DNA of 64,000 nucleotides from Sulfurisphaera ohwakuensis. GTDB taxonomy: Archaea > Thermoproteota > Thermoprotei_A > Sulfolobales > Sulfolobaceae. The position numbers and the translations under genes are program-made. Location: the NCBI RefSeq assembly GCF_009729055.1, contig NZ_CP045484.1, forward strand, positions 1,054,001 through 1,118,000, given 5' to 3'. This document shows, one piece after another, positions 1 to 64,000 of the stretch (position 1 is the first letter of the stretch; each line of letters starts with the position of its first letter). The notes below the pieces were generated by a model. That model did no database searches. It saw nothing but the letters and a program-made list of their open reading frames with translations, and had not been told where the DNA came from.

Positions 1-140
1 ATAGGTTGTTAAGCTTTAATGAATTTAAACAACAAGTTAGTTCCCAAGTCAATTCTATTTTTTATTACTAAAGTATATGGCGAGAGCAGCGTGTGCTAAG
101 GCACCTAATTTTAATACACTTTAAAGGGCAAGGGTTCCCC

Positions 141-743
141 TCATTGATTCGGATTTACATCTCTCATTTGAGGGGCAGTTGAGAGGGTCAGAGACCCCTC
201 CCATTGAGATTGATTACCGCGATAACGTCACGATCGTTCTCATAACCGCATGAAGGACAACGAAAATACCTATGAGAGATCTCCTTCATCCTTTTACCAC
301 ACTTTGGACATGAAACAGAAGAATAACTGGGATTAACGTATTGAACTAGAATACCGTGTTTCTTAGCTTGCCACTCAACCCAATATTGAATCCTACGATA
401 CTGCATCAAGTAGAGTTTGTCATGATATTCTCTCGGTAGTTTATCCACGTTCTTGATGAGGTTCTTGAGGTTCTCCAACTTAATAACATTAGCACCAAAA
501 TCTCTAGCAATTTCAACAACCCACTTCCCTACCTTTCTAGCGAAGTCCTCCATAATACGCCTAGCCCTTTGATGAAAAGAACGAATCCTATTGAGGATCC
601 TCTTGTTCTCCTTCCACCTTATATAAAACATATTAGTCAGATCTGTGTAATATAGATCTGACTAATATGTTTTATATAAGGGGTTCAGATAGGGCGATCT
701 TCATAGAAACAGTAGCTCTGATCGCTTTGCCCCTCCTAGCCAT
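141..743 (-). pseudogene. tnpB: Decayed solo tnpB (IS200/IS605-like), internally deleted and frameshifted
   Basis: This is a remnant of a TnpB RNA-guided endonuclease gene on the minus strand. The true N-terminus begins at the ATG at 743 (MARRGKAIRATVSMKIALSE), runs 23 codons and hits a stop at 672-674 inside a palindrome. The C-terminal part resumes at about 631 and keeps the RuvC-II glutamate (KLENLKN), the CPKC...CPSC zinc finger and the RuvC-III aspartate ([10 protein letters not shown]). Roughly two hundred central residues are missing, including the first RuvC aspartate. At about 188 one base is missing from a G run: the frame stops at GRGL, but the usual tail ([13 protein letters not shown]...) is readable in the next frame to a TGA at 141-143. 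It cannot make an active nuclease. No tnpA is visible. Confidence 0.85.
617..681. repeat. Perfect 28-bp fold-back palindrome at the tnpB deletion junction
   Basis: Bases 617-644 and 654-681 are perfect reverse complements separated by 9 nt (645-653). The left arm continues into the coding sequence of the retained C-terminal tnpB part (MFYIR), and the right arm joins the N-terminal fragment. So one arm is an inverted copy of tnpB sequence placed at the deletion point, as expected from template switching or hairpin-mediated deletion. A promoter or terminator role is possible but not needed to explain it. Confidence 0.9.
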
Positions 744-833
744 TAAAAGAATTTCAGAAAAAAGGAGTATTTAAATTTCCATCCCCGCCTCACAGAGTCG
801 AGGCTTTTCGCCCCCTTAACCCCAATTTTTGTA

Positions 834-982
834 AAATGCCCATGTCATCATGCGGTATTTGATTTAAGGTATGGTAGGATGTTGGAACCACCTTATGTTG
901 CACTAGATGCACCTAAGGAGAAGATGGGTTTAAAGGTTTATCAGATTAGGGATAATAACGGTTGGATAGAGGTTGATATTTG
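834..982 (+). pseudogene. C-terminal fragment of a Rieske-type ferredoxin
   Basis: Read in frame from 834 to the TGA at 980-982, the translation starts KCPCHHAVFDLRYGRMLEPP and ends in NNGWIEVDI. The CPCHHA motif followed by FDL...G and a Pro-rich turn is the second cluster-binding loop and C-terminus of a small Rieske ferredoxin (NirD or biphenyl-ferredoxin type). The first CxH loop and start codon are missing. The break lies at about 830, exactly where the tnpB element ends, so insertion or deletion by that element probably cut the gene. An internal ATG at 879 could not give a cluster-binding protein. A Rieske oxygenase lies 3.6 kb downstream. Confidence 0.6.
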
Positions 983-1146
983 AATAAAATTCCCCTCTAA
1001 AAGTTTTTTATTTTTTATCACTCTCAGTGAACAGTAAAAAAGTTTAGGGAGCTTTTTGTAAAAGTTTATGAAAAGTAAAATGATAGATTAAAGGCACAAA
1101 GTGAATAATTTGTATTTAAATAGTATATACCGCCTAGGAACGCAAT

Positions 1147-1156
1147 ATTTATATAC
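1147..1156 (+). promoter_or_regulatory. TATA box of the metallophosphoesterase gene
   Basis: The sequence tttatata lies about 26 bp upstream of the ATG at 1178, so transcription would start at or next to the start codon. This is the usual leaderless arrangement in Sulfolobales. Confidence 0.55.
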
Positions 1157-1177
1157 TATGCATGTTTCAAAATTCTT

Positions 1178-2158
1178 ATGGGCTTATTTAGAAAAAAACA
1201 GCCTGATGGAGTTAGCAATGGAGGAAGGCAAATAAAAATACTTTTCACCTCAGATCTTCACGCATCAGATGTAGCATTTAAGAAATTCCTTAATGCGGGA
1301 AAGATGTTTAAAGTAGACATAATGATAATAGGTGGTGACTTAGCTGGTAAAGCTTTAATCCCCATAATAGACATAGGGGAGGGAAAATATGAGGTTAACG
1401 GTGAAGTTGTGGGGAGGGAAGGATTACAAGTAATAACGCAGAGGATAAGAAATGAGGGGAATTATTATATAATTACTGATAAAAAGGGTTATGAGGAATT
1501 AGTAAATGATAAGAGTAAATTGGATGAGGCATTTAAGCAAGCAATGATAGAGAGACTTAGGGAGTGGATAAAGATTGCTGATGAGAGATATGCTGGGGCT
1601 AATATACCAATTTACGTAAATCTGGGAAATGACGACCCTCTTTACCTCTTTGATATAATTGATGAAAGCAATGTAATGAAGAGGACTGAGGGTTTTGTAA
1701 TACCAATTGGTGATTATGAAATGATCTCTTTCGGCTATGTAAATCCCACTCCCTGGAATACTCATAGGGAGATGAGTGAGGATGAACTCTACTCAAATTT
1801 AAAAACAATGATGGAAAAGGTTAGGGATCCCAGTAAAACAATACTCAATTTACACGCCCCACCTTACGGAACTAATCTAGACAATGCACCACTTTTAGAT
1901 AAGAACTTAAAGGCCGTGGTTAGGGGTGGTGAAATAGTGATGACGCATGTAGGCTCTAAGGCTGTAAGGCAAATTATTGAGGAGTATAAACCTTTATTAG
2001 GAATTCACGGTCATATTCATGAGTCAAGAGCTTTCGATAAAGTTGCTGGTACTTTAGTTCTTAACCCCGGTAGTGAGTATAATTCCGGAATCTTTCATGG
2101 AGCATATTTAGTTCTTGAAAATGGGAAAGTAAAAACACATCAATTAATCACAGGATAA
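1178..2158 (+). CDS. Calcineurin-like metallophosphoesterase (paralogue 1)
   Basis: A 326-residue metallophosphoesterase with all di-metal motifs in order: SDLHAS (DxH) near residue 27, GGDLAG near 53, GNDDP in the middle, NLHAPPY, and GIHGHIHES near the C-terminus, followed by NPGSEYN. Such proteins hydrolyse phosphomonoesters or diesters with two divalent metals; the substrate cannot be read from sequence. There is no signal peptide or membrane segment, so it should be cytoplasmic. The start fits a leaderless promoter. It is isolated between IS remnants. It is clearly paralogous to the gene at 10843-11769 (shared [15 protein letters not shown] and GHIHES blocks), but has an extra basic N-terminus and an insertion after the GGD motif. 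Confidence 0.9.
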
Positions 2159-2187
2159 AAAGTAAGAAAAATCGATCTCTAGCTTAA

Positions 2188-2298
2188 TTACCATTTTGCG
2201 TATTTTAGCCATTTTCCGTTAAATGTTAGTATCATTCTTTCATTTCCTTTTTCATCTACTGTCTTTCCTACATCTATTGTCACATCTATCATGCTCAT
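2188..2298 (-). CDS. Possible 36-residue ORF in an otherwise empty 380-bp gap
   Basis: A short minus-strand frame (MSMIDVTIDVGKTVDEKGNE..., ending LKYAKW) has a coding-like residue mix. It stays open for 12 further codons upstream of the ATG. I do not recognise it; it may be the tail of a lost gene. I see nothing else between 2159 and the IS end at 2542. Confidence 0.25.
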   Translation of the reverse strand: MSMIDVTIDVGKTVDEKGNERMILTFNGKWLKYAKW

Positions 2299-2541
2299 TA
2301 TTCCTAGCCTTAGACTTATCCGACGTACAAATTACCTATTATTAAAGCTTTTATACAATCTATATACTTTTACCTTCACTTTCTGATAACTATTTTATAT
2401 TAAGACGAAGTATATTAACACTTTCTAAAATTAGCTATTCCTAGACACTCTTAAAAATAAAATTCTTTTAATTTATCTCTATTTATAGAATTATAATAAT
2501 ATTTAAATTTTGCTATTCAAAGTTATAAAGATTAGCATTTT

Positions 2542-3687
2542 TACCCTAGACCCCAAATTCATTTTACAAAAATAATTTCAAAGAGTAATTATCTATTATC
2601 TTGAAAATTTTGTAATAAAAAGTTAAGGTGGACGGAGTGGTATTACCTTAGGGGAACTAACTTGATAATACCAGACTCCGTCCACCCAAAGACACTTGCA
2701 CAAATCAAGGAAAAATTATTTTCCATCATAAACTTCAAGGCAGAAGAAGTCAAGAAAACACTTGTAACAGCAGCACTAACAAAAGATTCAGCAGAAAACA
2801 AGGCAAAAGAATTTGGCATCTCACCACAAACAGTAAGAAACTACGTGGAAGAACAACCACAAGTAATAGAACAAATGCTAAACATGATCAAAACAATCTC
2901 CATCAAGGAACTAGGCGGAAGAAAACGTGTAAAAATATCAATAGACTAACGTCAATAAAATACAAGGGAAAACCAATAGAAGGACTAAGCGGCTCAGAAA
3001 AAGATTACGCATAGAATTACGCAACAGCAACAACAAGAGTAAAGAAAAAAACACTAATACTAGCATTCACACGCATAGAATGACAAGACTAGAGATAGTT
3101 GAAAACCCAATACAACAAATACCAGCATTAGGCCTAGAAATAGAACTAGTAACACTAGATGCCGGATTCTATTCAGTAGACGTGATCAACTACTTATCAA
3201 GGTTTAACTTCATCATTGGAGTAGCCATGGAAAAGGTTGGAATACATGGAAACTTCGATGGTGATTATACTGCAAAGTCAAATGCTAAGAAGGCAACCTT
3301 TAGGCTAATAATACATCACGGTAGGGAAAAGGAGTACTTGGCTAAGGGGACAAACCTAGACGTAAATAGGAGTATTATTGTAAAATGGTATAACAAGGTT
3401 AGGACACCAATAGAAACATCATACAAGTTAATCAAATCTTTCCTAATCTTTACCTCATCAAGGAGTTGGCTATTCCGATTATTCATCTTCCTCCTAGCAA
3501 TGTTAATCTATACACTATACTTGCTCCTCAAGGGGACAACGAGCAAGGAAGACTTCCGCTTACTCCTAACCATCTTGCTCTTGCAAGATAATATTACTAT
3601 TTTGCAAGAATATTTAGTTAAATTATTTTATCTATTTTTTAACTCTCTTGAATTATTTTCGGGGTAATGAAATTGGGGTCTAGGGTA
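2542..3687 (+). mobile_element. ISH3-like insertion sequence with terminal inverted repeats, dead
   Basis: The left end begins taccctagaccccaa (2542) and the right end is its inverted copy, ttggggtctagggta (ending 3687). Similarity continues imperfectly inward for about 45 bp, so both termini are present and the element is 1,146 bp. The transposase inside is broken. ATTTT flanks the left end directly and occurs 2 nt beyond the right end, which is only a weak hint of a target duplication. The right end abuts an ISC1217-like remnant, so this element probably inserted into or beside an older one. Confidence 0.75.
2662..3667 (+). pseudogene. ISH3-like DDE transposase, broken by frameshifts and a nonsense codon
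   Basis: Two open segments of one transposase remain. Segment 2662-2949 carries the N-terminal helix-turn-helix region (AKEFGISPQTVRNYVEEQP). Segment 3080-3667 carries the catalytic region: VTLDAGFYSVDVINYL with a DDE aspartate, then WYNKVRTPIETSYKLIKSF with the distal glutamate, and a hydrophobic tail. Between them the frame is lost near 2946 by one missing base, a TAG sits at 3013-3015 within a readable stretch (SEKDYA*NYATATT), and bases are missing near 3077. The family is the ISC1439/ISC1225 type, judged from recall. Codons are rich in third-position A and C, unlike most chromosomal genes here. Confidence 0.8.
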
Positions 3688-3704
3688 CGATTTTCCTATA
3701 AGTG

Positions 3705-4391
3705 CTATACGAGTAATTTTATGGGAATACCTAGATACTCAACTAGGTATTCCCCCTCGGGGAACTCGCCAACCGGCACAAGCCTACTACCCTCGGCGAC
3801 TCGCGAGTTGGACTTAAGTTCCCCGACGGTATTAGATAAAAGAGTCCTAGAATTAACATACCAAGAGTCAAACGATTTCAATACAATGTTAAATTCTTTC
3901 TCTAGAAGTGATAGTAACTCCAAGTATATTTGGATTTTCGTCTTAAACTCTGCTTCTTCTTGAGTATTTTTGCAACTTTTTGTAGGGTATTATTGTTACT
4001 ATGTAGGTTTCGTTTGTTTTTAAGTCTTTTATTGTTATTATGAGTAGTTGTATTGTTGGTTCGTATCTTTTGTGTTCTCTGCAGTAGAAGACTTGTGCTC
4101 CGTTTCTTGATACTGGTAGTGCGTGTTGTTTGTGATCATGTGTGTCATCTATTATTAGTTGTACTGGGTTGGTCTTTTACTATCTCTTTTACTATTTTGA
4201 TCAGTTTGCTAGTTTGTTAAGGTACTGTCTCGTAGTCCATGCACGTTGCTATTTCTTTTGCTGTTCCACCCATTACTCCTCCAAGTACTAGTTTTGCTAG
4301 TGTGTCTTTTCTCAAGCTAGGTTGTGAATATTTGTTGTAATGCTTCTTGAAGTGCTTTGTAATACGCTTGGATTAGTGAGTTTGTATTCAT
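3705..4391 (-). pseudogene. ISC1217-like transposase remnant
   Basis: The reading starts at the ATG at 4391 (MNTNSLIQAYYKALQEAL) and passes through several broken frames. Recognisable blocks are LAKLVLGGVMGGTAKEIAT, then IIDDTHDHKQHALPVSRNG with a catalytic aspartate, FYCREHKRYEPTIQLLII, and finally FDSWYVNSRTL...VGEFPEGEYLVEYLGIPIKL, which stops at 3705. These blocks match my memory of ISC1217 transposases. There are at least two frameshifts and two stops, and the C-terminus with the last catalytic glutamate is gone, ending about 18 bp from the ISH3-like element. The right boundary is probably near 4450 but I cannot place it exactly. Confidence 0.7.
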
Positions 4392-4548
4392 CCGATATTT
4401 TTGTTAGTTAATTTTTAAAAAGTTTTCAAGGTGCCCTTAAACTGCACGGATTTTCCGACAAATACTATAAGGAAAAAACGTATTCAATGAAGAAGCTTGA
4501 GTAAATCATAGATCCATATAATATCATTAATCTTGAAAAACTACTCTA

Positions 4549-4560
4549 AATATTTAAATA
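4549..4560 (+). promoter_or_regulatory. TATA box of the Rieske oxygenase operon
   Basis: The sequence atatttaaata is centred about 27 bp upstream of the ATG at 4582 and implies a leaderless mRNA for the three plus-strand genes at 4582-7894. Confidence 0.55.
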
Positions 4561-4581
4561 CTAAAAAGAAAATCTTAACTT

Positions 4582-5516
4582 ATGTACAATGAATGGTTAC
4601 CGGTTGCTTTTTCAGATGAGGTTAAGGATATATATGAAACAAACATATTAGGACAAGACATAGTTATAATTAGAAAAAATGGAAAGCTTTATGGATTAAG
4701 TAATAGATGTCCCCATAGGTTAGCTAAGTTGTCTAAAGGAAAAATTATTGAAGATGAAATTCAATGCCCATATCACGGTTGGAGATTTAATCTAGAAGGA
4801 AAATTAACTATTGTGCCTTCATTGGGTAAAAAGATAAGTGTAAATTTAAGAAAATATTACGTAAAGGAAAAATATGGTATTATTTGGATATCTATTGATG
4901 AACCAAAAGATGATTTACCAGAAATTAAAGAGTGGGATAGTTTTAGAAAAATTAAATGTGGTCCTTACTATATAAACGCAAATCCTTTTAGAGTATTAGA
5001 AAATTTATTTGATGTATCCCACTTCCCCTATGTTCATGAAAACTACTTAGGGGACCCTAAATATCCTTATATACCAGAATATAATGTTGAAATTACTAAT
5101 GAAGGAATTGTAGCAAAAAATATTAAGGTATATCAACCAAATCCAGACGGTAGTCACACTGAAAAGTATGAGAGCTATACTTACATTATATATAGACCAC
5201 TATTCTTATACTTTACAAAAACCGATGAGAGTGAAAGAACATTTTCCATGATTTTTGCGATTAAACCAGAAAGTAAGAATAAAAGTGTAGTCTTTGCTTG
5301 GATTTTCATGAACTACGATTACGAAACAGATGAAAATGTAATTAGAAACTTTGAAGATACAATAATTATGCAAGATAAAGAGGTTTTAGAAACACAACCA
5401 GATATATATTACCTTGATTTATCAAAGGAAATTCATGTTAAAGCAGATAAACTATCAATATTTTACAGACATTATCTAAAAAGGAGAATTGGAAAGTTTC
5501 CAGAGTTGGGTTTACT

Positions 5517-5520
<4 letters not shown>
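4582..5520 (+). CDS. Rieske non-heme iron oxygenase, catalytic subunit
   Basis: A 312-residue Rieske oxygenase of the VanA/phenylpropionate dioxygenase family. The Rieske [2Fe-2S] ligands are C43-P-H45 and C62-P-Y-H65 (CPHR...CPYHGW). The mononuclear iron site is D144-x2-H147-x4-H152 (NLFDVSHFPYVH), with a likely third ligand at D259 (FEDTIIMQD). These enzymes use O2 and electrons from a ferredoxin/reductase pair for dihydroxylation, demethylation or ring hydroxylation. No reductase or intact ferredoxin gene is in the window; a broken Rieske ferredoxin lies at 834-982. Its TGA overlaps the next gene's ATG (ATGA). Neighbours point to a nitrogen-heterocycle substrate, but that is inference. Confidence 0.9.
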
Positions 5521-6758
<1,238 letters not shown>

Positions 6759-6775
6759 TTTTCAAAATATTTATT

Positions 6776-7894
6776 ATGGATTTTCTCTCTAAGTATTTTA
6801 AAGAAGTAATAACTTCTATTGAGCTTCTTGAGAAATATTCTACTGATTACTCGTATATATCTCCTATTATCTCATCAATGAGAAAACTACCAAAAGCAGT
6901 TATAAAGATAAAAAGTGAGGAAGATGTAAAGAAAGTAATAGAACTTATGAATGAATACCATTTTCCAGTTATAGTTAGAGGAAAAGGGACTAATACGTTA
7001 GGGGCAACAATACCTATTAAGGAAAATACAGTAATTTTGGATGTTACTAGTTTAAAAGGTTTTGAAAAAAGTAAAGGTTATTTATTAGCTTATAGTGGAA
7101 CAGAATTCAATGAGCTTGGAATAAATGATTTACCAGTAATTCCGACAAGTTTCTATATGGCTACTATAGGTGGTTTTGTTGAAGGAGGATCTTTAGGTTT
7201 TGGTTCGTTGAAAAATGGAGCTGTATGGGATAATGTAACTGAAGCAGAAGTTTATACATTAAAGGGAAAATATACATTAACTGGAAATGAAGTTTATTCT
7301 ATTGCACAATCTGCTGGAACTACTGGAATTCTAACTAGGATAAAGTTTAGATTAGTTAAGAACAGGAAAGGAGTCGAGATAGAGAAACAAAAGTTTAACT
7401 CTTTATCAGAAGCAATAAACTTTTCATTAAAAGTTATAGATTATGCAGAGTTCATTAGTATACGAAATTATCCAATGGCTAAAGAGATTGAACCAGGTGA
7501 AAATTGGGGCAAATGGAATGTAATTTATGGTATTGAAAGTGATAAAGGTTTTCAACTTAAAGATATAATTACTACCTTTGCGGGTGCATATTTTACAGTA
7601 GTAAACAAGACAGGGTTATATTATAATTCTTTAGATATTTCTCTTGACGAGCTTGAAAAAATAGATACACAAGATTGTTATATAAGTGCTGAATTATCAA
7701 AAAGTTCTATCAAATATTTCTCCCACACTTACTTTATTGGTTGTAATAAGCTTCCCAATGTTGGCAAAATGTTCAATTTACATTCTTATAAGATAAATGA
7801 TAGAGTTGAGGAAAGAAGATTAAAATATATCATTAACTTTAAGAGAAAAGTTGACGCAGAAGATCTATTTAATTCAGGCAAGTTAGATTTTTAG
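6776..7894 (+). CDS. FAD-linked oxidase, PCMH/GlcD type
   Basis: A 372-residue flavoprotein with a PCMH-type FAD-binding domain at about residues 35-200. It has the pyrophosphate loop VRGKGTNTLG and the segment PTSFYMATIGGFVEGGSLGFG, which normally contacts the FAD. It resembles glycolate oxidase subunit GlcD and D-lactate dehydrogenases but is about 80 residues shorter, with a reduced C-terminal cap. It would oxidise a hydroxy acid or similar alcohol made in the pathway. It follows the amidohydrolase by 17 nt in the same operon and its stop overlaps the stop of the convergent nitrilase gene by 3 nt. Confidence 0.8.
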   Translation: MDFLSKYFKEVITSIELLEKYSTDYSYISPIISSMRKLPKAVIKIKSEEDVKKVIELMNEYHFPVIVRGKGTNTLGATIPIKENTVILDVTSLKGFEKSKGYLLAYSGTEFNELGINDLPVIPTSFYMATIGGFVEGGSLGFGSLKNGAVWDNVTEAEVYTLKGKYTLTGNEVYSIAQSAGTTGILTRIKFRLVKNRKGVEIEKQKFNSLSEAINFSLKVIDYAEFISIRNYPMAKEIEPGENWGKWNVIYGIESDKGFQLKDIITTFAGAYFTVVNKTGLYYNSLDISLDELEKIDTQDCYISAELSKSSIKYFSHTYFIGCNKLPNVGKMFNLHSYKINDRVEERRLKYIINFKRKVDAEDLFNSGKLDF

Positions 7895-8685
7895 AGCCCA
7901 TAACTTGATAGCCTCTTTTTTAGGAAAGGTCTTTTTATTCTCGCGTTAATAACTTCATCTTCAGAAATATCAGCATATAATATCTCTTCGTTTTTCCCAG
8001 CCTTAGTAACTATTTCGCCTATTGGCGAAATAATCATACTTTCACCAAAATACTCTTCTTTTTGATTAGGATATTCTTTACCAAACCTATTTATTCCAGC
8101 AATATATACAGTGTTAAAAACAGCATGAGCCTTAAGCTCCAATTCCCAAATCTCTTTAAATGCAGCAACAGAAGGTATGAAAATTAGCCAGGCTCCTTTA
8201 ATTACTTCAACTCTGACAGGCTCTGGGAAATGCCTATCGTGACAAATAACAACTCCAGTTTTCACACCCTTTAAATCAAATATGGGAAAACCTAAATCCC
8301 CAACTTTAAAGTAATAATATTCGTTAAAAAACTCCTCTTGTGGCAAATGAGTTTTTCTGTATTTTCCTATAATTTCCCCATTATCCAGTATAAATGCAGT
8401 ATTGTAAAAGAAATTACTGTCCCTCTCAAAAATTGGTACAATTAAGCTAACTTCTCTTTCTTTGCTTATATCCTTAAACCTCTGTAGAGTCTCTCCTCTT
8501 TCAGTCTCTGCCCAGCTAAAATATTTAGGATTTTGCTCAAAGGGAAAATAAATCGTATTGCTTAACTCATCTAATGCAATTATTTTTGCCTTATTATCTA
8601 TTGCCTTATTTACTAATTCTACTTGTCTTTCTATATTATCCTTTTTATCCCAGGTCATATAGGTTTGAATAATAGCAATTCGCAT
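7891..8685 (-). CDS. Nitrilase-superfamily amidase (carbamoylase-like)
   Basis: A 264-residue carbon-nitrogen hydrolase. The catalytic triad is E40 (ALDELSNT), K111 (YRKTHLPQEEFF) and C148 (VVICHDRHFPEP). The closest functional classes by motif are beta-ureidopropionase and N-carbamoyl amino acid amidases, which remove the carbamoyl group left after a hydantoinase or dihydropyrimidinase opens a ring. Two such ring-opening enzymes are nearby, so a carbamoylase role is a reasonable inference. It is last in a minus-strand series running down from 14845, 29 nt after the permease gene. Confidence 0.85.
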   Translation of the reverse strand: MRIAIIQTYMTWDKKDNIERQVELVNKAIDNKAKIIALDELSNTIYFPFEQNPKYFSWAETERGETLQRFKDISKEREVSLIVPIFERDSNFFYNTAFILDNGEIIGKYRKTHLPQEEFFNEYYYFKVGDLGFPIFDLKGVKTGVVICHDRHFPEPVRVEVIKGAWLIFIPSVAAFKEIWELELKAHAVFNTVYIAGINRFGKEYPNQKEEYFGESMIISPIGEIVTKAGKNEEILYADISEDEVINARIKRPFLKKRLSSYGL

Positions 8686-8714
8686 AAAATATAGTCATAA
8701 AAAAAGTAAATAAA

Positions 8715-10310
8715 TTATTCTGGTGGTATTAACTTAAAGGCTAAATTTATATCGATACCTTGACGAAGTCTATATTCTTTTGATATAAAATAAAATACCA
8801 AACCTATAACTGGTATTAACCCTATGACTAAGTAATCGATAATTAAATTACCAATTACCATTGATGCGTACAAACTGTTCACACTAGCATACCATATTGA
8901 GAAGAATACTGAGATAGCCAAAACTATGGATGCTAGAGAGCCATAAGTTAAAAATTCTATCTTATCCTTCTTACTTAGTTCCTCTCCAGGTATTCCCTTA
9001 ATTCCAGCAACAATAGCTGAAATAGTAGCTAACAAGAATTGATATAAGAATAGTATACCTATAAGGACTATTGTTGAAACTAGAAAGATTCCATTTATAG
9101 TAACATATTCAAAGATTAGTGCTAATGCCAGTACAAATATTGAACTTATTAAAGGTGTCTTTAGCTTTGGACTTACATAAGCAAACTTTTCTGGAATTAA
9201 TCTGTCAAAAGACATAGCTAAAAGAACTCTACTTGGAATTGCTAAAGATAGTGGACCAGCTACGAATTGTATACCTAAATTTAATACTGCAACGAAAAAC
9301 GCTAAAATGGGACTACTTAATGCTAGTACTCCACCCCAAGCTATAAATCCAGAAGAAGCTTGAAGTGGTATTGAACTGCCCCAACCATTTAATGAAACAT
9401 AATTAAAGAATGGTATACTCATTGAATATTCTGTTCCAATGACAAGTCCGAATATTATTGCAGAAGCTATAATATATCCGCTTAGCATTCCCATTTTTAT
9501 TGATCTTCCAGGGGCTTTATATTCACCAGCAAAATAAGATGGAGCAAAAAACCATACGAATAACCACATAATCATTAGTATCATCCAAACTAATGTCTGC
9601 AATGGGTTTACAATAGGGGAATAGTAAGAGAGACCTTGAGAGTATAGAGAAGAGTAAGTAGGTCCAGAAAACTCACCAGATAAGGAATTGAATGCTGTTG
9701 CAAAAGCTTTAGGTCCTTCAAGTAATAATGCTACTATTAATATTCCTCCTACTACTTGAAGTGAAGCTATTGTAAACAAAAAGTTCGCCATATATCTCGG
9801 GGGTAGGACACTAATTATCCAAAATAAAATAAGAGAAATAAATGAAGCTATTTCAAAAATAGTTGGGTTTGCTAACATACTATTACCTAAATTAAGTAAT
9901 AGTGAATTATGAAAGGCTAAACCAATTACTTGAAATGCTGGTGCAATACCCGCAGATATCTCTATTTGGGATAAAATTGCAGCCAACAAAGGTGTTGAAA
10001 ATATATTAGCAACTGCCTGGATACTGCCTAATGCTGGATGTAATATTCTAGTTATATAAATATACTCACCAGATGATCTAGGAATATGCTCAGCTAATTT
10101 TAGATATGTTAAAAATATTGGTAAGGCTACTATAGAGGCTAATATTATACCTAAAGTCCAGTTTGCAGCAGGTAATGCTGGAGAGTAAATCATCGTATAA
10201 TAAACAGATATTGGAACAATCATTGCTAAAACTTTTGCAAAGGCATGCCTACTGCTCATTTGCCTAACTAGACCAGATGATTCTCTAATGAATATTTTCT
10301 TTTCAGCCAT
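8715..10310 (-). CDS. APC-superfamily permease (amino acid/nucleobase type)
   Basis: A 531-residue integral membrane protein with about 12 hydrophobic segments and the amino acid-polyamine-organocation pattern near the N-terminus (AEHIPRSSGEYIYITRILHP). It probably imports an amino acid-like or heterocyclic nitrogen compound by cation symport. It shares the N-terminal tag FIRESSGLVR with the second permease at 14942-16459, so the two are related. It lies between the nitrilase and a hypothetical gene in a minus-strand cluster, which makes it a candidate importer of the pathway substrate. The substrate is unknown. Confidence 0.85.
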   Translation of the reverse strand: MAEKKIFIRESSGLVRQMSSRHAFAKVLAMIVPISVYYTMIYSPALPAANWTLGIILASIVALPIFLTYLKLAEHIPRSSGEYIYITRILHPALGSIQAVANIFSTPLLAAILSQIEISAGIAPAFQVIGLAFHNSLLLNLGNSMLANPTIFEIASFISLILFWIISVLPPRYMANFLFTIASLQVVGGILIVALLLEGPKAFATAFNSLSGEFSGPTYSSLYSQGLSYYSPIVNPLQTLVWMILMIMWLFVWFFAPSYFAGEYKAPGRSIKMGMLSGYIIASAIIFGLVIGTEYSMSIPFFNYVSLNGWGSSIPLQASSGFIAWGGVLALSSPILAFFVAVLNLGIQFVAGPLSLAIPSRVLLAMSFDRLIPEKFAYVSPKLKTPLISSIFVLALALIFEYVTINGIFLVSTIVLIGILFLYQFLLATISAIVAGIKGIPGEELSKKDKIEFLTYGSLASIVLAISVFFSIWYASVNSLYASMVIGNLIIDYLVIGLIPVIGLVFYFISKEYRLRQGIDINLAFKLIPPE

Positions 10311-10376
10311 ACTACATATTTATATAAACAGAAATATAAGAATTTTGTTTAAAAAAGTAAAAACTTTTTATTTACC

Positions 10377-10841
10377 TTATTCAACAACAACGTCCAATCC
10401 TAGAGAAGATAGAAAAGTCTTAATGTGATCATTTATTATATGTTTAGTTAATTCTGAATAAGAACGACCTCCAAATATACTTTTTTTGACTTTAATATTG
10501 TCAATAAATAATAATTTCTTATCTTGTACTAGAATTTCAAAGTCACCATTTAATGTGTTATCAAAAGTTTCTATGTGGTAAATTATTCCAGAGAACTTTG
10601 GATATACTATCATAATACCTCTATTAAACTCAGTAGTCTCATGATCGTATACAATAAAAACTTGATATTTAGAGAGATCTGGTTCCTTGGCTTGGCTTAA
10701 ATTAACATATGACTTTGTAGATTGATCAAAAATTTTACTAATTAGTAAATGCCCAGTAATGCCAGAAAATAAAAAGGGATTAAACAAGAATTGCTTCAAT
10801 TCAGCTTGCTTATTTAATATTAAAGAATAACTACTCACCAT
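10377..10841 (-). CDS. Conserved-looking hypothetical protein coupled to metallophosphoesterase
   Basis: I do not recognise this 154-residue soluble protein. It has an alternating beta-strand pattern (QVFIVYDHETTEF, GIMIVYPKFSGIIYHIETFD, DFEILVQDKKLLFIDNIKV) and an amphipathic C-terminal helix. That layout would fit a small lipid-binding or SRPBCC-like fold, but I cannot show it. The gene starts 1 nt after the stop of the metallophosphoesterase and so is almost certainly cotranscribed and coupled with it. A functional link to that enzyme is likely. Confidence 0.65.
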   Translation of the reverse strand: MVSSYSLILNKQAELKQFLFNPFLFSGITGHLLISKIFDQSTKSYVNLSQAKEPDLSKYQVFIVYDHETTEFNRGIMIVYPKFSGIIYHIETFDNTLNGDFEILVQDKKLLFIDNIKVKKSIFGGRSYSELTKHIINDHIKTFLSSLGLDVVVE

Positions 10842-10842
10842 T

Positions 10843-11769
10843 TTAACCTCTACCCAATATTACACTCTTTACTTCAAACTTCTTTATGTATGCTCTTCCA
10901 AAACCCTTAGATTCTTTCTTAACTACTATTAGTGCGTAATTTAATATTCCATCTTTATAATTACTTCCCGGATTTACAATTGTTGTATTCCTAATTTTAT
11001 CAATGTTAGGAGATTCATGAATATGTCCATGTAACCCTAATAAGGGTTGATACTTTTCAATAAGCTCTCTAATTGTTTGCGATCCTACATGAATATTCTT
11101 ATTATTTACATTTGCAATATCTAGCTTAGTATTATAAGGTGGTGCATGGAAATTAAATATTGCAAATTCCGGGTTTTCCAATTTTGTTATCTTATCCATT
11201 AGCCTATTATAAAGTGTAGACTCTGGTAATTCCCTATAGGTATTCCAAGGAGTCGGATTTACGTAACCGCTACTTACCATAATTAGATCATTAATTTCAA
11301 TAAGTTCATTTTCAGCAACCTTTATTCCATACCTTTCTAAATAAGAGTCTACTTCTAATGGATCGTCATTACCTGTATTCCAAACTGTTTTAAATTTAGT
11401 ATTCTTAGTTTTTTCCTCAAATATTTTGATCCAAGAGTCTATTTGACCTTGAATGAAGTCTAAGATTTTCTCTCTCCTAAATTGCTGATTAGAATGGAAT
11501 TCATCTAACTCGTCTTTCGATTCGAAAAATAATGGAGCTAAACCAGAGTTTTTATATGCTTTTTCAATTTCATCGAGAGAAACTTCTTTTTCACCTAAAA
11601 AAATAGAATTGCCATTCTTTAAATATAATGCAAAATCCTTAGATACTAGATCTCCACCTAGAATAAGGTAATCTACTGAAAACATTTTGGCGGCATTCAA
11701 AGCTTTCCTAAACACTACCTCAGAACCATGAATATCAGAGACGAACAATATTTTTGTTTCATTTCCCAT
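10843..11769 (-). CDS. Calcineurin-like metallophosphoesterase (paralogue 2)
   Basis: A 308-residue di-metal phosphoesterase with SDIHGS near residue 12, LGGDLVS, NTGNDDP, FNFHAPPYNT and GLHGHIHES motifs, followed by NPGSNYK. It is a clear paralogue of the gene at 1178-2158 but lacks that protein's basic N-terminus. It sits inside the heterocycle catabolic cluster, directly upstream of a hypothetical gene. Whether it acts on a phosphorylated intermediate, a nucleotide or a signalling molecule cannot be decided from sequence. Confidence 0.9.
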   Translation of the reverse strand: MGNETKILFVSDIHGSEVVFRKALNAAKMFSVDYLILGGDLVSKDFALYLKNGNSIFLGEKEVSLDEIEKAYKNSGLAPLFFESKDELDEFHSNQQFRREKILDFIQGQIDSWIKIFEEKTKNTKFKTVWNTGNDDPLEVDSYLERYGIKVAENELIEINDLIMVSSGYVNPTPWNTYRELPESTLYNRLMDKITKLENPEFAIFNFHAPPYNTKLDIANVNNKNIHVGSQTIRELIEKYQPLLGLHGHIHESPNIDKIRNTTIVNPGSNYKDGILNYALIVVKKESKGFGRAYIKKFEVKSVILGRG

Positions 11770-11867
11770 ATCATGGAATGAGAGTAAGTCTATATAAGTT
11801 TAACTTTAGATAAAATGATATTAAATTTAAATTTGTTATACAGTATTTCTCAAGATTTAAATTACAA

Positions 11868-12935
11868 TTATAATGAATTATTTAAGTTATCTCTATACAA
11901 TTCTCTCATTAGATCAAATGGATTTAAATCTAATACTTTCACTTCTACAGTAGATTTAGCAACAATTTTTCCTTTCCTAAAAACTACGTGTCTTGGCATC
12001 ATTGTGAATAAAAGTTCTTTAACATCTTTCAAATCAACTAAGATATAATCTTCGTTTTTATTTCCAAATTCTTTTTCTGCATTAGTAGTTATTAAATCTA
12101 ACCATGAAATATCAAATGTTTTTTCTATATTCATTAGAAGCCATAAGACTTGAAGCATATCACCTACACCAGCTGGATAAAATGGGTTTTGGATATCGTC
12201 ATGACCTAAGCAAACATTTATATTCTCTCTTAGTAACTCTTTTACTCTTGTGACTCCTCTAAACATCGGATAAGAATTACCCCCATTAAGATAAAAGGCT
12301 GTTAATGGTGAGCTAATCACACTTACATTCTTTTCCTTAATCATTCTTATTAACTTTTTAGCATAATTTTCAGAATAAAAATGTAAAGCAGTTAAATGAC
12401 TTAAGGCTAAATGAGTTTTAGTAACTCCTAGCATATACTCACTATGTTTGGTTCTCTCATCATGCTGGTCAATATGAACGTCTATAGGCTTCTGAAGTTT
12501 ATATGCTAATTCAGCTATAAAACCCATATGAAGGTAAGGGTCTTTATCAGCCTCAGGCTTTCCTCCAATTATATCAACCATTGAAGAATATCTTACAAAA
12601 TCTTCTTTTGAACAATTAAATATACCTTGCTCGGGAAATGCTACAATTTGCAAATCAATATATTCTTTCAATTCATCTTTTGCTAAAATAGCAGCTTTCA
12701 CACTATTTTTAGAGCATGTGTCTGCATGGACTCTTATGTGAGTTGTACCATAAAATAGTTCTATTAAAGCTGCTTTCTCAATTCTTTTCTTTATCTCATC
12801 AACTGTCATCTTATCTCTTATTTTGCTCCATATTTCTACAGCTTCTTCTAAACTTTCAGCACCTTCATTACCAATAAAAGCATTTTCTAAATGAGAATGC
12901 ATATCGTAAAAAGCTGGTATTTTTATCAATATCAC
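11868..12935 (-). CDS. Cytosine-deaminase-like amidohydrolase with E-to-Q change
   Basis: A 355-residue amidohydrolase of the cytosine deaminase/AtzC group. Metal ligands line up: H13-x-H15 (DMHSHLEN), H154 (DVHIDQHDE), H180 (ALSHLTALH) and D246 or D247 (LGHDDIQNPFYPAG). In CodA the position after HxD is the catalytic glutamate (HCDE); here it is Gln157. That suggests either another proton donor (E160 is close) or a non-deaminase activity. Members of this group deaminate cytosine, isoguanine or creatinine, or hydrolyse ammelide derivatives. It overlaps the upstream molybdenum hydroxylase gene by 4 nt, so the two are coupled. Confidence 0.85.
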   Translation of the reverse strand: MILIKIPAFYDMHSHLENAFIGNEGAESLEEAVEIWSKIRDKMTVDEIKKRIEKAALIELFYGTTHIRVHADTCSKNSVKAAILAKDELKEYIDLQIVAFPEQGIFNCSKEDFVRYSSMVDIIGGKPEADKDPYLHMGFIAELAYKLQKPIDVHIDQHDERTKHSEYMLGVTKTHLALSHLTALHFYSENYAKKLIRMIKEKNVSVISSPLTAFYLNGGNSYPMFRGVTRVKELLRENINVCLGHDDIQNPFYPAGVGDMLQVLWLLMNIEKTFDISWLDLITTNAEKEFGNKNEDYILVDLKDVKELLFTMMPRHVVFRKGKIVAKSTVEVKVLDLNPFDLMRELYRDNLNNSL

Positions 12936-14845
12936 ACCCTCTTCATAGGTATTTCATAAACTGGAATAAAGTCTGAAATTGCGTTTGCAATAGATGCATA
13001 AGCACCAGAAATGCTGTTTTCTCCAACTCCTCTAAATCCGCCTGGAGTACTTGAAGGTGTATTAAGTAACTCCACTTTAACTCTAGGAGCCTCTTTCGCT
13101 GTTGGTATTAGATAATTATAAGGTTCATTAACATTCTCGTAAAGAACCCCACCTAATGCTTGAACTATTCCTCCAATTAATTGTCCTTTGACCTTATCCA
13201 CATCTGCAGGAACTCCTATATCAATAATTATATAATTCTCTCTTAAGTAGAAATTTGTACCGTCATACTCAACTACGCTTATTTGAGCACTTATTGCACC
13301 TATTGATTCTTCTGGCTCATAACATTTTATTGAGTATAACTCTTTTTCTTCTAACTCCCAAGGTGAATTATTTAATTTTTCTAAAACTCTTTTTATCCCA
13401 CCAAGTTTATCAATCTTCTCTTTTAACTCCCTAGCGGCTAAAAGAGTAGCATTTCCAGCAGTAATTACACTCCTACTGGCCCAACTACCAAAACCATTAA
13501 CATCTTGTGAACCAGTATAAACAACAATTCTATCGTAATCTAATTCCCTCTTCACTATTTCTCTTAAAACATCACTTATTCCTTGACCCATGTCAACTGT
13601 AGTAGTTCTAACCTCAATTATGCCAGTGTCAGTTAACCTTAATGATACACACTCATATCCCCCAACAAATGATTTTTCCTCGCCTATCAAAACTTTAGAT
13701 GTAGGTGAGGCGTAATGAAGGTAAAGCGAAATTCCTATACCAACCTTATATTTTTCTCTATATTCATTATATTTCTCTCTTAATCTCTTTAGTACCATTT
13801 TTACATCTCCTATATCATTATTGATTTTTCCTAAATTTCTCTCTCTAATACTGATAGGGTCAATTTTTACCCTTCTACTAACTTCATCCATAATTCGTTC
13901 TATAACAAAGAACGCTTCTGGTCTACCAAAACCTCTGAAAGCCCCTTGTGGCGGACTATTAGAGGCAACGACTTTTACGTTAGTTTTTATTTTTATATCA
14001 TACACATTCTTTAAATTCATAAGAGTAACATATAAGGGTGAAATACCAGACCACGGTAAAGGAAAAGCACCCATATCATAAGTTATGTTATCTATAATTC
14101 CCGTTATTTTCCCATTGGTGTTATAATAAACAGTCGCATCATGCTGTTGACCCCTACCTTGTGATGTCATAATATGTTCTGACTTTCTTTCGATCCACTT
14201 CAAGTTTTCCCCAGTCACATAAGATAAAGCTATCACGGCTAATTCTTCCATTACAATATCTTGTTTAGCACCAAAACCTCCACCTACTCTAGGTACTTTA
14301 ATTTCAATTTTTTCCTCAGGTAAATCTAGCATTTCTGAGACTATTTTTCTAACAACTGTTGGTGCTTGTGTTGAAATTCTTATTATTAGTCTTCCATCCT
14401 CATGAGTTACAATTACACCTCTTCCTTCTAAAGGAGCTGGGGATTGTCTATTAAATGTAAGCTTTAACGAGAAAGAATTTTCACCAAATTCATAATCTCC
14501 TTGAGAAAACGTATGTACTACATTATCTGGTTCATAAATCGGACCAGTTAAATCTTCATACTCTACTTCAACTCCCTCTTTTTTATCTTCGGCATCATAC
14601 TCGTCTTCTCCTATAACCATTCCTAACGGTTGACCAATATATAGTGCTCTATCTTTTGCTAAAAGTGGTATTTCTATTTCTTTCAGCTTTCCCTCATTGT
14701 CAAAGATTTTTGGAATAGTGAAATTTATATCCTTCCACGTATAAACCTTTCCCCTAATATTAAATTTAGCATAAGGCTTATTTGATCTTATAAAACTTAC
14801 TACTTTATATTTACCCCTAATATCATCTACGTAATAATATAGCAT
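12932..14845 (-). CDS. Molybdenum hydroxylase large subunit (xanthine dehydrogenase/CoxL type)
   Basis: A 637-residue molybdopterin-binding subunit of the xanthine oxidase family. Signature segments are VPRVGGGFGAKQ, SPPQGAFRGFGRPEA near the cofactor, VDMGQGISDVL, and the active-site glutamate E609 in GGFRGVGENSISG. It is about 100 residues shorter than typical CoxL/XdhB subunits, mainly at the N-terminus and in mid-region loops, but the core motifs are intact. Such enzymes hydroxylate purines, aldehydes or N-heterocycles with water as the oxygen source. The usual [2Fe-2S] and FAD subunit genes are not adjacent, so partners must come from elsewhere. It is coupled to the deaminase-like gene. 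Confidence 0.85.
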   Translation of the reverse strand: MLYYYVDDIRGKYKVVSFIRSNKPYAKFNIRGKVYTWKDINFTIPKIFDNEGKLKEIEIPLLAKDRALYIGQPLGMVIGEDEYDAEDKKEGVEVEYEDLTGPIYEPDNVVHTFSQGDYEFGENSFSLKLTFNRQSPAPLEGRGVIVTHEDGRLIIRISTQAPTVVRKIVSEMLDLPEEKIEIKVPRVGGGFGAKQDIVMEELAVIALSYVTGENLKWIERKSEHIMTSQGRGQQHDATVYYNTNGKITGIIDNITYDMGAFPLPWSGISPLYVTLMNLKNVYDIKIKTNVKVVASNSPPQGAFRGFGRPEAFFVIERIMDEVSRRVKIDPISIRERNLGKINNDIGDVKMVLKRLREKYNEYREKYKVGIGISLYLHYASPTSKVLIGEEKSFVGGYECVSLRLTDTGIIEVRTTTVDMGQGISDVLREIVKRELDYDRIVVYTGSQDVNGFGSWASRSVITAGNATLLAARELKEKIDKLGGIKRVLEKLNNSPWELEEKELYSIKCYEPEESIGAISAQISVVEYDGTNFYLRENYIIIDIGVPADVDKVKGQLIGGIVQALGGVLYENVNEPYNYLIPTAKEAPRVKVELLNTPSSTPGGFRGVGENSISGAYASIANAISDFIPVYEIPMKRV

Positions 14846-14941
14846 TAAATAAAATAAAAGGCAATTATTATTATATCTTTTTCTTATCTTAACTAAATAA
14901 TTTCTGACAAAAGAAAAAAAGAAGGAATTTACTTAATTAAG

Positions 14942-16459
<1,518 letters not shown>

Positions 16460-16567
16460 AATAGAAAATATTTTAGAGTGATTTAAATAGATTTATGTTC
16501 ATTATATAAATTCTATAATCAGATAAAAAAAATAATGTTTATATTACTCCATTAAGATACACTTTAT
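16460..16567. promoter_or_regulatory. Divergent leaderless promoters: permease / hydantoinase
   Basis: On the minus strand ctatttaaatc (about 16480-16490) lies about 26 bp from the permease start at 16459. On the plus strand tgtttatatta (about 16533-16543) lies about 28 bp from the ATG at 16568. The two genes share this short region, so one regulator could control both. Confidence 0.5.
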
Positions 16568-17869
16568 ATGATATTTAAAAACGCTAGAGTAATAACGACT
16601 AAAGGAATTATTGAAACAGATTTTGAGGTTGAAGAAGGAAAAATTAAGAAAATTAAGAAGGATATAGTAGGTGAAGGAAAAGACTTGTCTGGTTATTATG
16701 TATTACCTAGTGTAATTGATGGACATACGCATTTTAACTCAAGATATTTAGGGGGTAAAGAAATAATTCCCACAGCAGATGATTATAAAAGTGGTAGTGA
16801 AATAGCAACAGCTGGCGGAATAACTTCTATAATAAATTTTATTGATCCCTTAAATAAAGAAGTAATAGAGGCAGTTAAAGATGAGATGGAAAAAGCTAAA
16901 AGAACTGCCAGTATTGATTATTCCTTTCATTTAATTATTAAAAGAAAAGATCAGATTAACTATTTACCAGAAGTTATTAAAATGGATGTAAAGAGCATAA
17001 AAATGTTTATGGCATATAAGGGAAGTATGCAAGTTGATGATGAAACAATATATCTTGTAATGAAGAAAGCTAAAGAGTTAGGCGTAACTGTTGCAATACA
17101 TGCTGAGAACGGCGATATTATAGAGGTCTTACAGAATGAATACAAAGATAAGAAAGATGCAATATATCATGCACTTACAAGACCAGTTGAAGTTGAGGAA
17201 GAAGCTGTTAATAGGGCTTCTATGATAGCTTATTTAACTGGTGTTAAAGCCTATATTGTTCATATTTCTTCTCCTACATCTCTAGATATAATATCTTATT
17301 GGAGAAAGAAGGGAGCTAAAATTTTCAGCGAGACTTGTCCACATTACCTTTTATTTGACGATAGTTATTATCTAAGATCAGATGGAAATAGATTTATAAT
17401 GTCACCTCCATTGAGAAGAAAAGAATTAAGAGAAGAACTTGTAAGAAAACTTCACATGGTAGATACTTTAGGAAGTGATTACTCTGGTTTTATGTCTGTT
17501 TATAAGGATAAGGCATTAAGCTACATTGAAGTTCCAAATGGTGTATCTTCAACAGAATTTTTAGTCCCTACAATTATGTCTTTTCTTTTTGACAATTTAA
17601 TAACACCAGAAAAAGTTGCTGAAATAACTTCTTATAACCAGATAAAACTTTATAACTTAAAAGAAAAAGGATTCGACGAAGGAAAAGATGCCGATTTTAC
17701 AGTTATAAAGAGAGAAGAATGGATTGTAAAAGATTGGCACGGTAAGATGGATTACTCAATTTACGAGGGAGTAAAATTCAAAGCAAAAGTTATTCAAACT
17801 TACTTGAGAGGTGAATTAACCTTTGATGAGGATTATAAAGGTAGTAGAGGAAAATTATTGAAAAGATAA
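16568..17869 (+). CDS. D-hydantoinase/dihydropyrimidinase-type amidohydrolase
   Basis: A 433-residue cyclic amidohydrolase with the complete dihydropyrimidinase metal set: H53-x-H55 (DGHTHFNS), carboxylated K145 (SIKMFMAYKG), H178 (AIHAENGD), H232 (VHISSP) and D304 (GSDYSGF). The CPHYL segment near 257-261 is also typical of the family. It should hydrolyse hydantoin-like or dihydropyrimidine rings to N-carbamoyl amino acids, a natural feed for the nitrilase-type amidase at 7891-8685. It is expressed divergently from a permease. It is only distantly related to the amidohydrolase at 5517-6758, so the two may open different rings. Confidence 0.9.
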   Translation: MIFKNARVITTKGIIETDFEVEEGKIKKIKKDIVGEGKDLSGYYVLPSVIDGHTHFNSRYLGGKEIIPTADDYKSGSEIATAGGITSIINFIDPLNKEVIEAVKDEMEKAKRTASIDYSFHLIIKRKDQINYLPEVIKMDVKSIKMFMAYKGSMQVDDETIYLVMKKAKELGVTVAIHAENGDIIEVLQNEYKDKKDAIYHALTRPVEVEEEAVNRASMIAYLTGVKAYIVHISSPTSLDIISYWRKKGAKIFSETCPHYLLFDDSYYLRSDGNRFIMSPPLRRKELREELVRKLHMVDTLGSDYSGFMSVYKDKALSYIEVPNGVSSTEFLVPTIMSFLFDNLITPEKVAEITSYNQIKLYNLKEKGFDEGKDADFTVIKREEWIVKDWHGKMDYSIYEGVKFKAKVIQTYLRGELTFDEDYKGSRGKLLKR

Positions 17870-18071
17870 ACAGTGTAGTTTTTTATAATGATAGTTTTTG
17901 ATGTTAAAATAAAATCTATTCAGTAGGTTATAGCTATCTATGAATATTTTTTAATTTGATGGTTTAATTTAATGAAAGCTAATTATAAGAATTTTTCTTA
18001 GCAATATTACGATGACAATTAGGTCGTTATTTATCATATTAATAAGTAAATGAAAAACAATTAGAATAAAA

Positions 18072-18152
18072 GAGATAAAAAATAAACATCTTTCATGATC
18101 TCCATTTACATCCACTATCAGATGCCGTAGAACTTAATATTGAAGAACTATC
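18072..18152 (-). pseudogene. Decayed copy of the Ser/Met-rich peptide gene 3' end
   Basis: This stretch aligns base by base with the 3' end of the gene at 22954-23211, including the shared flank (taaa-atctttcatgat) and the tccgtagaactt-like Ser codons. The minus-strand reading from the TGA at 18093 keeps several Ser codons but soon meets stops, and no N-terminal half remains. It is therefore a relic of a duplicated gene lying 4.9 kb from the intact copy. The rest of 17870-18566 holds no gene I can support. A short GC-richer piece at about 18230-18290 may be another relic. Confidence 0.6.
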
Positions 18153-18416
18153 CCTTTAGATTCTATTAGTGCTGGAATACTTCCTAATTGGAAAAATATG
18201 GTCAAGAGTGAAACTGAAGCATAAGTCTTCGGACAATGGCATGGCTAGCTCTATTGTCAGACCGAACATTGTGAGGAAAAATCCATCTATATAGATCTAC
18301 GGAAGATTTTCTTAATAATTTTTTATATTAGTTGCAAAGAATAAATTAAGGTACCGAAAGTGAACTAATGACTGAAATAACAAGACATATTTCGTATTGT
18401 CGAATGTTATTTTCTC

Positions 18417-18481
18417 TTAGCATTTACTTAATAAATGCTAATTATGCCACAACTAAAGGTATAACTAACGCTATACCTTTA
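18417..18481. repeat. Two adjacent perfect 10-bp hairpins
   Basis: The first hairpin is ttagcattta (18417-18426) with its exact inverse at 18432-18441 and a 5-nt loop. The second is taaaggtata (18454-18463) with its exact inverse at 18472-18481 and an 8-nt loop. The pair lies in a gene-free gap about 85 bp past the stop of the vapC gene. They may be transcript ends, a small structured RNA, or ends of a lost element. Confidence 0.6.
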
Positions 18482-18566
18482 ACAAAGCTTAGTTTTCTGT
18501 CGCAGAGTGCATGAGTCCTAGGATGAAAGATCAGAGCGTAATGATGACAAGTAATTGAATATAGAC

Positions 18567-18953
18567 TCATGAAATCTCAATGAAAATCGACCTCCACAGA
18601 TCTTCTAATTTAATTCTTCTGTAACCAAACTCTTCATATACATGATCAAAGCTTACTATTTCAGTTTCAGAAAATGCAGTGTGGAAAGCATCAAATACTT
18701 CCATACCTTGTGATATAAGAATTGAGGCTCTTAAGATCCTTTCATCAAAGCTTCTAGTAATCTCCATAACAGATGCAGTAATCATAACTGGGTCTAAACC
18801 GAATTTCCTACTTAGTAACATTAGCTCTAAATATGTAGTTAAGGAAGTCGTTATGTTGTCCTTATATTCTCTTAGAACTGCTAAAGCTTTTTCTTTTAAC
18901 CAATCTTTGTTCTTCAGTAATGCAAGGAAGAAGTCAGTATCAGCGTAAACCAA
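18567..18953 (-). CDS. vapC: VapC-type PIN-domain toxin
   Basis: A 128-residue PIN-domain RNase. Acidic metal-binding residues are in the expected order: D5/D7 (YADTDFFLAL), E in TYLELML near residue 43, D in VFDAFHTA near 88 and D in VSFDHVYEEF near 101. The frame starts at TTG (18953), overlapping the vapB stop at 18940-18942 by 14 nt. VapC toxins cleave RNA and are held inactive by VapB. Here the vapB frame upstream is interrupted, so either VapC is tolerated, is inactive, or is controlled by a related antitoxin elsewhere. Confidence 0.85.
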   Translation of the reverse strand: MVYADTDFFLALLKNKDWLKEKALAVLREYKDNITTSLTTYLELMLLSRKFGLDPVMITASVMEITRSFDERILRASILISQGMEVFDAFHTAFSETEIVSFDHVYEEFGYRRIKLEDLWRSIFIEIS

Positions 18954-19177
18954 TTTCCTTCTCAGCCTCTTCCCTAATTATTTTCTTCAACTCCTTAATG
19001 TCAAGGTTGGGCAACTTTTTCCCCTCATCTTCCAATGTCTTAATCGGATCTTTTACCCTAGGGATCAACATTATCCCATAAGGTTAATTCCACAATGTAA
19101 AATTCTTTTGAATCAATCTTTTCCCTAATCTCTTTTGGCAAATAAATTCTCCCCTTATTATCAATCTTAACTATCAT
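18940..19177 (-). pseudogene. vapB: VapB antitoxin (AbrB type) with a +1 frameshift
   Basis: The gene starts at the ATG at 19177 with the AbrB/SpoVT swapped-hairpin sequence MIVKIDNKGRIYLPKEIREK. After FYIVEL one extra A at about 19083-19088 shifts the frame and a TAG follows at 19058. In the neighbouring frame the expected toxin-binding half is readable without stops (PYGIMLIPRVKDPIKTLEDE... to EIGLR) and ends at the TGA at 18940, overlapping vapC. So the only lesion visible is one base. It could be a real mutation, a sequencing error, or be rescued by slippage. Confidence 0.8.
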
Positions 19178-19446
19178 AATTTCAGTATAGTAGGGAAAAA
19201 TCTTTTTTCCCCAAAGATTTTACATCTAAAACCATATGTTTATAAAATAGAGAGAATAAACGAAATAAATATTCGTAACCCCAATTGAGCCTAGATTCCT
19301 TTACAGCTAATAAATAGTGTGCAGAGACAGAGATATGAATCCCCAAGCTCGAAGGCATTCAGTAATAAATCTTTTAGATTATAATGAACATTTACTTTTA
19401 ATTTAACTCTTTATCTATTCAAAACTCTTCAGAGAAAGTTTAATCA

Positions 19447-19525
19447 ATTTTAAAATTAGAATAAAAATATATAATCTTTATATCTTCTCTAATATAAGAT
19501 TTTAAAATTAGAATAAAAATATATA
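19447..19525. repeat. Tandem 27-bp direct repeats carrying TATA-like boxes
   Basis: The same 27 bp (attttaaaattagaataaaa then atatata) occurs at 19447-19473 and 19499-19525, a period of 52 bp. Each copy ends in a TATA-like tract, and the second copy is positioned as the promoter of the peptide gene at 19552. They may be a duplicated promoter or a regulator binding site. The rest of 19178-19446 shows nothing I can support. Confidence 0.8.
19516..19525 (+). promoter_or_regulatory. TATA box of the putative RiPP operon
   Basis: aaaatatata is centred about 30 bp upstream of the ATG at 19552. This spacing predicts a leaderless transcript starting at that ATG and argues against the in-frame ATG at 19540, which lies too close to the TATA box. 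Confidence 0.5.
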
Positions 19526-19551
19526 GTGAAATATCTATTATGGGGACATAC

Positions 19552-19683
19552 ATGAAAAACGAAATTTGCATAGAACAAATTTCAATAATAGCAAGAGAAA
19601 TTTTAGGTAAACAAGAATTAATAAGTTTGCTACCAAGAATAGATCCTACTACCCTCACTATAAATACAAACTCACCAGATTGA
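19552..19683 (+). CDS. Putative RiPP precursor peptide (43 residues)
   Basis: A short ORF starting MKNEICIEQISIIAREILGK and ending TTLTINTNSPD. Its TGA (19681-19683) overlaps the ATG of a radical SAM gene, and a good TATA box sits at leaderless distance. The first half is an amphipathic, leader-like helix. The second half is rich in Thr, Asn, Pro and Asp, like a core peptide. It has a single Cys (residue 5) in the leader half, so it is not an ordinary sactipeptide. I see no homology to a known precursor; the assignment rests on position and size. An in-frame ATG at 19540 would add four residues. Confidence 0.6.
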   Translation: MKNEICIEQISIIAREILGKQELISLLPRIDPTTLTINTNSPD

Positions 19684-21245
19684 TGGTGGCTAAAGTTATG
19701 ATTTATATATTAGATGATATTGATAGTCTGAGAAGTAATTCGATTCCTAATGATTTCAAATTAGTAGCCATAAATGTAAAAACTTTCATAAAATATAATA
19801 GTGAAATTGAGAAATTATTAAAAAATAATAGAATATTTAAGTTATATATTTTGTTCAATGATAATGACATTATTAATTTTAATTCTTATGACAATTTATC
19901 AAAAATGAAAGATACATTAATTAAAATTTCAAAAATAAAAACATTAAATGGATTTAAAAATGAATTTGTCTTTATGATTTCACAAAAATATGATATTGAA
20001 GCCATTAGAAGAATATTATTCCTATCCGAATCTAGATTATACAATTTTGCTATTTTTGTGATTAATATGAAATCAATAAAAGAATATGACCTAGAAATGC
20101 TTCTTACTTCGGATGTAATAAATAATAATCTATCTGAAGTTATATTGGTAGATGATAAGACAGTTTGGCCAGGGAGACATTTCAGATTTGTAAAGCAAAT
20201 ATCTAATGAGGAATATCTTTTCTATAAGAATCCGTTTTTTATAGATTTTAAAGGTAAACTCACAGATCTAATTTCATTAGAAGCTCTTAAAAAAATTTAT
20301 CAATATTATGCTTCAGTAAGTCTTAGTGATAGTTTTAGATATTGGAACTTTAAAGGGATAGTAATAGAACTTACCTACAAATGTAATTTCTCTTGTGATC
20401 ATTGCTATGTAAGTTCTTCTCCTCAAAGAGGTGAGATACTAGAACTTAATAAAATTTACAAAATTCTAGAAGAAGCTCTAAACTTGCCCTTTATAGATAA
20501 GAAAGTTCATATAGCTGGAGGAGAAGTAACATTATTTTGGGATAAGTTAGTAGAATTGATTAAGTTTTCAAAGTCTTTAGGATATATTGTAACATTAGTA
20601 ACCAATGGAAGTTGGGCTCTAAATGAAAGTAAAGTCAAGGAATTAAAAGAATTGAAAATAGATGAGATCGAATTAAGCCTTACGCCATATCATTTAAAAT
20701 TCTGGAATAATAAAGATAATATTTTAAAGATGTTAAATAACTTAAAGAAATATAATTTAAATTTTTTTATCAGATTTCTTACAAGTAAATCAAATAAGAT
20801 ATACGATTTATATAAACTTTTAGGAAATGAGCTTTTAGGAATACCTATAATTTCTTCTCCAGTGTTAAGATTAGGAAGAGCCTTATCAAATCTCCCACCT
20901 AATGAATTTTATGGTGATAATAAATTACCTAGTGGAGCTTGTTTTGACTCCTTAAATTTAACTATAACTCCTAATGGAGTATATCCTTGTTGTAATGGTT
21001 CGGAAATCACTAAATATGGTAAATTAGGCTCTCTAGATGAATCTCTGAAAGATATTCTCAATAGAAACTATTTTTTAAGGCTTCTTACATTAATAGGGCC
21101 TTCGAGATTATTAAAAGAGTTAAAACTAGATTATAAATACAAAAACAAAGAATATTCTAGTATTTGTGAATTATGTAGTGAAATATTAAATGATGATGAG
21201 GTTTATAATAAATCATTAGAGTTAATTAGAGGAAGATTAGGGTGA
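19683..21245 (+). CDS. Radical SAM peptide maturase with SPASM-like C-terminus
   Basis: A radical SAM enzyme of 520 residues. The [4Fe-4S]-SAM motif CNFSCDHC is near residue 234, followed by the GGE motif (HIAGGEVTLFW). After the barrel, Cys-rich segments (GACFDSL, GVYPCCNGSE, SICELC) resemble a SPASM/twitch auxiliary cluster domain of peptide-modifying enzymes. The first 220 residues have no motif I know and could bind the peptide. The ATG at 19683 overlaps the peptide stop, so expression is coupled; a TTG at 19680 is less likely. An ABC exporter follows. I infer post-translational modification of the upstream peptide. Confidence 0.85.
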   Translation: MVAKVMIYILDDIDSLRSNSIPNDFKLVAINVKTFIKYNSEIEKLLKNNRIFKLYILFNDNDIINFNSYDNLSKMKDTLIKISKIKTLNGFKNEFVFMISQKYDIEAIRRILFLSESRLYNFAIFVINMKSIKEYDLEMLLTSDVINNNLSEVILVDDKTVWPGRHFRFVKQISNEEYLFYKNPFFIDFKGKLTDLISLEALKKIYQYYASVSLSDSFRYWNFKGIVIELTYKCNFSCDHCYVSSSPQRGEILELNKIYKILEEALNLPFIDKKVHIAGGEVTLFWDKLVELIKFSKSLGYIVTLVTNGSWALNESKVKELKELKIDEIELSLTPYHLKFWNNKDNILKMLNNLKKYNLNFFIRFLTSKSNKIYDLYKLLGNELLGIPIISSPVLRLGRALSNLPPNEFYGDNKLPSGACFDSLNLTITPNGVYPCCNGSEITKYGKLGSLDESLKDILNRNYFLRLLTLIGPSRLLKELKLDYKYKNKEYSSICELCSEILNDDEVYNKSLELIRGRLG

Positions 21246-21293
21246 TTAAAAATAATTGAGGTTAACCACGTTTCTAAATCCTTTAACGGTAAC

Positions 21294-22049
21294 GTGATTA
21301 ATGAGGATGTAAGTTTTAAGTTTGATCGTGGAATCTTAGTGATTCTAGGACCTAACGGCGCTGGTAAAACTACATTATTAAGGCAAATTTACGGTGATTT
21401 AAAGTGTGATAAAGGAGAAATTCTTATAGATGGATTTAAACCTAATGAAAGAAGGGCTAAGAAGCTTTTAGGGATAATGCCTCAAAATGCAGAGCCAATT
21501 TTTAACCTCACTGTATATGATCACATTAAGCTCTTTGCTAAGATGAGAGGAATCAAAGGTAATGATACAAAGATTAGAGAGATGATTAAGCTTTTTGACC
21601 TTGATCCTAAGAAGAGGGTTAACAATTTATCTGGAGGACAGAAGAGGAAAGTGATGTTGACATCAGTTCTAGCTCTAGAGCCAAAATATTTTATCTTGGA
21701 TGAACCTACTGTAGGGCTCGATTTAGAATCAAGAAATATAATTCACGAGATACTTATTAAGTTATCTAAGGAAGGGAAGGGCATAATCTTAACTACGCAT
21801 TATCTGGAAGAGGCTGAAAAACTTGCAGATAGTGTAATCCTCTTCAACAGAAGAATTCTCTTTGACGGTTCAAAGGAAGAGCTTATAAGGAAAGTATTCA
21901 ATGAAGATATTTACGTAGTTAAGGTAGGAGATAAAAAGCTCTTTATAAAGAAGGAGGAGATAAGCAAATATATTTATTTAAATGACATAGAGATAAGAAG
22001 GCCCACATTAGAGGAGTTGTATTATGAGTTTTTCGGAAAGAGTAACTGA
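21294..22049 (+). CDS. ABC transporter ATPase, N-terminal frame problem
   Basis: An ABC ATPase with Walker A GPNGAGKTT, Q-loop (MPQNAEP), signature NLSGGQKRKV, Walker B FILDEPTVGLD and H-loop (TTHYLEEAE). The first start codon in frame is GTG 21294, which omits the usual first strand. That strand is encoded just upstream in the same frame (IIEVNHVSKSFNGN), back to the radical SAM stop at 21243-21245, without a start codon. A GTG at 21242 would give it (MIKIIEVN) if the A5 run at 21248-21252 had four As. So there is probably a one-base slip. It likely exports the modified peptide or confers immunity, with the permease at 22024. Confidence 0.85.
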   Translation: MINEDVSFKFDRGILVILGPNGAGKTTLLRQIYGDLKCDKGEILIDGFKPNERRAKKLLGIMPQNAEPIFNLTVYDHIKLFAKMRGIKGNDTKIREMIKLFDLDPKKRVNNLSGGQKRKVMLTSVLALEPKYFILDEPTVGLDLESRNIIHEILIKLSKEGKGIILTTHYLEEAEKLADSVILFNRRILFDGSKEELIRKVFNEDIYVVKVGDKKLFIKKEEISKYIYLNDIEIRRPTLEELYYEFFGKSN

Positions 22050-22755
22050 ATTTGCGACACTAATAGAACTCTTCCTAAAAAGGAACGGAAGGGTTAGGAA
22101 TGTAGTTAATATGCTTTTTAGTGATGTAATATATCCCTTAGGTCTTTACTTCAGTATTTCAAAGTTAATTTCGCCTAATGAACTAACCTACTTCTTATCT
22201 GGCCTTTTAGTTCTCTTCACTACAACATATGTTATGAATTTTGTCTCAGCTTGGCTCGGAATGGATAAGGCTTATCATTATTATCCCATAATACGCTCTT
22301 TAGGACCATCAATATTGGAATATAGCTTAGCTTTGATATTCGTAGTATTAATTACTTCAATGCCTGGAGTAATAGTAATAACTTTAATGACGTTTAAAAG
22401 CATCTCCTTACTTTTACTAGCCCTCCTAGTAGTTTTGACCTCTGCACTTATGTCAGGGTTTATTTCGGCCTTCCTTGTTATAATAATTAGTGAGTACACA
22501 GTAACTACTGTGTTTACTGGCATATTCTCTTATGTAATTTCTGTCTTCCCACCAATATTTTATCCATCATCTCTACTTCCCTCACCGTGGAGGTTAATTC
22601 TTAGCTACGTTTATACTGCTGAGGCAGCAGATACTTTAAGAGCATTATTACAAGGTGACTTAGTAGCGTTCTTCTCTTATTATTATGTTCTATTAATATA
22701 TCTATTAGTATTAATTTTAGTCTTTGTTCTATATCTAAATAGTAAAAATTACTAG
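22024..22755 (+). CDS. ABC-2 type permease
   Basis: A 243-residue membrane protein with about six hydrophobic segments, the layout of ABC-2 permeases that partner drug or peptide export ATPases. Hydrophobic stretches are at about 18-60, 60-85, 95-125, 125-155, 165-185 and 215-240. Its ATG lies 26 nt inside the end of the ATPase gene, so the two are coupled. With the peptide and radical SAM genes it completes a four-gene set comparable in order to Bacillus yydF-yydG-(yydH)-yydI-yydJ; no protease gene is present here. Confidence 0.8.
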   Translation: MSFSERVTEFATLIELFLKRNGRVRNVVNMLFSDVIYPLGLYFSISKLISPNELTYFLSGLLVLFTTTYVMNFVSAWLGMDKAYHYYPIIRSLGPSILEYSLALIFVVLITSMPGVIVITLMTFKSISLLLLALLVVLTSALMSGFISAFLVIIISEYTVTTVFTGIFSYVISVFPPIFYPSSLLPSPWRLILSYVYTAEAADTLRALLQGDLVAFFSYYYVLLIYLLVLILVFVLYLNSKNY

Positions 22756-22953
22756 CTTAATAAATGCGGAGAAAAATACAATTTATAGATTAAAATATAT
22801 TTCGTAGATCTCTTTAATTCCCTTATTTAACTCACTTTCAACATCTTAAGTTAAAACTTATTACTCCTTAAGCCTATAACTGAAATAAAAGTAGAGAGCA
22901 AGGTCTAAGGTTAATAAGTATAATAATTAAAGTAAAGAAAAAATAAATATCTT

Positions 22954-23211
22954 TCATGATCCCCAGCTATATCCGCCACCAGATCCCGTAGAACTTGATG
23001 TGGAGGAACTACCCATATTAGAGGTTGAGCTATTACTCATATTAGACGTCGAGGAACCCATCATAGAAGAACTACTCATTGATGAACTAGACATCATTGA
23101 CGAATTGTCTGCTGAAGAATGATGCAAGACAACAGCACCTACTACAACAGCTACAACTACTATCGCTATTACTCCTCCTATTATTCCCGCAAGCCTCTTA
23201 TTTATCTTCAT
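22954..23211 (-). CDS. Small membrane-anchored Ser/Met-rich secreted protein
   Basis: An 85-residue protein with a basic N-terminus (MKINKR), one hydrophobic segment at about 8-30, and then a tail made almost only of Ser, Thr, Met, Asn and Gly, ending GGGYSWGS. The tail should lie outside the membrane. Ser/Thr-rich stretches in Sulfolobales surface proteins are often glycosylated, and Met-rich tails can bind copper, but neither is shown. It diverges from the molybdoprotein gene at 23324. A decayed copy lies at 18072-18152, and a similar design occurs at 49492-49704. Confidence 0.65.
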   Translation of the reverse strand: MKINKRLAGIIGGVIAIVVVAVVVGAVVLHHSSADNSSMMSSSSMSSSSMMGSSTSNMSNSSTSNMGSSSTSSSTGSGGGYSWGS

Positions 23212-23323
23212 CTTAATAACGTACCCTTATTTACAAAATTTAAACTTTTTCCCAAAAATTTTATTTCAATACAATTTTAGATTAGGGTAAAAACTTTTAT
23301 AAAAAAGACATTAGAGTCCGTAT

Positions 23324-23950
23324 ATGAAAAGGAGAGATTTCCTAAAGGCATTATTTATTTCAACCTCACTATTAGTTATTGGCAGATTATCATTATATGA
23401 ATATAATAATTATCAGCATGCACAAAACGCATTAACACCCTTCGGATCATGGTATGTCGTTCAAATAGCAGATTCTCCAGAAATTAGTGTAAATAATTAC
23501 GTCTTAACTGTTGATGGCGAAGTGGAAAATCCTATTAGACTTACTTATCAAGATCTTCTTAAAATGCCTTCAATAGAGGTTAAAGACACAATACAATGTG
23601 TTTCTGACCCTTACTTTTTGAGAGCTAACGTAGTATGGACAGGAGTACCATTAAAGTATATAATTGATATGGTTAAACCTTCACCGAATGTGATTAAAAT
23701 TGTAGGTTATGGTGCTGAGGGATATACTGCTGATCTTCCAATTTCAAAAGCAATGGAACCAAACGTAGTTATTGCTTACATGGTTGATGGAAAGCCTCTA
23801 CCACAAGTTCACGGCTACCCAGTGAGGTTAGCTGTTCCAGGCTGGTGGGGATATACTTACGTTAAATGGTTAGTTAGACTTTACTTCACTTCTAAAAACA
23901 TCTTAGGTTATTGGGAATCTAGGGGGTATCCGGACTATGCAAAGAAGTAA
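23324..23950 (+). CDS. Tat-exported molybdopterin oxidoreductase (sulfite oxidase/MsrP fold)
   Basis: A 208-residue protein with a twin-arginine signal (MKRRDFLKALFIS) and a sulfite-oxidase-type molybdopterin domain: NPIRLTYQDLLKMP, the molybdenum-ligand cysteine in TIQCVSDP near residue 90, then the AVPGWWGYTYVKWL segment near 170. It should act outside the membrane as a soluble oxidoreductase such as a methionine sulfoxide or sulfur-compound enzyme. The TATA box ttttataaa lies 26 bp before the ATG. The next gene overlaps by 14 nt and encodes a membrane protein that is a likely electron donor or acceptor. Confidence 0.85.
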   Translation: MKRRDFLKALFISTSLLVIGRLSLYEYNNYQHAQNALTPFGSWYVVQIADSPEISVNNYVLTVDGEVENPIRLTYQDLLKMPSIEVKDTIQCVSDPYFLRANVVWTGVPLKYIIDMVKPSPNVIKIVGYGAEGYTADLPISKAMEPNVVIAYMVDGKPLPQVHGYPVRLAVPGWWGYTYVKWLVRLYFTSKNILGYWESRGYPDYAKK

Positions 23951-24410
23951 TTTAATTACTATCTCAGCACTAATTCCCTTCTTTACGTTCATATTCCAAC
24001 CAATCTGGATAATTGGTCTAGGAATTTCAATGGCTTCATCAAAAGCTTTTGACCCATATTTTAAAGATTCAATTTACACACCAAATTTTAGGAGAAAAAC
24101 ATCGATAGGATTACTCATTCTCTCAATCCTAGAAGGAATAACTGGATTCGGTGCTGGCCCTACAACCTCAAACTTTATAACTGAAATAACTTTAGGCTTA
24201 CTTAACAGAGGAATTTCACTAGAGTTACACTTAGCATTAATAACACCATTAGCGTTATTCTTCGTTATACACACAGTTTCTGGCCTCGGTTCCATTCTCT
24301 TATCAAAAGGTGTAAAAAACCTAATATTATATAAATATGTTATCCCTATAATCTGGTTAGCTATGTACCTCATCGCAGTTTACTTAGATTTAAGCTATTT
24401 TATAACGTAG
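23937..24410 (+). CDS. Membrane partner of the molybdoprotein, possible cytochrome b
   Basis: A 157-residue protein with four predicted membrane helices. The third contains two histidines 14 residues apart (ELHLALITPLALFFVIHT), the H-x13-H spacing seen where one helix ligates two haems in b-type cytochromes. I see no second helix with the same pair, so haem binding is only suggested. The overlap with the molybdoprotein gene and the analogy to bacterial MsrP/MsrQ pairs support a role as its quinone-linked membrane anchor. Its 3' end overlaps the convergent alpha-mannosidase gene by 21 nt. Confidence 0.65.
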   Translation: MQRSNLITISALIPFFTFIFQPIWIIGLGISMASSKAFDPYFKDSIYTPNFRRKTSIGLLILSILEGITGFGAGPTTSNFITEITLGLLNRGISLELHLALITPLALFFVIHTVSGLGSILLSKGVKNLILYKYVIPIIWLAMYLIAVYLDLSYFIT

Positions 24411-27245
24411 TCGCAAGGTCAGTATATCCCTATTTTTGAAACTAACTCTCACTTTATTACCCTCAACTTTAATCACTCTTGGAACCATATTTAACTCAAG
24501 AAGATCTAAACTTTCAGCAAACAAAACTTCAAAGGGTAAAACTATTTCACATTCATCTCTTACATTCTCTACATCATACAATCTAAAAATTAAACTATCA
24601 TCATCTTCAGCGATCTTAACAGCCTCTAAAATCAACTTGTTAATTTTTACAAAACTCTTTTCCTTTTCAGCACTTTTACCCCTAACAATCTTTATCGGGA
24701 TATTCAATTCATAAGCTCTTTTAATAACCTCAGCCTTACGCCAATCACCTAGATGAGGGTAAATAGAATAAGTAAATGTAACTTCTTCCAAATCTGTTGT
24801 TGGATCTGGATATAGGGGAGTTTTAGTCAAACTTAAACCTACAGAAGTATCACGTAAAGAAACACCGTACTTGCCTTCACTTAGTAACGCTATACCATAA
24901 TTTCCTTCAGACAAATCCACAAACTTCTGAATTGGAACTTCAAATCTTGCCATATCCCAACTAGTATTTTGCCAAGTAAACCTTTCAATTACTCCAAAAG
25001 GAATATCAGAGATTGCTTTATCAGTATTAACGTCAAAATTAAACCACGCTTTTAAAAGTAACTCTCTATCCCTCATTCTTAACGTAGTAATAAAATCAAT
25101 TCTTCTATGGTCTGGATAAATTCTTACAGTCTGATAAACCTCTGAGTTTCTAAATTTGTACGTGTACTTTACGTCTACAACAGTATCCTCTATGACAGTT
25201 GAAGAACTTGCCTTAACCACAAAACTAGTTTCCTCATAACCTTTCTCAATATCCCAAGCGTCAGCCCATCCTGGAATATTTTCATAAAATGTGAGCACAT
25301 TACTTGGCCACTTCAATACTTCTCTCTCAGCTTCCTTATCATAAAGTGAAAGTAGTTTCCCTTCTTTACCTAACTTTAATACAAAGAACTTATTTTCGAT
25401 CTGATAGTAATCTTCAGCCTCTTTCACATCAACCTTTTCCTTTACCTCTTCTGGTTTAAACACAGTGAAACCTATTGAAGGGACTTTAACCTTGAAAAAC
25501 TTGCCATTAATCTCAACATATTCCTCCCTATCCCAATTAAGAGAATTAAACAAATAAATTTCTTCACCCTGAGAGCCTAGAAGCTTAAGCATTGCTTCCT
25601 TTGCAATATTTTCAGCTTCTTCAATCACTTTCTCCAACTCTTCATATGCCACCTTATATACATCTTTAATTGCTGAACCGGGTAGAACATCATGAAATTG
25701 ATTCTTCAATACAATCTTCCATAATCTCCTAAACCTTTCCTTATCATAATTACCAGCTAAAGAAGACCATAATTCAGCCTCTCTTAGACTAACCTCAGCT
25801 TTCCTATTAAGTAACTTCATTTTAGAGTGAGAAGTAAAGACACCCCTATGAGTTTCTAAATATAGTTCACCTTTCCACTCGACAATGGGATTAACCTTTA
25901 TCTCCTCAAACTTCACACTAGGTAGGATTGGAAGTAAATCTATAGCTTCAGCCCTAATTAGCATTTCCTCATTTGGTCCCCCTCCTCCGTCACCGTAACC
26001 AAAAGAGTAAAGTACAGGTTGATCCTTTTCCCTCCAGTTCTTGTATTGCTCTAAAACACTAGAGACAGAGAAATCAGAATTATAACCGCCTTTACCATTT
26101 CCAAAAGCTATTGAAGGCAAATAATCGCTATTTGGTGTAACCCATTTGAACACATTATATGGGAATTTATTGGTATCATTCCAGAAAACTTTATGAGTAG
26201 CGAAAAGCTCGATACCGCCTAACTTAGCAACTTGGGGTAAAGAGGCAGAAAAACCAAAGGTATCTGGTAACCATAAAATTTTAGCAATTTTACCAAAATT
26301 TTCTAAGTAAAATCTCTGGGAGTATAATAGTTGTCTAGCCAGTGATTCGCCAGAAATCATGTTGGTATCGGATTCAACATAAAATGCGCCTAGCTCCCAC
26401 TTATTCTCTTTCGCTTTCTCCTTTATCTTTTCAAACAGTTTAGGATAAATTTCCTTAACCCATTCATAATAAAGGGCAGAACTCTGGATAAAACGGAAAT
26501 TATACTTATCAAGAAGTGTTAAAACAGTCGAAAAAGTTCTTATAACCTTTCTTTTAGTTTCATCAAATGGCCAAAGCCAAGCTGTATCAATATGCGCATG
26601 TCCAATCCCTATTAAAATACCCCTTTTACCATATTTCTCCTTAAGTTTCAATAATTCCTCCTTCAAAACCTCCAGTCCTTTCTTATACTTCTCTCTATTC
26701 TTATCTTCCTCCATCTTATATTCCAATTCTTTATAAATTCTGCTAAGGTCTAATGACGTTTTAGCCAGTTTAGATATTATAAATAACTGATCATTTGAAA
26801 TAGTCTCAAAATAAGCCTCCTTCAAAGCCTTTGTTAATGCGTAAATTAAATCATTTCTTAATTCTTCATCCTCTACGCTTTTTATTAAATCCAGAACTTG
26901 TGTTCCGTATATGTAAAGTCTGTACGCATTAAAATCAAGCTCTGCATAATACGGAATTCCGGGAGATGGGTGAACCTTTTCTCCAAAATCCTTATACTCA
27001 CTCATCTCAACACTTATCTTATGCTTACCTACTGGTAAAGGAATAATTACATGATACTTATCCAGCTCAAAATAAGGTTCTCCATCAACCTTTATGAGAC
27101 CAGAACCTTCATGATCTAAAATTATGAGATAAGAGTTTTCCTTTCCCTCAATTTCTAAATTAACCCAGTTTAGTCTTTTCACATTTACGAAAGAATTACC
27201 GTAAATAAGCGTTAACCTAGCTTCGAGTTCGTTTAGAGTTCTCAT
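24390..27245 (-). CDS. Alpha-mannosidase, GH38 family
   Basis: A 951-residue glycoside hydrolase of family 38. The zinc site and nucleophile are clear: GHAHIDTAWLW (H218, D220), WLPDTFGFSA (nucleophile D328) and YGDGGGGPNEE in the catalytic domain, with a middle three-helix region (FHDVLPGSAIKDVY) and a long beta-sandwich C-terminus. It is the size of characterised Sulfolobus alpha-mannosidase. No signal peptide is present, so it is probably cytoplasmic, trimming mannose from glycans or glycoproteins. The TenA gene lies upstream on the same strand with a 22-nt gap. Confidence 0.95.
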   Translation of the reverse strand: MRTLNELEARLTLIYGNSFVNVKRLNWVNLEIEGKENSYLIILDHEGSGLIKVDGEPYFELDKYHVIIPLPVGKHKISVEMSEYKDFGEKVHPSPGIPYYAELDFNAYRLYIYGTQVLDLIKSVEDEELRNDLIYALTKALKEAYFETISNDQLFIISKLAKTSLDLSRIYKELEYKMEEDKNREKYKKGLEVLKEELLKLKEKYGKRGILIGIGHAHIDTAWLWPFDETKRKVIRTFSTVLTLLDKYNFRFIQSSALYYEWVKEIYPKLFEKIKEKAKENKWELGAFYVESDTNMISGESLARQLLYSQRFYLENFGKIAKILWLPDTFGFSASLPQVAKLGGIELFATHKVFWNDTNKFPYNVFKWVTPNSDYLPSIAFGNGKGGYNSDFSVSSVLEQYKNWREKDQPVLYSFGYGDGGGGPNEEMLIRAEAIDLLPILPSVKFEEIKVNPIVEWKGELYLETHRGVFTSHSKMKLLNRKAEVSLREAELWSSLAGNYDKERFRRLWKIVLKNQFHDVLPGSAIKDVYKVAYEELEKVIEEAENIAKEAMLKLLGSQGEEIYLFNSLNWDREEYVEINGKFFKVKVPSIGFTVFKPEEVKEKVDVKEAEDYYQIENKFFVLKLGKEGKLLSLYDKEAEREVLKWPSNVLTFYENIPGWADAWDIEKGYEETSFVVKASSSTVIEDTVVDVKYTYKFRNSEVYQTVRIYPDHRRIDFITTLRMRDRELLLKAWFNFDVNTDKAISDIPFGVIERFTWQNTSWDMARFEVPIQKFVDLSEGNYGIALLSEGKYGVSLRDTSVGLSLTKTPLYPDPTTDLEEVTFTYSIYPHLGDWRKAEVIKRAYELNIPIKIVRGKSAEKEKSFVKINKLILEAVKIAEDDDSLIFRLYDVENVRDECEIVLPFEVLFAESLDLLELNMVPRVIKVEGNKVRVSFKNRDILTLRLRYKIA

Positions 27246-27267
27246 AAACTAAGTTGTGAAAAGAAAG

Positions 27268-27918
27268 TTAAAAATCAAATGGGAACTTTTCTAACCTATA
27301 AGCCATATCCCAGAACATATACTCGAACATTGACGTGATTCTAAAATGTCTCTTTACAGCTTCTTTTTCTTCCTTAGTTAAATTAAACGAATTAACTAGA
27401 TTTATTACAGCTCTTACTCCCTTCTCATATTCCTCACCGCCATAAGTCTCTATCCAACGTTTATACAAAGGATTTGGAGAACCCTTCTTTAATAATTCCT
27501 TCCCAACTTCCATATATATCCAATAACATGGAAGAACAGCACTAACACCTTCATAGAATGGTCTCGAATAAACTACTGAAAGTAAGTATGATGTATAAAG
27601 AAGATTTGTGGGAGATGGCTTAACTCTACTAACATCAACATTCCACAAAGAGATAAAATACTCATGAAGGCTCCTTTCTACTCTTAATACATCACTAACA
27701 TGAGTAGCGAAAAGGACTGAATCATCTTGCTTTTCTGCCTTAGCAGATAATATTGCTAATGCCCTACTAAAATCTCGTAAATACAAAAAGTCTTGAAGGA
27801 TATAATATCTAAATTTCTCTTCCTCTAATGTCCCATCAGTTAACCCCTTGATGAATGGATGTGATAGTATCGAAGAATAAATATCTGAAATCGAGCCCCA
27901 AAGTTCGTCTGATAGCAT
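27268..27918 (-). CDS. tenA: TenA/thiaminase II family protein
   Basis: A 216-residue all-helical TenA family enzyme. Catalytic positions are present: D43 ([10 protein letters not shown]), C131 ([11 protein letters not shown]) and E199 (FEYMFWD). TenA hydrolyses aminopyrimidine breakdown products of thiamine so the pyrimidine can be reused for thiamine synthesis. The gene lies 33 nt downstream of the MFS transporter gene and 22 nt upstream of the alpha-mannosidase gene on the same strand. The transporter could import thiamine or its breakdown products, but that is only suggested by position. Confidence 0.9.
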
Positions 27919-27951
27919 AAAATAAAATAGGAAAAGGAGATAAAAAATAAA

Positions 27952-29373
27952 TCATTCTGCTATTCTTACAGCAGCAGTCCTAAACTTATAATTCTTAGTC
28001 CATAAGGCAACTATTAGAGCTAAGGTCATCATAACCATTCCGAATATTGCAATATAATTAAATGCTGTTGCAGAAGGTAAGAATCCCATAACATAAATTT
28101 GATTATTAAACATCATCACAATAGGATCTTGATAAGTTTGCATAAACACTGTTGCAACTACTGGCCCTATTGAACCACCTATAGTCCTTAATAACGTATT
28201 CATTCCCATTCCAGTAGTCCTATATTGATCCGGTAAAGATAATGCAACCATGTTAACTAATGGTACAATAAATGCAACTAAACCTACAGAAGAAATAAAA
28301 CCATCAAGCAAAACCTCATCTGGCGTACTCCTAAAAGTTAGCAATAGTAGATAGGAGATGTCTGTTAAAACACCACCTAGTATCATTATAGGCTTAGGCC
28401 CAATTTTTGGCATTAATCTTCCTAAAATAGGGCCGAAAATTATCATCCCTAAAGCTACTGGAGACATTAATAAACCAGACTGAATTATTGAAAGACCTAA
28501 ACCGTATGGTTTAGGCAATTGAGAATAATAGACTAGAAAAATGAAATTAGCAAACATACCAATACCAGATATTAAACCGACAATATTAGCAACAGCGAAA
28601 TTTCTTATCTTAAAGAGCTCCAATTTCATTAAAGGTTCTATTGCAACCCTCTCATAAGCAATAAAAGCACCATATAAGATTAAGCCCACAATTAACATCC
28701 ATAAATTATCTAAAGCAGTCCAACCTAAAGTCGGTCCCTCAGTTATATAAACTAAAACTAAAGTAGTTGCCAAGCCTATTAAAGTAGCCCCTATATAATC
28801 AACCCTCTCCTTTAACCTTGTTCCAGTATGAGGTAAATACTTTAAAGAGATAAAGAAAACTATAAGGGAGAGAATTGCAGCAGTGTGAAAGGCATAAGGC
28901 CAACCTAAATCCTCAACAATGTAAGAACCTATAAGTAAACCTAATGCCGGACCAATACCAATCGTTGCACTCAATATTGATTGAGCGAAGGCAACCCTTT
29001 CTTTTGGATAAATATCCGTAATAATTGCAATAGCTATAGGAAACATTGAGAAACCGACTCCTTGAATTGCTCTAGCTGCAATTAAAACCCAAATATTTGG
29101 TGAAAAACCGGCTAACGCTACAGCTATAATATAGAATACAATAGCTATTATATACATTCTGGTCTTGCCGTAAGTGTCTGCAAGCTTACCCATTAAAGGT
29201 GAAGTTGCGGCTGCAACTAGCAAATATGCTGAAGTTATCCAGCCAGCTAAAGTTGAAGAAATTGAGAAATCTGACTCTATGGTGGGCAAAGCCGGAATAA
29301 CCATTGTTTCTACGTAGTTAACAATCAAAAGCATTGCAGATAAGATAAGTAGCGTCTTACTTTTATAATCCAT
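27952..29373 (-). CDS. MFS transporter, DHA2 (EmrB/QacA) type
   Basis: A 14-segment major facilitator of about 473 residues. It has motif A ([13 protein letters not shown]) after helix 2, the [16 protein letters not shown] segment, and motif C ([16 protein letters not shown]) typical of drug/H+ antiporters. I place the start at the ATG at 29373 ([11 protein letters not shown]), which puts the first helix at the usual distance and has an AT-rich TATA candidate about 30 bp upstream. An in-frame ATG at 29445 would add 24 residues with no obvious function. It is likely cotranscribed with tenA and the mannosidase. Confidence 0.85.
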
Positions 29374-29445
29374 GGATAAAGGGAAAGACAAGCTACCTAT
29401 TAAATTTTTCGATATATCTATTTGCGGTCCGAAAGTACATTTCAC

Positions 29446-30292
29446 ATAAAACGTATATCATTTACACCTATCAGAGTAATTTTTAAATACTGTAATTGAT
29501 GTTTTCTTTTTTAAGATGAATTATAAGATCTATTATTTTAGGATAGGAAATCTATGATATTAACTATATTATTTAAAAAATTAAATAACTTTTATATAAA
29601 AATCCACTAAATATAACAAAGAGCATACAGCACTTATAGAAAAATCATTACATTTTTACGTTACGCTAAAATATATAAGAAATATTGTCTTAGCAGCTGA
29701 AAATCTCTCTTGTGATAAATAATAAGAGAGTAAATTCGTAGTGCCATCATTGGTATATAAATCTATTAAATGACCTTTCTTTATAAAGAGTATAAATATT
29801 GAACTAATATATTACTATGTGCTAAAAATTTATAGAAATATAAATAGCTTAATGTCGACACTATCAGTAAATTCAAAGTATTTATTAGTTCATAAACAAA
29901 CATCATAATTTTTTATGGTAAAGAAATTTCCTTAATCTATAAAACACAAATGATATGACAATGAATTGTCACATATAAGTTCTGTTATTTTCATTTAATT
30001 CGTTATGTTTTTACTCATTAAACATAAAACTAAGAATAAATAGTAGTAAACAAATTAAAGTGATATCTAAAGATAAACATCTTCATAGTCTTAGGGAATG
30101 CTAAGACTAAATTTAAATAAATCCTCTATAAATTTCAATCTTCTGAATAAAAATAATATAATTTTTACAAGAGAAAGAACTAGATTATCCTTTATGAATG
30201 TTTCAAATGAGTGATCTAAAGAAATTAACGACTGAATATTAGTCTTTGCTGGTAAATCATTTACATTTATCTATGGAAAAATCATAAAATTA
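29446..30292. other. Gene-free AT-rich stretch, 847 bp
   Basis: No frame with coding character is visible on either strand, and I find no tRNA-like or repeat structure. Promoters for the MFS gene lie at its left edge. Confidence 0.6.
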
Positions 30293-30685
30293 TCAAATTT
30301 TTTTATTCTCATAAACAAATTTTGCAATTTTTTCTTCTATATTGAGTCCCTTTTTATTTTTTATTTTTTTATACTCAATAATGTAGGGTAAACTCTTCTT
30401 ATCTAACCTAGCCTTAGTTGCAGTGAGATATTCGACCACTAAAAGTTTCTTACACCTTATTTTATTGCATATACTAGATAGATAAGTCAAAGTTGAATCT
30501 ATCTGTGATATTGCATCGTCAAATTTATCAGATGTGGGATCAAATTTTTCACTTTTCTTTTCGACTATATACATCATAACGCAATTGCAGTCTTTAATAT
30601 GAAAGCAAATACTGTCAGCTTTAGGTACATTTTTCGTACATACTAAATCGAAATCGATACAAGCAAATTCTTCCAATTTATTCAC
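30293..30685 (-). CDS. Small nuclease-like partner of the OLD-type ATPase
   Basis: The likely start is the GTG at 30685, which overlaps the ATPase stop by 8 nt; the frame extends further upstream only inside the ATPase gene. The 130-residue product has a beta-strand ending MMYIVEKKSEK followed by a helix (FDDAISQIDSTLTYL) and a second strand (KLLVVEYL). A strand with E-x-K followed by a helix is the look of a degenerate PD-(D/E)xK nuclease core. I do not recognise the family. It contains several Cys (CIDFDLVC, CFHIKDCNC, CNKIRC) that might bind a metal. Confidence 0.6.
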   Translation of the reverse strand: MNKLEEFACIDFDLVCTKNVPKADSICFHIKDCNCVMMYIVEKKSEKFDPTSDKFDDAISQIDSTLTYLSSICNKIRCKKLLVVEYLTATKARLDKKSLPYIIEYKKIKNKKGLNIEEKIAKFVYENKKI

Positions 30686-31916
30686 CGTATATCTCCTTAA
30701 CTTGTTCTCTAATAACATCTGTAATAGTCGGTATGGATTCAATATCTCCCTTCTCCGTATATTCTATTTCTTCCATTGTTCCTCTGTTAAGTAGATATAT
30801 TTTCAACTTTTCACTATTATTCTTCTTTACGTGATTAATCGTCATCTGTATTGTAAAAATATCACTATGAGTTGTGAGGAATAGTTTTTTACCTTCTGTT
30901 ATTAAATTATAAAGATAGTTTGCCATGCTTACCTGAGCACCAGCATGAAGATTAAGTTCTGGTTCTTCTATTATGATAAACTTTCCGAACCTTGAAAGTA
31001 TATCTATCGGTAATATTTGTGCATAACCAGAAGAGAGCAGCGATAATGGTATTTTTTTATCCTTCTCATAGACTTCCAATACAAATGGTTCTACGATCTT
31101 ATATTTCAGATTTATAGTATTTATAGAAAACTCCTTGTTCCTCAGAATCCTCATAGCATTTAGAAGCGACCTAATAAAGTATCTTATAACGGGCTTATCA
31201 CTAATTTTTGATAATTTGTCTATTGAAATATATGTACTTATATACCCAATTAGATTAGAGACGGCTAAGTTCCTCTCAGTTGGGAGAACAATCACTGGTC
31301 TAAAGTCATCAAAAAACAAGTTTATAACGATTTCTGATAATATTGATGCAAGAACTCTTCTTTTCTGAATTTCCAGTAATTCATTAAATTTATCACGCAA
31401 AGACTTTGGAAAATCAGTACCGTAGTGCACATTTATCGTATAATTGTCATCAGCTGCATGAACTCTAGCACTTATACTACCAAAAGGCATATCCTTACTT
31501 TCTGTGAAACTCATGAATATCTTTATATCCTTATTTAACTTTGTTACAACCTTAAATTCTTCTCCTAATATAATATCAAGGCTTCCGATTTTGTTTACAA
31601 AACTTATTTTCGATTCCTGATTACCTACTGTGATAAGCTCTTTATAGTCTACCCCGAAAACTCTTTCAAGTCCTCTTCTGAGAGTTCTAGATAATACTTT
31701 ATTTATAGTATCCAGATAGGAGCTAAGACTCATTTCATCTTTTACAGGTTGTTCAAGATCCTTAGGACTTGGGATAGGTCTAGCACCGAAGATTGAATAA
31801 AGGAGAAGAGAAATGAAAGATTTCCCTGATGCATTAGGGCCTATAACTATTGTAATATCCCCTAATTCAAATTCAGCATCATTGATAGGACCAAAATTCT
31901 TAATAATAACCTTCAT
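30678..31916 (-). CDS. OLD-like/AAA_15 SMC-type ATPase
   Basis: A 412-residue ATPase of the RecF/OLD/AAA_15 type. Walker A is IGPNASGKS near residue 28, the signature is LSSGYAQILPID near 300, Walker B is FIIIEEPELNLHAG near 325 and the H-loop is LFLTTHSD near 355. The middle part is helical with basic patches (RRVLASILSEIV), as in ATPases that clamp DNA. There is no TOPRIM domain, unlike full OLD nucleases. It is coupled to a small nuclease-like gene. Such ATPase plus effector pairs often serve anti-viral defence. A TATA box lies at about 31938-31947 for leaderless expression. Confidence 0.8.
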   Translation of the reverse strand: MKVIIKNFGPINDAEFELGDITIVIGPNASGKSFISLLLYSIFGARPIPSPKDLEQPVKDEMSLSSYLDTINKVLSRTLRRGLERVFGVDYKELITVGNQESKISFVNKIGSLDIILGEEFKVVTKLNKDIKIFMSFTESKDMPFGSISARVHAADDNYTINVHYGTDFPKSLRDKFNELLEIQKRRVLASILSEIVINLFFDDFRPVIVLPTERNLAVSNLIGYISTYISIDKLSKISDKPVIRYFIRSLLNAMRILRNKEFSINTINLKYKIVEPFVLEVYEKDKKIPLSLLSSGYAQILPIDILSRFGKFIIIEEPELNLHAGAQVSMANYLYNLITEGKKLFLTTHSDIFTIQMTINHVKKNNSEKLKIYLLNRGTMEEIEYTEKGDIESIPTITDVIREQVKEIYGE

Positions 31917-32718
31917 ATTAAGATGCTTTACAACAAAATATAAAACCTTAACTACTTTATCAGTGGTTTAAAGGTTTTCTTACCTTTTTTAGTTTTCCTA
32001 CTAAATTCTCTCAGAAGCTCACACAATCAATCCAAATTCATTGTTAATAGAAATATTACTTACATTACTCATATTTTCCCATGGTTAAAAAACTTAGATT
32101 TATCAGATTTTTAACATCTGATGACCCATGAGTAGAGCTACTAATCACTAGAGAATTTCTTAATTAGAAAATTCTTTTTTACATAAACATAATATATATC
32201 AATATGCATTGAAAAGTAATTAAAAAAGCTTCTACGAAGAATCTCTATACTCCATGGAAAAAGACTAGGCAAACATAAGGAGTGTTTCGAATAAGTACGC
32301 TAAGAGAACTAACTAAATAGTATTTATTAAAAAATTACTTTACTTTATAATTCTCGTGAAAGTTCTGTAAATATTATTCATTATTCTAAAATAGAGAATA
32401 AGATCTAACTATTTAAGATAAAGACTTTGAGTGCAAACACACTATCATCATTAAACTATTAATTTTTTATTTAACATATAGAGTATATAAAACTCTTATC
32501 ACATATATCTGTTATTGTTCCTTAACCAATTATAATACTAGTTGAAGAGTTAAAAAAAGAGTATACGAATAAGTAATGCTTTCAACAACCTTTATACTAG
32601 GAGTGAGTTTCCTAAACACCGTGAGTAATCTTAGTCAAAAAGAACTAAGACTCTTAGATACGTAAATCTCCTACGATTTCTGTCCATATTACTGCTTAAG
32701 CACTATTTGATGTACTAT
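31917..32718. other. Gene-free AT-rich stretch, 802 bp
   Basis: Apart from the ATPase promoter near 31940 I see no coding frame, RNA or repeat in this region. Confidence 0.6.
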
Positions 32719-34362
32719 CTATTTCACCGTAATAGTAAGAAATCCATTAATATTGCCATAATACGCATTTATGATTATCTCTCCTAAACCAACATTAAAA
32801 GCTGGAGATGGAGACTTAATAACAACAATTTTCCACTCACCACTCTTTATCCAGGTAGAGTTGGAAAGCCAAAGAATACCATTTCCGTCGTGGATAGCAT
32901 TAACAGAAAACAACCTAAAGAATGGTTTAACTTCACTTAAAGGACCTTCGTAAGACACATTCAAAACCATCATATAAACTTCATTAGACTCAGTGTAAAC
33001 ATGAAGTACTTCAATCTTTAAGCCATTATAATAAGGAGAAAACACATAATGAAAAATTAAAGCTGATGAGAGTATTAGCAAGAAAAGGACAGATAGGGGC
33101 TTCATAACTTCCTTATTTATCTTCATCTTCTCATCTACACTCCCATCTAAGTAATTAAGAAATGGTATATACATTACATAATTCCATAACATTCTATACA
33201 TAAAGAGCATTACGAAATATATACCACCTAAGTAATTAGAAATCTTCCTTTTTAAATAAAGATAGAAAAACGTAGAAAAGATAAGAAGTTGCGACACCAA
33301 GAAGAAGTATTTATATTCATAAAATATGCCTATTACTGAGAATATATCGAAACCAAAGCCAATTTGCAACAGATTATCAAACACTGGAGTAGTTATATCG
33401 TGGAAATAGTAAACTGGCGAAGAAACAATAAAGTAAAGATTCAAGAAGATAAAAGTCACTACCCATGATAATAGAAATTGATAGATATTTTTTCTTTCAC
33501 TACGTAACTGTATAAGATAAAAAGGTAGAAAAATCAATGGATCTTGCTTAAACGAAACTGACAAACCATAAAAGAAACCCTTAACCCACTCCCTATTCGA
33601 TAGAAAAGATAAAATAAGAAAAGTAACCCAAATAATATCATCAATACCTCCAGAAGAATAAAGGAGATAGTAAATATTGAATAGATAAGATGATACAAAT
33701 AGAAGAAAAGTTATTCTATCAAGTTTATACCAGAGTATAAAGGGTAAAAGAACATAGAAGAAAAGAATAATATAATTAGGATTAAAGTGGAAAACAACAG
33801 CTGGGATATAAAGCAAAAAGGACAACGAAGGGTAATTAAGGTTAGTTACAATACCTCCAGTTGTATAAGGTGTACCGTAAATTTCAGCGGAAAGATTATA
33901 AATTTGATAAACATTACTCGTAACTGAAGGTATGTAAGGATTTAAACCGTGAAGAAATTGATAGGCAGAATAATAATCAATCATTAATTCATCAGTACCG
34001 AAAGGTTTTGCTACTCTAGATGAAACAACCACTAAAACAACTGCAATAAGTGAAGCAATATCAAGTCGTCTTAACGATAATCCAGCTAGAAAAACTAAAT
34101 ATAAGATTAGAAGAAGATACAAATTGTGGAAAAAATACCAATATTCAATGGGAACTAAGAACAATTCAGTGTAAATAGTTAATTTCACAAACCTGGAATC
34201 ACCTTTAAAGAAAAGAAGAATACCAGCTAGAGAAAGAAGAATAACTATTAGAATATCACTCCATAGTGTAGGATAATAAAATAACGAGAAGAGAGCCATA
34301 GAAGCCCAAATTAAGATTTCAGAAAGATTTGAAGTCAACGGTGAAATATATCGCTTTTCCAT
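32719..34362 (-). CDS. GT-C fold polyprenyl-phosphate-dependent glycosyltransferase (GT87-like)
   Basis: A 547-residue membrane protein with about 11-12 hydrophobic segments and a C-terminal domain of about 110 residues outside the membrane (from HYVFSPYYNGLK). The first extracytoplasmic loop holds the acidic motif GTDELMIDYYSAYQFLHGL followed by NPY, typical of GT-C enzymes such as the GT87 mannosyltransferases. It probably transfers a sugar from a dolichol-phosphate donor to a surface glycan or lipid. The C-terminal domain has beta-strand character. It stands alone, flanked by long empty regions. Confidence 0.7.
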   Translation of the reverse strand: MEKRYISPLTSNLSEILIWASMALFSLFYYPTLWSDILIVILLSLAGILLFFKGDSRFVKLTIYTELFLVPIEYWYFFHNLYLLLILYLVFLAGLSLRRLDIASLIAVVLVVVSSRVAKPFGTDELMIDYYSAYQFLHGLNPYIPSVTSNVYQIYNLSAEIYGTPYTTGGIVTNLNYPSLSFLLYIPAVVFHFNPNYIILFFYVLLPFILWYKLDRITFLLFVSSYLFNIYYLLYSSGGIDDIIWVTFLILSFLSNREWVKGFFYGLSVSFKQDPLIFLPFYLIQLRSERKNIYQFLLSWVVTFIFLNLYFIVSSPVYYFHDITTPVFDNLLQIGFGFDIFSVIGIFYEYKYFFLVSQLLIFSTFFYLYLKRKISNYLGGIYFVMLFMYRMLWNYVMYIPFLNYLDGSVDEKMKINKEVMKPLSVLFLLILSSALIFHYVFSPYYNGLKIEVLHVYTESNEVYMMVLNVSYEGPLSEVKPFFRLFSVNAIHDGNGILWLSNSTWIKSGEWKIVVIKSPSPAFNVGLGEIIINAYYGNINGFLTITVK

Positions 34363-35313
34363 GCTATAACAACTTTCAACTCAACTTATTTTAAATCTTT
34401 TCATAACTACTAAATCAAGAATTAAAAACTTGATAGTAATATTGAAAGTGTACTAGTAAATAAACCGGTAAATACACAAGTATCCTTCAATTAAACAATA
34501 TAAAAATATTCTATTAATTGATTGAAAACAAAATAGATCTTAAAAAATAAAACAGAGTATCACATAAATTAATATTACTCCTCAAATCTTCCGCTTAAGA
34601 GATAGCCCAAAAAAGCAAAGTTTTTCTTCAGATAAAAATTGAATATAATATTAACAGAATTCAGTAAAAAATTTAATGAAGAATGAATAAAATTAAATAA
34701 TATTTCATCTCTATTTAAATTTCAGAATGTTAATAAGTAGTATAGATAAGATAAACTAGATAATTAATATATCTATTATAGATTAAAATCTTCTCTTAAT
34801 TAATATAATTCTATGAAAAATTCATTATATAACATAATGTCAATTAACTCTGTATTATAACGTCATGTCCCCCTAATTAGCAAATGTAGTCACTATGCTA
34901 AAAAATTAAATTAATCTTCATGAAGAGAAAGTCACAATTGAAAACCACATTCATACTACCTTTAATAAAATTTGAAGTTAACCACAAAACATAAGTTATA
35001 AATTAATAATGAATCCGTAGTATAGCATAACTTTATTTATACTTCTATAGATATACTATTAATGGTAATGGTGATTCTTTTTCCAGCTATTTTTCAAATT
35101 TATGTCTATAAATAATTATATGAATAATTCTCTATCCTAAGCATAAACTCTACTAAAATTCTTAATTTTTATTAAAAATTTATAACCCAATACTCTTAAA
35201 AACAAATAATTTATTAAAAATTAAACTGATCATACAAAAATTTCTTTAAAATGATGAAATAATATCATATATCACAATTCAAAACAATTTTCAAATTTAC
35301 CTTATAATTAAAA
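34363..35313. other. Gene-free AT-rich stretch, 951 bp
   Basis: This is the longest empty stretch in the window and very AT-rich. I see no open frame with coding character and no clear repeat or RNA. Confidence 0.6.
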
Positions 35314-36735
35314 TTACGATGTATAATTTATATAGTAATAGTAATACGGTATATAGTATTTCTCTCCACCAATGCAATAGGGTATACTAGAGTTCATTAA
35401 ATATACGTAATAAGTGTTTAAGGAAAGATCCGTTATGGAGAGTGTTGATGCAAAGTAAGTGTAAGAATTTGTAAATGTAACAATCCCCACATAAGGTGAG
35501 ACTACTGCCAAAGCTAATGACAACCATGAAGGAATAGTCTCACCCAATAACTCGGCAATCTTAATAATTAAGCCAATGGGAATACTATAAGTAGCAAAAC
35601 CATTAGAAGTATAAATTGAAACTGAAGTATACGCATTGGTAATTGTAGTAGGATTTACACTAAATATGAAGGTTAGGTTGTTTGAGAAATACTCACTAGG
35701 AGGAACGTTGGGAGTTGTTGTATTATATAATTCTGGTAAATAGCTTGACCCAGAACTTACAACTTCTAACCCCGTCAGAAATACTTCATCACAATAACCA
35801 TAAAATTGTGGAGGAGCACAAGGGGCAGCTGGACAATAGTAATACACGCTATAATTTGCAAAAGCAATCTGACCCATAGTATAAATCTCCAAAAAATTAG
35901 TATTCTCACTTTTGCCATAATCTCCTTTTCCACAGACTACTAGATTATTAGCACTTGTGGTTATTGAGAAGCCTGAAATGGTTATTGGGTATCCTAGTAC
36001 TAGAACTCCAAATTTGAATTGTATTCCAGATGCTTGTGAATATCCTTCTTTAAGTAGTAAAGTGCCTGCATAGTCTGTGTAGTTTGTATCAGTTACGTAG
36101 ACTACTGATAGTGGTATTATTCCTAGGCTTTTATTTGATGGGTAGAACCATACGTTGTTTAGGTAGAATATTAGGTTTATTCCTTCTACTTGTTCTTGGG
36201 GTACTGTTGTAGTGGTTGTGGGGTCTTTTCTTTTTATTGTAATTTTCCTTGGTTTGATGAATAGTTTTGTTACTGTTTTCCCTATTCCGTGTGTTATGTT
36301 GTATGGTGAGATTGTTATTGTGAATGGTTGTATGTATGCTATTGTTTCGTTTCCCTCGTTTATTGTGTATGATGCGAATCCCAGTAGTGATGGGGAGATA
36401 TTATAGCCGTAGTGTTTTATCCAATGCTCTGCTATTATGGTTAAGTCACTTAAGGGTATTTTCACATAACCAGTATCATTTTCAACTAGTATTCTCCTAA
36501 TTACGGTACCATTTGATGTTGGGTAGAATGCGAAAATGCTTACAGAAACGTTTTGTAGTAGTGTTAATTTATTGTGGGAGTATTTGAAGAATATAACATT
36601 TATATCCTTAGGGTCAGTATACTTAACGTAGAGTGTATATATAGTATTGTAATTGTTAATTATAACAATTGTTAATATTATAATAAAAATTAGTATCAAA
36701 GAAGAAACCATAACAATTTTAGTTCTCCTACCCAT
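35314..36735 (-). CDS. Membrane-anchored surface glycoprotein of unknown function
   Basis: A 473-residue protein with a basic start and one hydrophobic anchor (residues 6-27), then an extracellular body with many N-x-S/T sequons (NVSVS, NDTG, NETI, NITH, NYTD, NNLT, NSS and others). A Thr-rich hinge (KDPTTTTTVPQEQ) near 170 splits it into two lobes. Four clustered Cys (CPAAPCAPP...YGYC) may form disulfides. It ends in a Tyr-rich tail (YYIPYYYYYINYTS). I know no family. Residues about 100-260 use codons ending in A or C much more than the rest, so that part of the gene may have a different origin. Confidence 0.7.
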   Translation of the reverse strand: MGRRTKIVMVSSLILIFIIILTIVIINNYNTIYTLYVKYTDPKDINVIFFKYSHNKLTLLQNVSVSIFAFYPTSNGTVIRRILVENDTGYVKIPLSDLTIIAEHWIKHYGYNISPSLLGFASYTINEGNETIAYIQPFTITISPYNITHGIGKTVTKLFIKPRKITIKRKDPTTTTTVPQEQVEGINLIFYLNNVWFYPSNKSLGIIPLSVVYVTDTNYTDYAGTLLLKEGYSQASGIQFKFGVLVLGYPITISGFSITTSANNLVVCGKGDYGKSENTNFLEIYTMGQIAFANYSVYYYCPAAPCAPPQFYGYCDEVFLTGLEVVSSGSSYLPELYNTTTPNVPPSEYFSNNLTFIFSVNPTTITNAYTSVSIYTSNGFATYSIPIGLIIKIAELLGETIPSWLSLALAVVSPYVGIVTFTNSYTYFASTLSITDLSLNTYYVYLMNSSIPYCIGGEKYYIPYYYYYINYTS

Positions 36736-36960
36736 TTTCTCTAAATGATTTAGTTAATATAGTGATTATATAAATTTTTCTAGTAAATAACTATAATGTA
36801 AAAATTTCAAAAACTAAATATGATAAATAATGTATAGTAGATAAAAATGATCTGCTCCTTCTCAATAAACCTAAAAATCATTTCTCTTAAAAATAGATCT
36901 ATAGTATTAATAGGAAAACTACAATTCTTAGTGAACTCCTGAACGGCCTTATTTTTCTAA

Positions 36961-37749
36961 TCAAATTCTTTCCACGAAGATTTGAAAAGAGAAATTAGCT
37001 TCTTCCTTATTGTTCAAAACCTTTAATCCCAAGCCATTATGATAAGCATCTGGTGCTCCACTCATCGGTTCTATTGCTAAAGCGCCTTTAACTCCAGTAT
37101 AAACTTGAACAAAAGGCATATTCTCTCTCTTAACTAAAATAGAAGAATAAGAAGATTTAAGCTGTATATCTCCATTTATTAGAAAACAATCGTCATATTC
37201 TCTATGTTCAAATTTAGAAGAGACAAGATCCCCAGTAGGAATCTTATCCTTCATAACGCATTGCTTAACATCTGTTGACGTAAAAATCTCCCAATCATTT
37301 GAAATTATAAAATAAGGATGAGTACCAACTGTAAGAGGTGCTCTTCTTTCACCAGTATTAGTAACTGAGATCGTAACAGATAATGAGTTTTCATCTACCT
37401 TATAGTTTACTTTACAGAGGAGTGTTGAAGGGTAACCATCATGCTTCAATAAATACTGTAAAGTTAGAGAATCATCTTTCTTATCAACTGCTTCAAAGAC
37501 CTCATTTAATACTAAACCGTGGATGGCGTTTCCTTCCTTATTTTTAGGTAGAGAATATTTGATGCCATCAAATTCATATTCACCACCCTTAACTCTATTT
37601 GCATATGGTATTAGAAGTGCCATTCCGCCCCTTGTAGGTTTATAGAGGTTTCCCCTTAAAATGACGTCTTTTCCATTTACTGTGAAGGAATACAAATAAC
37701 CTCCTCTTAGTAAAATTTCAGCCTCAGTATTTCCTTTTCTTATTTTCAT
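36961..37749 (-). CDS. Aldose 1-epimerase (mutarotase) family protein
   Basis: A mutarotase-like protein of 262 residues from the ATG at 37749 (MKIRKGNTEAE). The longer frame to 37800 adds a hydrophobic stretch that does not fit the family. Typical motifs are LIPYANRVKGG, the HG pair (AIHGLVL), GTHPYF with the second histidine, and IEPMSGAPDAYHNG with the catalytic Glu. It interconverts sugar anomers or acts on a related hexose in the cytoplasm. It stands alone, with a TATA-like ctttttatg about 26 bp upstream of the chosen start. Confidence 0.85.
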   Translation of the reverse strand: MKIRKGNTEAEILLRGGYLYSFTVNGKDVILRGNLYKPTRGGMALLIPYANRVKGGEYEFDGIKYSLPKNKEGNAIHGLVLNEVFEAVDKKDDSLTLQYLLKHDGYPSTLLCKVNYKVDENSLSVTISVTNTGERRAPLTVGTHPYFIISNDWEIFTSTDVKQCVMKDKIPTGDLVSSKFEHREYDDCFLINGDIQLKSSYSSILVKRENMPFVQVYTGVKGALAIEPMSGAPDAYHNGLGLKVLNNKEEANFSFQIFVERI

Positions 37750-37834
37750 ATGGAATAATAAGATTAGATACATAAAAAGTAAGTGATGATGAGCACCCAA
37801 CCTCCTGAATGGTGAGGAAGGCTAGATTAACTGA

Positions 37835-38410
37835 TTAGGGTGAAAGATTAGTTATCTCTTCAATGATTTTTCTAAAGAATTCCTCGTGTTCTATTTTTCT
37901 GTATCTACTACTCCTTAAATGGTTATAAAATTCATCAGTCTCTATCATTAGTCTACCGCATATTGGGCATCTGCTTTTAGTCTCTACCAGAATCCTCTCT
38001 AAGTAGGGGTAAATCACTTGTTTCCTAAATTGCATCTCAATATTTTTTAAGTTTGTGTTATTTTCTTCTCTTTTCTCAAGCGATCTCAAATATTCTCTTA
38101 TAGCTTTTGTCCCCCCAGCTTCTATTTTCTTCAGCGTTCTTTCGTAGTTCTCCAGCTCTTCTCTAGCATAATCAATTCCTAGTGACGCTAAAAATTCTAA
38201 TTCTTCTTTACTAATTACAAGTCTAAGGACTAAACCGTGAAGGGCATCTTTCTGACTATAATAACTAGCACTACCGAATTGAGTATTAATTACCCACTTT
38301 AAACCGTATATGCTATGGTAAACAAATATAGTTGTATTTCCTCTTTGTAGAGTTCTAGGTGCTACATGTTCAAATCCTATCATCATGAGGGCTTTAAAAA
38401 GCGAGACCAT
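37835..38410 (-). CDS. Hypothetical protein with C-terminal CxxC zinc-finger-like motif
   Basis: A 191-residue protein I do not recognise. The N-terminal 80 residues are strand-rich. The middle is a charged coiled-coil-like helix (EELENYERTLKKIEAG...EYLRSLEKREENN). The C-terminus holds RCPICGRLMIETDEFYNHLR, a CxxC plus histidine arrangement like a C2H2-type finger with the second Cys pair replaced by H. This suggests nucleic acid or protein binding. Promoter and start look ordinary, and it has no operon partner. Confidence 0.6.
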   Translation of the reverse strand: MVSLFKALMMIGFEHVAPRTLQRGNTTIFVYHSIYGLKWVINTQFGSASYYSQKDALHGLVLRLVISKEELEFLASLGIDYAREELENYERTLKKIEAGGTKAIREYLRSLEKREENNTNLKNIEMQFRKQVIYPYLERILVETKSRCPICGRLMIETDEFYNHLRSSRYRKIEHEEFFRKIIEEITNLSP

Positions 38411-38635
38411 GAGATAAATAAGATCAGAAGTTATTAATTTTTACTTGACCTAAATTTTTACCCTTTGATAAAAGTAGAGGGAAATTTAAAGATACTATTA
38501 GGACTACCTGATTTAGGAGAACTATTACCTCTTTTAAGATTAATTTCCCATATATCGAGTATTTAGTTAGAATCACATACCTTTAAAGACATCCAGTTAT
38601 TAGAGCTGGAATAATAAATTACAACTTACATTCTT

Positions 38636-38806
38636 TTAGACTTTTCCTAATTTCATTATTTGAGTTTTAAGGTATTTTGAGATTGCGTTAATATTATCAT
38701 AAATTGCCGTCAAGTTTGAACTAGATAATTTATTTAAACCATCAATTCCTTTAAGTTCCATTATACTCTCTTTTTCCTTATTTTTAGTCTCATCAAGAAT
38801 TTCCTT
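38636..38806 (-). pseudogene. In-frame continuation beyond the stop of the 185-residue gene
   Basis: Directly after the TAA at 38807-38809 the same frame stays open for 56 codons, starting KEILDETKNKEKESIMELKG and ending KYLKTQIMKLGKV at the TAA at 38636. It has the same charged, helical character as the end of the upstream protein. It is either the severed tail of a longer (about 240-residue) protein, or a separate 41-residue ORF from the ATG at 38761. The rest of 38411-38635 shows nothing. Confidence 0.5.
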
Positions 38807-39364
38807 TTAATTTAGTGGCAAATTCTTTTTCATCCTGTCTGCATGTTCCATAATTTCCCCTAATTCTCTTACTATTTTAACATAAGTTGAAAGAACATCT
38901 AGGTTTTTTGAAATAATAGTCTCAGTCCTATCTACCATTCTCACGAGAAAATCTGTTATCTCTTTTAACGGAATTTCTTCACTTTCTTCAAAAATTTCTA
39001 TCACATGAGCATCTATCCCTTTTAACCTTTCTAAAGAACTAAAATTCCCTTTTTTAACTTCATCAGAAATGGATTTAAGATCTTTCACGCTTAATCTAAG
39101 AAGCGTAATAAGTGAACTTTTTATGAGGAATTCTAAAGACTTTCCTTTAAATCTTATATCATCCATTAATAAAACTGTATAATATAAGTCTGAACTATGT
39201 CCGAATGCTATTGAAGCCCTATTACTACCAAAAGGATAAATATTAATATTGATGTAATCATAGCCCCTTTTAGGCAATATACTCTCAATAATCTTAAAAG
39301 CATCCCTAATTATTTCCTCGTAATCTTCGACACTTTCCATGTAATGTAGTAATCTAAATCTCAA
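38807..39364 (-). CDS. Hypothetical alpha-helical protein, possibly truncated
   Basis: A 185-residue protein with no motif I recognise. After a strand-rich start (YININIYPFGSNRASIAFG) it becomes largely helical, with heptad-like stretches (KEITDFLVRMVDRTETIISK, VKIVRELGEIMEHADRMKK) that suggest oligomerisation. It stops at the TAA at 38807, but the frame beyond remains open for 56 codons with similar composition. The stop may therefore be a recent nonsense mutation. Confidence 0.6.
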   Translation of the reverse strand: MRFRLLHYMESVEDYEEIIRDAFKIIESILPKRGYDYININIYPFGSNRASIAFGHSSDLYYTVLLMDDIRFKGKSLEFLIKSSLITLLRLSVKDLKSISDEVKKGNFSSLERLKGIDAHVIEIFEESEEIPLKEITDFLVRMVDRTETIISKNLDVLSTYVKIVRELGEIMEHADRMKKNLPLN

Positions 39365-40097
39365 ATTTATGCATTTTGTGTATATCGAGATTATCAGTGT
39401 TGATTAAAACTCCACTTCATGAACAAGTTTAACAAGAAATTATTATAAGATTCACTCGTTTCCTTACTTACCAGAAACAATTGTTCAATCTCACAATACT
39501 AAAATGAGATAAACCTCTGAAAACCAGAACTGAAGAAGTATCTGAATAGTTTGCTTTGTTGAAATAAAAACAATAAAAAAACCTGGGAGTTTTGGGCTAT
39601 TCCAAATAAAATTTCCTTTTGGTTAAAAGGAAGGGAGCGTATTACTTTCAATTTTTAGTAAGAGCAATAAAACCTTTATTTCAAGTGTAGTTTACGTCTT
39701 TTCATTCTCTTTCTAAAGCTTGAAGTAATATTTTGTTCAGTTAACTCCGACTTAACTTGTCACTTTAACGGGTTTTTTATTTAACGCAAAACTTTAACTG
39801 GAAAGACGTAAAAACTTTTACCCCAAATAGATTAAGGAAGAGATATACTTCAACTGGAGAATTAATAGCAAGAGAGATTATTTGAAAAATGTGAAGAAAT
39901 AAAAGAAAATATGAAAAAAGAGCTATAAGAGAATATATATTCAATTTTACCCTCCTTTTTAGGGATTAACCCCTAAAATTTGAGGTAGGTAGAGTCTAGA
40001 GATAGCTTGATAAGAGAAAAATTTTGTAACTGATATTTTCTCTTCAATTTTTTTATCATATGCTTAACTTTAAAAGAGATAAAATGTAACATAACCC
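39365..40097. other. Gene-free stretch with a hairpin at 39951-39985
   Basis: No coding frame is convincing. Bases 39957-39964 (ttttaggg) pair perfectly with 39971-39978, extended by CCTC/GAGG after an internal loop; this lies about 110 bp upstream of the cupin gene. The TATA box for the cupin (ctttaaaag, about 40070) is at leaderless distance from 40098. Confidence 0.5.
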
Positions 40098-40475
40098 ATG
40101 GATTACTACTTATCAAACATTTCGAAAGTGGAAAAACAACAAGTACCAATTAGGGGTTCCAAGGGAGCTTACATCCAATGGTTAGTTACTAAAAATGAAG
40201 GGGCACACTACGCTGTAAGGAGATTTACTTTAGAGCCTAATGGAGTGATTCCTATGCATGTACACAAATATCAAGAGACAGTAATTATAGTAAAAGGAAA
40301 ATGTAAAGTATGTGTTGCTGATAAAACTTACGAACTGAAAGAAGGAGATTACATTTTTATTGATGGAGGAGTTAAACATGCTTTTGTAAATTATGATAAA
40401 GAGTTAGAGTTCTTTTGCATAATTGATTACGCAGAAGATATGAGTATACAAACGATTGATGAAAAATGTGACTGA
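40098..40475 (+). CDS. Small cupin-domain protein
   Basis: A 125-residue single-domain cupin. The metal-binding motif 1 is [16 protein letters not shown] (H-x-H...E) and motif 2 is [14 protein letters not shown] with the last histidine. Such proteins bind a metal in a beta-barrel and may be isomerases, dioxygenases or sugar-binding. It is a stand-alone gene. The two cysteines in KCKVCVADK and a C-terminal one are unusual for an aerobic thermophile's cupin but have no clear meaning. Substrate unknown. Confidence 0.85.
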
Positions 40476-41185
40476 GAAAGGAAGGAAAGTAGTTAAGATT
40501 TTATTTTTACATTAAGACATGAAGATTAAGAAAGACATAATTATGAGAGAATTTTTGAGATATCCCATGCTCTGCCTCTTGTACAATGGCGTAATAGTAG
40601 TCGTATCTCTGTAATACAAATTTAGCTGAGACAATAAAACCTAAAGTAGAGAAAGGCTTCAGCTTACTCTTATTTATACGATAATAGTACTACAATACGA
40701 GAGTATTCAGTTAAACTATAGTCTTTTTCATAACAGTTGCAAAGGGAATTTGAAGGGCTATCCCAAATTTAGCAAGGAGCTTCTGTGAAATGGGGTGGCG
40801 AAGAAAAGCTACTTGTCTAATCCAGTATCTCCCCAAAATATATAGTGTTTTCATAGTAAATGCAAAGGATAATAACATTATACTAATATCTTGTTACTCT
40901 AATCATTGGTTCACTTTTAACATCTTAGCCTTTTTGTAACTAATATGAAAAAGACCATTATTCAATAGAATTATTTTCGATGTGATGAATTTGGAGTTAT
41001 ATTGCTTGGATTTATAAATGAATATAGCAAAAATGAATATATGAGATAACGTATTGATTAAATGCATATTACAATAAATAACATAGAATAAAAACATTAA
41101 TTAACCATTCTCATAAGGCAATTTAATAGTGTAAATAGTTAAAAAAATAAGTTAGTATTCAAAATAATCTTACGGAGGTGAAAAG
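40476..41185. other. Intergenic region with a short coding relic near 40741-40850
   Basis: A GC-richer patch reads KGNLKGYPKFSKELL and, one frame on, VKWGGEEKLLV before a stop. It looks like a decayed piece of a gene or transposase that I cannot name. A 31-codon ATG frame at 40519-40614 and a 64-codon minus frame at 40903-41097 have no support beyond being open. Confidence 0.4.
41174..41181 (+). promoter_or_regulatory. Strong Shine-Dalgarno before a first gene
   Basis: cggaggtga is a near-perfect match to the 16S rRNA tail and lies 5-6 nt before the GTG at 41186. Most first genes in this window look leaderless, so this operon is unusual in having a leadered mRNA. It also fixes GTG 41186 as the start. 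Confidence 0.75.
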
Positions 41186-41527
41186 GTGAAGAAAGATAGA
41201 ATGGAAGTAATAAGCAAGTATAGCAATGTAACTGCATTTTTAGCTCTAGTAGCTATAACTCTACTAGCAATGTTTCCATTATCGATTTACCTACTAGCCG
41301 CTTACATGGCTATTGAAGGGCTCGATATGGTCGAGTTTAGTATTTTTGGTTTCGAGGTTTCAATTGATTATGGTACTGCTACTAGTATGGCGCAAATCTT
41401 TTTTGTAGGAGCAGGAGCATTTGGTGGTCTTGCCGCTGTAGCTCACTATATGGGTTATAACACGCTAGCATTAGTACTTCTAATTGTAGGCATAGGGCTT
41501 GCATTCTTCGGTCTAGGCTTCGGTTAG
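41186..41527 (+). CDS. Small membrane protein of unknown function
   Basis: A 113-residue protein with three hydrophobic segments (about 15-45, 65-85 and 90-112) and a short basic N-terminus. I know no family. It starts with GTG behind a strong Shine-Dalgarno sequence, and the protease gene follows its TAG with no spacing. It may be a substrate, chaperone or regulatory subunit of the membrane protease encoded next. The small size and Gly-rich C-terminus (GIGLAFFGLGFG) also allow a small secreted or bacteriocin-like membrane peptide, but there is no direct sign. Confidence 0.65.
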   Translation: MKKDRMEVISKYSNVTAFLALVAITLLAMFPLSIYLLAAYMAIEGLDMVEFSIFGFEVSIDYGTATSMAQIFFVGAGAFGGLAAVAHYMGYNTLALVLLIVGIGLAFFGLGFG

Positions 41528-42967
41528 GTGATAAAATTGAATAAAAGAAAGGCAGTATTTTTCTTTTCTCTCCTTTCCATATTGAGTTCTATCTTTTCAT
41601 TTTTTATATATAAAATCAATCCTTTTTTAGCGCAAATAATCCTTTTTATGGGTATTGGATTTGCAAGCATAGGAATGTTTTTCGCAGCCCTCATTGCAAT
41701 ATCCCTTTTTAAAGCCCTTTTTAAAGGGGATTTACAGAAGTCTGTGCCAGAATCGAAATCATATAGTAAAAACGTTTATAATCCTTTTATTTTAATCGTA
41801 AAAATGTCTTTGCTTCTCTCTTTCTCATTAACACTTTCTTCACTCTTTATTTTTGCTTGTTTTGTTTGGATTCTTCACGTAACTTTTATTACCCCTATGG
41901 ATTTATTTGTTTCGATTGCCTTAAACTTCTTATTTGGAATTTTATTTTCAATGATAGTATTATCTAGAGTTGATTTATTTAAAGAGGTTAAACCTGGAGA
42001 AGTTAAAATTATTAGGGTTCCTAAATTTGTGCATGGTGGTTTAACTACAGGTGTTCTTGCATTATCGCTTCGTTCACCTTTTAAGGAAATAATATTTATA
42101 TATGATTATGAAGATGAATCTCTTGTAAAGACAATTGAGTTACATGAGTTAGCCCATGCAAAGGAATATCATCCAATTTTACTTCAAATAATAGGAATAT
42201 TACTAGTATCTATTATTGGTTCTCTATTATTTTTCACACCTTTTTCATATATTATTCCCCTCATAAACATTAGTTTGCTTCTTGTAATTAAAACACTGTT
42301 AGTAGTGTTGTCTATAGGAGTTGCAAGTCTCCTCTTCTTGAGGGTTGCAGAATCGAGGGCTGACGCTTTCGCATTTAAGATAATTGGTGAAAAAGCGTAT
42401 GAGAATTTATTAGAAATACTTAGAATACATTATGGTAAAAATATAAAGAGTACTGAGGAAGCCCCTCTATTTAGTAGAATTACTCACACCTCATCAAGGA
42501 ATGCTTTAAAAACTGGAGATCCTTTATCCTCCTTAGGCCTTTGGGAGTTTCCAACAATTCTCTCTTTTGTAGCAGCAACAATTGCAATAATGCGTGCAAA
42601 CTCAATTATTATAATAGAACTCTTCCCTTTCCTTTACATAGGTATTCTTGTAATATTATTTCTAGTAGGGTTAGTTTTCTTACCCATTGTAAAGAAGTAC
42701 TATGGAATGACTGAAAGGGGAAGCATGAACTTCTCCACCCTACTTGCCGGACTTTACATAATTTCAAGTATGAGTGCACTAAATGGATACCCTAACATAT
42801 ACTTAATTATTTTCCTATTCTTAGTTGGGATAGCTTTAACATATATGATTGCTAGAGTGTTTCTAAAATCTAAAAAGATTATTATACACACCCTCCTAAT
42901 ATATCTAGGTATAAACATCCTCATTGGCGTAATCAGCGTAATCAGAATATTTCTACATGGTGTATAA
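41528..42967 (+). CDS. M48-type membrane zinc metalloprotease
   Basis: A 479-residue membrane protein with a protease core. The zinc motif is H206-E-L-A-H210 (IELHELAHAKEYHP) and the third ligand is in RVAESRADAFAF (E275), as in the M48/HtpX group. Four hydrophobic segments precede the core, two lie between the motifs and four or more follow, so it is larger than bacterial HtpX (about 290 residues). It probably degrades or processes membrane proteins. It starts with GTG directly after the stop of the small membrane protein, and a SpoIIM-like gene follows by 2 nt. Confidence 0.8.
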   Translation: MIKLNKRKAVFFFSLLSILSSIFSFFIYKINPFLAQIILFMGIGFASIGMFFAALIAISLFKALFKGDLQKSVPESKSYSKNVYNPFILIVKMSLLLSFSLTLSSLFIFACFVWILHVTFITPMDLFVSIALNFLFGILFSMIVLSRVDLFKEVKPGEVKIIRVPKFVHGGLTTGVLALSLRSPFKEIIFIYDYEDESLVKTIELHELAHAKEYHPILLQIIGILLVSIIGSLLFFTPFSYIIPLINISLLLVIKTLLVVLSIGVASLLFLRVAESRADAFAFKIIGEKAYENLLEILRIHYGKNIKSTEEAPLFSRITHTSSRNALKTGDPLSSLGLWEFPTILSFVAATIAIMRANSIIIIELFPFLYIGILVILFLVGLVFLPIVKKYYGMTERGSMNFSTLLAGLYIISSMSALNGYPNIYLIIFLFLVGIALTYMIARVFLKSKKIIIHTLLIYLGINILIGVISVIRIFLHGV

Positions 42968-42969
42968 AA

Positions 42970-43452
42970 TTGTTAAAAGAATTTAATTGGAAGAATATTA
43001 TAAAAATTTACCTTACATTTTGGTTAGGCCTCTTAGGAGGAGGCTTAATAGATTACTTCAAAGGTTTCTCCAAACCAAGTGTTCCAATACCTCTTCCCAT
43101 ACCTGACTACGGACTTTTCTTGAAGATTATAGAGGTGAACTTTACATTTGCAATAATACTCTTCCTTCTTGGTATCAGTAAGGTAATTCAGAGGATAGTA
43201 ATTTTGGTCTTATCTTTTGTTATAGGCGAAATAGTATTTACCTCTGGTTTTATAATAGGCTTAATTGGTATTCTTCCTCATGGTATCTTAGAGCTTTTAG
43301 GTTTTTGCTTCATCGCTTATGCAGGAGAAAATTTTAGATATAGAAACAAAGTAATAAAGCTTCTTTTCATAGGCTTTATCATGTTAGTAATTGCGGCTTT
43401 CATAGAGTCATCCTTAACTATTTACATCCTTGAACATATATTATCCAAGTAG
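42970..43452 (+). CDS. SpoIIM/DUF95-like membrane protein
   Basis: A 160-residue membrane protein with about five hydrophobic segments. The segment GILPHGILELLGFCFIAYAG followed by a final helix with AAFIES is typical of the SpoIIM (DUF95) family, widespread in archaea and often next to transport or signalling genes. The start codon is TTG, 2 nt after the stop of the protease gene, so it is the third gene of the operon. A role in a membrane complex with the protease is likely but unproven. Confidence 0.75.
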   Translation: MLKEFNWKNIIKIYLTFWLGLLGGGLIDYFKGFSKPSVPIPLPIPDYGLFLKIIEVNFTFAIILFLLGISKVIQRIVILVLSFVIGEIVFTSGFIIGLIGILPHGILELLGFCFIAYAGENFRYRNKVIKLLFIGFIMLVIAAFIESSLTIYILEHILSK

Positions 43453-44283
43453 TTTTACACCCTGAAGTGTTCATGAATAATGATAAAAATATTTGCGTAT
43501 CAGTAGAAGACCACTAATGCCAAGACCTAAACATGTAGGCAACCTCTCCTTATTAATACGCTTACATATAATTGTATAAATTTAATATCTTATGAGTTCT
43601 AAATTCGACATCATTATTTGCTTTTTTACTTTAAGTGTGATAAATCGAGCCTTAACTCCATATATACCATGATGAGGAAATTTAGTGATTGTGATAAGGT
43701 TATGTTTTTTTAGATAATCAAAAATTTGAACTTCATTAACTCTCTCTAATACTCATCACTTGAAGTTTAAGGAGAGAACAGAATGCTTCATATTATAAGT
43801 AGACACAGTAGAGTATTATAGTCAATCCATCCTATAATCTTCTTTCTAATAATTCCACGTATATGAGAATTTTAACTTAATGTCTTTCTCTTATTATGCT
43901 AACTTAATGAATTTGTATGTTACCTCATATACAGCTCAGATTGGCTTCATAAACCTCTCTTCTATAAAGAGTCAAATTCCATAAGTTTTTATTGATTAGT
44001 AGTTTAAAGATATTATCTTACCATAAAAATTATAATATTTGCTCATAAACTAATAAATACTTAGAATTTGCTTCCTTATTTTTATCGCTTACTAGAAAGA
44101 AATCTTCAATTAGTAAGAGGATCTTTCTTATATGTTTTTAACGTAACATAAAAACGTAACGATTTTCCTACTATAATTGCTAATTGAGTTATTAGGCTTT
44201 TGCTTCTCATTATTTATCATATATGACAAATTCTCACATTAATAGTTTGTCACATATGACAAGATTATATTATACGATATATT
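43453..44283. other. Intergenic region with a probable gene relic on the minus strand
   Basis: The minus-strand frame at 43582-43752 stays open for 56 codons and has coding character (VNEVQIFDYLKKHNLITITK ... GVKARFITLKV) but no start codon and no family I recognise. It looks like the end of a lost gene. The remainder is AT-rich and empty until the repeats at 44218. Confidence 0.35.
44218..44258. promoter_or_regulatory. Inverted repeat upstream of the broken ATPase gene
   Basis: catatatgacaaa (44218-44230) and tttgtcacatatg (44246-44258) are inverse copies with one mismatch and a 15-nt spacer; a third atatgacaag half-site follows at 44254. It lies 26 bp before the ATG at 44284 and overlaps the expected promoter, so it looks like an operator. 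A different tandem palindrome stands before the paralogue at 52582. Confidence 0.55.
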
Positions 44284-45847
44284 ATGAATGATGAGGAACT
44301 ACTGAAGATAATGTCAGAATGGAACTTCTGGGCTGAACCCTTTTTCACGTTAATAAAAATCTTTTTATATTTGATAATGTTAAAATTTTTTCGATAAAGA
44401 TGATCTCTCACACCGATGTGGGCTATGCCCAAAAGGGTGAGGGAGATAACGGAGATGTGAGTCCCGTGCCGTTGGGCTCAAAGGAGTCCCATGACCCACC
44501 TACCAGTAGGTGGTTGAGGGCTAAGCCCCTACACTCGATCATGATTGAAGATAAAATGAGTGAAATGAAAGTGTAGGGACAAACGGAAAAAGAAAAGCCT
44601 AAAGTAGGAATAGAAAAGTAATGTTATGTGGAGAGAATAATAAAACTGTTAAGCAGTGTAAAAAATAGTAGTTATTTCTGGAATTAGGAGGGCAGGAAAG
44701 TCTTTCATTGCGAGACAAATATTAAACAGACTAATAGAGAATGGAGTAAACCCAGATGATACTTTAATTATTAGATTCGACGATAAGAGGCTGATAAACC
44801 TTAATTATGAGCTACTTCTGAAAATATATACTCTTTAACTTATGTAAAAAAGGATAAGAGTAAGCCCACTTATCTAGTGCTAGATGAGGCACAAGAAATT
44901 GAGGGCTGGGAGAGGTTCGTTAGAGGTTTAGAAGAAAGACGCGAGGCAAAGATAATTGTTACGGGATCATCGGCAAAACTATTAAGTTCGGAGTTCACGA
45001 CTTTACTTTCTGGTAGGCGTGTTGAAGTTAGAGTTACTCCTCTCTCCTTCCGTAAGATATTGAAATTTAAAGGGATAAGTGTGAAAGGAATTGTTGAGTT
45101 AGCGGAAAACATAGATAAAATAAAGAGAGAACTGGTAGAAATGATGAACTACGGAGGATTTCCAGACGTCGTTCTTAATCCAGAGGTGAGGGCTGAGCTT
45201 ATTCACTCCTACTTTGACACGATTATTGTGAAAGATATTTTAGGTATAATATTAAAAGGGAGGAGAATATAAGGACTCTTGCTAAGTTTTGCATTTCCTC
45301 CTCTGCCTCTAAAATAACTTATAATAGCGTGTCCAAGTTCCTTAAAATCCCAGTAAAGATTGTTGAGAGGTACTCTGAATATCTTGAAAAATCATTCCTA
45401 CTTTTTTTCATAAAGAACTATTCAATATCTCCTAAAGATATAGAGAATCCACCTAGAAAGGTTTATGTAATAGATAACGGCTTTTTAAAGTATTTTTATA
45501 CCGCGCCTCTCAGAAGGACTTTTGAAAGCTTAATTGTTCAGCATCTATATAGATATACGATAAGAAGGTTTTATGAACTGTACTATTGGTCTTCTGAAGA
45601 TTCTGAAATTGACGTTATCATAAAGAGTGGTAAAAAGATTCTCCCTATACAGATAACTTATGAACTGAATGATGAAAATGAGGAGAGAGAGCTAAAGAGT
45701 TTAAGAAAGTTCAAAAAATATGCAGACTATAATGCTGCACTTATAGTTACGTTTGAACAGAAGAGGGAGATAGAAGAGATTAAAGTTCTCCATGCATATA
45801 AGTTCCTTATTAATATAGAAGATATATTGTACTCTTTTATGAGCTAA
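44284..45847 (+). pseudogene. DUF4143/AAA_14-type ATPase destroyed by IS607 relic and frameshifts
   Basis: The N-terminus (MNDEELLKIMSEWNFWAEPF) matches the start of the intact paralogue at 52582. An IS607-derived stretch then interrupts it. The gene resumes at about 44665 with Walker A (ISGIRRAGKSFIARQ), shifts frame near 44835, continues with Walker B (TYLVLDEAQEIEGWERF) to about 45241, shifts again, and ends with the winged-helix and DUF4143 parts (IRTLAKFCISSSASKITYNS ... SEIDVIIKSGKK) at 45847. At least two frameshifts plus the insertion make it non-functional. Such ATPases are common, poorly understood accessory genes of archaea. Confidence 0.85.
44440..44576 (+). mobile_element. Terminal relic of an IS607-family element (tnpB 3' end)
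   Basis: The frame reads GDVSPVPLGSKESHDP...RWLRAKPLHSIMIEDKMSEM and stops, nearly identical to the C-terminus of the intact TnpB at 54354-55592 on the other strand. The DNA continues gtgtaggg and then acaaacgg, like the end of the intact element. Only about 140 bp of recognisable element remain, so most was deleted after insertion in the ATPase gene. Confidence 0.8.
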
Positions 45848-46095
45848 GATTATATATAGAAGAGTGATAAAGAAAACTAGTTACAGATCTCTGATAGTCT
45901 TATATTTCGACAATCTGGAAATAATTCTTTCTTTCGAAGGAGATAAACAGACTCTTCATGATCTAAATTATTGTCTTTAAAACTATATAACATAGAATTT
46001 CTCTATAAAAATATTATAGATATAAACATCTATTTAAACCTCTCTATAAAAGAGAGTTAAGGAATAAGAGGCTTAGATTCTTATCAAATCATAAG

Positions 46096-47124
46096 TTATG
46101 ATATCACTACTGATCCCTCTGGGTCTGTAACGTATGGAGCTAATTCAGAGGATAGCATATATACTTCATATACTCCATCTCTTCCTAAATTTTCCAGAGT
46201 TGTACTTTTCTTTTCGTAAACATATAACACTTGCTTAGAGATTACGACTATAGTATCTACGTTAGGTGAGATGTATATGTTGCCTAAATGTCTTAGTAAT
46301 TCTATTTCCATTGTTCCAGTCCTATCAACGACTCTGTATAATAACGCATGTACGTAGGGAGGTATTATTAAATTAACGTCTGAATATCCTGAAGAAAGAA
46401 CCTGTTCATAAGCCCTAACGATGTCATTGACAATATTGCCCGGAATATTCCAATCACTTCTGTTCATTTTCTTGCTACGTTGTAATATGGACAAAGGATG
46501 TTCCCTATAGATTAATAAATCCTCTTTTCTACTATGCATAAGGTAAGCCTTCATAAAGACTGGCTGAGTTTCTTCTTTGGGTAGATCTGGCATAACTTTA
46601 AAGAGCGTGTTTATTCTGCTTAGAGGATATGAGACTTGCTTATCAGATTGTATTATTGCGGTATCTTGTACTTTTGTCTCATAAAACGGTATTGCTTGCT
46701 GATCCCATTTTATTATGTTAGATAAACTCTTTAAGGAAGATTTAACATAATTTTTCTCTGACATAGCGTCACTTTTCTCAACTTTAGTTTTTTCATTAGT
46801 GAGTTCAACGTCATTAATTTTTATAGGAAACTCCTCCTTTCCTATTAATTTTGAAGCCTCATTCCAACCTTTTAATATGTAATTGAACTCTTCCCTATTT
46901 AGGTGATATAGTAACCTCAAAAACTCACCGAAATGTGTCATCTCTTCTTTAGCAATATCATCATGCACTTTCTTTACGAATTCGTCTGAAAATAGCTTTC
47001 CTTGTTGAAGATAATAGTTAATAGCATCAATTTCAGCAGCTAAAGCGCCCCGTATAGCCCTTATCATCTCTTCTTGATCCATCTTTTCCTTTCTTACATT
47101 TACTGAAGGATCTGTTGAAAACAT
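46096..47124 (-). CDS. Ferritin-like domain fused to encapsulin shell protein
   Basis: A 342-residue protein in two parts. Residues about 15-97 form a short ferritin-like domain with metal residues in two helices (AEIDAINYYLQQGK and IAKEEMTHFGEFLRLL; E31, E60/E61, H64). A charged linker (about 98-122) leads to an HK97-fold encapsulin shell (about 123-342) with the typical C-terminal pattern NDIVRAYEQVLSSGYSD, NLIIPPYVHALLYR, ISPNVDTIVVIS and YVTDPEGSVVI. Length and order match the Pyrococcus furiosus fusion encapsulin. It should self-assemble into a compartment that oxidises and stores iron, so no separate cargo gene is needed. The TATA box at about 47140-47152 predicts a leaderless start at 47124. 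Confidence 0.88.
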   Translation of the reverse strand: MFSTDPSVNVRKEKMDQEEMIRAIRGALAAEIDAINYYLQQGKLFSDEFVKKVHDDIAKEEMTHFGEFLRLLYHLNREEFNYILKGWNEASKLIGKEEFPIKINDVELTNEKTKVEKSDAMSEKNYVKSSLKSLSNIIKWDQQAIPFYETKVQDTAIIQSDKQVSYPLSRINTLFKVMPDLPKEETQPVFMKAYLMHSRKEDLLIYREHPLSILQRSKKMNRSDWNIPGNIVNDIVRAYEQVLSSGYSDVNLIIPPYVHALLYRVVDRTGTMEIELLRHLGNIYISPNVDTIVVISKQVLYVYEKKSTTLENLGRDGVYEVYMLSSELAPYVTDPEGSVVIS

Positions 47125-47499
47125 ATAATTATATCTCTTTATAAGATATATAAGCTTGCACAGAAGGCGTATCCGTAATTTAATTGTCGTGCTATTTGTT
47201 TTATCAAGAATCAGTTATCGATAATGTGCTTTGGCTAATAAACTCTGGAGAATAAAGGATCTAAAATAACTAACACTAAGCATAATTCTTAAAGATTACC
47301 CTTAGCCAATAGAATATTGGATATATTTGCTATCAAAGATTTTATCCCCCTTGGACTCGCGTTAGGGCGTCAAATACGTAATAAATGTAATTTACTTTAC
47401 TAATAAATTTTTTATACTAAAACAAGTATAACAGACTCAACTGGTATAATAATACTTAAGGGGAACAACGTGCGAGCAAATTACAATTTCCATGGTATA

Positions 47500-47900
47500 A
47501 CTTAGACGTAATCCCAAAATATTTGGGTTAGAAGAGTAAGAGTAAATACCTTTTGGTTTGCGAGGAAATCTTGAAAGAGCTGTAATCATAAGGGAGTTTG
47601 ATGGTTTCAAGTTCACCAAAATGAACCCCTTGGATTTACTTAAAGATGTTGATCGTAATGTGCTCTTCAGAGAGTCGTACGGGGGGACATTAAACTAGTA
47701 ACTGTTAATAGTGTGGTCAAGAATTTCCTCAACGTTAGGAAGTCCAGTCAAAGTCCTCGTTACACTGGTTTGTCCATAAGTTCGGCGACAGAATAAGGGA
47801 TTTACTCCTCAAGGTCTTCTGGGGATTTGAAATACATTACCATATAAGACACATTATAATCTTTAATACTTCGAAAGATGTAATAGATGAAGAGGAGTGA
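47500..47900 (+). pseudogene. Decayed gene of unknown family
   Basis: Three stretches of coding character are readable on the plus strand in shifting frames: IPFGLRGNLERAVIIREFDG followed by FKFTKMNPLDLLKDVDRNVL; KLVTVNSVVKNFLNVRKSSQ; and HWFVHKFGDRIRDLLLKVFW running to the TGA at 47898-47900 (ending IFNTSKDVIDEEE). The patch is GC-richer than its surroundings. I cannot name the family; a transposase or an accessory enzyme is possible. The flank 47125-47499 holds only the encapsulin promoter. Confidence 0.5.
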
Positions 47901-47935
47901 CTAGGAATTACTTAAGCTTTGAGGTGTAAATAATA

Positions 47936-48700
47936 ATGATTATACGTGAAGCGACTTATAGTGATATTCAAGAAATGTCAGCAGTTTGGGGAGAGTCAAT
48001 GGGTTCCTCTAACGTAGAAGCAAATAAAGAGATCTTTTCTATTTTCCTTGATCTAGGAAAATGTATAGTAGTGGAGGAAGGAGAAAGAATAATCTCTACT
48101 GCTTGTTATATTCCTTATTATAACTTAAGCTGGATAGGTAATGTAGGTGTAAAGCCAGAATACCAACGTAAGGGAATTGGAAGAAAAATAATGATTGAAT
48201 TACTCAATGATATAAAGACAAGGAGTATAAGGCTTGACGCAACCAATGCTGGTTATAAGCTTTATAGAGATCTTGGTTTTGAAGAAGAGTATAAGACTGT
48301 GGTTTATGATATTTCGCAAGTTAGAGGAGAGGGAAAAGCTAAAATAACAGAAAAGCTCGAGGATTGGATGCTTAAACTGGATAAAATGGCGTTCGGTGAT
48401 GATAGGTCAAAACTTTTGTCACGAATTAAGGGTAAAATAGTATATAATGAGGGTGGTTTCGGTATAGTTTATCGAAACGTTATAGGTCCATTAATAGCTG
48501 TTAATGAGCTAAGTGCTGAAGAATTGATTAGATATGCTGTATCGAATCTAGGAGTAAGGTTAATTATAACTGTCAATGAGGAATTCATAAAGAGTCTGGG
48601 AGGCGAGAAAGTTTACGAATGCGTAAGAATGAGAAAAGGGGATAAAATAAATGAGGATAAGGAGCTAATTTATGGTATCTTCAGATATTCGTTCGGTTAG
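47936..48700 (+). CDS. GNAT-family N-acetyltransferase, two-domain
   Basis: A 254-residue protein. The first 130 residues are a GNAT domain with the acetyl-CoA loop VGVKPEYQRKGIGRKIM and the later DATNAGYKLYRDLGFEEE segment. The C-terminal 120 residues form a second, degenerate domain seen in YitH/HolE-like acetyltransferases (GFGIVYRNVIGPLIAVN). It acetylates an amine of an unknown small molecule or protein. It stands alone, 35 bp after a gene relic. Confidence 0.85.
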   Translation: MIIREATYSDIQEMSAVWGESMGSSNVEANKEIFSIFLDLGKCIVVEEGERIISTACYIPYYNLSWIGNVGVKPEYQRKGIGRKIMIELLNDIKTRSIRLDATNAGYKLYRDLGFEEEYKTVVYDISQVRGEGKAKITEKLEDWMLKLDKMAFGDDRSKLLSRIKGKIVYNEGGFGIVYRNVIGPLIAVNELSAEELIRYAVSNLGVRLIITVNEEFIKSLGGEKVYECVRMRKGDKINEDKELIYGIFRYSFG

Positions 48701-48994
48701 TTCTGAGTGAGAAGAAATTATTATATTCTATATTTATCATAATTAAATTACTTAATATTATGTACTATCATATGTAATAAAATTCTTTATTTTAGAACAA
48801 AATTTTATAACTTACCTATCGTCTCTTCAATTTATTAGCCAATTTCTTGTAGTATCTCCGTAGAATTTGTTTACGAGTTAAGGACTATCTCATTTTAACC
48901 GATGATATGGAAATCGTTAAAAGATCTCAGCAAAAAGAATATTTTTAACTTCATGTCTTTTATTTAATATAGAGATATTAACATGTAAAAATTT

Positions 48995-49381
48995 TTAGCT
49001 TATGAAAATATACAGGGCTGTGGAGACTATAATTAAAAGTATATCAAGGATGAAGGCTATTAGTGCTGGTCCAGTAGTTACGGGTAATGGTTTCCCAATT
49101 AGTGGTGCTGGAAGGACTCTTGTTAACGTAAGTAAGAGGTAATTGATCCACCAATAGACGATTTCTAGTAAATAAATTATTTTTACGGTAAATAATCTAA
49201 AGGCAAGGATGAATAGTACCCCAGCAATTATTGAGAGAACAGCATCTAATATAAAGAATATTCTTATTCCAAAAGGTAAGAAGCTTAATCCGTATAAGGG
49301 GAAATGATCGGCACTCCAAGCAAAACTAAGTATACCTCCTACTATCCCTAAACCTATTATTGAAGTGGAAACTCTTTTCAT
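48995..49381 (-). CDS. Small four-helix membrane protein
   Basis: A 128-residue protein with four hydrophobic segments (about 8-28, 38-62, 68-88 and 103-127), a basic N-terminus and few charged residues elsewhere. I do not recognise the family. It diverges from the Ser/Thr-rich peptide gene at 49492 with 110 bp between them, so the two may share control. Confidence 0.6.
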   Translation of the reverse strand: MKRVSTSIIGLGIVGGILSFAWSADHFPLYGLSFLPFGIRIFFILDAVLSIIAGVLFILAFRLFTVKIIYLLEIVYWWINYLLLTLTRVLPAPLIGKPLPVTTGPALIAFILDILLIIVSTALYIFIS

Positions 49382-49491
49382 AAAAATAATGTTTAATTGA
49401 CTACTTAATTAATTTTTTCCTAAATCAAAAGTTGTATTGAAAAGAGAATATTGGGAAAAAGTTTATAATCAATAAAAATGAGGTAAAGGTC

Positions 49492-49704
49492 ATGAAACTA
49501 GACAAAATTGGACTTGTATTAATTGCACTCTCAGCAATTATACTAATAATTGGAGGAGTATTCTTTGCAATGGCAGCAATGCCCCATACAGCAGTAAGTA
49601 CTACCTCGACATCAACAACTAGTACAACAACAACTTCAAGTACTAGTTCCACAAGCACTACCTCGACATCAACTTCTACTTCATCATCCCCAGTCTGGGC
49701 TTAA
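49492..49704 (+). CDS. Small membrane-anchored Ser/Thr-rich secreted protein
   Basis: A 70-residue protein with a basic start (MKLDKIG), one hydrophobic segment (about 7-30), and then a tail of about 35 residues made almost only of Ser and Thr, ending SSSPVWA. It follows the same plan as the protein at 22954-23211: anchor, low-complexity hydroxyl-rich tail and a C-terminal Trp. The coding DNA is tandemly repetitive (acctcgacatcaac units at about 49606 and 49660). A glycosylated cell-surface stalk is one possibility. Confidence 0.6.
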   Translation: MKLDKIGLVLIALSAIILIIGGVFFAMAAMPHTAVSTTSTSTTSTTTTSSTSSTSTTSTSTSTSSSPVWA

Positions 49705-49848
49705 AAGTGAAGATAAAAGGGAAGATTTCTATAAAATATAGTTTTTTATGATAATTATAAAATAATAAAAGGACTAGATTGTAGATGGAACAAGGTATAT
49801 TTTACATTGGAAAATGTTATTTCCCCCTAAATTTACGATGAGAAAGAC

Positions 49849-50643
49849 CTAGAACAACGGTTTGAAGAATCTTTTTCTTTCATAAATCCAATCTTCACTT
49901 TCCTCATGACATTCTATATTATATTTTTTACAGTAGCTTAATATATTCTCTTTAACTTTTTTCCACCACTCTGTATCACCTTCTTTATATTTTAACCCTC
50001 TGTAAAATCTGAACTTATCAAATACTATCCTAGTTTTACTACCTGAAATTTCCTCTATTACACTTTCGATCTCATGATCGTTAAATCCCTTGATTATAGG
50101 CCCTAAAAAGAGCCAAGTTTCAATGCTTTCTTCACTGAGTCTTTCTAATGCCCTAATTCTTGCCTTAGGAGGAGGTGCGTTAGGCTCTAATTCTTTCCAC
50201 CTTTCTAAACTCGTTACAGTAAATCCAACATCAATTTTCTTCTTATTCTGTATCAAAATATCTAAATCCCTTAATACTAAAGGAGACTTTGTCTGTATTG
50301 AAACTCTAAAGTTATGACTAAGGAGAAGTGAAATACTTTCTCTGGTAATCTTCTTTAAAGCCTCTATTGGCTGATAAGGATCAGTTATTGTTGATACGCC
50401 AACTGTTCCTTTTCTCTTTAAAAATACTTCTTTTCTAAGAATTTCTAATAAATTCTCCTTAACAATTATTACCTTACCCCAATTTAATGATGCTTCTTCA
50501 TTAGGAGTAAAATTGGGAGCATAACAATAAGTACATGAATAAGCACAGCCTAAGTAAGGGTTTAAGCTATAGTCTAATTCCTTTAATCTCGACTTACTTA
50601 AGGCTGTTTTAACCCTAATACTCTTTACGATAATTTCAACCAC
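49849..50643 (-). CDS. Radical SAM protein, SplB-like (COG1533)
   Basis: A 264-residue radical SAM enzyme with LGCAYSCTYCYAP (CxxxCxxC) near residue 32 and the segment STITDPYQPIEALKKITR, typical of the spore photoproduct lyase-related group COG1533. Members of this group outside true SplB have unclear substrates. It starts 12 nt after the stop of the NreA-like gene and probably forms an operon with it. The pairing with a DNA-damage response protein favours a role in nucleic acid repair, though this is inference. Confidence 0.85.
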   Translation of the reverse strand: MVEIIVKSIRVKTALSKSRLKELDYSLNPYLGCAYSCTYCYAPNFTPNEEASLNWGKVIIVKENLLEILRKEVFLKRKGTVGVSTITDPYQPIEALKKITRESISLLLSHNFRVSIQTKSPLVLRDLDILIQNKKKIDVGFTVTSLERWKELEPNAPPPKARIRALERLSEESIETWLFLGPIIKGFNDHEIESVIEEISGSKTRIVFDKFRFYRGLKYKEGDTEWWKKVKENILSYCKKYNIECHEESEDWIYERKRFFKPLF

Positions 50644-50655
50644 CTAATTCCCAAA

Positions 50656-51858
50656 TTACTTCAACCATCTGGTTATTTTTTCTCTAGATAATAAGGATCT
50701 CTTAAGCCATCTGTTTATATCAGACTTCATTATATCCTTAACGAAAGTGATAGCATCTTCTACTCTATCAAAAATAATGGGCTTCTGTTTAAAGAGTTCT
50801 CTAATATTCTCTCTTACAAACCAAACACCAATAGGTAAATTAAAACCTTCGTATATTTCCCTCCATAAAATTGCGGTAGCTTGCCTTTTTCTAGATGCCA
50901 AAAACTCTGAGACTGCTAATCTTGAAGCATAGTAGCACCCTCCAATTTTTGGATAATCATCCCTTCCTTTATAACCCTCATTATCTACTTCTATTTCAAT
51001 GCTTTTACCCCATTTATTCCAAGTACTACCTGGAAACCAGGCTTCCCCCCATTCAAAACTCCAATATCCCGATACTAGTATGGCTATAAATAGGTTTTTT
51101 CTGAAACTCCTAACGTATACTTCAACCTTATCTACACTCTCATACTGTTTTATTTTTTCAATTAAATTATCAGAAATTGTTTTATCAACAGCTGTTATAC
51201 TCCACCTAGTAGGGACTAATCTTCTCTTTACTCCAATTCCTCCAACACTTAATATCTTAGCTATTTTCTCCACATCAACACCATAATCGTAAAGTGTTAC
51301 AATCCCCTCTTCGGCCTTTAGGTCTTTATCAAAATAGACCTTTTCAACTATCTTTAAGGGTTGAGAATCTTCATCAATCCTAATTTTCTCTAGAGGTGCT
51401 GAAGGACCTAAAGGTGGTAAATTGTCATCTAAAATCTTTCCAGAAGGAGACCTCTTTAAGGATAATTCTATGGTTACGGGTTTTGAGGAGATTGCTAAAG
51501 TTTGAATATCTAATAATACTCTGTCTGGATCATTAGCCGAGCTAACGTGATATTTTATTCCTCCTCTAATTAACGAAAATCTTGTTGATAGGAAATCGTC
51601 TAAACTGGAATTAAGCCAAAACTTAGGATCTTCATAGTGACTAGTATCTCCTAACGTTGGAGGTGTTGAAGGATAAACGAATATTTTAGGGTAACTACTT
51701 CTTCCAACAAATACGGTAGGTGGAGAAGAACCATAAACTCTCGTTTTCAGCAAATTAATTTTTTCTTTTACTCTAACTGATACTAACAAAGGACAATAGG
51801 TTAGACCACACAAGTATTTAGAAGCTTTACATTTAACGCAAAGTTCTGGCTTTATCAC
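50656..51858 (-). CDS. Nre-family DNA repair protein (NreA-like)
   Basis: A 400-residue archaeal Nre protein. The N-terminal zinc motif is CVKCKASKYLCGLTYCP, followed by the conserved SSPPTVFVGRSSYPKIFVYP and, mid-protein, VKRRLVPTRWSITAVDKT. Nre proteins of haloarchaea act in repair of mitomycin-type damage together with PCNA through a C-terminal PIP box. Here the C-terminus ends SREKITRWLK, and I see no clear PIP motif. It is the first gene of an operon with a radical SAM protein. Confidence 0.88.
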   Translation of the reverse strand: MIKPELCVKCKASKYLCGLTYCPLLVSVRVKEKINLLKTRVYGSSPPTVFVGRSSYPKIFVYPSTPPTLGDTSHYEDPKFWLNSSLDDFLSTRFSLIRGGIKYHVSSANDPDRVLLDIQTLAISSKPVTIELSLKRSPSGKILDDNLPPLGPSAPLEKIRIDEDSQPLKIVEKVYFDKDLKAEEGIVTLYDYGVDVEKIAKILSVGGIGVKRRLVPTRWSITAVDKTISDNLIEKIKQYESVDKVEVYVRSFRKNLFIAILVSGYWSFEWGEAWFPGSTWNKWGKSIEIEVDNEGYKGRDDYPKIGGCYYASRLAVSEFLASRKRQATAILWREIYEGFNLPIGVWFVRENIRELFKQKPIIFDRVEDAITFVKDIMKSDINRWLKRSLLSREKITRWLK

Positions 51859-52495
51859 TGTGTTTATGTTATTGAAGAAGTATAAAAGTTGTATTATATA
51901 ATAGATTGAGTATTACGATTTTTCCCCTTATTTCTAACAGCTATAGAAATGTATTGGAAATAACTTATAATATTTTTGTATCTTTCTCCTTAAAGTGTCA
52001 TGTTGATCTTATCGCATAAGTTTCAATTGGTTCTAAGGTTATTATGCTAATTCTCATTTGGAGAAAGGATATTGTATAGTAACATCAAAACTTGAGCTCT
52101 TTCACCCAAAAACTTTTTGGGAAAGAGCTATATCTAGTCTTAATTCTCCACGTGTATTACGCAAGGAGTATAATACTCTAAATTAAATGGAAAATACTAT
52201 AATTTCTTATGAAGTTCATCTATATTATAATTACTAAAATATATTTAATATTCTAAAAATAACTCCTTAATAAGCCAAGATAAAATCTTTTATCAATCTA
52301 TTAAATATTATTATTATGATCTAATTTATAATATTCGTTATATATATAGGACTTTATTAATATAATTAAGACATTATTTACTTAGTATTTATAAATATGG
52401 ATTTCATTATTTTTAATTTTTGGTTATTTATTTTTAGGTTTATGATGATTCACACAAACTTTATTTTACGACATTAATTCAAAAAATTATCAATG
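51859..52495. other. Gene-free region with a long hairpin at 52095-52129
   Basis: At 52095-52129 the sequence agctcttt...aaagagct with an inner cccaaaaa...tttttggg pair forms a 16-bp stem with a 2-nt bulge. The hairpin and the 50 bp after it resemble 57005-57100. I see no gene here. Confidence 0.5.
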
Positions 52496-52555
52496 TTTTG
52501 ACTCTTTCTGTGAGTCAAAATTACATAAATTTGACTCATAATAAGAGTCAAATTT
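52496..52555 (+). promoter_or_regulatory. Tandem palindromic operators before the intact ATPase gene
   Basis: Two palindromes share the core ttgactc/gagtcaa. The first has 9-bp arms (52496-52504 and 52512-52520) and the second has 11-bp arms (52527-52537 and 52545-52555), both with 7-nt spacers and centres 33 bp apart, about three helical turns. The second touches the TATA box (aatttattta, about 52551-52560) 26 bp before the ATG at 52582. This fits repression, perhaps by the ATPase itself through its winged helix. Confidence 0.75.
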
Positions 52556-52581
52556 ATTTAAGAATTAGTCGAAGTTAGTAT

Positions 52582-53868
52582 ATGAATAGGGAACTAATTC
52601 TGAAAGCATTGATTGATTGGAACTTTTGGTATAAGGATCAATTTACGGGCTATCTAAGAGAAGATTATGTAAAAGAAATTTTGAGTATTATTAACAGCTG
52701 GTATATCGCAAGCGTGTTAGGAGTTAAAAGGGCTGGAAAGTCTACAATATTAAATCAAGTAGCTAAAAAAATGATTGAGAGTGGAGTAGATCCTTTTGAT
52801 ATTTTGATTGTTAACTTTGAAGATGGAAGGCTAGCAAGTGTTCAAAACGTTGAAGATTTATTTAGATTATATGAAATATACCTTGAGATTAAGAGAAAAA
52901 AAGATAGTAAACCTTACATATTTCTTGATGAAATACAGAGGATTAATGGATGGGAAGGATTTGCCAGATCCTTAATAGACAGAAAAGAAGCTTTCGTAAT
53001 AGTTTCCGGCTCAACTTCAGATTTAATAAGCGATAATGTTAGGAAAAAGTTAGCGGGTAGGCATGTGGTAATAAGAGTTTATCCTTTATCTTTTAAAGAA
53101 TATCTTAATTTTAAGGGTTTAAATTTACATAATGAAGTTGACATTATAGCAAGAGAATCTGAAATAAAATCTTATTTTAATGAATATTTAACTTACGGAG
53201 GATTTCCTGGTATAGTTAACAGTAATGTTAAAGAACAACTTTTATCGGCACTATATGAAGACATAATAGTAAGGGATGTAATAACGCCTTGTAAGATCAA
53301 GGAGGTTGATAAGCTACGATTATTATCGCTATACTATATCTCTAATGTAGGGAATAGGGTAAGACTAAGGAATGTTTCAAGGCAGCTTCAAATTCCTTTA
53401 AGGACTGTTCAGAGGTTCACTCAATGTCTCATTAGGGCTAATTTGATTTATTTTGTCAACCCTTTATCTCCTAATCTTTCAGTTATGACTAGAGCTGAGA
53501 AAAAAGTTTATGTAGTGGATCAAGGTTTAGCCAACGTTATCGGTTATAGATTAAATTCTAATTTAGGTTCCCTGTTAGAAAACCTAGTATTCGTAGAGTT
53601 AGTTAGAAGATATGGTGAAGAAAATGTGTTTTATTATCGAGGTAAAAGGGGTGAAGTAGATTTCGTAATAAAGGAGAAGGATTCGGTGAAAGAAGCTTAT
53701 CAAGTTACGTATTATTTAAATGAAAGAGAGTATAAGGGTGTTGAGGAACTTTTAAAGTGGAATATACCCGTTAAATTTCTCACATTCGATGAGGAAAGAG
53801 AGACTAATATAAAGGGGAAGAACATTAACGTATTGAAGATCTGGAAGTGGTTATTGAACAATAAATAG
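52582..53868 (+). CDS. AAA_14/DUF4143 ATPase with winged helix and nuclease-like end
   Basis: A 428-residue P-loop protein: Walker A GVKRAGKST (residues 47-55), Walker B PYIFLDEIQRINGWEGF near 113, sensor VIVSGSTSDLIS, a winged-helix segment (NVSRQLQIPLRTVQRFTQCL) near 268, and a C-terminal DUF4143 domain. That domain contains LLENLVFVELVRRYG and RGKRGEVDFVIKE, the E...D-x-V-I-K pattern of a PD-(D/E)xK-like fold. These proteins are frequent in archaea and some bacteria; functions are poorly known. It is intact, unlike its paralogue at 44284-45847, and carries its own palindromic operators. Confidence 0.85.
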   Translation: MNRELILKALIDWNFWYKDQFTGYLREDYVKEILSIINSWYIASVLGVKRAGKSTILNQVAKKMIESGVDPFDILIVNFEDGRLASVQNVEDLFRLYEIYLEIKRKKDSKPYIFLDEIQRINGWEGFARSLIDRKEAFVIVSGSTSDLISDNVRKKLAGRHVVIRVYPLSFKEYLNFKGLNLHNEVDIIARESEIKSYFNEYLTYGGFPGIVNSNVKEQLLSALYEDIIVRDVITPCKIKEVDKLRLLSLYYISNVGNRVRLRNVSRQLQIPLRTVQRFTQCLIRANLIYFVNPLSPNLSVMTRAEKKVYVVDQGLANVIGYRLNSNLGSLLENLVFVELVRRYGEENVFYYRGKRGEVDFVIKEKDSVKEAYQVTYYLNEREYKGVEELLKWNIPVKFLTFDEERETNIKGKNINVLKIWKWLLNNK

Positions 53869-54182
53869 TGTAGTACAACTTGATCTTAAAACTATAAAAA
53901 CTTTTACGTAACTTTCAAATTGCCTCTATCTAATATTTTATGTTAACTAGTATTTATTTTGGAAATTGGACATTCCTTAATTCTCTCATAAAAACTACAT
54001 TCTCTGTTAAGATAACTAATTGTGATTTGATCTACCTAAAGTAGAAACTTTATGATGTAAGCGTTGACTCCTAAGTTCTGAAATTCTCATAAAATACTGC
54101 TTAAATTATGTTTGAAGGGTAATAATATACATGAAGTATTGCGAAGTTAGAGAAAGTCTTAAGGTCTTAAAGGCATGTTTTC
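53869..54182. other. Gene-free gap, 314 bp
   Basis: I see no coding frame or RNA between the ATPase stop and the disrupted MNT gene end. Confidence 0.5.
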
Positions 54183-54352
54183 CTAGTCAAAACTTATTTT
54201 GCACTTCCTAATAGTCCTACCAACAATAAATTTACCATAAGGTAACTCAAGTACTGCACCATATTTCCTTATCTCTTTACTCCAACTTTCTATTTTTTCA
54301 TAAGCATTTATCTCATCATATGCGACACAGTAGGCTATAGATACCGTTTGCC
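54183..54352 (-). pseudogene. 3' part of an MNT nucleotidyltransferase gene split by IS607
   Basis: The minus frame reads QTVSIAYCVAYDEINAYEKI ... EIRKYGAVLELPYGKFIVG and stops at the TAG at 54183-54185. It has no start of its own. Joined to the 5' part ending LALGTVLMG at 56269, it restores one continuous frame, giving a protein of about 151 residues with the expected helical end of a small nucleotidyltransferase. Confidence 0.75.
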
Positions 54353-54353
54353 C

Positions 54354-55592
54354 CTACACCTTCATTTCAATCATTTTATCTTCAATCATGATCTGGTGTA
54401 GGGACTTAGCCCTCAACCACCTACCAAGCTTAACGGTAAGTGGGTCATGGGACTCCTTAGAGCCCAACGGCACGGGGCTCACATCTCCAGCCCTCCTCAG
54501 CAAGTTATACAAAGCTACAACATCCCTATGCCACCTCTCTTTACCAATCTCACAAACACCAACCCTTGGGGCATTGCCCCCATCGGGTTGGTAAACGATT
54601 TTTGACCCGTGGACTGGGCAAGTTGAAGAAGTGTAAGAGGGATTAACCAAAATTACTGGAACACCGAATTCCCTAGCCTTCTCCACAACGGCATTCTTCA
54701 TGGAAGAAAACGCTGAACGATAAATCCTCAACCTAAGTTGAGAGTCCCTCACGTCCTTAACCATGTGTTCTGGAGTATTTCTCGGCAAGTCCTCAAGAAC
54801 TATAGCACTCCCACTCTCAAACGCCTCCATAACAACAAGCTTAGCAAACTTCCTTCTAACATCCACCTTCTTATCCCCCTCCCTCAACTTCCTCAATTTT
54901 CTCTTAACATCCCTATCCTTAGTTGACCTCCCAGTAGTAATTTTCCTCCTCCTATACTCATAGCCCAAGGTGATTTTCTTGGTGTTAGTCTCTAAAAGGA
55001 TCGGTTTTCCATCAACTAATACAGAGACCGAATTCTCATTAAGATCAATTGGGATAAATACTTTAGGCTCGTAAGGTTTAGGCTCGTCCTTCTTAAAGAT
55101 GATGTAGAGTTCTACTACGTTACCCTTCAATAGCTTAAACCTAGCCTCACTTGCAATCCTCCAACCTTGATTGTAATACCTCCAAAATATTTTGGGGAAG
55201 AGTGGAGATAGGTAAACCCTACCTCGTTTTGTAGCTATCGAGATTTTATCAAGGCTAAACTTCCATAAATGATCATCAAGATGTACAGTCACTCTCCTTA
55301 TTATAGGTCTGTCAGTGTAAGCCCTACCCCTCCCCTTCATCTTCTCAAAACTATCTAACCTCTCACTTGCGTCTTCGCAAGCAGTGTAAATGTAGTGCGA
55401 TGGTAAGTCCTTGTGTTTCTCCCTTTCCTCTTTATAAATCCCAGCTTTAATCCTAGTGAAGGATGTAGTTTTTCTTGTTAGCCCGTATTCTATAGCATCA
55501 TGTAATACCTCACTATACTCTTCCTCAACTTCCTTGAGCTTGTTGTAAGTCTTGTAGTCTACTTTAACCCTCAACTTTACTGTCCTCTCCAC
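54354..55592 (-). CDS. tnpB: TnpB RNA-guided nuclease of IS607 element
   Basis: A 412-residue TnpB, full length. RuvC residues are D in FIPIDLNENSVSVLVDG near 190, E in AIVLEDLPRN near 290 and D in ERWHRDVVALYNLL near 367. The zinc-finger region is reduced: CPVHGSK and VCEIGK keep two cysteines and one histidine where four cysteines are usual. TnpB cuts DNA guided by an RNA from the element end and helps keep the element at its site. It overlaps tnpA by 29 nt. An RNA guide would come from the tnpB 3' end and right flank, here about 54300-54500; I cannot fold it by eye with certainty. Confidence 0.9.
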   Translation of the reverse strand: MERTVKLRVKVDYKTYNKLKEVEEEYSEVLHDAIEYGLTRKTTSFTRIKAGIYKEEREKHKDLPSHYIYTACEDASERLDSFEKMKGRGRAYTDRPIIRRVTVHLDDHLWKFSLDKISIATKRGRVYLSPLFPKIFWRYYNQGWRIASEARFKLLKGNVVELYIIFKKDEPKPYEPKVFIPIDLNENSVSVLVDGKPILLETNTKKITLGYEYRRRKITTGRSTKDRDVKRKLRKLREGDKKVDVRRKFAKLVVMEAFESGSAIVLEDLPRNTPEHMVKDVRDSQLRLRIYRSAFSSMKNAVVEKAREFGVPVILVNPSYTSSTCPVHGSKIVYQPDGGNAPRVGVCEIGKERWHRDVVALYNLLRRAGDVSPVPLGSKESHDPLTVKLGRWLRAKSLHQIMIEDKMIEMKV

Positions 55593-56220
55593 TTAATTCA
55601 CCTATCAGGTTTTTTACACCTTGCACAAATAACGTCTTCTTATGACTCCTCATACCGTAGATCTTCCCAGCGAATGAGGTTATGATTGAGATTAAGTCTT
55701 CTACAAGTTCCTGTGTTGCTTCCTTGGATTCTTCACCGAGTACTACCTCTATCCTAACTCCTATAGCTGAAAAGAACTCCTCCAGGTACTCAAAGCCGAA
55801 ACGTGTTAGCCTATCCTTGTATGTTATTAGTACGACGTCCACACTCTTCCCTTCTACTAGTTTAAATAGTTTTAGTAGTCCCTTCCTCTGGGTGTTCAGC
55901 CCGCTGGCAATGTCCTTCAAGACTTCAACTACTTTGTAACCCTTTGCTGTTGCATAGTTTGTTAGGTAGTTTATTTGCTTCTCCAAATCTTCTTTTTGGT
56001 CTGCCGAGGAGACCCTAGCATAGATTACTGCCCTAGTTTCCTCCCTCCTCTCCAAGTATTTCTTTACCTCACTGTAGGGTATCCTATACTTCCCACCCTC
56101 AGTCATTACTGCCCTTATTTTACCTTCCCTAATCCATCGTAGGAGTGTTGAGTATGATATGCCGAGTAGTTGGCAAGCCTCCTTAGGTCTTAATAGCCTC
56201 TCCACAAATTTAGTTGACAA
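55564..56220 (-). CDS. tnpA: TnpA serine recombinase of IS607 element
   Basis: A 218-residue IS607-type transposase with the reversed domain order of this family: an N-terminal MerR-like helix-turn-helix (LRPKEACQLLGISYSTLLRW ... GKYRIPYSEV) and then a resolvase domain with the catalytic serine in VIYARVSSADQKEDLEKQ near residue 68 and the Arg-containing segment YKDRLTRFGFE. It catalyses insertion and excision at GG dinucleotides. All key residues are present, so the element may be active. Confidence 0.92.
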   Translation of the reverse strand: MSTKFVERLLRPKEACQLLGISYSTLLRWIREGKIRAVMTEGGKYRIPYSEVKKYLERREETRAVIYARVSSADQKEDLEKQINYLTNYATAKGYKVVEVLKDIASGLNTQRKGLLKLFKLVEGKSVDVVLITYKDRLTRFGFEYLEEFFSAIGVRIEVVLGEESKEATQELVEDLISIITSFAGKIYGMRSHKKTLFVQGVKNLIGELSGEDSKVEG

Positions 56221-56244
56221 TAAACGAATATAAAAAGATTTCTA

Positions 56245-56553
56245 TTAACATGAAAAAGAATTCAGCCCCATTAAAACGGTTCCTAGTGCTAGGTTATTTT
56301 CAAATTCTGTATTTGTCATTATGACAGTATCAAGATGAATGTTCGTATCTTTAAGAAACCTTAGCCTGCTTTCACTAAAGTTTAATCCTTTTGCTTTATC
56401 CTTTACAATAATTAATACATCCAAATCTGAATCCTTCTTATATTTACCTATAACTCTGCTACCAAAGAATATTATTGAGAGGACTCCCTCTTTTCTTAGC
56501 AAAAGTGTTGCTTTTCTAAATAATTCCATATTTTCTAAGATAATTCTCTGCAA
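56245..56553 (-). pseudogene. 5' part of MNT nucleotidyltransferase (antitoxin) gene
   Basis: The product starts MQRIILENMELFRKA (or at the internal MELF, 56529). It carries the MNT motif FFGSRVIGKYKKDSDLDVLI, a GSxxxG...SDxD pattern that in HEPN/MNT pairs transfers AMP to the HEPN toxin. The native frame runs to LALGTVLMG at about 56269; the last residues (LNSFSC) come from the IS607 end. The missing end lies at 54183-54352. The gene overlaps the upstream HEPN gene, as usual in these pairs. The truncated product keeps the catalytic loop but lacks the C-terminal third. Confidence 0.85.
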
Positions 56554-56944
56554 TTCTAATCACCTCATCAGAATATTTTATTCCTTGTACACACATCTCT
56601 TCGGTAACAAATTCTTCTGGAGTGGTTACACTATTTCCATTAAAGAATGGATATCTAGACATGTTCCACGCACCAGAAAGATAATCTAATGCATTCAAAA
56701 TTATGTCAAGATCTTCTCCAAGATCCTGTAAATTGTTTGAAGCTTCTGCTATAATATCATATTCTTTCTTATATATCAATTTTACTTCTAACATAGCTTT
56801 TACACTTTTTTCCACAGACTGTTGAGAGTAAAAGAAGCATTCCGGATAATCTTTAAGTTCTAAAGCTCTCTTAGCCCTAATATTATCCTTTTTCGCTATA
56901 TTTAAGAAAGCCCTAGCATATTCTCTGAACTTTGGTAGAATCAC
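56516..56944 (-). CDS. HEPN-domain protein (toxin of a HEPN/MNT pair)
   Basis: A 142-residue helical HEPN protein starting at GTG 56944. The core helix is ECFFYSQQSVEKSVKAMLEV, followed by LDYLSGAWNMSRYPFFNG. The protein contains no histidine, so the RNase motif R-x4-6-H of active HEPN toxins is missing; the RYP segment is where other family members often have related residues. It overlaps the MNT gene by 38 nt. Loss of the antitoxin to IS607 may be tolerated because this HEPN is not an active RNase, or the pair may have another role. Confidence 0.85.
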   Translation of the reverse strand: MILPKFREYARAFLNIAKKDNIRAKRALELKDYPECFFYSQQSVEKSVKAMLEVKLIYKKEYDIIAEASNNLQDLGEDLDIILNALDYLSGAWNMSRYPFFNGNSVTTPEEFVTEEMCVQGIKYSDEVIRIAENYLRKYGII

Positions 56945-57294
56945 AAAAAACTTTCAAAGTTAAAGAATAAATCTTTTGAGAAACATTTAGCATCAATAAT
57001 GACATAACATAAACAAAGCCTCTTTTTCTCCAACAACTTTCAAATGAAGGGTAATATCTATCACATTCTATTCATATGTATTATGCAAGGAAAGTATTAC
57101 ATGAAATGAAAATATAAATGATAAAACTTATAAATAAAATTCTTGTGATTTTTAATCGAATTACAAACGTTTTAAATATAGTAAAAATTTTATAATAAGT
57201 AGTCTTCGAATTTATGTTAGTAGTAGTACCGAAAAAGCTTAGTTTACAATATCCAAGTAAGATAATATCTGATGTTAAACTGTATTGTCTATAC
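56945..57294. other. Gene-free stretch with a repeat shared with 52085-52180
   Basis: Bases about 57005-57100 resemble 52095-52176, including tgtattatgcaagga (tgtattacgcaagga at 52153). A 73-codon minus frame at 57081-57302 has no coding support. Confidence 0.4.
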
Positions 57295-57610
57295 ACTCTC
57301 ATTTCAATTATTTTATACTTATTATATAGCGTATAGACTTAGCAATCAACCACTTGCCATGTGTGGTGGTATACAAAACATAGGATTCTACATAGGTCTG
57401 GAGGGCTCACGCGGAAATCTTAGCTGATACTATACTTGAAATATAACCTAAAAGAATTATTACTGAACACTATAGAACTCAATGATACTGTAATCATATC
57501 TTTGTTTTTTATCTTCCCTTTGCTCAAAATGATATGAGGAATTATCTTTTATTATTATAAAATTTGACATAAACTAAACACAAATAATATGAAAAAGAAT
57601 TCAACCCATA
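57295..57610 (-). mobile_element. Decayed, internally deleted IS607 derivative
   Basis: The left side (57295-57420) aligns with the tnpB 3' end of the element at 54352: catttcaattattttat..., gacttagcaatcaaccac, then ggagggctcac with many substitutions. The right side (57590-57610) matches its other end (atgaaaaagaattcaaccca versus atgaaaaagaattcagcccc). Between them only about 170 bp remain. It is a MITE-like relic of the same family, oriented the same way, about 1 kb beyond the intact element. Confidence 0.65.
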
Positions 57611-57739
57611 ATAAATCGTAAGAAGGCTGAGAAACGATAATAAAGTATGTTATAAAGTTCAATCCATTATTATTTACCTTAGATATTTGTCTTCATTTAA
57701 CTCATAAGCTTTTTTCTTCTTTATGTTAATATATTTTTA

Positions 57740-58495
57740 ATGAGAATCTCTTTTGTTGGAATAAAAGGAGGAATAGGAAAATCAACAATAGCTTTGATGG
57801 TTGCAAAAGAATTAAGTAATAGAGGTTTTAATGTTCTTTTCCTAGATAGAGATATATTCTCATTTGCATCTACTCTTGCTGGGATCAAAAATAGTTTTTT
57901 CACACAAGTTGCAAGGGGTGAAATACCTAGAGATTACTTTAAAGATTTAGGAAACTTAACTATTGCAAGGTTATTTGGAGAAGGAGTTCTGTTTTTTAAA
58001 GAAATAGAAGAATTACATAAAGATCTTATGAAGAAAGAGGTAATGGAGAAAAGTTATGCTGAATTAGTAAAGAGAAAGAAATATGATTTCTTTATAATAG
58101 ATAATCCTCCATATGTTACAATGAAGAGTGAAGTGGTAGAACACGAATTAGGTATGTTTAGGAAAATATTCCCAAATGAGGAAATTTATAGGGTTTACCT
58201 TTCAACTGGACTGTTAGAGGATGTAGAGATAACTAAAAAATATATTGATGAGACTGAAGCAGAAGCACCAGGCAAAGCTTTAGGAATAATAGTGAATATG
58301 GTTGTAGATAAGGAAAAAGGTATAGAAGTACTGAAATCTTTATACGATAATAGATTTTTAGTAGGAGTAGTTATTCCTTTTATTGACGAGCTATTTCAAT
58401 TTCAAGGTTCAATAGAAGATTTGCCAGTTATACCACAGATAAAGAATTTTGTAGATTCAATTCTTAAAATGGAGAAAAAAATTATTACTTATTAA
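57740..58495 (+). CDS. ParA/MinD-family ATPase
   Basis: A 251-residue deviant Walker A ATPase: VGIKGGIGKSTIALMVAKEL near residue 6, a switch region VLFLDRDIFSFASTLAG, and DFFIIDNPPYVTMKSEV as Walker B. The switch is longer and more divergent than in plasmid ParA proteins, closer to MinD/Mrp-like archaeal stand-alone proteins. It may sort a membrane or DNA cargo or regulate an enzyme. No partner ParB-like gene is evident. It converges with the next gene, overlapping at the stops by 4 nt. Confidence 0.85.
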   Translation: MRISFVGIKGGIGKSTIALMVAKELSNRGFNVLFLDRDIFSFASTLAGIKNSFFTQVARGEIPRDYFKDLGNLTIARLFGEGVLFFKEIEELHKDLMKKEVMEKSYAELVKRKKYDFFIIDNPPYVTMKSEVVEHELGMFRKIFPNEEIYRVYLSTGLLEDVEITKKYIDETEAEAPGKALGIIVNMVVDKEKGIEVLKSLYDNRFLVGVVIPFIDELFQFQGSIEDLPVIPQIKNFVDSILKMEKKIITY

Positions 58496-58794
58496 TGCCA
58501 AACTTGTGATTTTCTCCATTTTCTTTTTGAAGATGTAGTAGTTTTTTGTTGTATAGCATAGTAATCTCTTATTCTGGCTAATGCTTCTCTCCAGTCCTTA
58601 ACTCCCTTTAGCATTTCAGCTAAGGTATTATTTCCTATATATTTCAACCACGAGACTATATGCCCTTGTTCCAAATGCCAATTAACACATGCCGGATCTG
58701 TTGCTCCAATTCTTGCTATTTCTTTTTCTAATTCTTGTACATTATGAGCTGTACCTACTACTTTTTCGTAAGATTTGAAATAGAATGGTTCCAT
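58492..58794 (-). CDS. Small conserved-looking protein, DUF5752-like
   Basis: A 100-residue protein. The pattern FYFKSYEKVVGTAHNVQELE, VNWHLEQGHIVSWLKYIGNN and TLAEMLKGVKDWREAL resembles small archaeal DUF5752-type proteins with a conserved H...G...W and a short helix bundle. Function unknown. The C-terminal tail is basic (KRKWRKSQVWH), which could bind nucleic acid. It converges on the ParA-like gene. Confidence 0.6.
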   Translation of the reverse strand: MEPFYFKSYEKVVGTAHNVQELEKEIARIGATDPACVNWHLEQGHIVSWLKYIGNNTLAEMLKGVKDWREALARIRDYYAIQQKTTTSSKRKWRKSQVWH

Positions 58795-58956
58795 ATTCTA
58801 TTCATTCATTTGAAATTCTTTTAAGGCAATGGGGGTATGATGAAGCTGTTTTTTATTTCTTAGGCAATTAAGGAATTCCAGAAAGGAGAAAGGCTGTATT
58901 ATTTTCTTTAAGGTAACGGCTTAAATGTTAAATACTTGCTAAGTAAATATATTTTT

Positions 58957-59706
58957 GTGAACGACATAAAAGAAATTGAAGAATACTATTCTCAAGGAAA
59001 CTTAGTGGCTGCATTAAAGAAAGCTGAAGAAGTTGTTAAGCAAAATCCATCTAAGGAAGCATATAATTTGTTAGGAAAAATCCTCAAGGAATTAGGGGAA
59101 GACGATAAAGCTATTGACGCATTTATGAAGGCTGAAAATTATATTGAGGTTGCAAAAATATATATTTCAAAAGGAATGTATAAGGATGCGTTAAACGTTC
59201 TTTCTAGTTTTAATGATAAAGAATCAAGAATTTTGAGGGCTTTAATTTATTTGAAACTTGAAAATTATGAAGAAGGAAAAGAGGAATTAGTTGGAATTGA
59301 CGATTCTTCACCTTTATTTTATAAAATTAAAGGGATTATAGATTACTATACTGGAGATACTTATGATGCTATAAGGGAATTAAGTATTGCTATTACCCTT
59401 TATCCCCTTGATGCGGAATTATATTACTATAGGGCTTTAGCTAAAATGAAACTTGGAATGAATGCTGAAGATGATTTAAATACTGCAATGAATCTAAATC
59501 CATATTTTGCTGAGGTTTATTTTAGTAAAGGAGTTTTATTAGAAAACGCTGGAAAATTTGAAGAAGCCGTTAATTATTACTCTAAGGCAATTAATCTAAA
59601 GCCAGAATATACTGAGGCTTACATGAGGAGGGCAAAAGTCTATATGAAGTTAGGGAAGGAAGAAGAAGCTATTTCTGACATAAAGAAAATTAATGATAAA
59701 AAATGA
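58957..59706 (+). CDS. TPR-repeat protein
   Basis: About 249 residues of tetratricopeptide repeats. Clear repeats are PSKEAYNLLGKILKELGEDD, DAELYYYRALAKMKLGM, FAEVYFSKGVLLENAGKFEE and YTEAYMRRAKVYMKLGKEEE. I choose the GTG at 58957, because a TATA-like gttaaata lies about 26 bp upstream and the TTG at 58936 would put the start inside that promoter. TPR proteins act as scaffolds. Its stop overlaps the start of the next gene (ATGA), so the partner is probably encoded there. Confidence 0.85.
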   Translation: MNDIKEIEEYYSQGNLVAALKKAEEVVKQNPSKEAYNLLGKILKELGEDDKAIDAFMKAENYIEVAKIYISKGMYKDALNVLSSFNDKESRILRALIYLKLENYEEGKEELVGIDDSSPLFYKIKGIIDYYTGDTYDAIRELSIAITLYPLDAELYYYRALAKMKLGMNAEDDLNTAMNLNPYFAEVYFSKGVLLENAGKFEEAVNYYSKAINLKPEYTEAYMRRAKVYMKLGKEEEAISDIKKINDKK

Positions 59707-60335
59707 GGGAATTCTATTTATTCTCTTTAGTTAGAGATATAATGATAAAGACCTTACAAAAAGCGTCTCAAAATTTTTGCTTTGTGTATAAGTTTGAGAC
59801 TTTATCCCCTTTTACGGCTATAGGATCTTCAGGAAGCTTATTTTTGAAAGGCACTGTTAGAAAAGATAGAGCATTAATCTACAATAATTTTAAAAGAAAA
59901 GTTTCATTTTCACTAAAAGAGGGAAAAATTCTCATAGGAAAAGAAGAGGAATATTCTCCTTTTGATTTCTCCTTTCAAGACAAACTGGTTGAAAAAATGT
60001 GTTATTGGGAAAAAGAAGCGTTATGTGTGACTAATAGAAACAAAGTCAAGGTTAAAATTATTGATGGCAAGAATGTATTAAATTCCTTAAGTGAAGATAT
60101 AAAGAATCAACTTTCGTTAACCCTTTTTAACTACTTTAAGAGAGAGGTAGGTTATACATTTGATAAACCAATAACCTTATACAAGATTATTATAAGTAAT
60201 GAGAAAGTTTATTTACAGTTTGTAAGCAATTGGAGTTTCTGGTATGTTAATATTGAAGAATTTGCAAAAAAGGACTACTCGCTTATTCCTCTAATTAGAT
60301 TGAGTAAAGAGATTAAAGAGACTCTAAATAGGTGA
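59703..60335 (+). CDS. Hypothetical protein coupled to the TPR gene
   Basis: A 210-residue soluble protein I do not recognise. Its strand-rich middle (GSSGSLFLKGTVRKDRALIY, KVSFSLKEGKILIGKE) and mixed C-terminus show no catalytic motif. It overlaps the TPR gene by 4 nt and is surely cotranscribed with it. Its 3' end overlaps the convergent GIY-YIG gene by 61 nt, an unusually long antisense overlap. Confidence 0.65.
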   Translation: MREFYLFSLVRDIMIKTLQKASQNFCFVYKFETLSPFTAIGSSGSLFLKGTVRKDRALIYNNFKRKVSFSLKEGKILIGKEEEYSPFDFSFQDKLVEKMCYWEKEALCVTNRNKVKVKIIDGKNVLNSLSEDIKNQLSLTLFNYFKREVGYTFDKPITLYKIIISNEKVYLQFVSNWSFWYVNIEEFAKKDYSLIPLIRLSKEIKETLNR

Positions 60336-60643
60336 GAAGGATTTTCATTATCATCTGTAGATCCAAAACCCTTTACGTAATCAAACTCTGAAAGTAGTTT
60401 TGCTATTTCTTTCTCTTGTTGTGGCAATATTATTGCAAAAAGAGGTTCACAGAGTTCAGATAAATAATCGATATGCCAATGCTTCTTTCTCTTTTCTTTG
60501 GAAAAATGTCTACTTATTCTCTTATCACAATATAATCCGCATGAACCTACATAAGCATAATAGCCTTCTTGTATAGGGAAGATTTTACTTTTAATTATCA
60601 AGTCACCTTTTTTGCAGTTAAAAACTATTATATAACCTTTCAT
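60275..60643 (-). CDS. GIY-YIG nuclease-fold protein (DUF123)
   Basis: A 122-residue DUF123 protein: GYYAYVGSCGLYCDKRISRH (the GIY-YIG-like core with Tyr and Arg) and KKHWHIDYLSE with conserved histidines. Archaeal DUF123 proteins are related to GIY-YIG endonucleases and are sometimes linked to DNA repair or to endonuclease III. The start ATG at 60643 diverges from the regulator at 60714 with 70 bp between them. Confidence 0.85.
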   Translation of the reverse strand: MKGYIIVFNCKKGDLIIKSKIFPIQEGYYAYVGSCGLYCDKRISRHFSKEKRKKHWHIDYLSELCEPLFAIILPQQEKEIAKLLSEFDYVKGFGSTDDNENPSHLFRVSLISLLNLIRGISE

Positions 60644-60713
60644 AATATGATGTAAAATAAATGAACTAAAAAATTGATAAAGTTTTATTACTGATTACTC
60701 AATATTAAAACAT

Positions 60714-61037
60714 ATGAGTGAAAAGTTATATGATGCAAAAGATGTTATAAGATGTTGCTACAAACTTTCAGATACTGATATAGATTGCTTGTTCAAACTT
60801 ATTGAATTAAATAAGCCAGTGACGTCAGACGAACTTTCTCAAATGATGAAAGTAAGTAAGACTACAGTAGAGAATAGTTTAAAGAAACTAATTGATTCTG
60901 GCTTAGTAATAAGAAGTAAGAGTGAAGATAAGAAAATTGGTAGACCAAAATATTATTACTCTATAGTTGAAAATATAATTAATAAGATAAGAGAAGACTT
61001 GTTAAATTGCTCGAGGAAAATGCAATTATCATTGTAG
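60714..61037 (+). CDS. TrmB/MarR-like winged-helix regulator
   Basis: A 107-residue single-domain winged-helix protein. The recognition helix region is TSDELSQMMKVSKTTVENSL followed by KKLIDSGLVIRSKSEDKKIG and the wing, with a short C-terminal helix. It is probably a dimeric DNA-binding repressor or activator. The preceding 70 bp, shared with the GIY-YIG gene, is the natural place for its operator. It overlaps the convergent membrane protein gene by 9 nt. Confidence 0.8.
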   Translation: MSEKLYDAKDVIRCCYKLSDTDIDCLFKLIELNKPVTSDELSQMMKVSKTTVENSLKKLIDSGLVIRSKSEDKKIGRPKYYYSIVENIINKIREDLLNCSRKMQLSL

Positions 61038-61586
61038 TATAGTTTCTTTTAATTTCTTTCTAATTTTATGTAACCTTTCTATATTTGTAAAGGAGTTTAA
61101 TAAAAGGAATAAGGAATTAAAGTTAAATCCTAAAGCGATTCCTATGAAGATTAAAGGATAAGGAGTGATAAGACTTATGAAGAGAATTATTAAAGAAGAA
61201 TATGACATTATCATGCCCAACTCCATATTCTTTTTAGAATTTAGATAGGCCATATTCATTATATCAATTAAGTTTAAGGAATCTAACAAGGCTTTTAAAC
61301 CACTTTTTAACGATTTTAGCTTCTCTTCTACTTGAGATGATAATAAATCTACAGTTGGAAAAGTTCTTAAACCTACTAATATTTCTTCTAATAATTCTTG
61401 AGCTTCATCAGCTGAGACCACATCCAAGTAATTTTTAAAAGAAGATAATGAGGCAATAGATTTTAATGTAATCCATTCGCCCTCTATTTTTTTAAACTTT
61501 ACTTTTAGTACGAAATATTGGAGAATTATATTTATAATCGATGCCAATAAACCTACAAATATCAGCTCATAAATTTGATTTACCAT
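61029..61586 (-). CDS. Membrane protein coupled to a winged-helix regulator
   Basis: A 185-residue protein with one N-terminal hydrophobic segment (about 5-28), a helical cytoplasmic middle (DEAQELLEEILVGLRTFPTV, QVEEKLKSLKSGLKALLDSL), and a hydrophobic pair near 120-165. I do not know the family. Its ATG overlaps the stop of the winged-helix gene by one base (TAATG), so the two are translationally coupled. The pair may be a membrane-linked signalling unit. Confidence 0.65.
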   Translation of the reverse strand: MVNQIYELIFVGLLASIINIILQYFVLKVKFKKIEGEWITLKSIASLSSFKNYLDVVSADEAQELLEEILVGLRTFPTVDLLSSQVEEKLKSLKSGLKALLDSLNLIDIMNMAYLNSKKNMELGMIMSYSSLIILFISLITPYPLIFIGIALGFNFNSLFLLLNSFTNIERLHKIRKKLKETILQ

Positions 61587-61870
61587 TATAATAATTCTTT
61601 AGATAACTCATTAATAAGCTCTGCTAATTGAAATTCTAGGTTTCTAACCTTATTCAATCTATCTAATAATGCTATACCCTTATCAGTTATAACATATGAT
61701 CCATCTTTCTCCTCTACATATCCATTTTTTTCTAGGTAATCAATATATTTTTTTAGAATAGAAAAACTCAAATTAGCATTTTTCATTAACGCTGATTTAG
61801 AGTTACGTCCGTCTTTGATATTTTCTAATATATCTGCAACTATATCAAATTTATCTCTCTTGGACCTCAT
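61586..61870 (-). CDS. Winged-helix DNA-binding protein (HTH_45-like)
   Basis: A 94-residue winged-helix protein of the type common in Sulfolobales: RSKRDKFDIVADILENIKDG, KSALMKNANLSFSILKKYID, YLEKNGYVEEKDGSYVITDK and GIALLDRL, then a short C-terminal helix. It binds DNA as a dimer by family analogy. It starts a two-gene unit with the downstream membrane protein. Confidence 0.85.
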   Translation of the reverse strand: MRSKRDKFDIVADILENIKDGRNSKSALMKNANLSFSILKKYIDYLEKNGYVEEKDGSYVITDKGIALLDRLNKVRNLEFQLAELINELSKELL

Positions 61871-61904
61871 ACAACTTTATATTAGAATCATCACTTAAAA
61901 AGAT

Positions 61905-62522
61905 TTATATAGACTTGTCTTTTTGACTCATTTCTTCTTTTTCTAACATTTCTTTTAATATTCTATAATCTTTTTCGCCCCTATACTTCTCTATTATTTT
62001 TAAAATAGCCTCTGTTTCTTCTTTCGTATACGATTTTTGAACTAATTTATATAATTTTTCCATGACCTCAATTAGAGGTTGAATAGATTCTATATATTCA
62101 GGAATAGTTAACTCTGGCATTGAGCTATATAGATTAATTAATCCTATAGATATAATTGATAATCCTTCTAATACAGTATTCCTTAATTGTTCTATTTGCT
62201 GATTCTTATCTTGCAACTTCAAAATTTCATCTTTCCTAGTATTTAATTCCTTAACATATTCAGCTATTTTTAATCTTTGAATATCTAGGTTTATCATAGC
62301 ATCACGCACATTCTTAGAAGACACGTACCTAACTTCTCCTTGACCTAAATTTGTAACTTTAACCAAGTCTTTTATAATCAGTTCTTCGACACTTCTCATA
62401 ATACTTTCTTTAGTCATCAAAGGTGATAATAAAGATATCAATGCAGAAGCATCAATTCCAGCTGGTCCATATTGAGATATGGTAGTTAAAACTAATCTAT
62501 CCCTTTTATTTAAGAATTCCAT
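61905..62522 (-). CDS. Winged-helix protein with long helical C-terminus
   Basis: The likely start is the ATG at 62522 (MEFLNKRDRLVLTTI), because the longer frame to 62627 would run through the promoter and start of the kinase gene. The product has about 205 residues: an N-terminal winged helix (GPAGIDASALISLLSPLM, SVEELIIKDLVKVTNLGQGE), a coiled-coil (LKIAEYVKELNTRKDEILKL) and further helices. It is probably a transcription or chromatin factor. It diverges from the phosphomevalonate kinase gene across only 38 bp. Confidence 0.75.
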   Translation of the reverse strand: MEFLNKRDRLVLTTISQYGPAGIDASALISLLSPLMTKESIMRSVEELIIKDLVKVTNLGQGEVRYVSSKNVRDAMINLDIQRLKIAEYVKELNTRKDEILKLQDKNQQIEQLRNTVLEGLSIISIGLINLYSSMPELTIPEYIESIQPLIEVMEKLYKLVQKSYTKEETEAILKIIEKYRGEKDYRILKEMLEKEEMSQKDKSI

Positions 62523-62560
62523 GAGAGACAAAAATAAAATAAAGCTAAAAAATTCATCAT

Positions 62561-63505
62561 GTGATATCTGCTCCGGGCAAAATATTATGGATTGGCAGTT
62601 ATTCAGTAGTATTTGGCGGAATTTCACACGTTATAGCAATAAATAGGAGAGTAAGATGCGATATAAAAAGTTCCGATAATTTCATTTTTGAAACAACATA
62701 CGGCACATTTAAAGATAGAGGAAACGAATTAATCGAAAGTGTGATTACAGTTTTTAAAGAAAAATTCGGAAATTTGCCTCCATTTCATGTGAAACTTTTT
62801 AACGATGAAGATTTTCAGATACATGGTAAAAAAACTGGTTTAGGGAGTTCCTCAGCATCAACCGTAGCTTTAACTTCTTGTATCTATTATCACTTATTCA
62901 ATAACTTAAACAAAGATGAAATCTATAAGTTAGCACAGAAAGCTAATTATATAAGGCAAAAAGGTATCGGGAGTGGTTTTGATATTGCCTCAGCTGTCTA
63001 CGGTTCAATAGTTTATAGAAGATTTTACGATATAGAGAAGATAGATAGTATAATTGAACCCCTTAAGATAGGAAACTATGAAATGCTCTTAGGTTTCATA
63101 GGTGAAAGCTTCAGTACTGTAAACTCTGTAGCTAAGTTTATTGAAAAAAGCAATAATGAGGAGTTCAAGAAAGTAATGAAATACATTGACGAGGAAAACA
63201 TAATGGCAATAAAACTTATAAAATTAGGTAAAATTGAGGAAGCCATAGAACACGTGAAACTTGCTAGAAGATTTCTAAATGGATTAGCTAAAAAAATAGT
63301 AGGTGTAGAGATAGAAAATGAGAAGATAAGAAGGCTAATTGAAATAGCTGAAAATGATGCATTAATTGCTTTATCTCCTGGAGCTGGAGGAGAATCAGTG
63401 TTTGCTTTAGGAAAGGATTTATCAAAGGTAAAAGAAAAGTGGAAAAAAGAAAACGTTATAGTTATAGAGTTAAAAGAGGATGAGGGTTTAAGAATTGAGG
63501 CTTGA
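62561..63505 (+). CDS. Phosphomevalonate kinase, GHMP family
   Basis: A 314-residue GHMP kinase starting at GTG 62561 ([20 protein letters not shown]). It has the ATP-binding motif [18 protein letters not shown] near residue 90 and the C-terminal motif [16 protein letters not shown]. The order, with diphosphomevalonate decarboxylase overlapping downstream, identifies phosphomevalonate kinase of the classical mevalonate route, which Sulfolobus is known to use instead of the usual archaeal bypass. The product, mevalonate 5-diphosphate, leads to isopentenyl diphosphate for membrane lipids. The close divergent winged-helix gene might regulate it. Confidence 0.9.
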
Positions 63506-64000
63506 AGCTGAAGCCATTGCTCCTTCAAATATTGCAATTATAAAATACTGGGGTAAAAGAAATGAGGAGTTAAACTTACCATTAAACTCCTCACTTTCTA
63601 TAACTTTGTCTGGATTAGAAGTTAGAACTAGAATAATTTTCTCAAAAGAATTTGTAAAAGACGAGGTATATATTAATGGAGAAAAGGCAAAAGATGAAGA
63701 AGTGAGAGAATATAGTGGTAGAGTTTTAAATATATTTAGAAAGTTATATGGCCAAGAAATTTATGCTAAAGTGGAGTCATGGAGTAATTTTCCTAAATCT
63801 ATTGGATTAGCTTCTTCAGCTGCAGGGATAGCTGCGTTAGTTTATGCTGCTAATGAGGCTCTAGAGTTAGGTTTATCTCAGAAAGAATTGTCAAAAATTG
63901 CAAGAATTGGTTCTGGTAGTGCTTGTAGAAGTACTGCTGGAGGGTTTGTGCTATGGGAGAAGGGAGAAAGAGATGATGGTGAAGATTCTTACTGCTACTC
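63495..64000 (+). CDS. mvaD: Diphosphomevalonate decarboxylase (5' part, runs off the window)
   Basis: The frame from TTG 63495 reads [20 protein letters not shown] and continues open to the window end. [14 protein letters not shown], the NSSLSITL segment and the GHMP loop [15 protein letters not shown], followed by [11 protein letters not shown], are diagnostic for diphosphomevalonate decarboxylase. It makes isopentenyl diphosphate from the product of the preceding kinase. The start overlaps the kinase stop by 11 nt, so the pair is coupled. About 169 codons are inside the window, roughly half the protein. Confidence 0.92.

Follow-up and report, generated by a model that had tools for sequence, protein, structure and literature searches.

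The closest described relatives of the locus reported here are the epipeptide loci (yydFGHIJ/epeXEPAB) of Bacillus, Macrococcus, Staphylococcus and other bacteria, in which a peptide gene is followed by genes for a radical SAM (rSAM) enzyme, a protease, an ABC ATPase and a permease. In the epimerase of this system, EpeE (YydG), Cys223 donates the hydrogen atom that completes epimerization and is then reset with the help of a second [4Fe-4S] cluster (PMC5682303, review). Proteusins and other polytheonamide-type RiPPs likewise carry rSAM-made D-residues in a ribosomal peptide, installed by enzymes such as PoyD and OspD via a cysteine hydrogen donor; these enzymes are described as not significantly homologous to EpeE and as devoid of its second cluster (PMC8326336). 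Our literature search found no modified ribosomal peptides in the Sulfolobaceae. Sulfolobicins, which can be compared with the present locus by description, are larger proteins made without rSAM maturation; they and other archaeal antimicrobials may share with it a role in competition between strains.

Within a 64-kb stretch of the genome of the thermoacidophilic archaeon Sulfurisphaera ohwakuensis (herein referred to as the window), positions 19540–22755 of the forward strand hold a four-gene operon that consists of a short peptide ORF, an rSAM enzyme joined to it by a TGATG overlap, an ABC ATPase and an ABC-2 permease, all as an earlier note on this DNA had described them. This is the layout of a RiPP operon (a short ORF, a maturase and an export or immunity gene), with the short ORF as the candidate substrate. 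The gene order is that of the epipeptide loci; however, the yydF–J architecture that the note had proposed does not hold, as no gene for the membrane peptidase YydH/EpeP is present at 19447–22755, the ABC pair is of DrrAB type drawn from Sulfolobales stock, the peptide has no YydF core (of the NDLWYFVKS...RWI type) and the enzyme scores 128 bits where 300 bits would be needed for YydG. A 222-residue extra N-terminal domain on the enzyme and the archaeal host further separate the two systems. The peptide also lacks the NHLP leader and V/A-rich core of proteusins, a distinction drawn from descriptions of that class. On balance we lean toward reading the locus as a peptide-epimerizing RiPP operon that is epipeptide-like in its working and not a strict member of the epipeptide class.

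The kinship of the enzyme (520 aa, 19683–21245, +) with YydG/EpeE is well supported by sequence comparison. Among 18,950 NCBIfam models, the YydG peptide epimerase model TIGR04078 fits best (E 4.3e-37, 128.2 bits, for residues 224–509), and this match spans 299 of the 309 model positions (1–299), whereas the runner-up model reaches 56 bits and other rSAM families match the core alone. The score (128.2 bits) lies below the TIGR04078 equivalog cut-off of 300 bits, so by that rule the enzyme is no YydG ortholog. In a PDB sequence search the nearest entries are those of Bacillus subtilis YydG/EpeE (8ai1–8ai6, E 6e-22), followed by tetraether synthase (5e-6), and the top nine Foldseek matches are EpeE although the query was a poor single-sequence model; identity to EpeE is ~24–30%. 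Phylogenetic inference places the enzyme with YydG-like enzymes and apart from PqqE-like rSAMs (support 99/96 and 100/99) on a long branch without a settled position, grouping with bacterial YydG not being rejected (p 0.35). A viperin identity was considered and rejected, as viperin/PADLOC matches cover only the core with scores far below that of YydG. Judged by TIGR04078 score (130.5 against at most 116 bits for all other archaeal matches), no other archaeal protein found here comes as close to the epipeptide epimerase as this enzyme.

The alignment of the rSAM/SPASM-like part (residues 224–510, 20352–21212) with EpeE extends to the functional residues. The [4Fe-4S] motif CxxxCxxC (C234, C238 and C241) aligns with that of EpeE, and four candidate ligands of an auxiliary cluster (C420, C436, C495 and C498) align with the cluster cysteines of EpeE, which bears out the SPASM-like cysteines noted previously. 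C437 (codon at 20991–20993), the second cysteine of a VYPCC motif, aligns with the residue mutated in the EpeE C223A chain 8ai3 and corresponds to the hydrogen donor described for EpeE (PMC5682303). This residue and the kinship with YydG lend weight to the epimerization put forward in the earlier note, where C–C cross-links had been the other option. The CC motif is no proof of peptide epimerization, since it is also found in rSAMs whose neighbors do not suggest a RiPP (in genomes G400 and G517). Alternatively, the small ORF could be the substrate of another rSAM modification, such as a C–C or C–O cross-link, a thioether at Cys6 or other alpha-carbon chemistry, a reading in keeping with the low identity to EpeE, the extra N-terminal domain and the replacement of EpeE Asp210 (mutated in 8ai6) by Asn425. 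We regard this as improbable: C437 at the position of Cys223 speaks for the return of a hydrogen atom and hence for epimerization, and the sole cysteine of the peptide, near its N-terminus, is a poor site for a thioether core.

The epimerase-like enzyme also has an orphan N-terminal domain (residues 1–222, 19683–20348), for which Pfam, NCBIfam and PDB searches returned no match. Its AlphaFold2 model has a pLDDT of 54, and Foldseek gave nothing meaningful with this low-confidence model; the domain is probably alpha/beta with a beta-rich or helical tail. A PqqD-like RiPP recognition element (RRE) was sought in residues 150–224 and no HMM match was obtained, the sequence pattern at 165–213 being only vaguely RRE-like. 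The sole relative of the domain among 211–214 genomes of the order and 398 of the phylum is a relic in another Sulfolobaceae genus (G196), ~44% identical over ~250 residues, which is interrupted by stops and frame changes, has lost the middle cysteine of the radical SAM motif and lacks the remainder of the enzyme by deletion; no peptide is left upstream of it. The relic alignment begins at the enzyme's own start, on which ground we rejected a peptide–enzyme fusion protein. No close relative of the full enzyme was found in two scans of a GTDB contig collection or in viral contigs, a search of phage records found none, and plasmids yielded bacterial YydG and remote rSAMs only. No pair of homologous peptide and rSAM genes was found in the other Sulfolobales genomes searched, and in the collections covered the peptide and the full-length enzyme are, the relic aside, unique to this genome.

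The candidate precursor peptide (19552–19683, +; MKNEICIEQISIIAREILGKQELISLLPRIDPTTLTINTNSPD) has 43 residues from the ATG at 19552, or 47 from the ATG at 19540, and ends with a TGA at 19681–19683, the last base of which is used by the rSAM ATG at 19683. When the 234 nt upstream were dinucleotide-shuffled, 0.12% of the trials gave an ATG-initiated ORF that reached this TGA with 43 or more codons, and a chance origin is thus unlikely (p ~0.001). Background statistics on ORFs were taken from the 64-kb window. Among its 35 long ORFs five, including the present case, have a start overlapped by an upstream ORF of at least 30 codons, and the other four such upstream ORFs are gene-sized (90–288 aa). 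The codon score is unremarkable (rank 14 of 47 similar ORFs), codon usage being uninformative at 43 codons. Searches of 211 genomes of the order Sulfolobales returned only the self-match, with all others at E ≥0.08, and there was no NCBIfam or Pfam match; nor was the YydF core motif seen in a by-eye comparison with a YydF gene (locus L083). The C-terminus (TLTINTNSPD) is polar, whereas YydF and the other archaeal candidates have hydrophobic cores, a point against the preferred reading. The earlier statement that the peptide has no core cysteine needs a correction: the peptide has a single cysteine, at position 6 near the N-terminus.

Upstream of the peptide lies a perfect 27-nt direct repeat (copies at 19447–19473 and 19499–19525, 52 nt apart, +), both copies of which end in the TATA-like AAAAATATATA. 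A genome-wide search allowing up to three mismatches found exactly these two copies. The repeats are probably a promoter or regulatory region, which fits the promoter of its own that had been ascribed to the peptide. With a TATA box at ~19515–19525, archaeal promoter spacing would put the transcript start near 19540–19552 and make the peptide mRNA nearly leaderless. The coding status of the ORF is thus backed by its length, overlap and promoter and not by codon usage or conservation; it is presumably translated, and it is its position that suggests it as the substrate of the enzyme. The rSAM could instead act on a protein, lipid or small molecule, in which case the ORF would be a regulatory or upstream frame or a product of chance and the ABC pair a generic multidrug or lipid transporter. 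The lack of any relative of the peptide, its ordinary codon score, the DrrAB-like character of the ABC pair and the existence of YydG-like enzymes beside an AOR gene (in G400 and L095) are all compatible with such a scheme, which we nevertheless hold to be unlikely, if the least unlikely of the alternatives, given the low probability of the ORF by chance, its TGATG overlap and dedicated promoter repeats, and a peptide epimerase as the nearest characterized kin of the enzyme.

The transporter genes have a different ancestry from those of the epipeptide loci. The ATPase (~21246–22049, +; PF00005, with ATPase motifs and paralogues) has its nearest relatives in ABC pairs of Sulfolobales, whose DrrA-like ATPases it matches at 182–208 bits, a paralogue in its own genome among them, and it matches YydI at only 25 bits; the permease (243 aa, 22024–22755, +; PF12698 below cut-off) has ABC-2 permease relatives at 21–31 bits in those same Sulfolobales pairs and no match to YydJ. 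This points to local recruitment as the most likely origin of the transporter. The ATPase has an irregular start: its frame is that of the enzyme and runs directly on from the enzyme stop, with no in-frame ATG, GTG or TTG before 21294. The conserved first strand (KIIEVNHVSKSF) is encoded upstream of the in-frame GTG at 21294 and would be lost if translation began there. A GTG at 21242–21244 overlaps the rSAM stop and is one A out of the ATPase frame, across an A5 run. An assembly error, slippage or recoding, or a real lesion could each account for this.

Comparison with congeneric genomes shows that the operon is a recently gained accessory island. It is missing from three congeners: in G206, whose flanks are 95% identical, nothing lies between window positions 18153 and 22925 (an empty site); in G205 (flanks 93 and 89% identical) the segment 19356–22880 is absent and other cargo, including a different VapBC, is present; and in G204 the slot is filled by an ATPase and an HTH gene. 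The slot is bordered by a ~98-bp imperfect direct repeat (18065–18162 and 22925–23022, 80% identical) whose right copy is the 3' end of a Ser-rich ORF (22954–23211, −). None of the other long ORFs in the window, 44 in all with a median GC content of 32.9%, has a GC content as low as that of the enzyme (25.4%). The Ser-rich membrane ORF was rejected as the true precursor, as it lies in the flank common to the operon-less G206. A split vapB adjoins the operon. VapBC was set aside as a part of the system, since VapBC genes, unalike by eye, also occur near the relic and in the G205 slot, and we regard them as hotspot cargo. The absence from three congeners, the stop-ridden relic, the irregular ATPase start and the split vapB next door would also be expected of a decaying or freshly wrecked island with no present function. 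We consider this very improbable, however, because the 520-codon rSAM frame is unbroken and retains all functional cysteines, the permease is intact, and a one-base homopolymer difference could be an assembly error or recoding.

TIGR04078 also finds enzymes in other archaea, with another on a Halocatena plasmid. Eight archaeal YydG-like loci (L036, L037, L086, L087, L088, L089, L093 and L094) have a CC-motif rSAM with a small ORF directly 5', and in a well-supported clade of these enzymes a small ORF whose C-terminus is V/A-rich frequently stands immediately upstream (such as ...VVPAVAVVAVVVVAVEIAGAWHIFGAWGHIIAVAIYS... in L093 and ...AACSVAAACVAVVAVAVYNTAGAAVNVVAAVAVETYVGVT in the Halocatena locus, L086). 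The upstream peptides are unannotated and 80–179 aa long; one resembles the NHLP-related family of RiPP precursors (E 1e-4, short of the cut-off for that family). The V/A-rich ends of these candidates recall the alternating-D cores of polytheonamide. These gene neighborhoods support a role of YydG-like enzymes in RiPP maturation in archaea. One locus, L037, has an ABC ATPase–permease pair nearby, as in the window; most of the others have TAT-type and membrane proteins where the window has the ABC pair, their enzymes lack the N-terminal domain of the window enzyme, and the window peptide is not of their V/A-rich form. More tentatively, at somewhat below even chances, the operon may represent a new class of archaeal epimerized peptides in the Sulfolobaceae, with a YydG-like enzyme that has its own orphan substrate-binding domain and no dedicated peptidase, as part of a broader group of YydG-like RiPP systems in archaea that has yet to be described, several with V/A-rich, polytheonamide-like cores. 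The other archaeal loci may be the bigger lead.

We hypothesize that the enzyme binds the 43-residue precursor, perhaps via its orphan N-terminal domain, and that the 5'-deoxyadenosyl radical generated at the radical SAM cluster would abstract the alpha-hydrogen from at least one aliphatic residue, with Ile, Leu or Val in the C-terminal half of the peptide as the likeliest targets. C437 would then give a hydrogen back from the opposite face, yielding D-residues, and the auxiliary cluster would reset the C437 thiyl. The leader may be trimmed by a host protease, and the DrrAB-type transporter would export the product or protect the producer. Epimerization is mass-neutral and would therefore be missed by the mass-shift assay proposed earlier. 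The three sequenced congeners without the operon make a comparison of producer and sensitive strains possible. The product may be a modified antimicrobial or signalling peptide of a type without known precedent in this group. If this interpretation is correct, D-residue-containing ribosomal peptides would be made in the Sulfolobaceae, rSAM epimerases would extend to thermoacidophiles, a thermostable enzyme would become available, and the operon would point to a larger archaeal family of YydG-like peptide systems.

The variable slot in the window is bordered by a direct repeat of ~98 bp (18065-18162 and 22925-23022, 80% identity), and its content varies across four congeneric species, three of which carry different cargo while that of the fourth (G206) is empty. 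The border repeat corresponds to the 3' end of a conserved gene on the reverse strand (22954-23211), whose small product is anchored in the membrane, is rich in Ser and Met and terminates in GGGYSWGS. The window also encodes a VapBC-like pair (18567-19177, reverse strand), the antitoxin of which seems to be divided between two frames that overlap (18940-19071 and 19058-19177). In another Sulfolobaceae genus, a VapBC pair adjoins a decayed relic of the window radical SAM gene that includes its N-terminal domain (locus L005, 1150-1990, reverse strand). Within the operon, the ABC ATPase lacks a usual in-frame start codon across 21242-21294, and the GTG that overlaps the radical SAM stop codon is out of the ATPase frame by one base, across an A5 run (21248-21252).

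Two YydG-like radical SAM enzymes with the CC motif (L095 4326-5270 and L096 4954-5886, both reverse strand) have no adjoining small peptide, and next to one of them lies a gene resembling aldehyde ferredoxin oxidoreductase. By itself, the CC motif may not imply peptide epimerisation. Small ORFs lie beside YydG-like enzymes at seven loci of other archaea, mostly directly upstream (L036 6984-7244 and L086 3416-3955, forward; L037 9423-9758, L087 6166-6648, L089 6160-6417, L093 6062-6352 and L094 5692-5934, reverse). Several of the Thermoproteota loci among them additionally encode a TAT-signal-like protein on the upstream side and a membrane protein on the downstream side. The Val/Ala-rich C-termini of the small ORFs resemble polytheonamide, and the small ORF of genome G310 shows NHLP leader similarity (E = 1e-4, below the family cut-off). 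Together with their YydG-like enzymes, these ORFs are candidates for an undescribed class of archaeal epimerised RiPPs.
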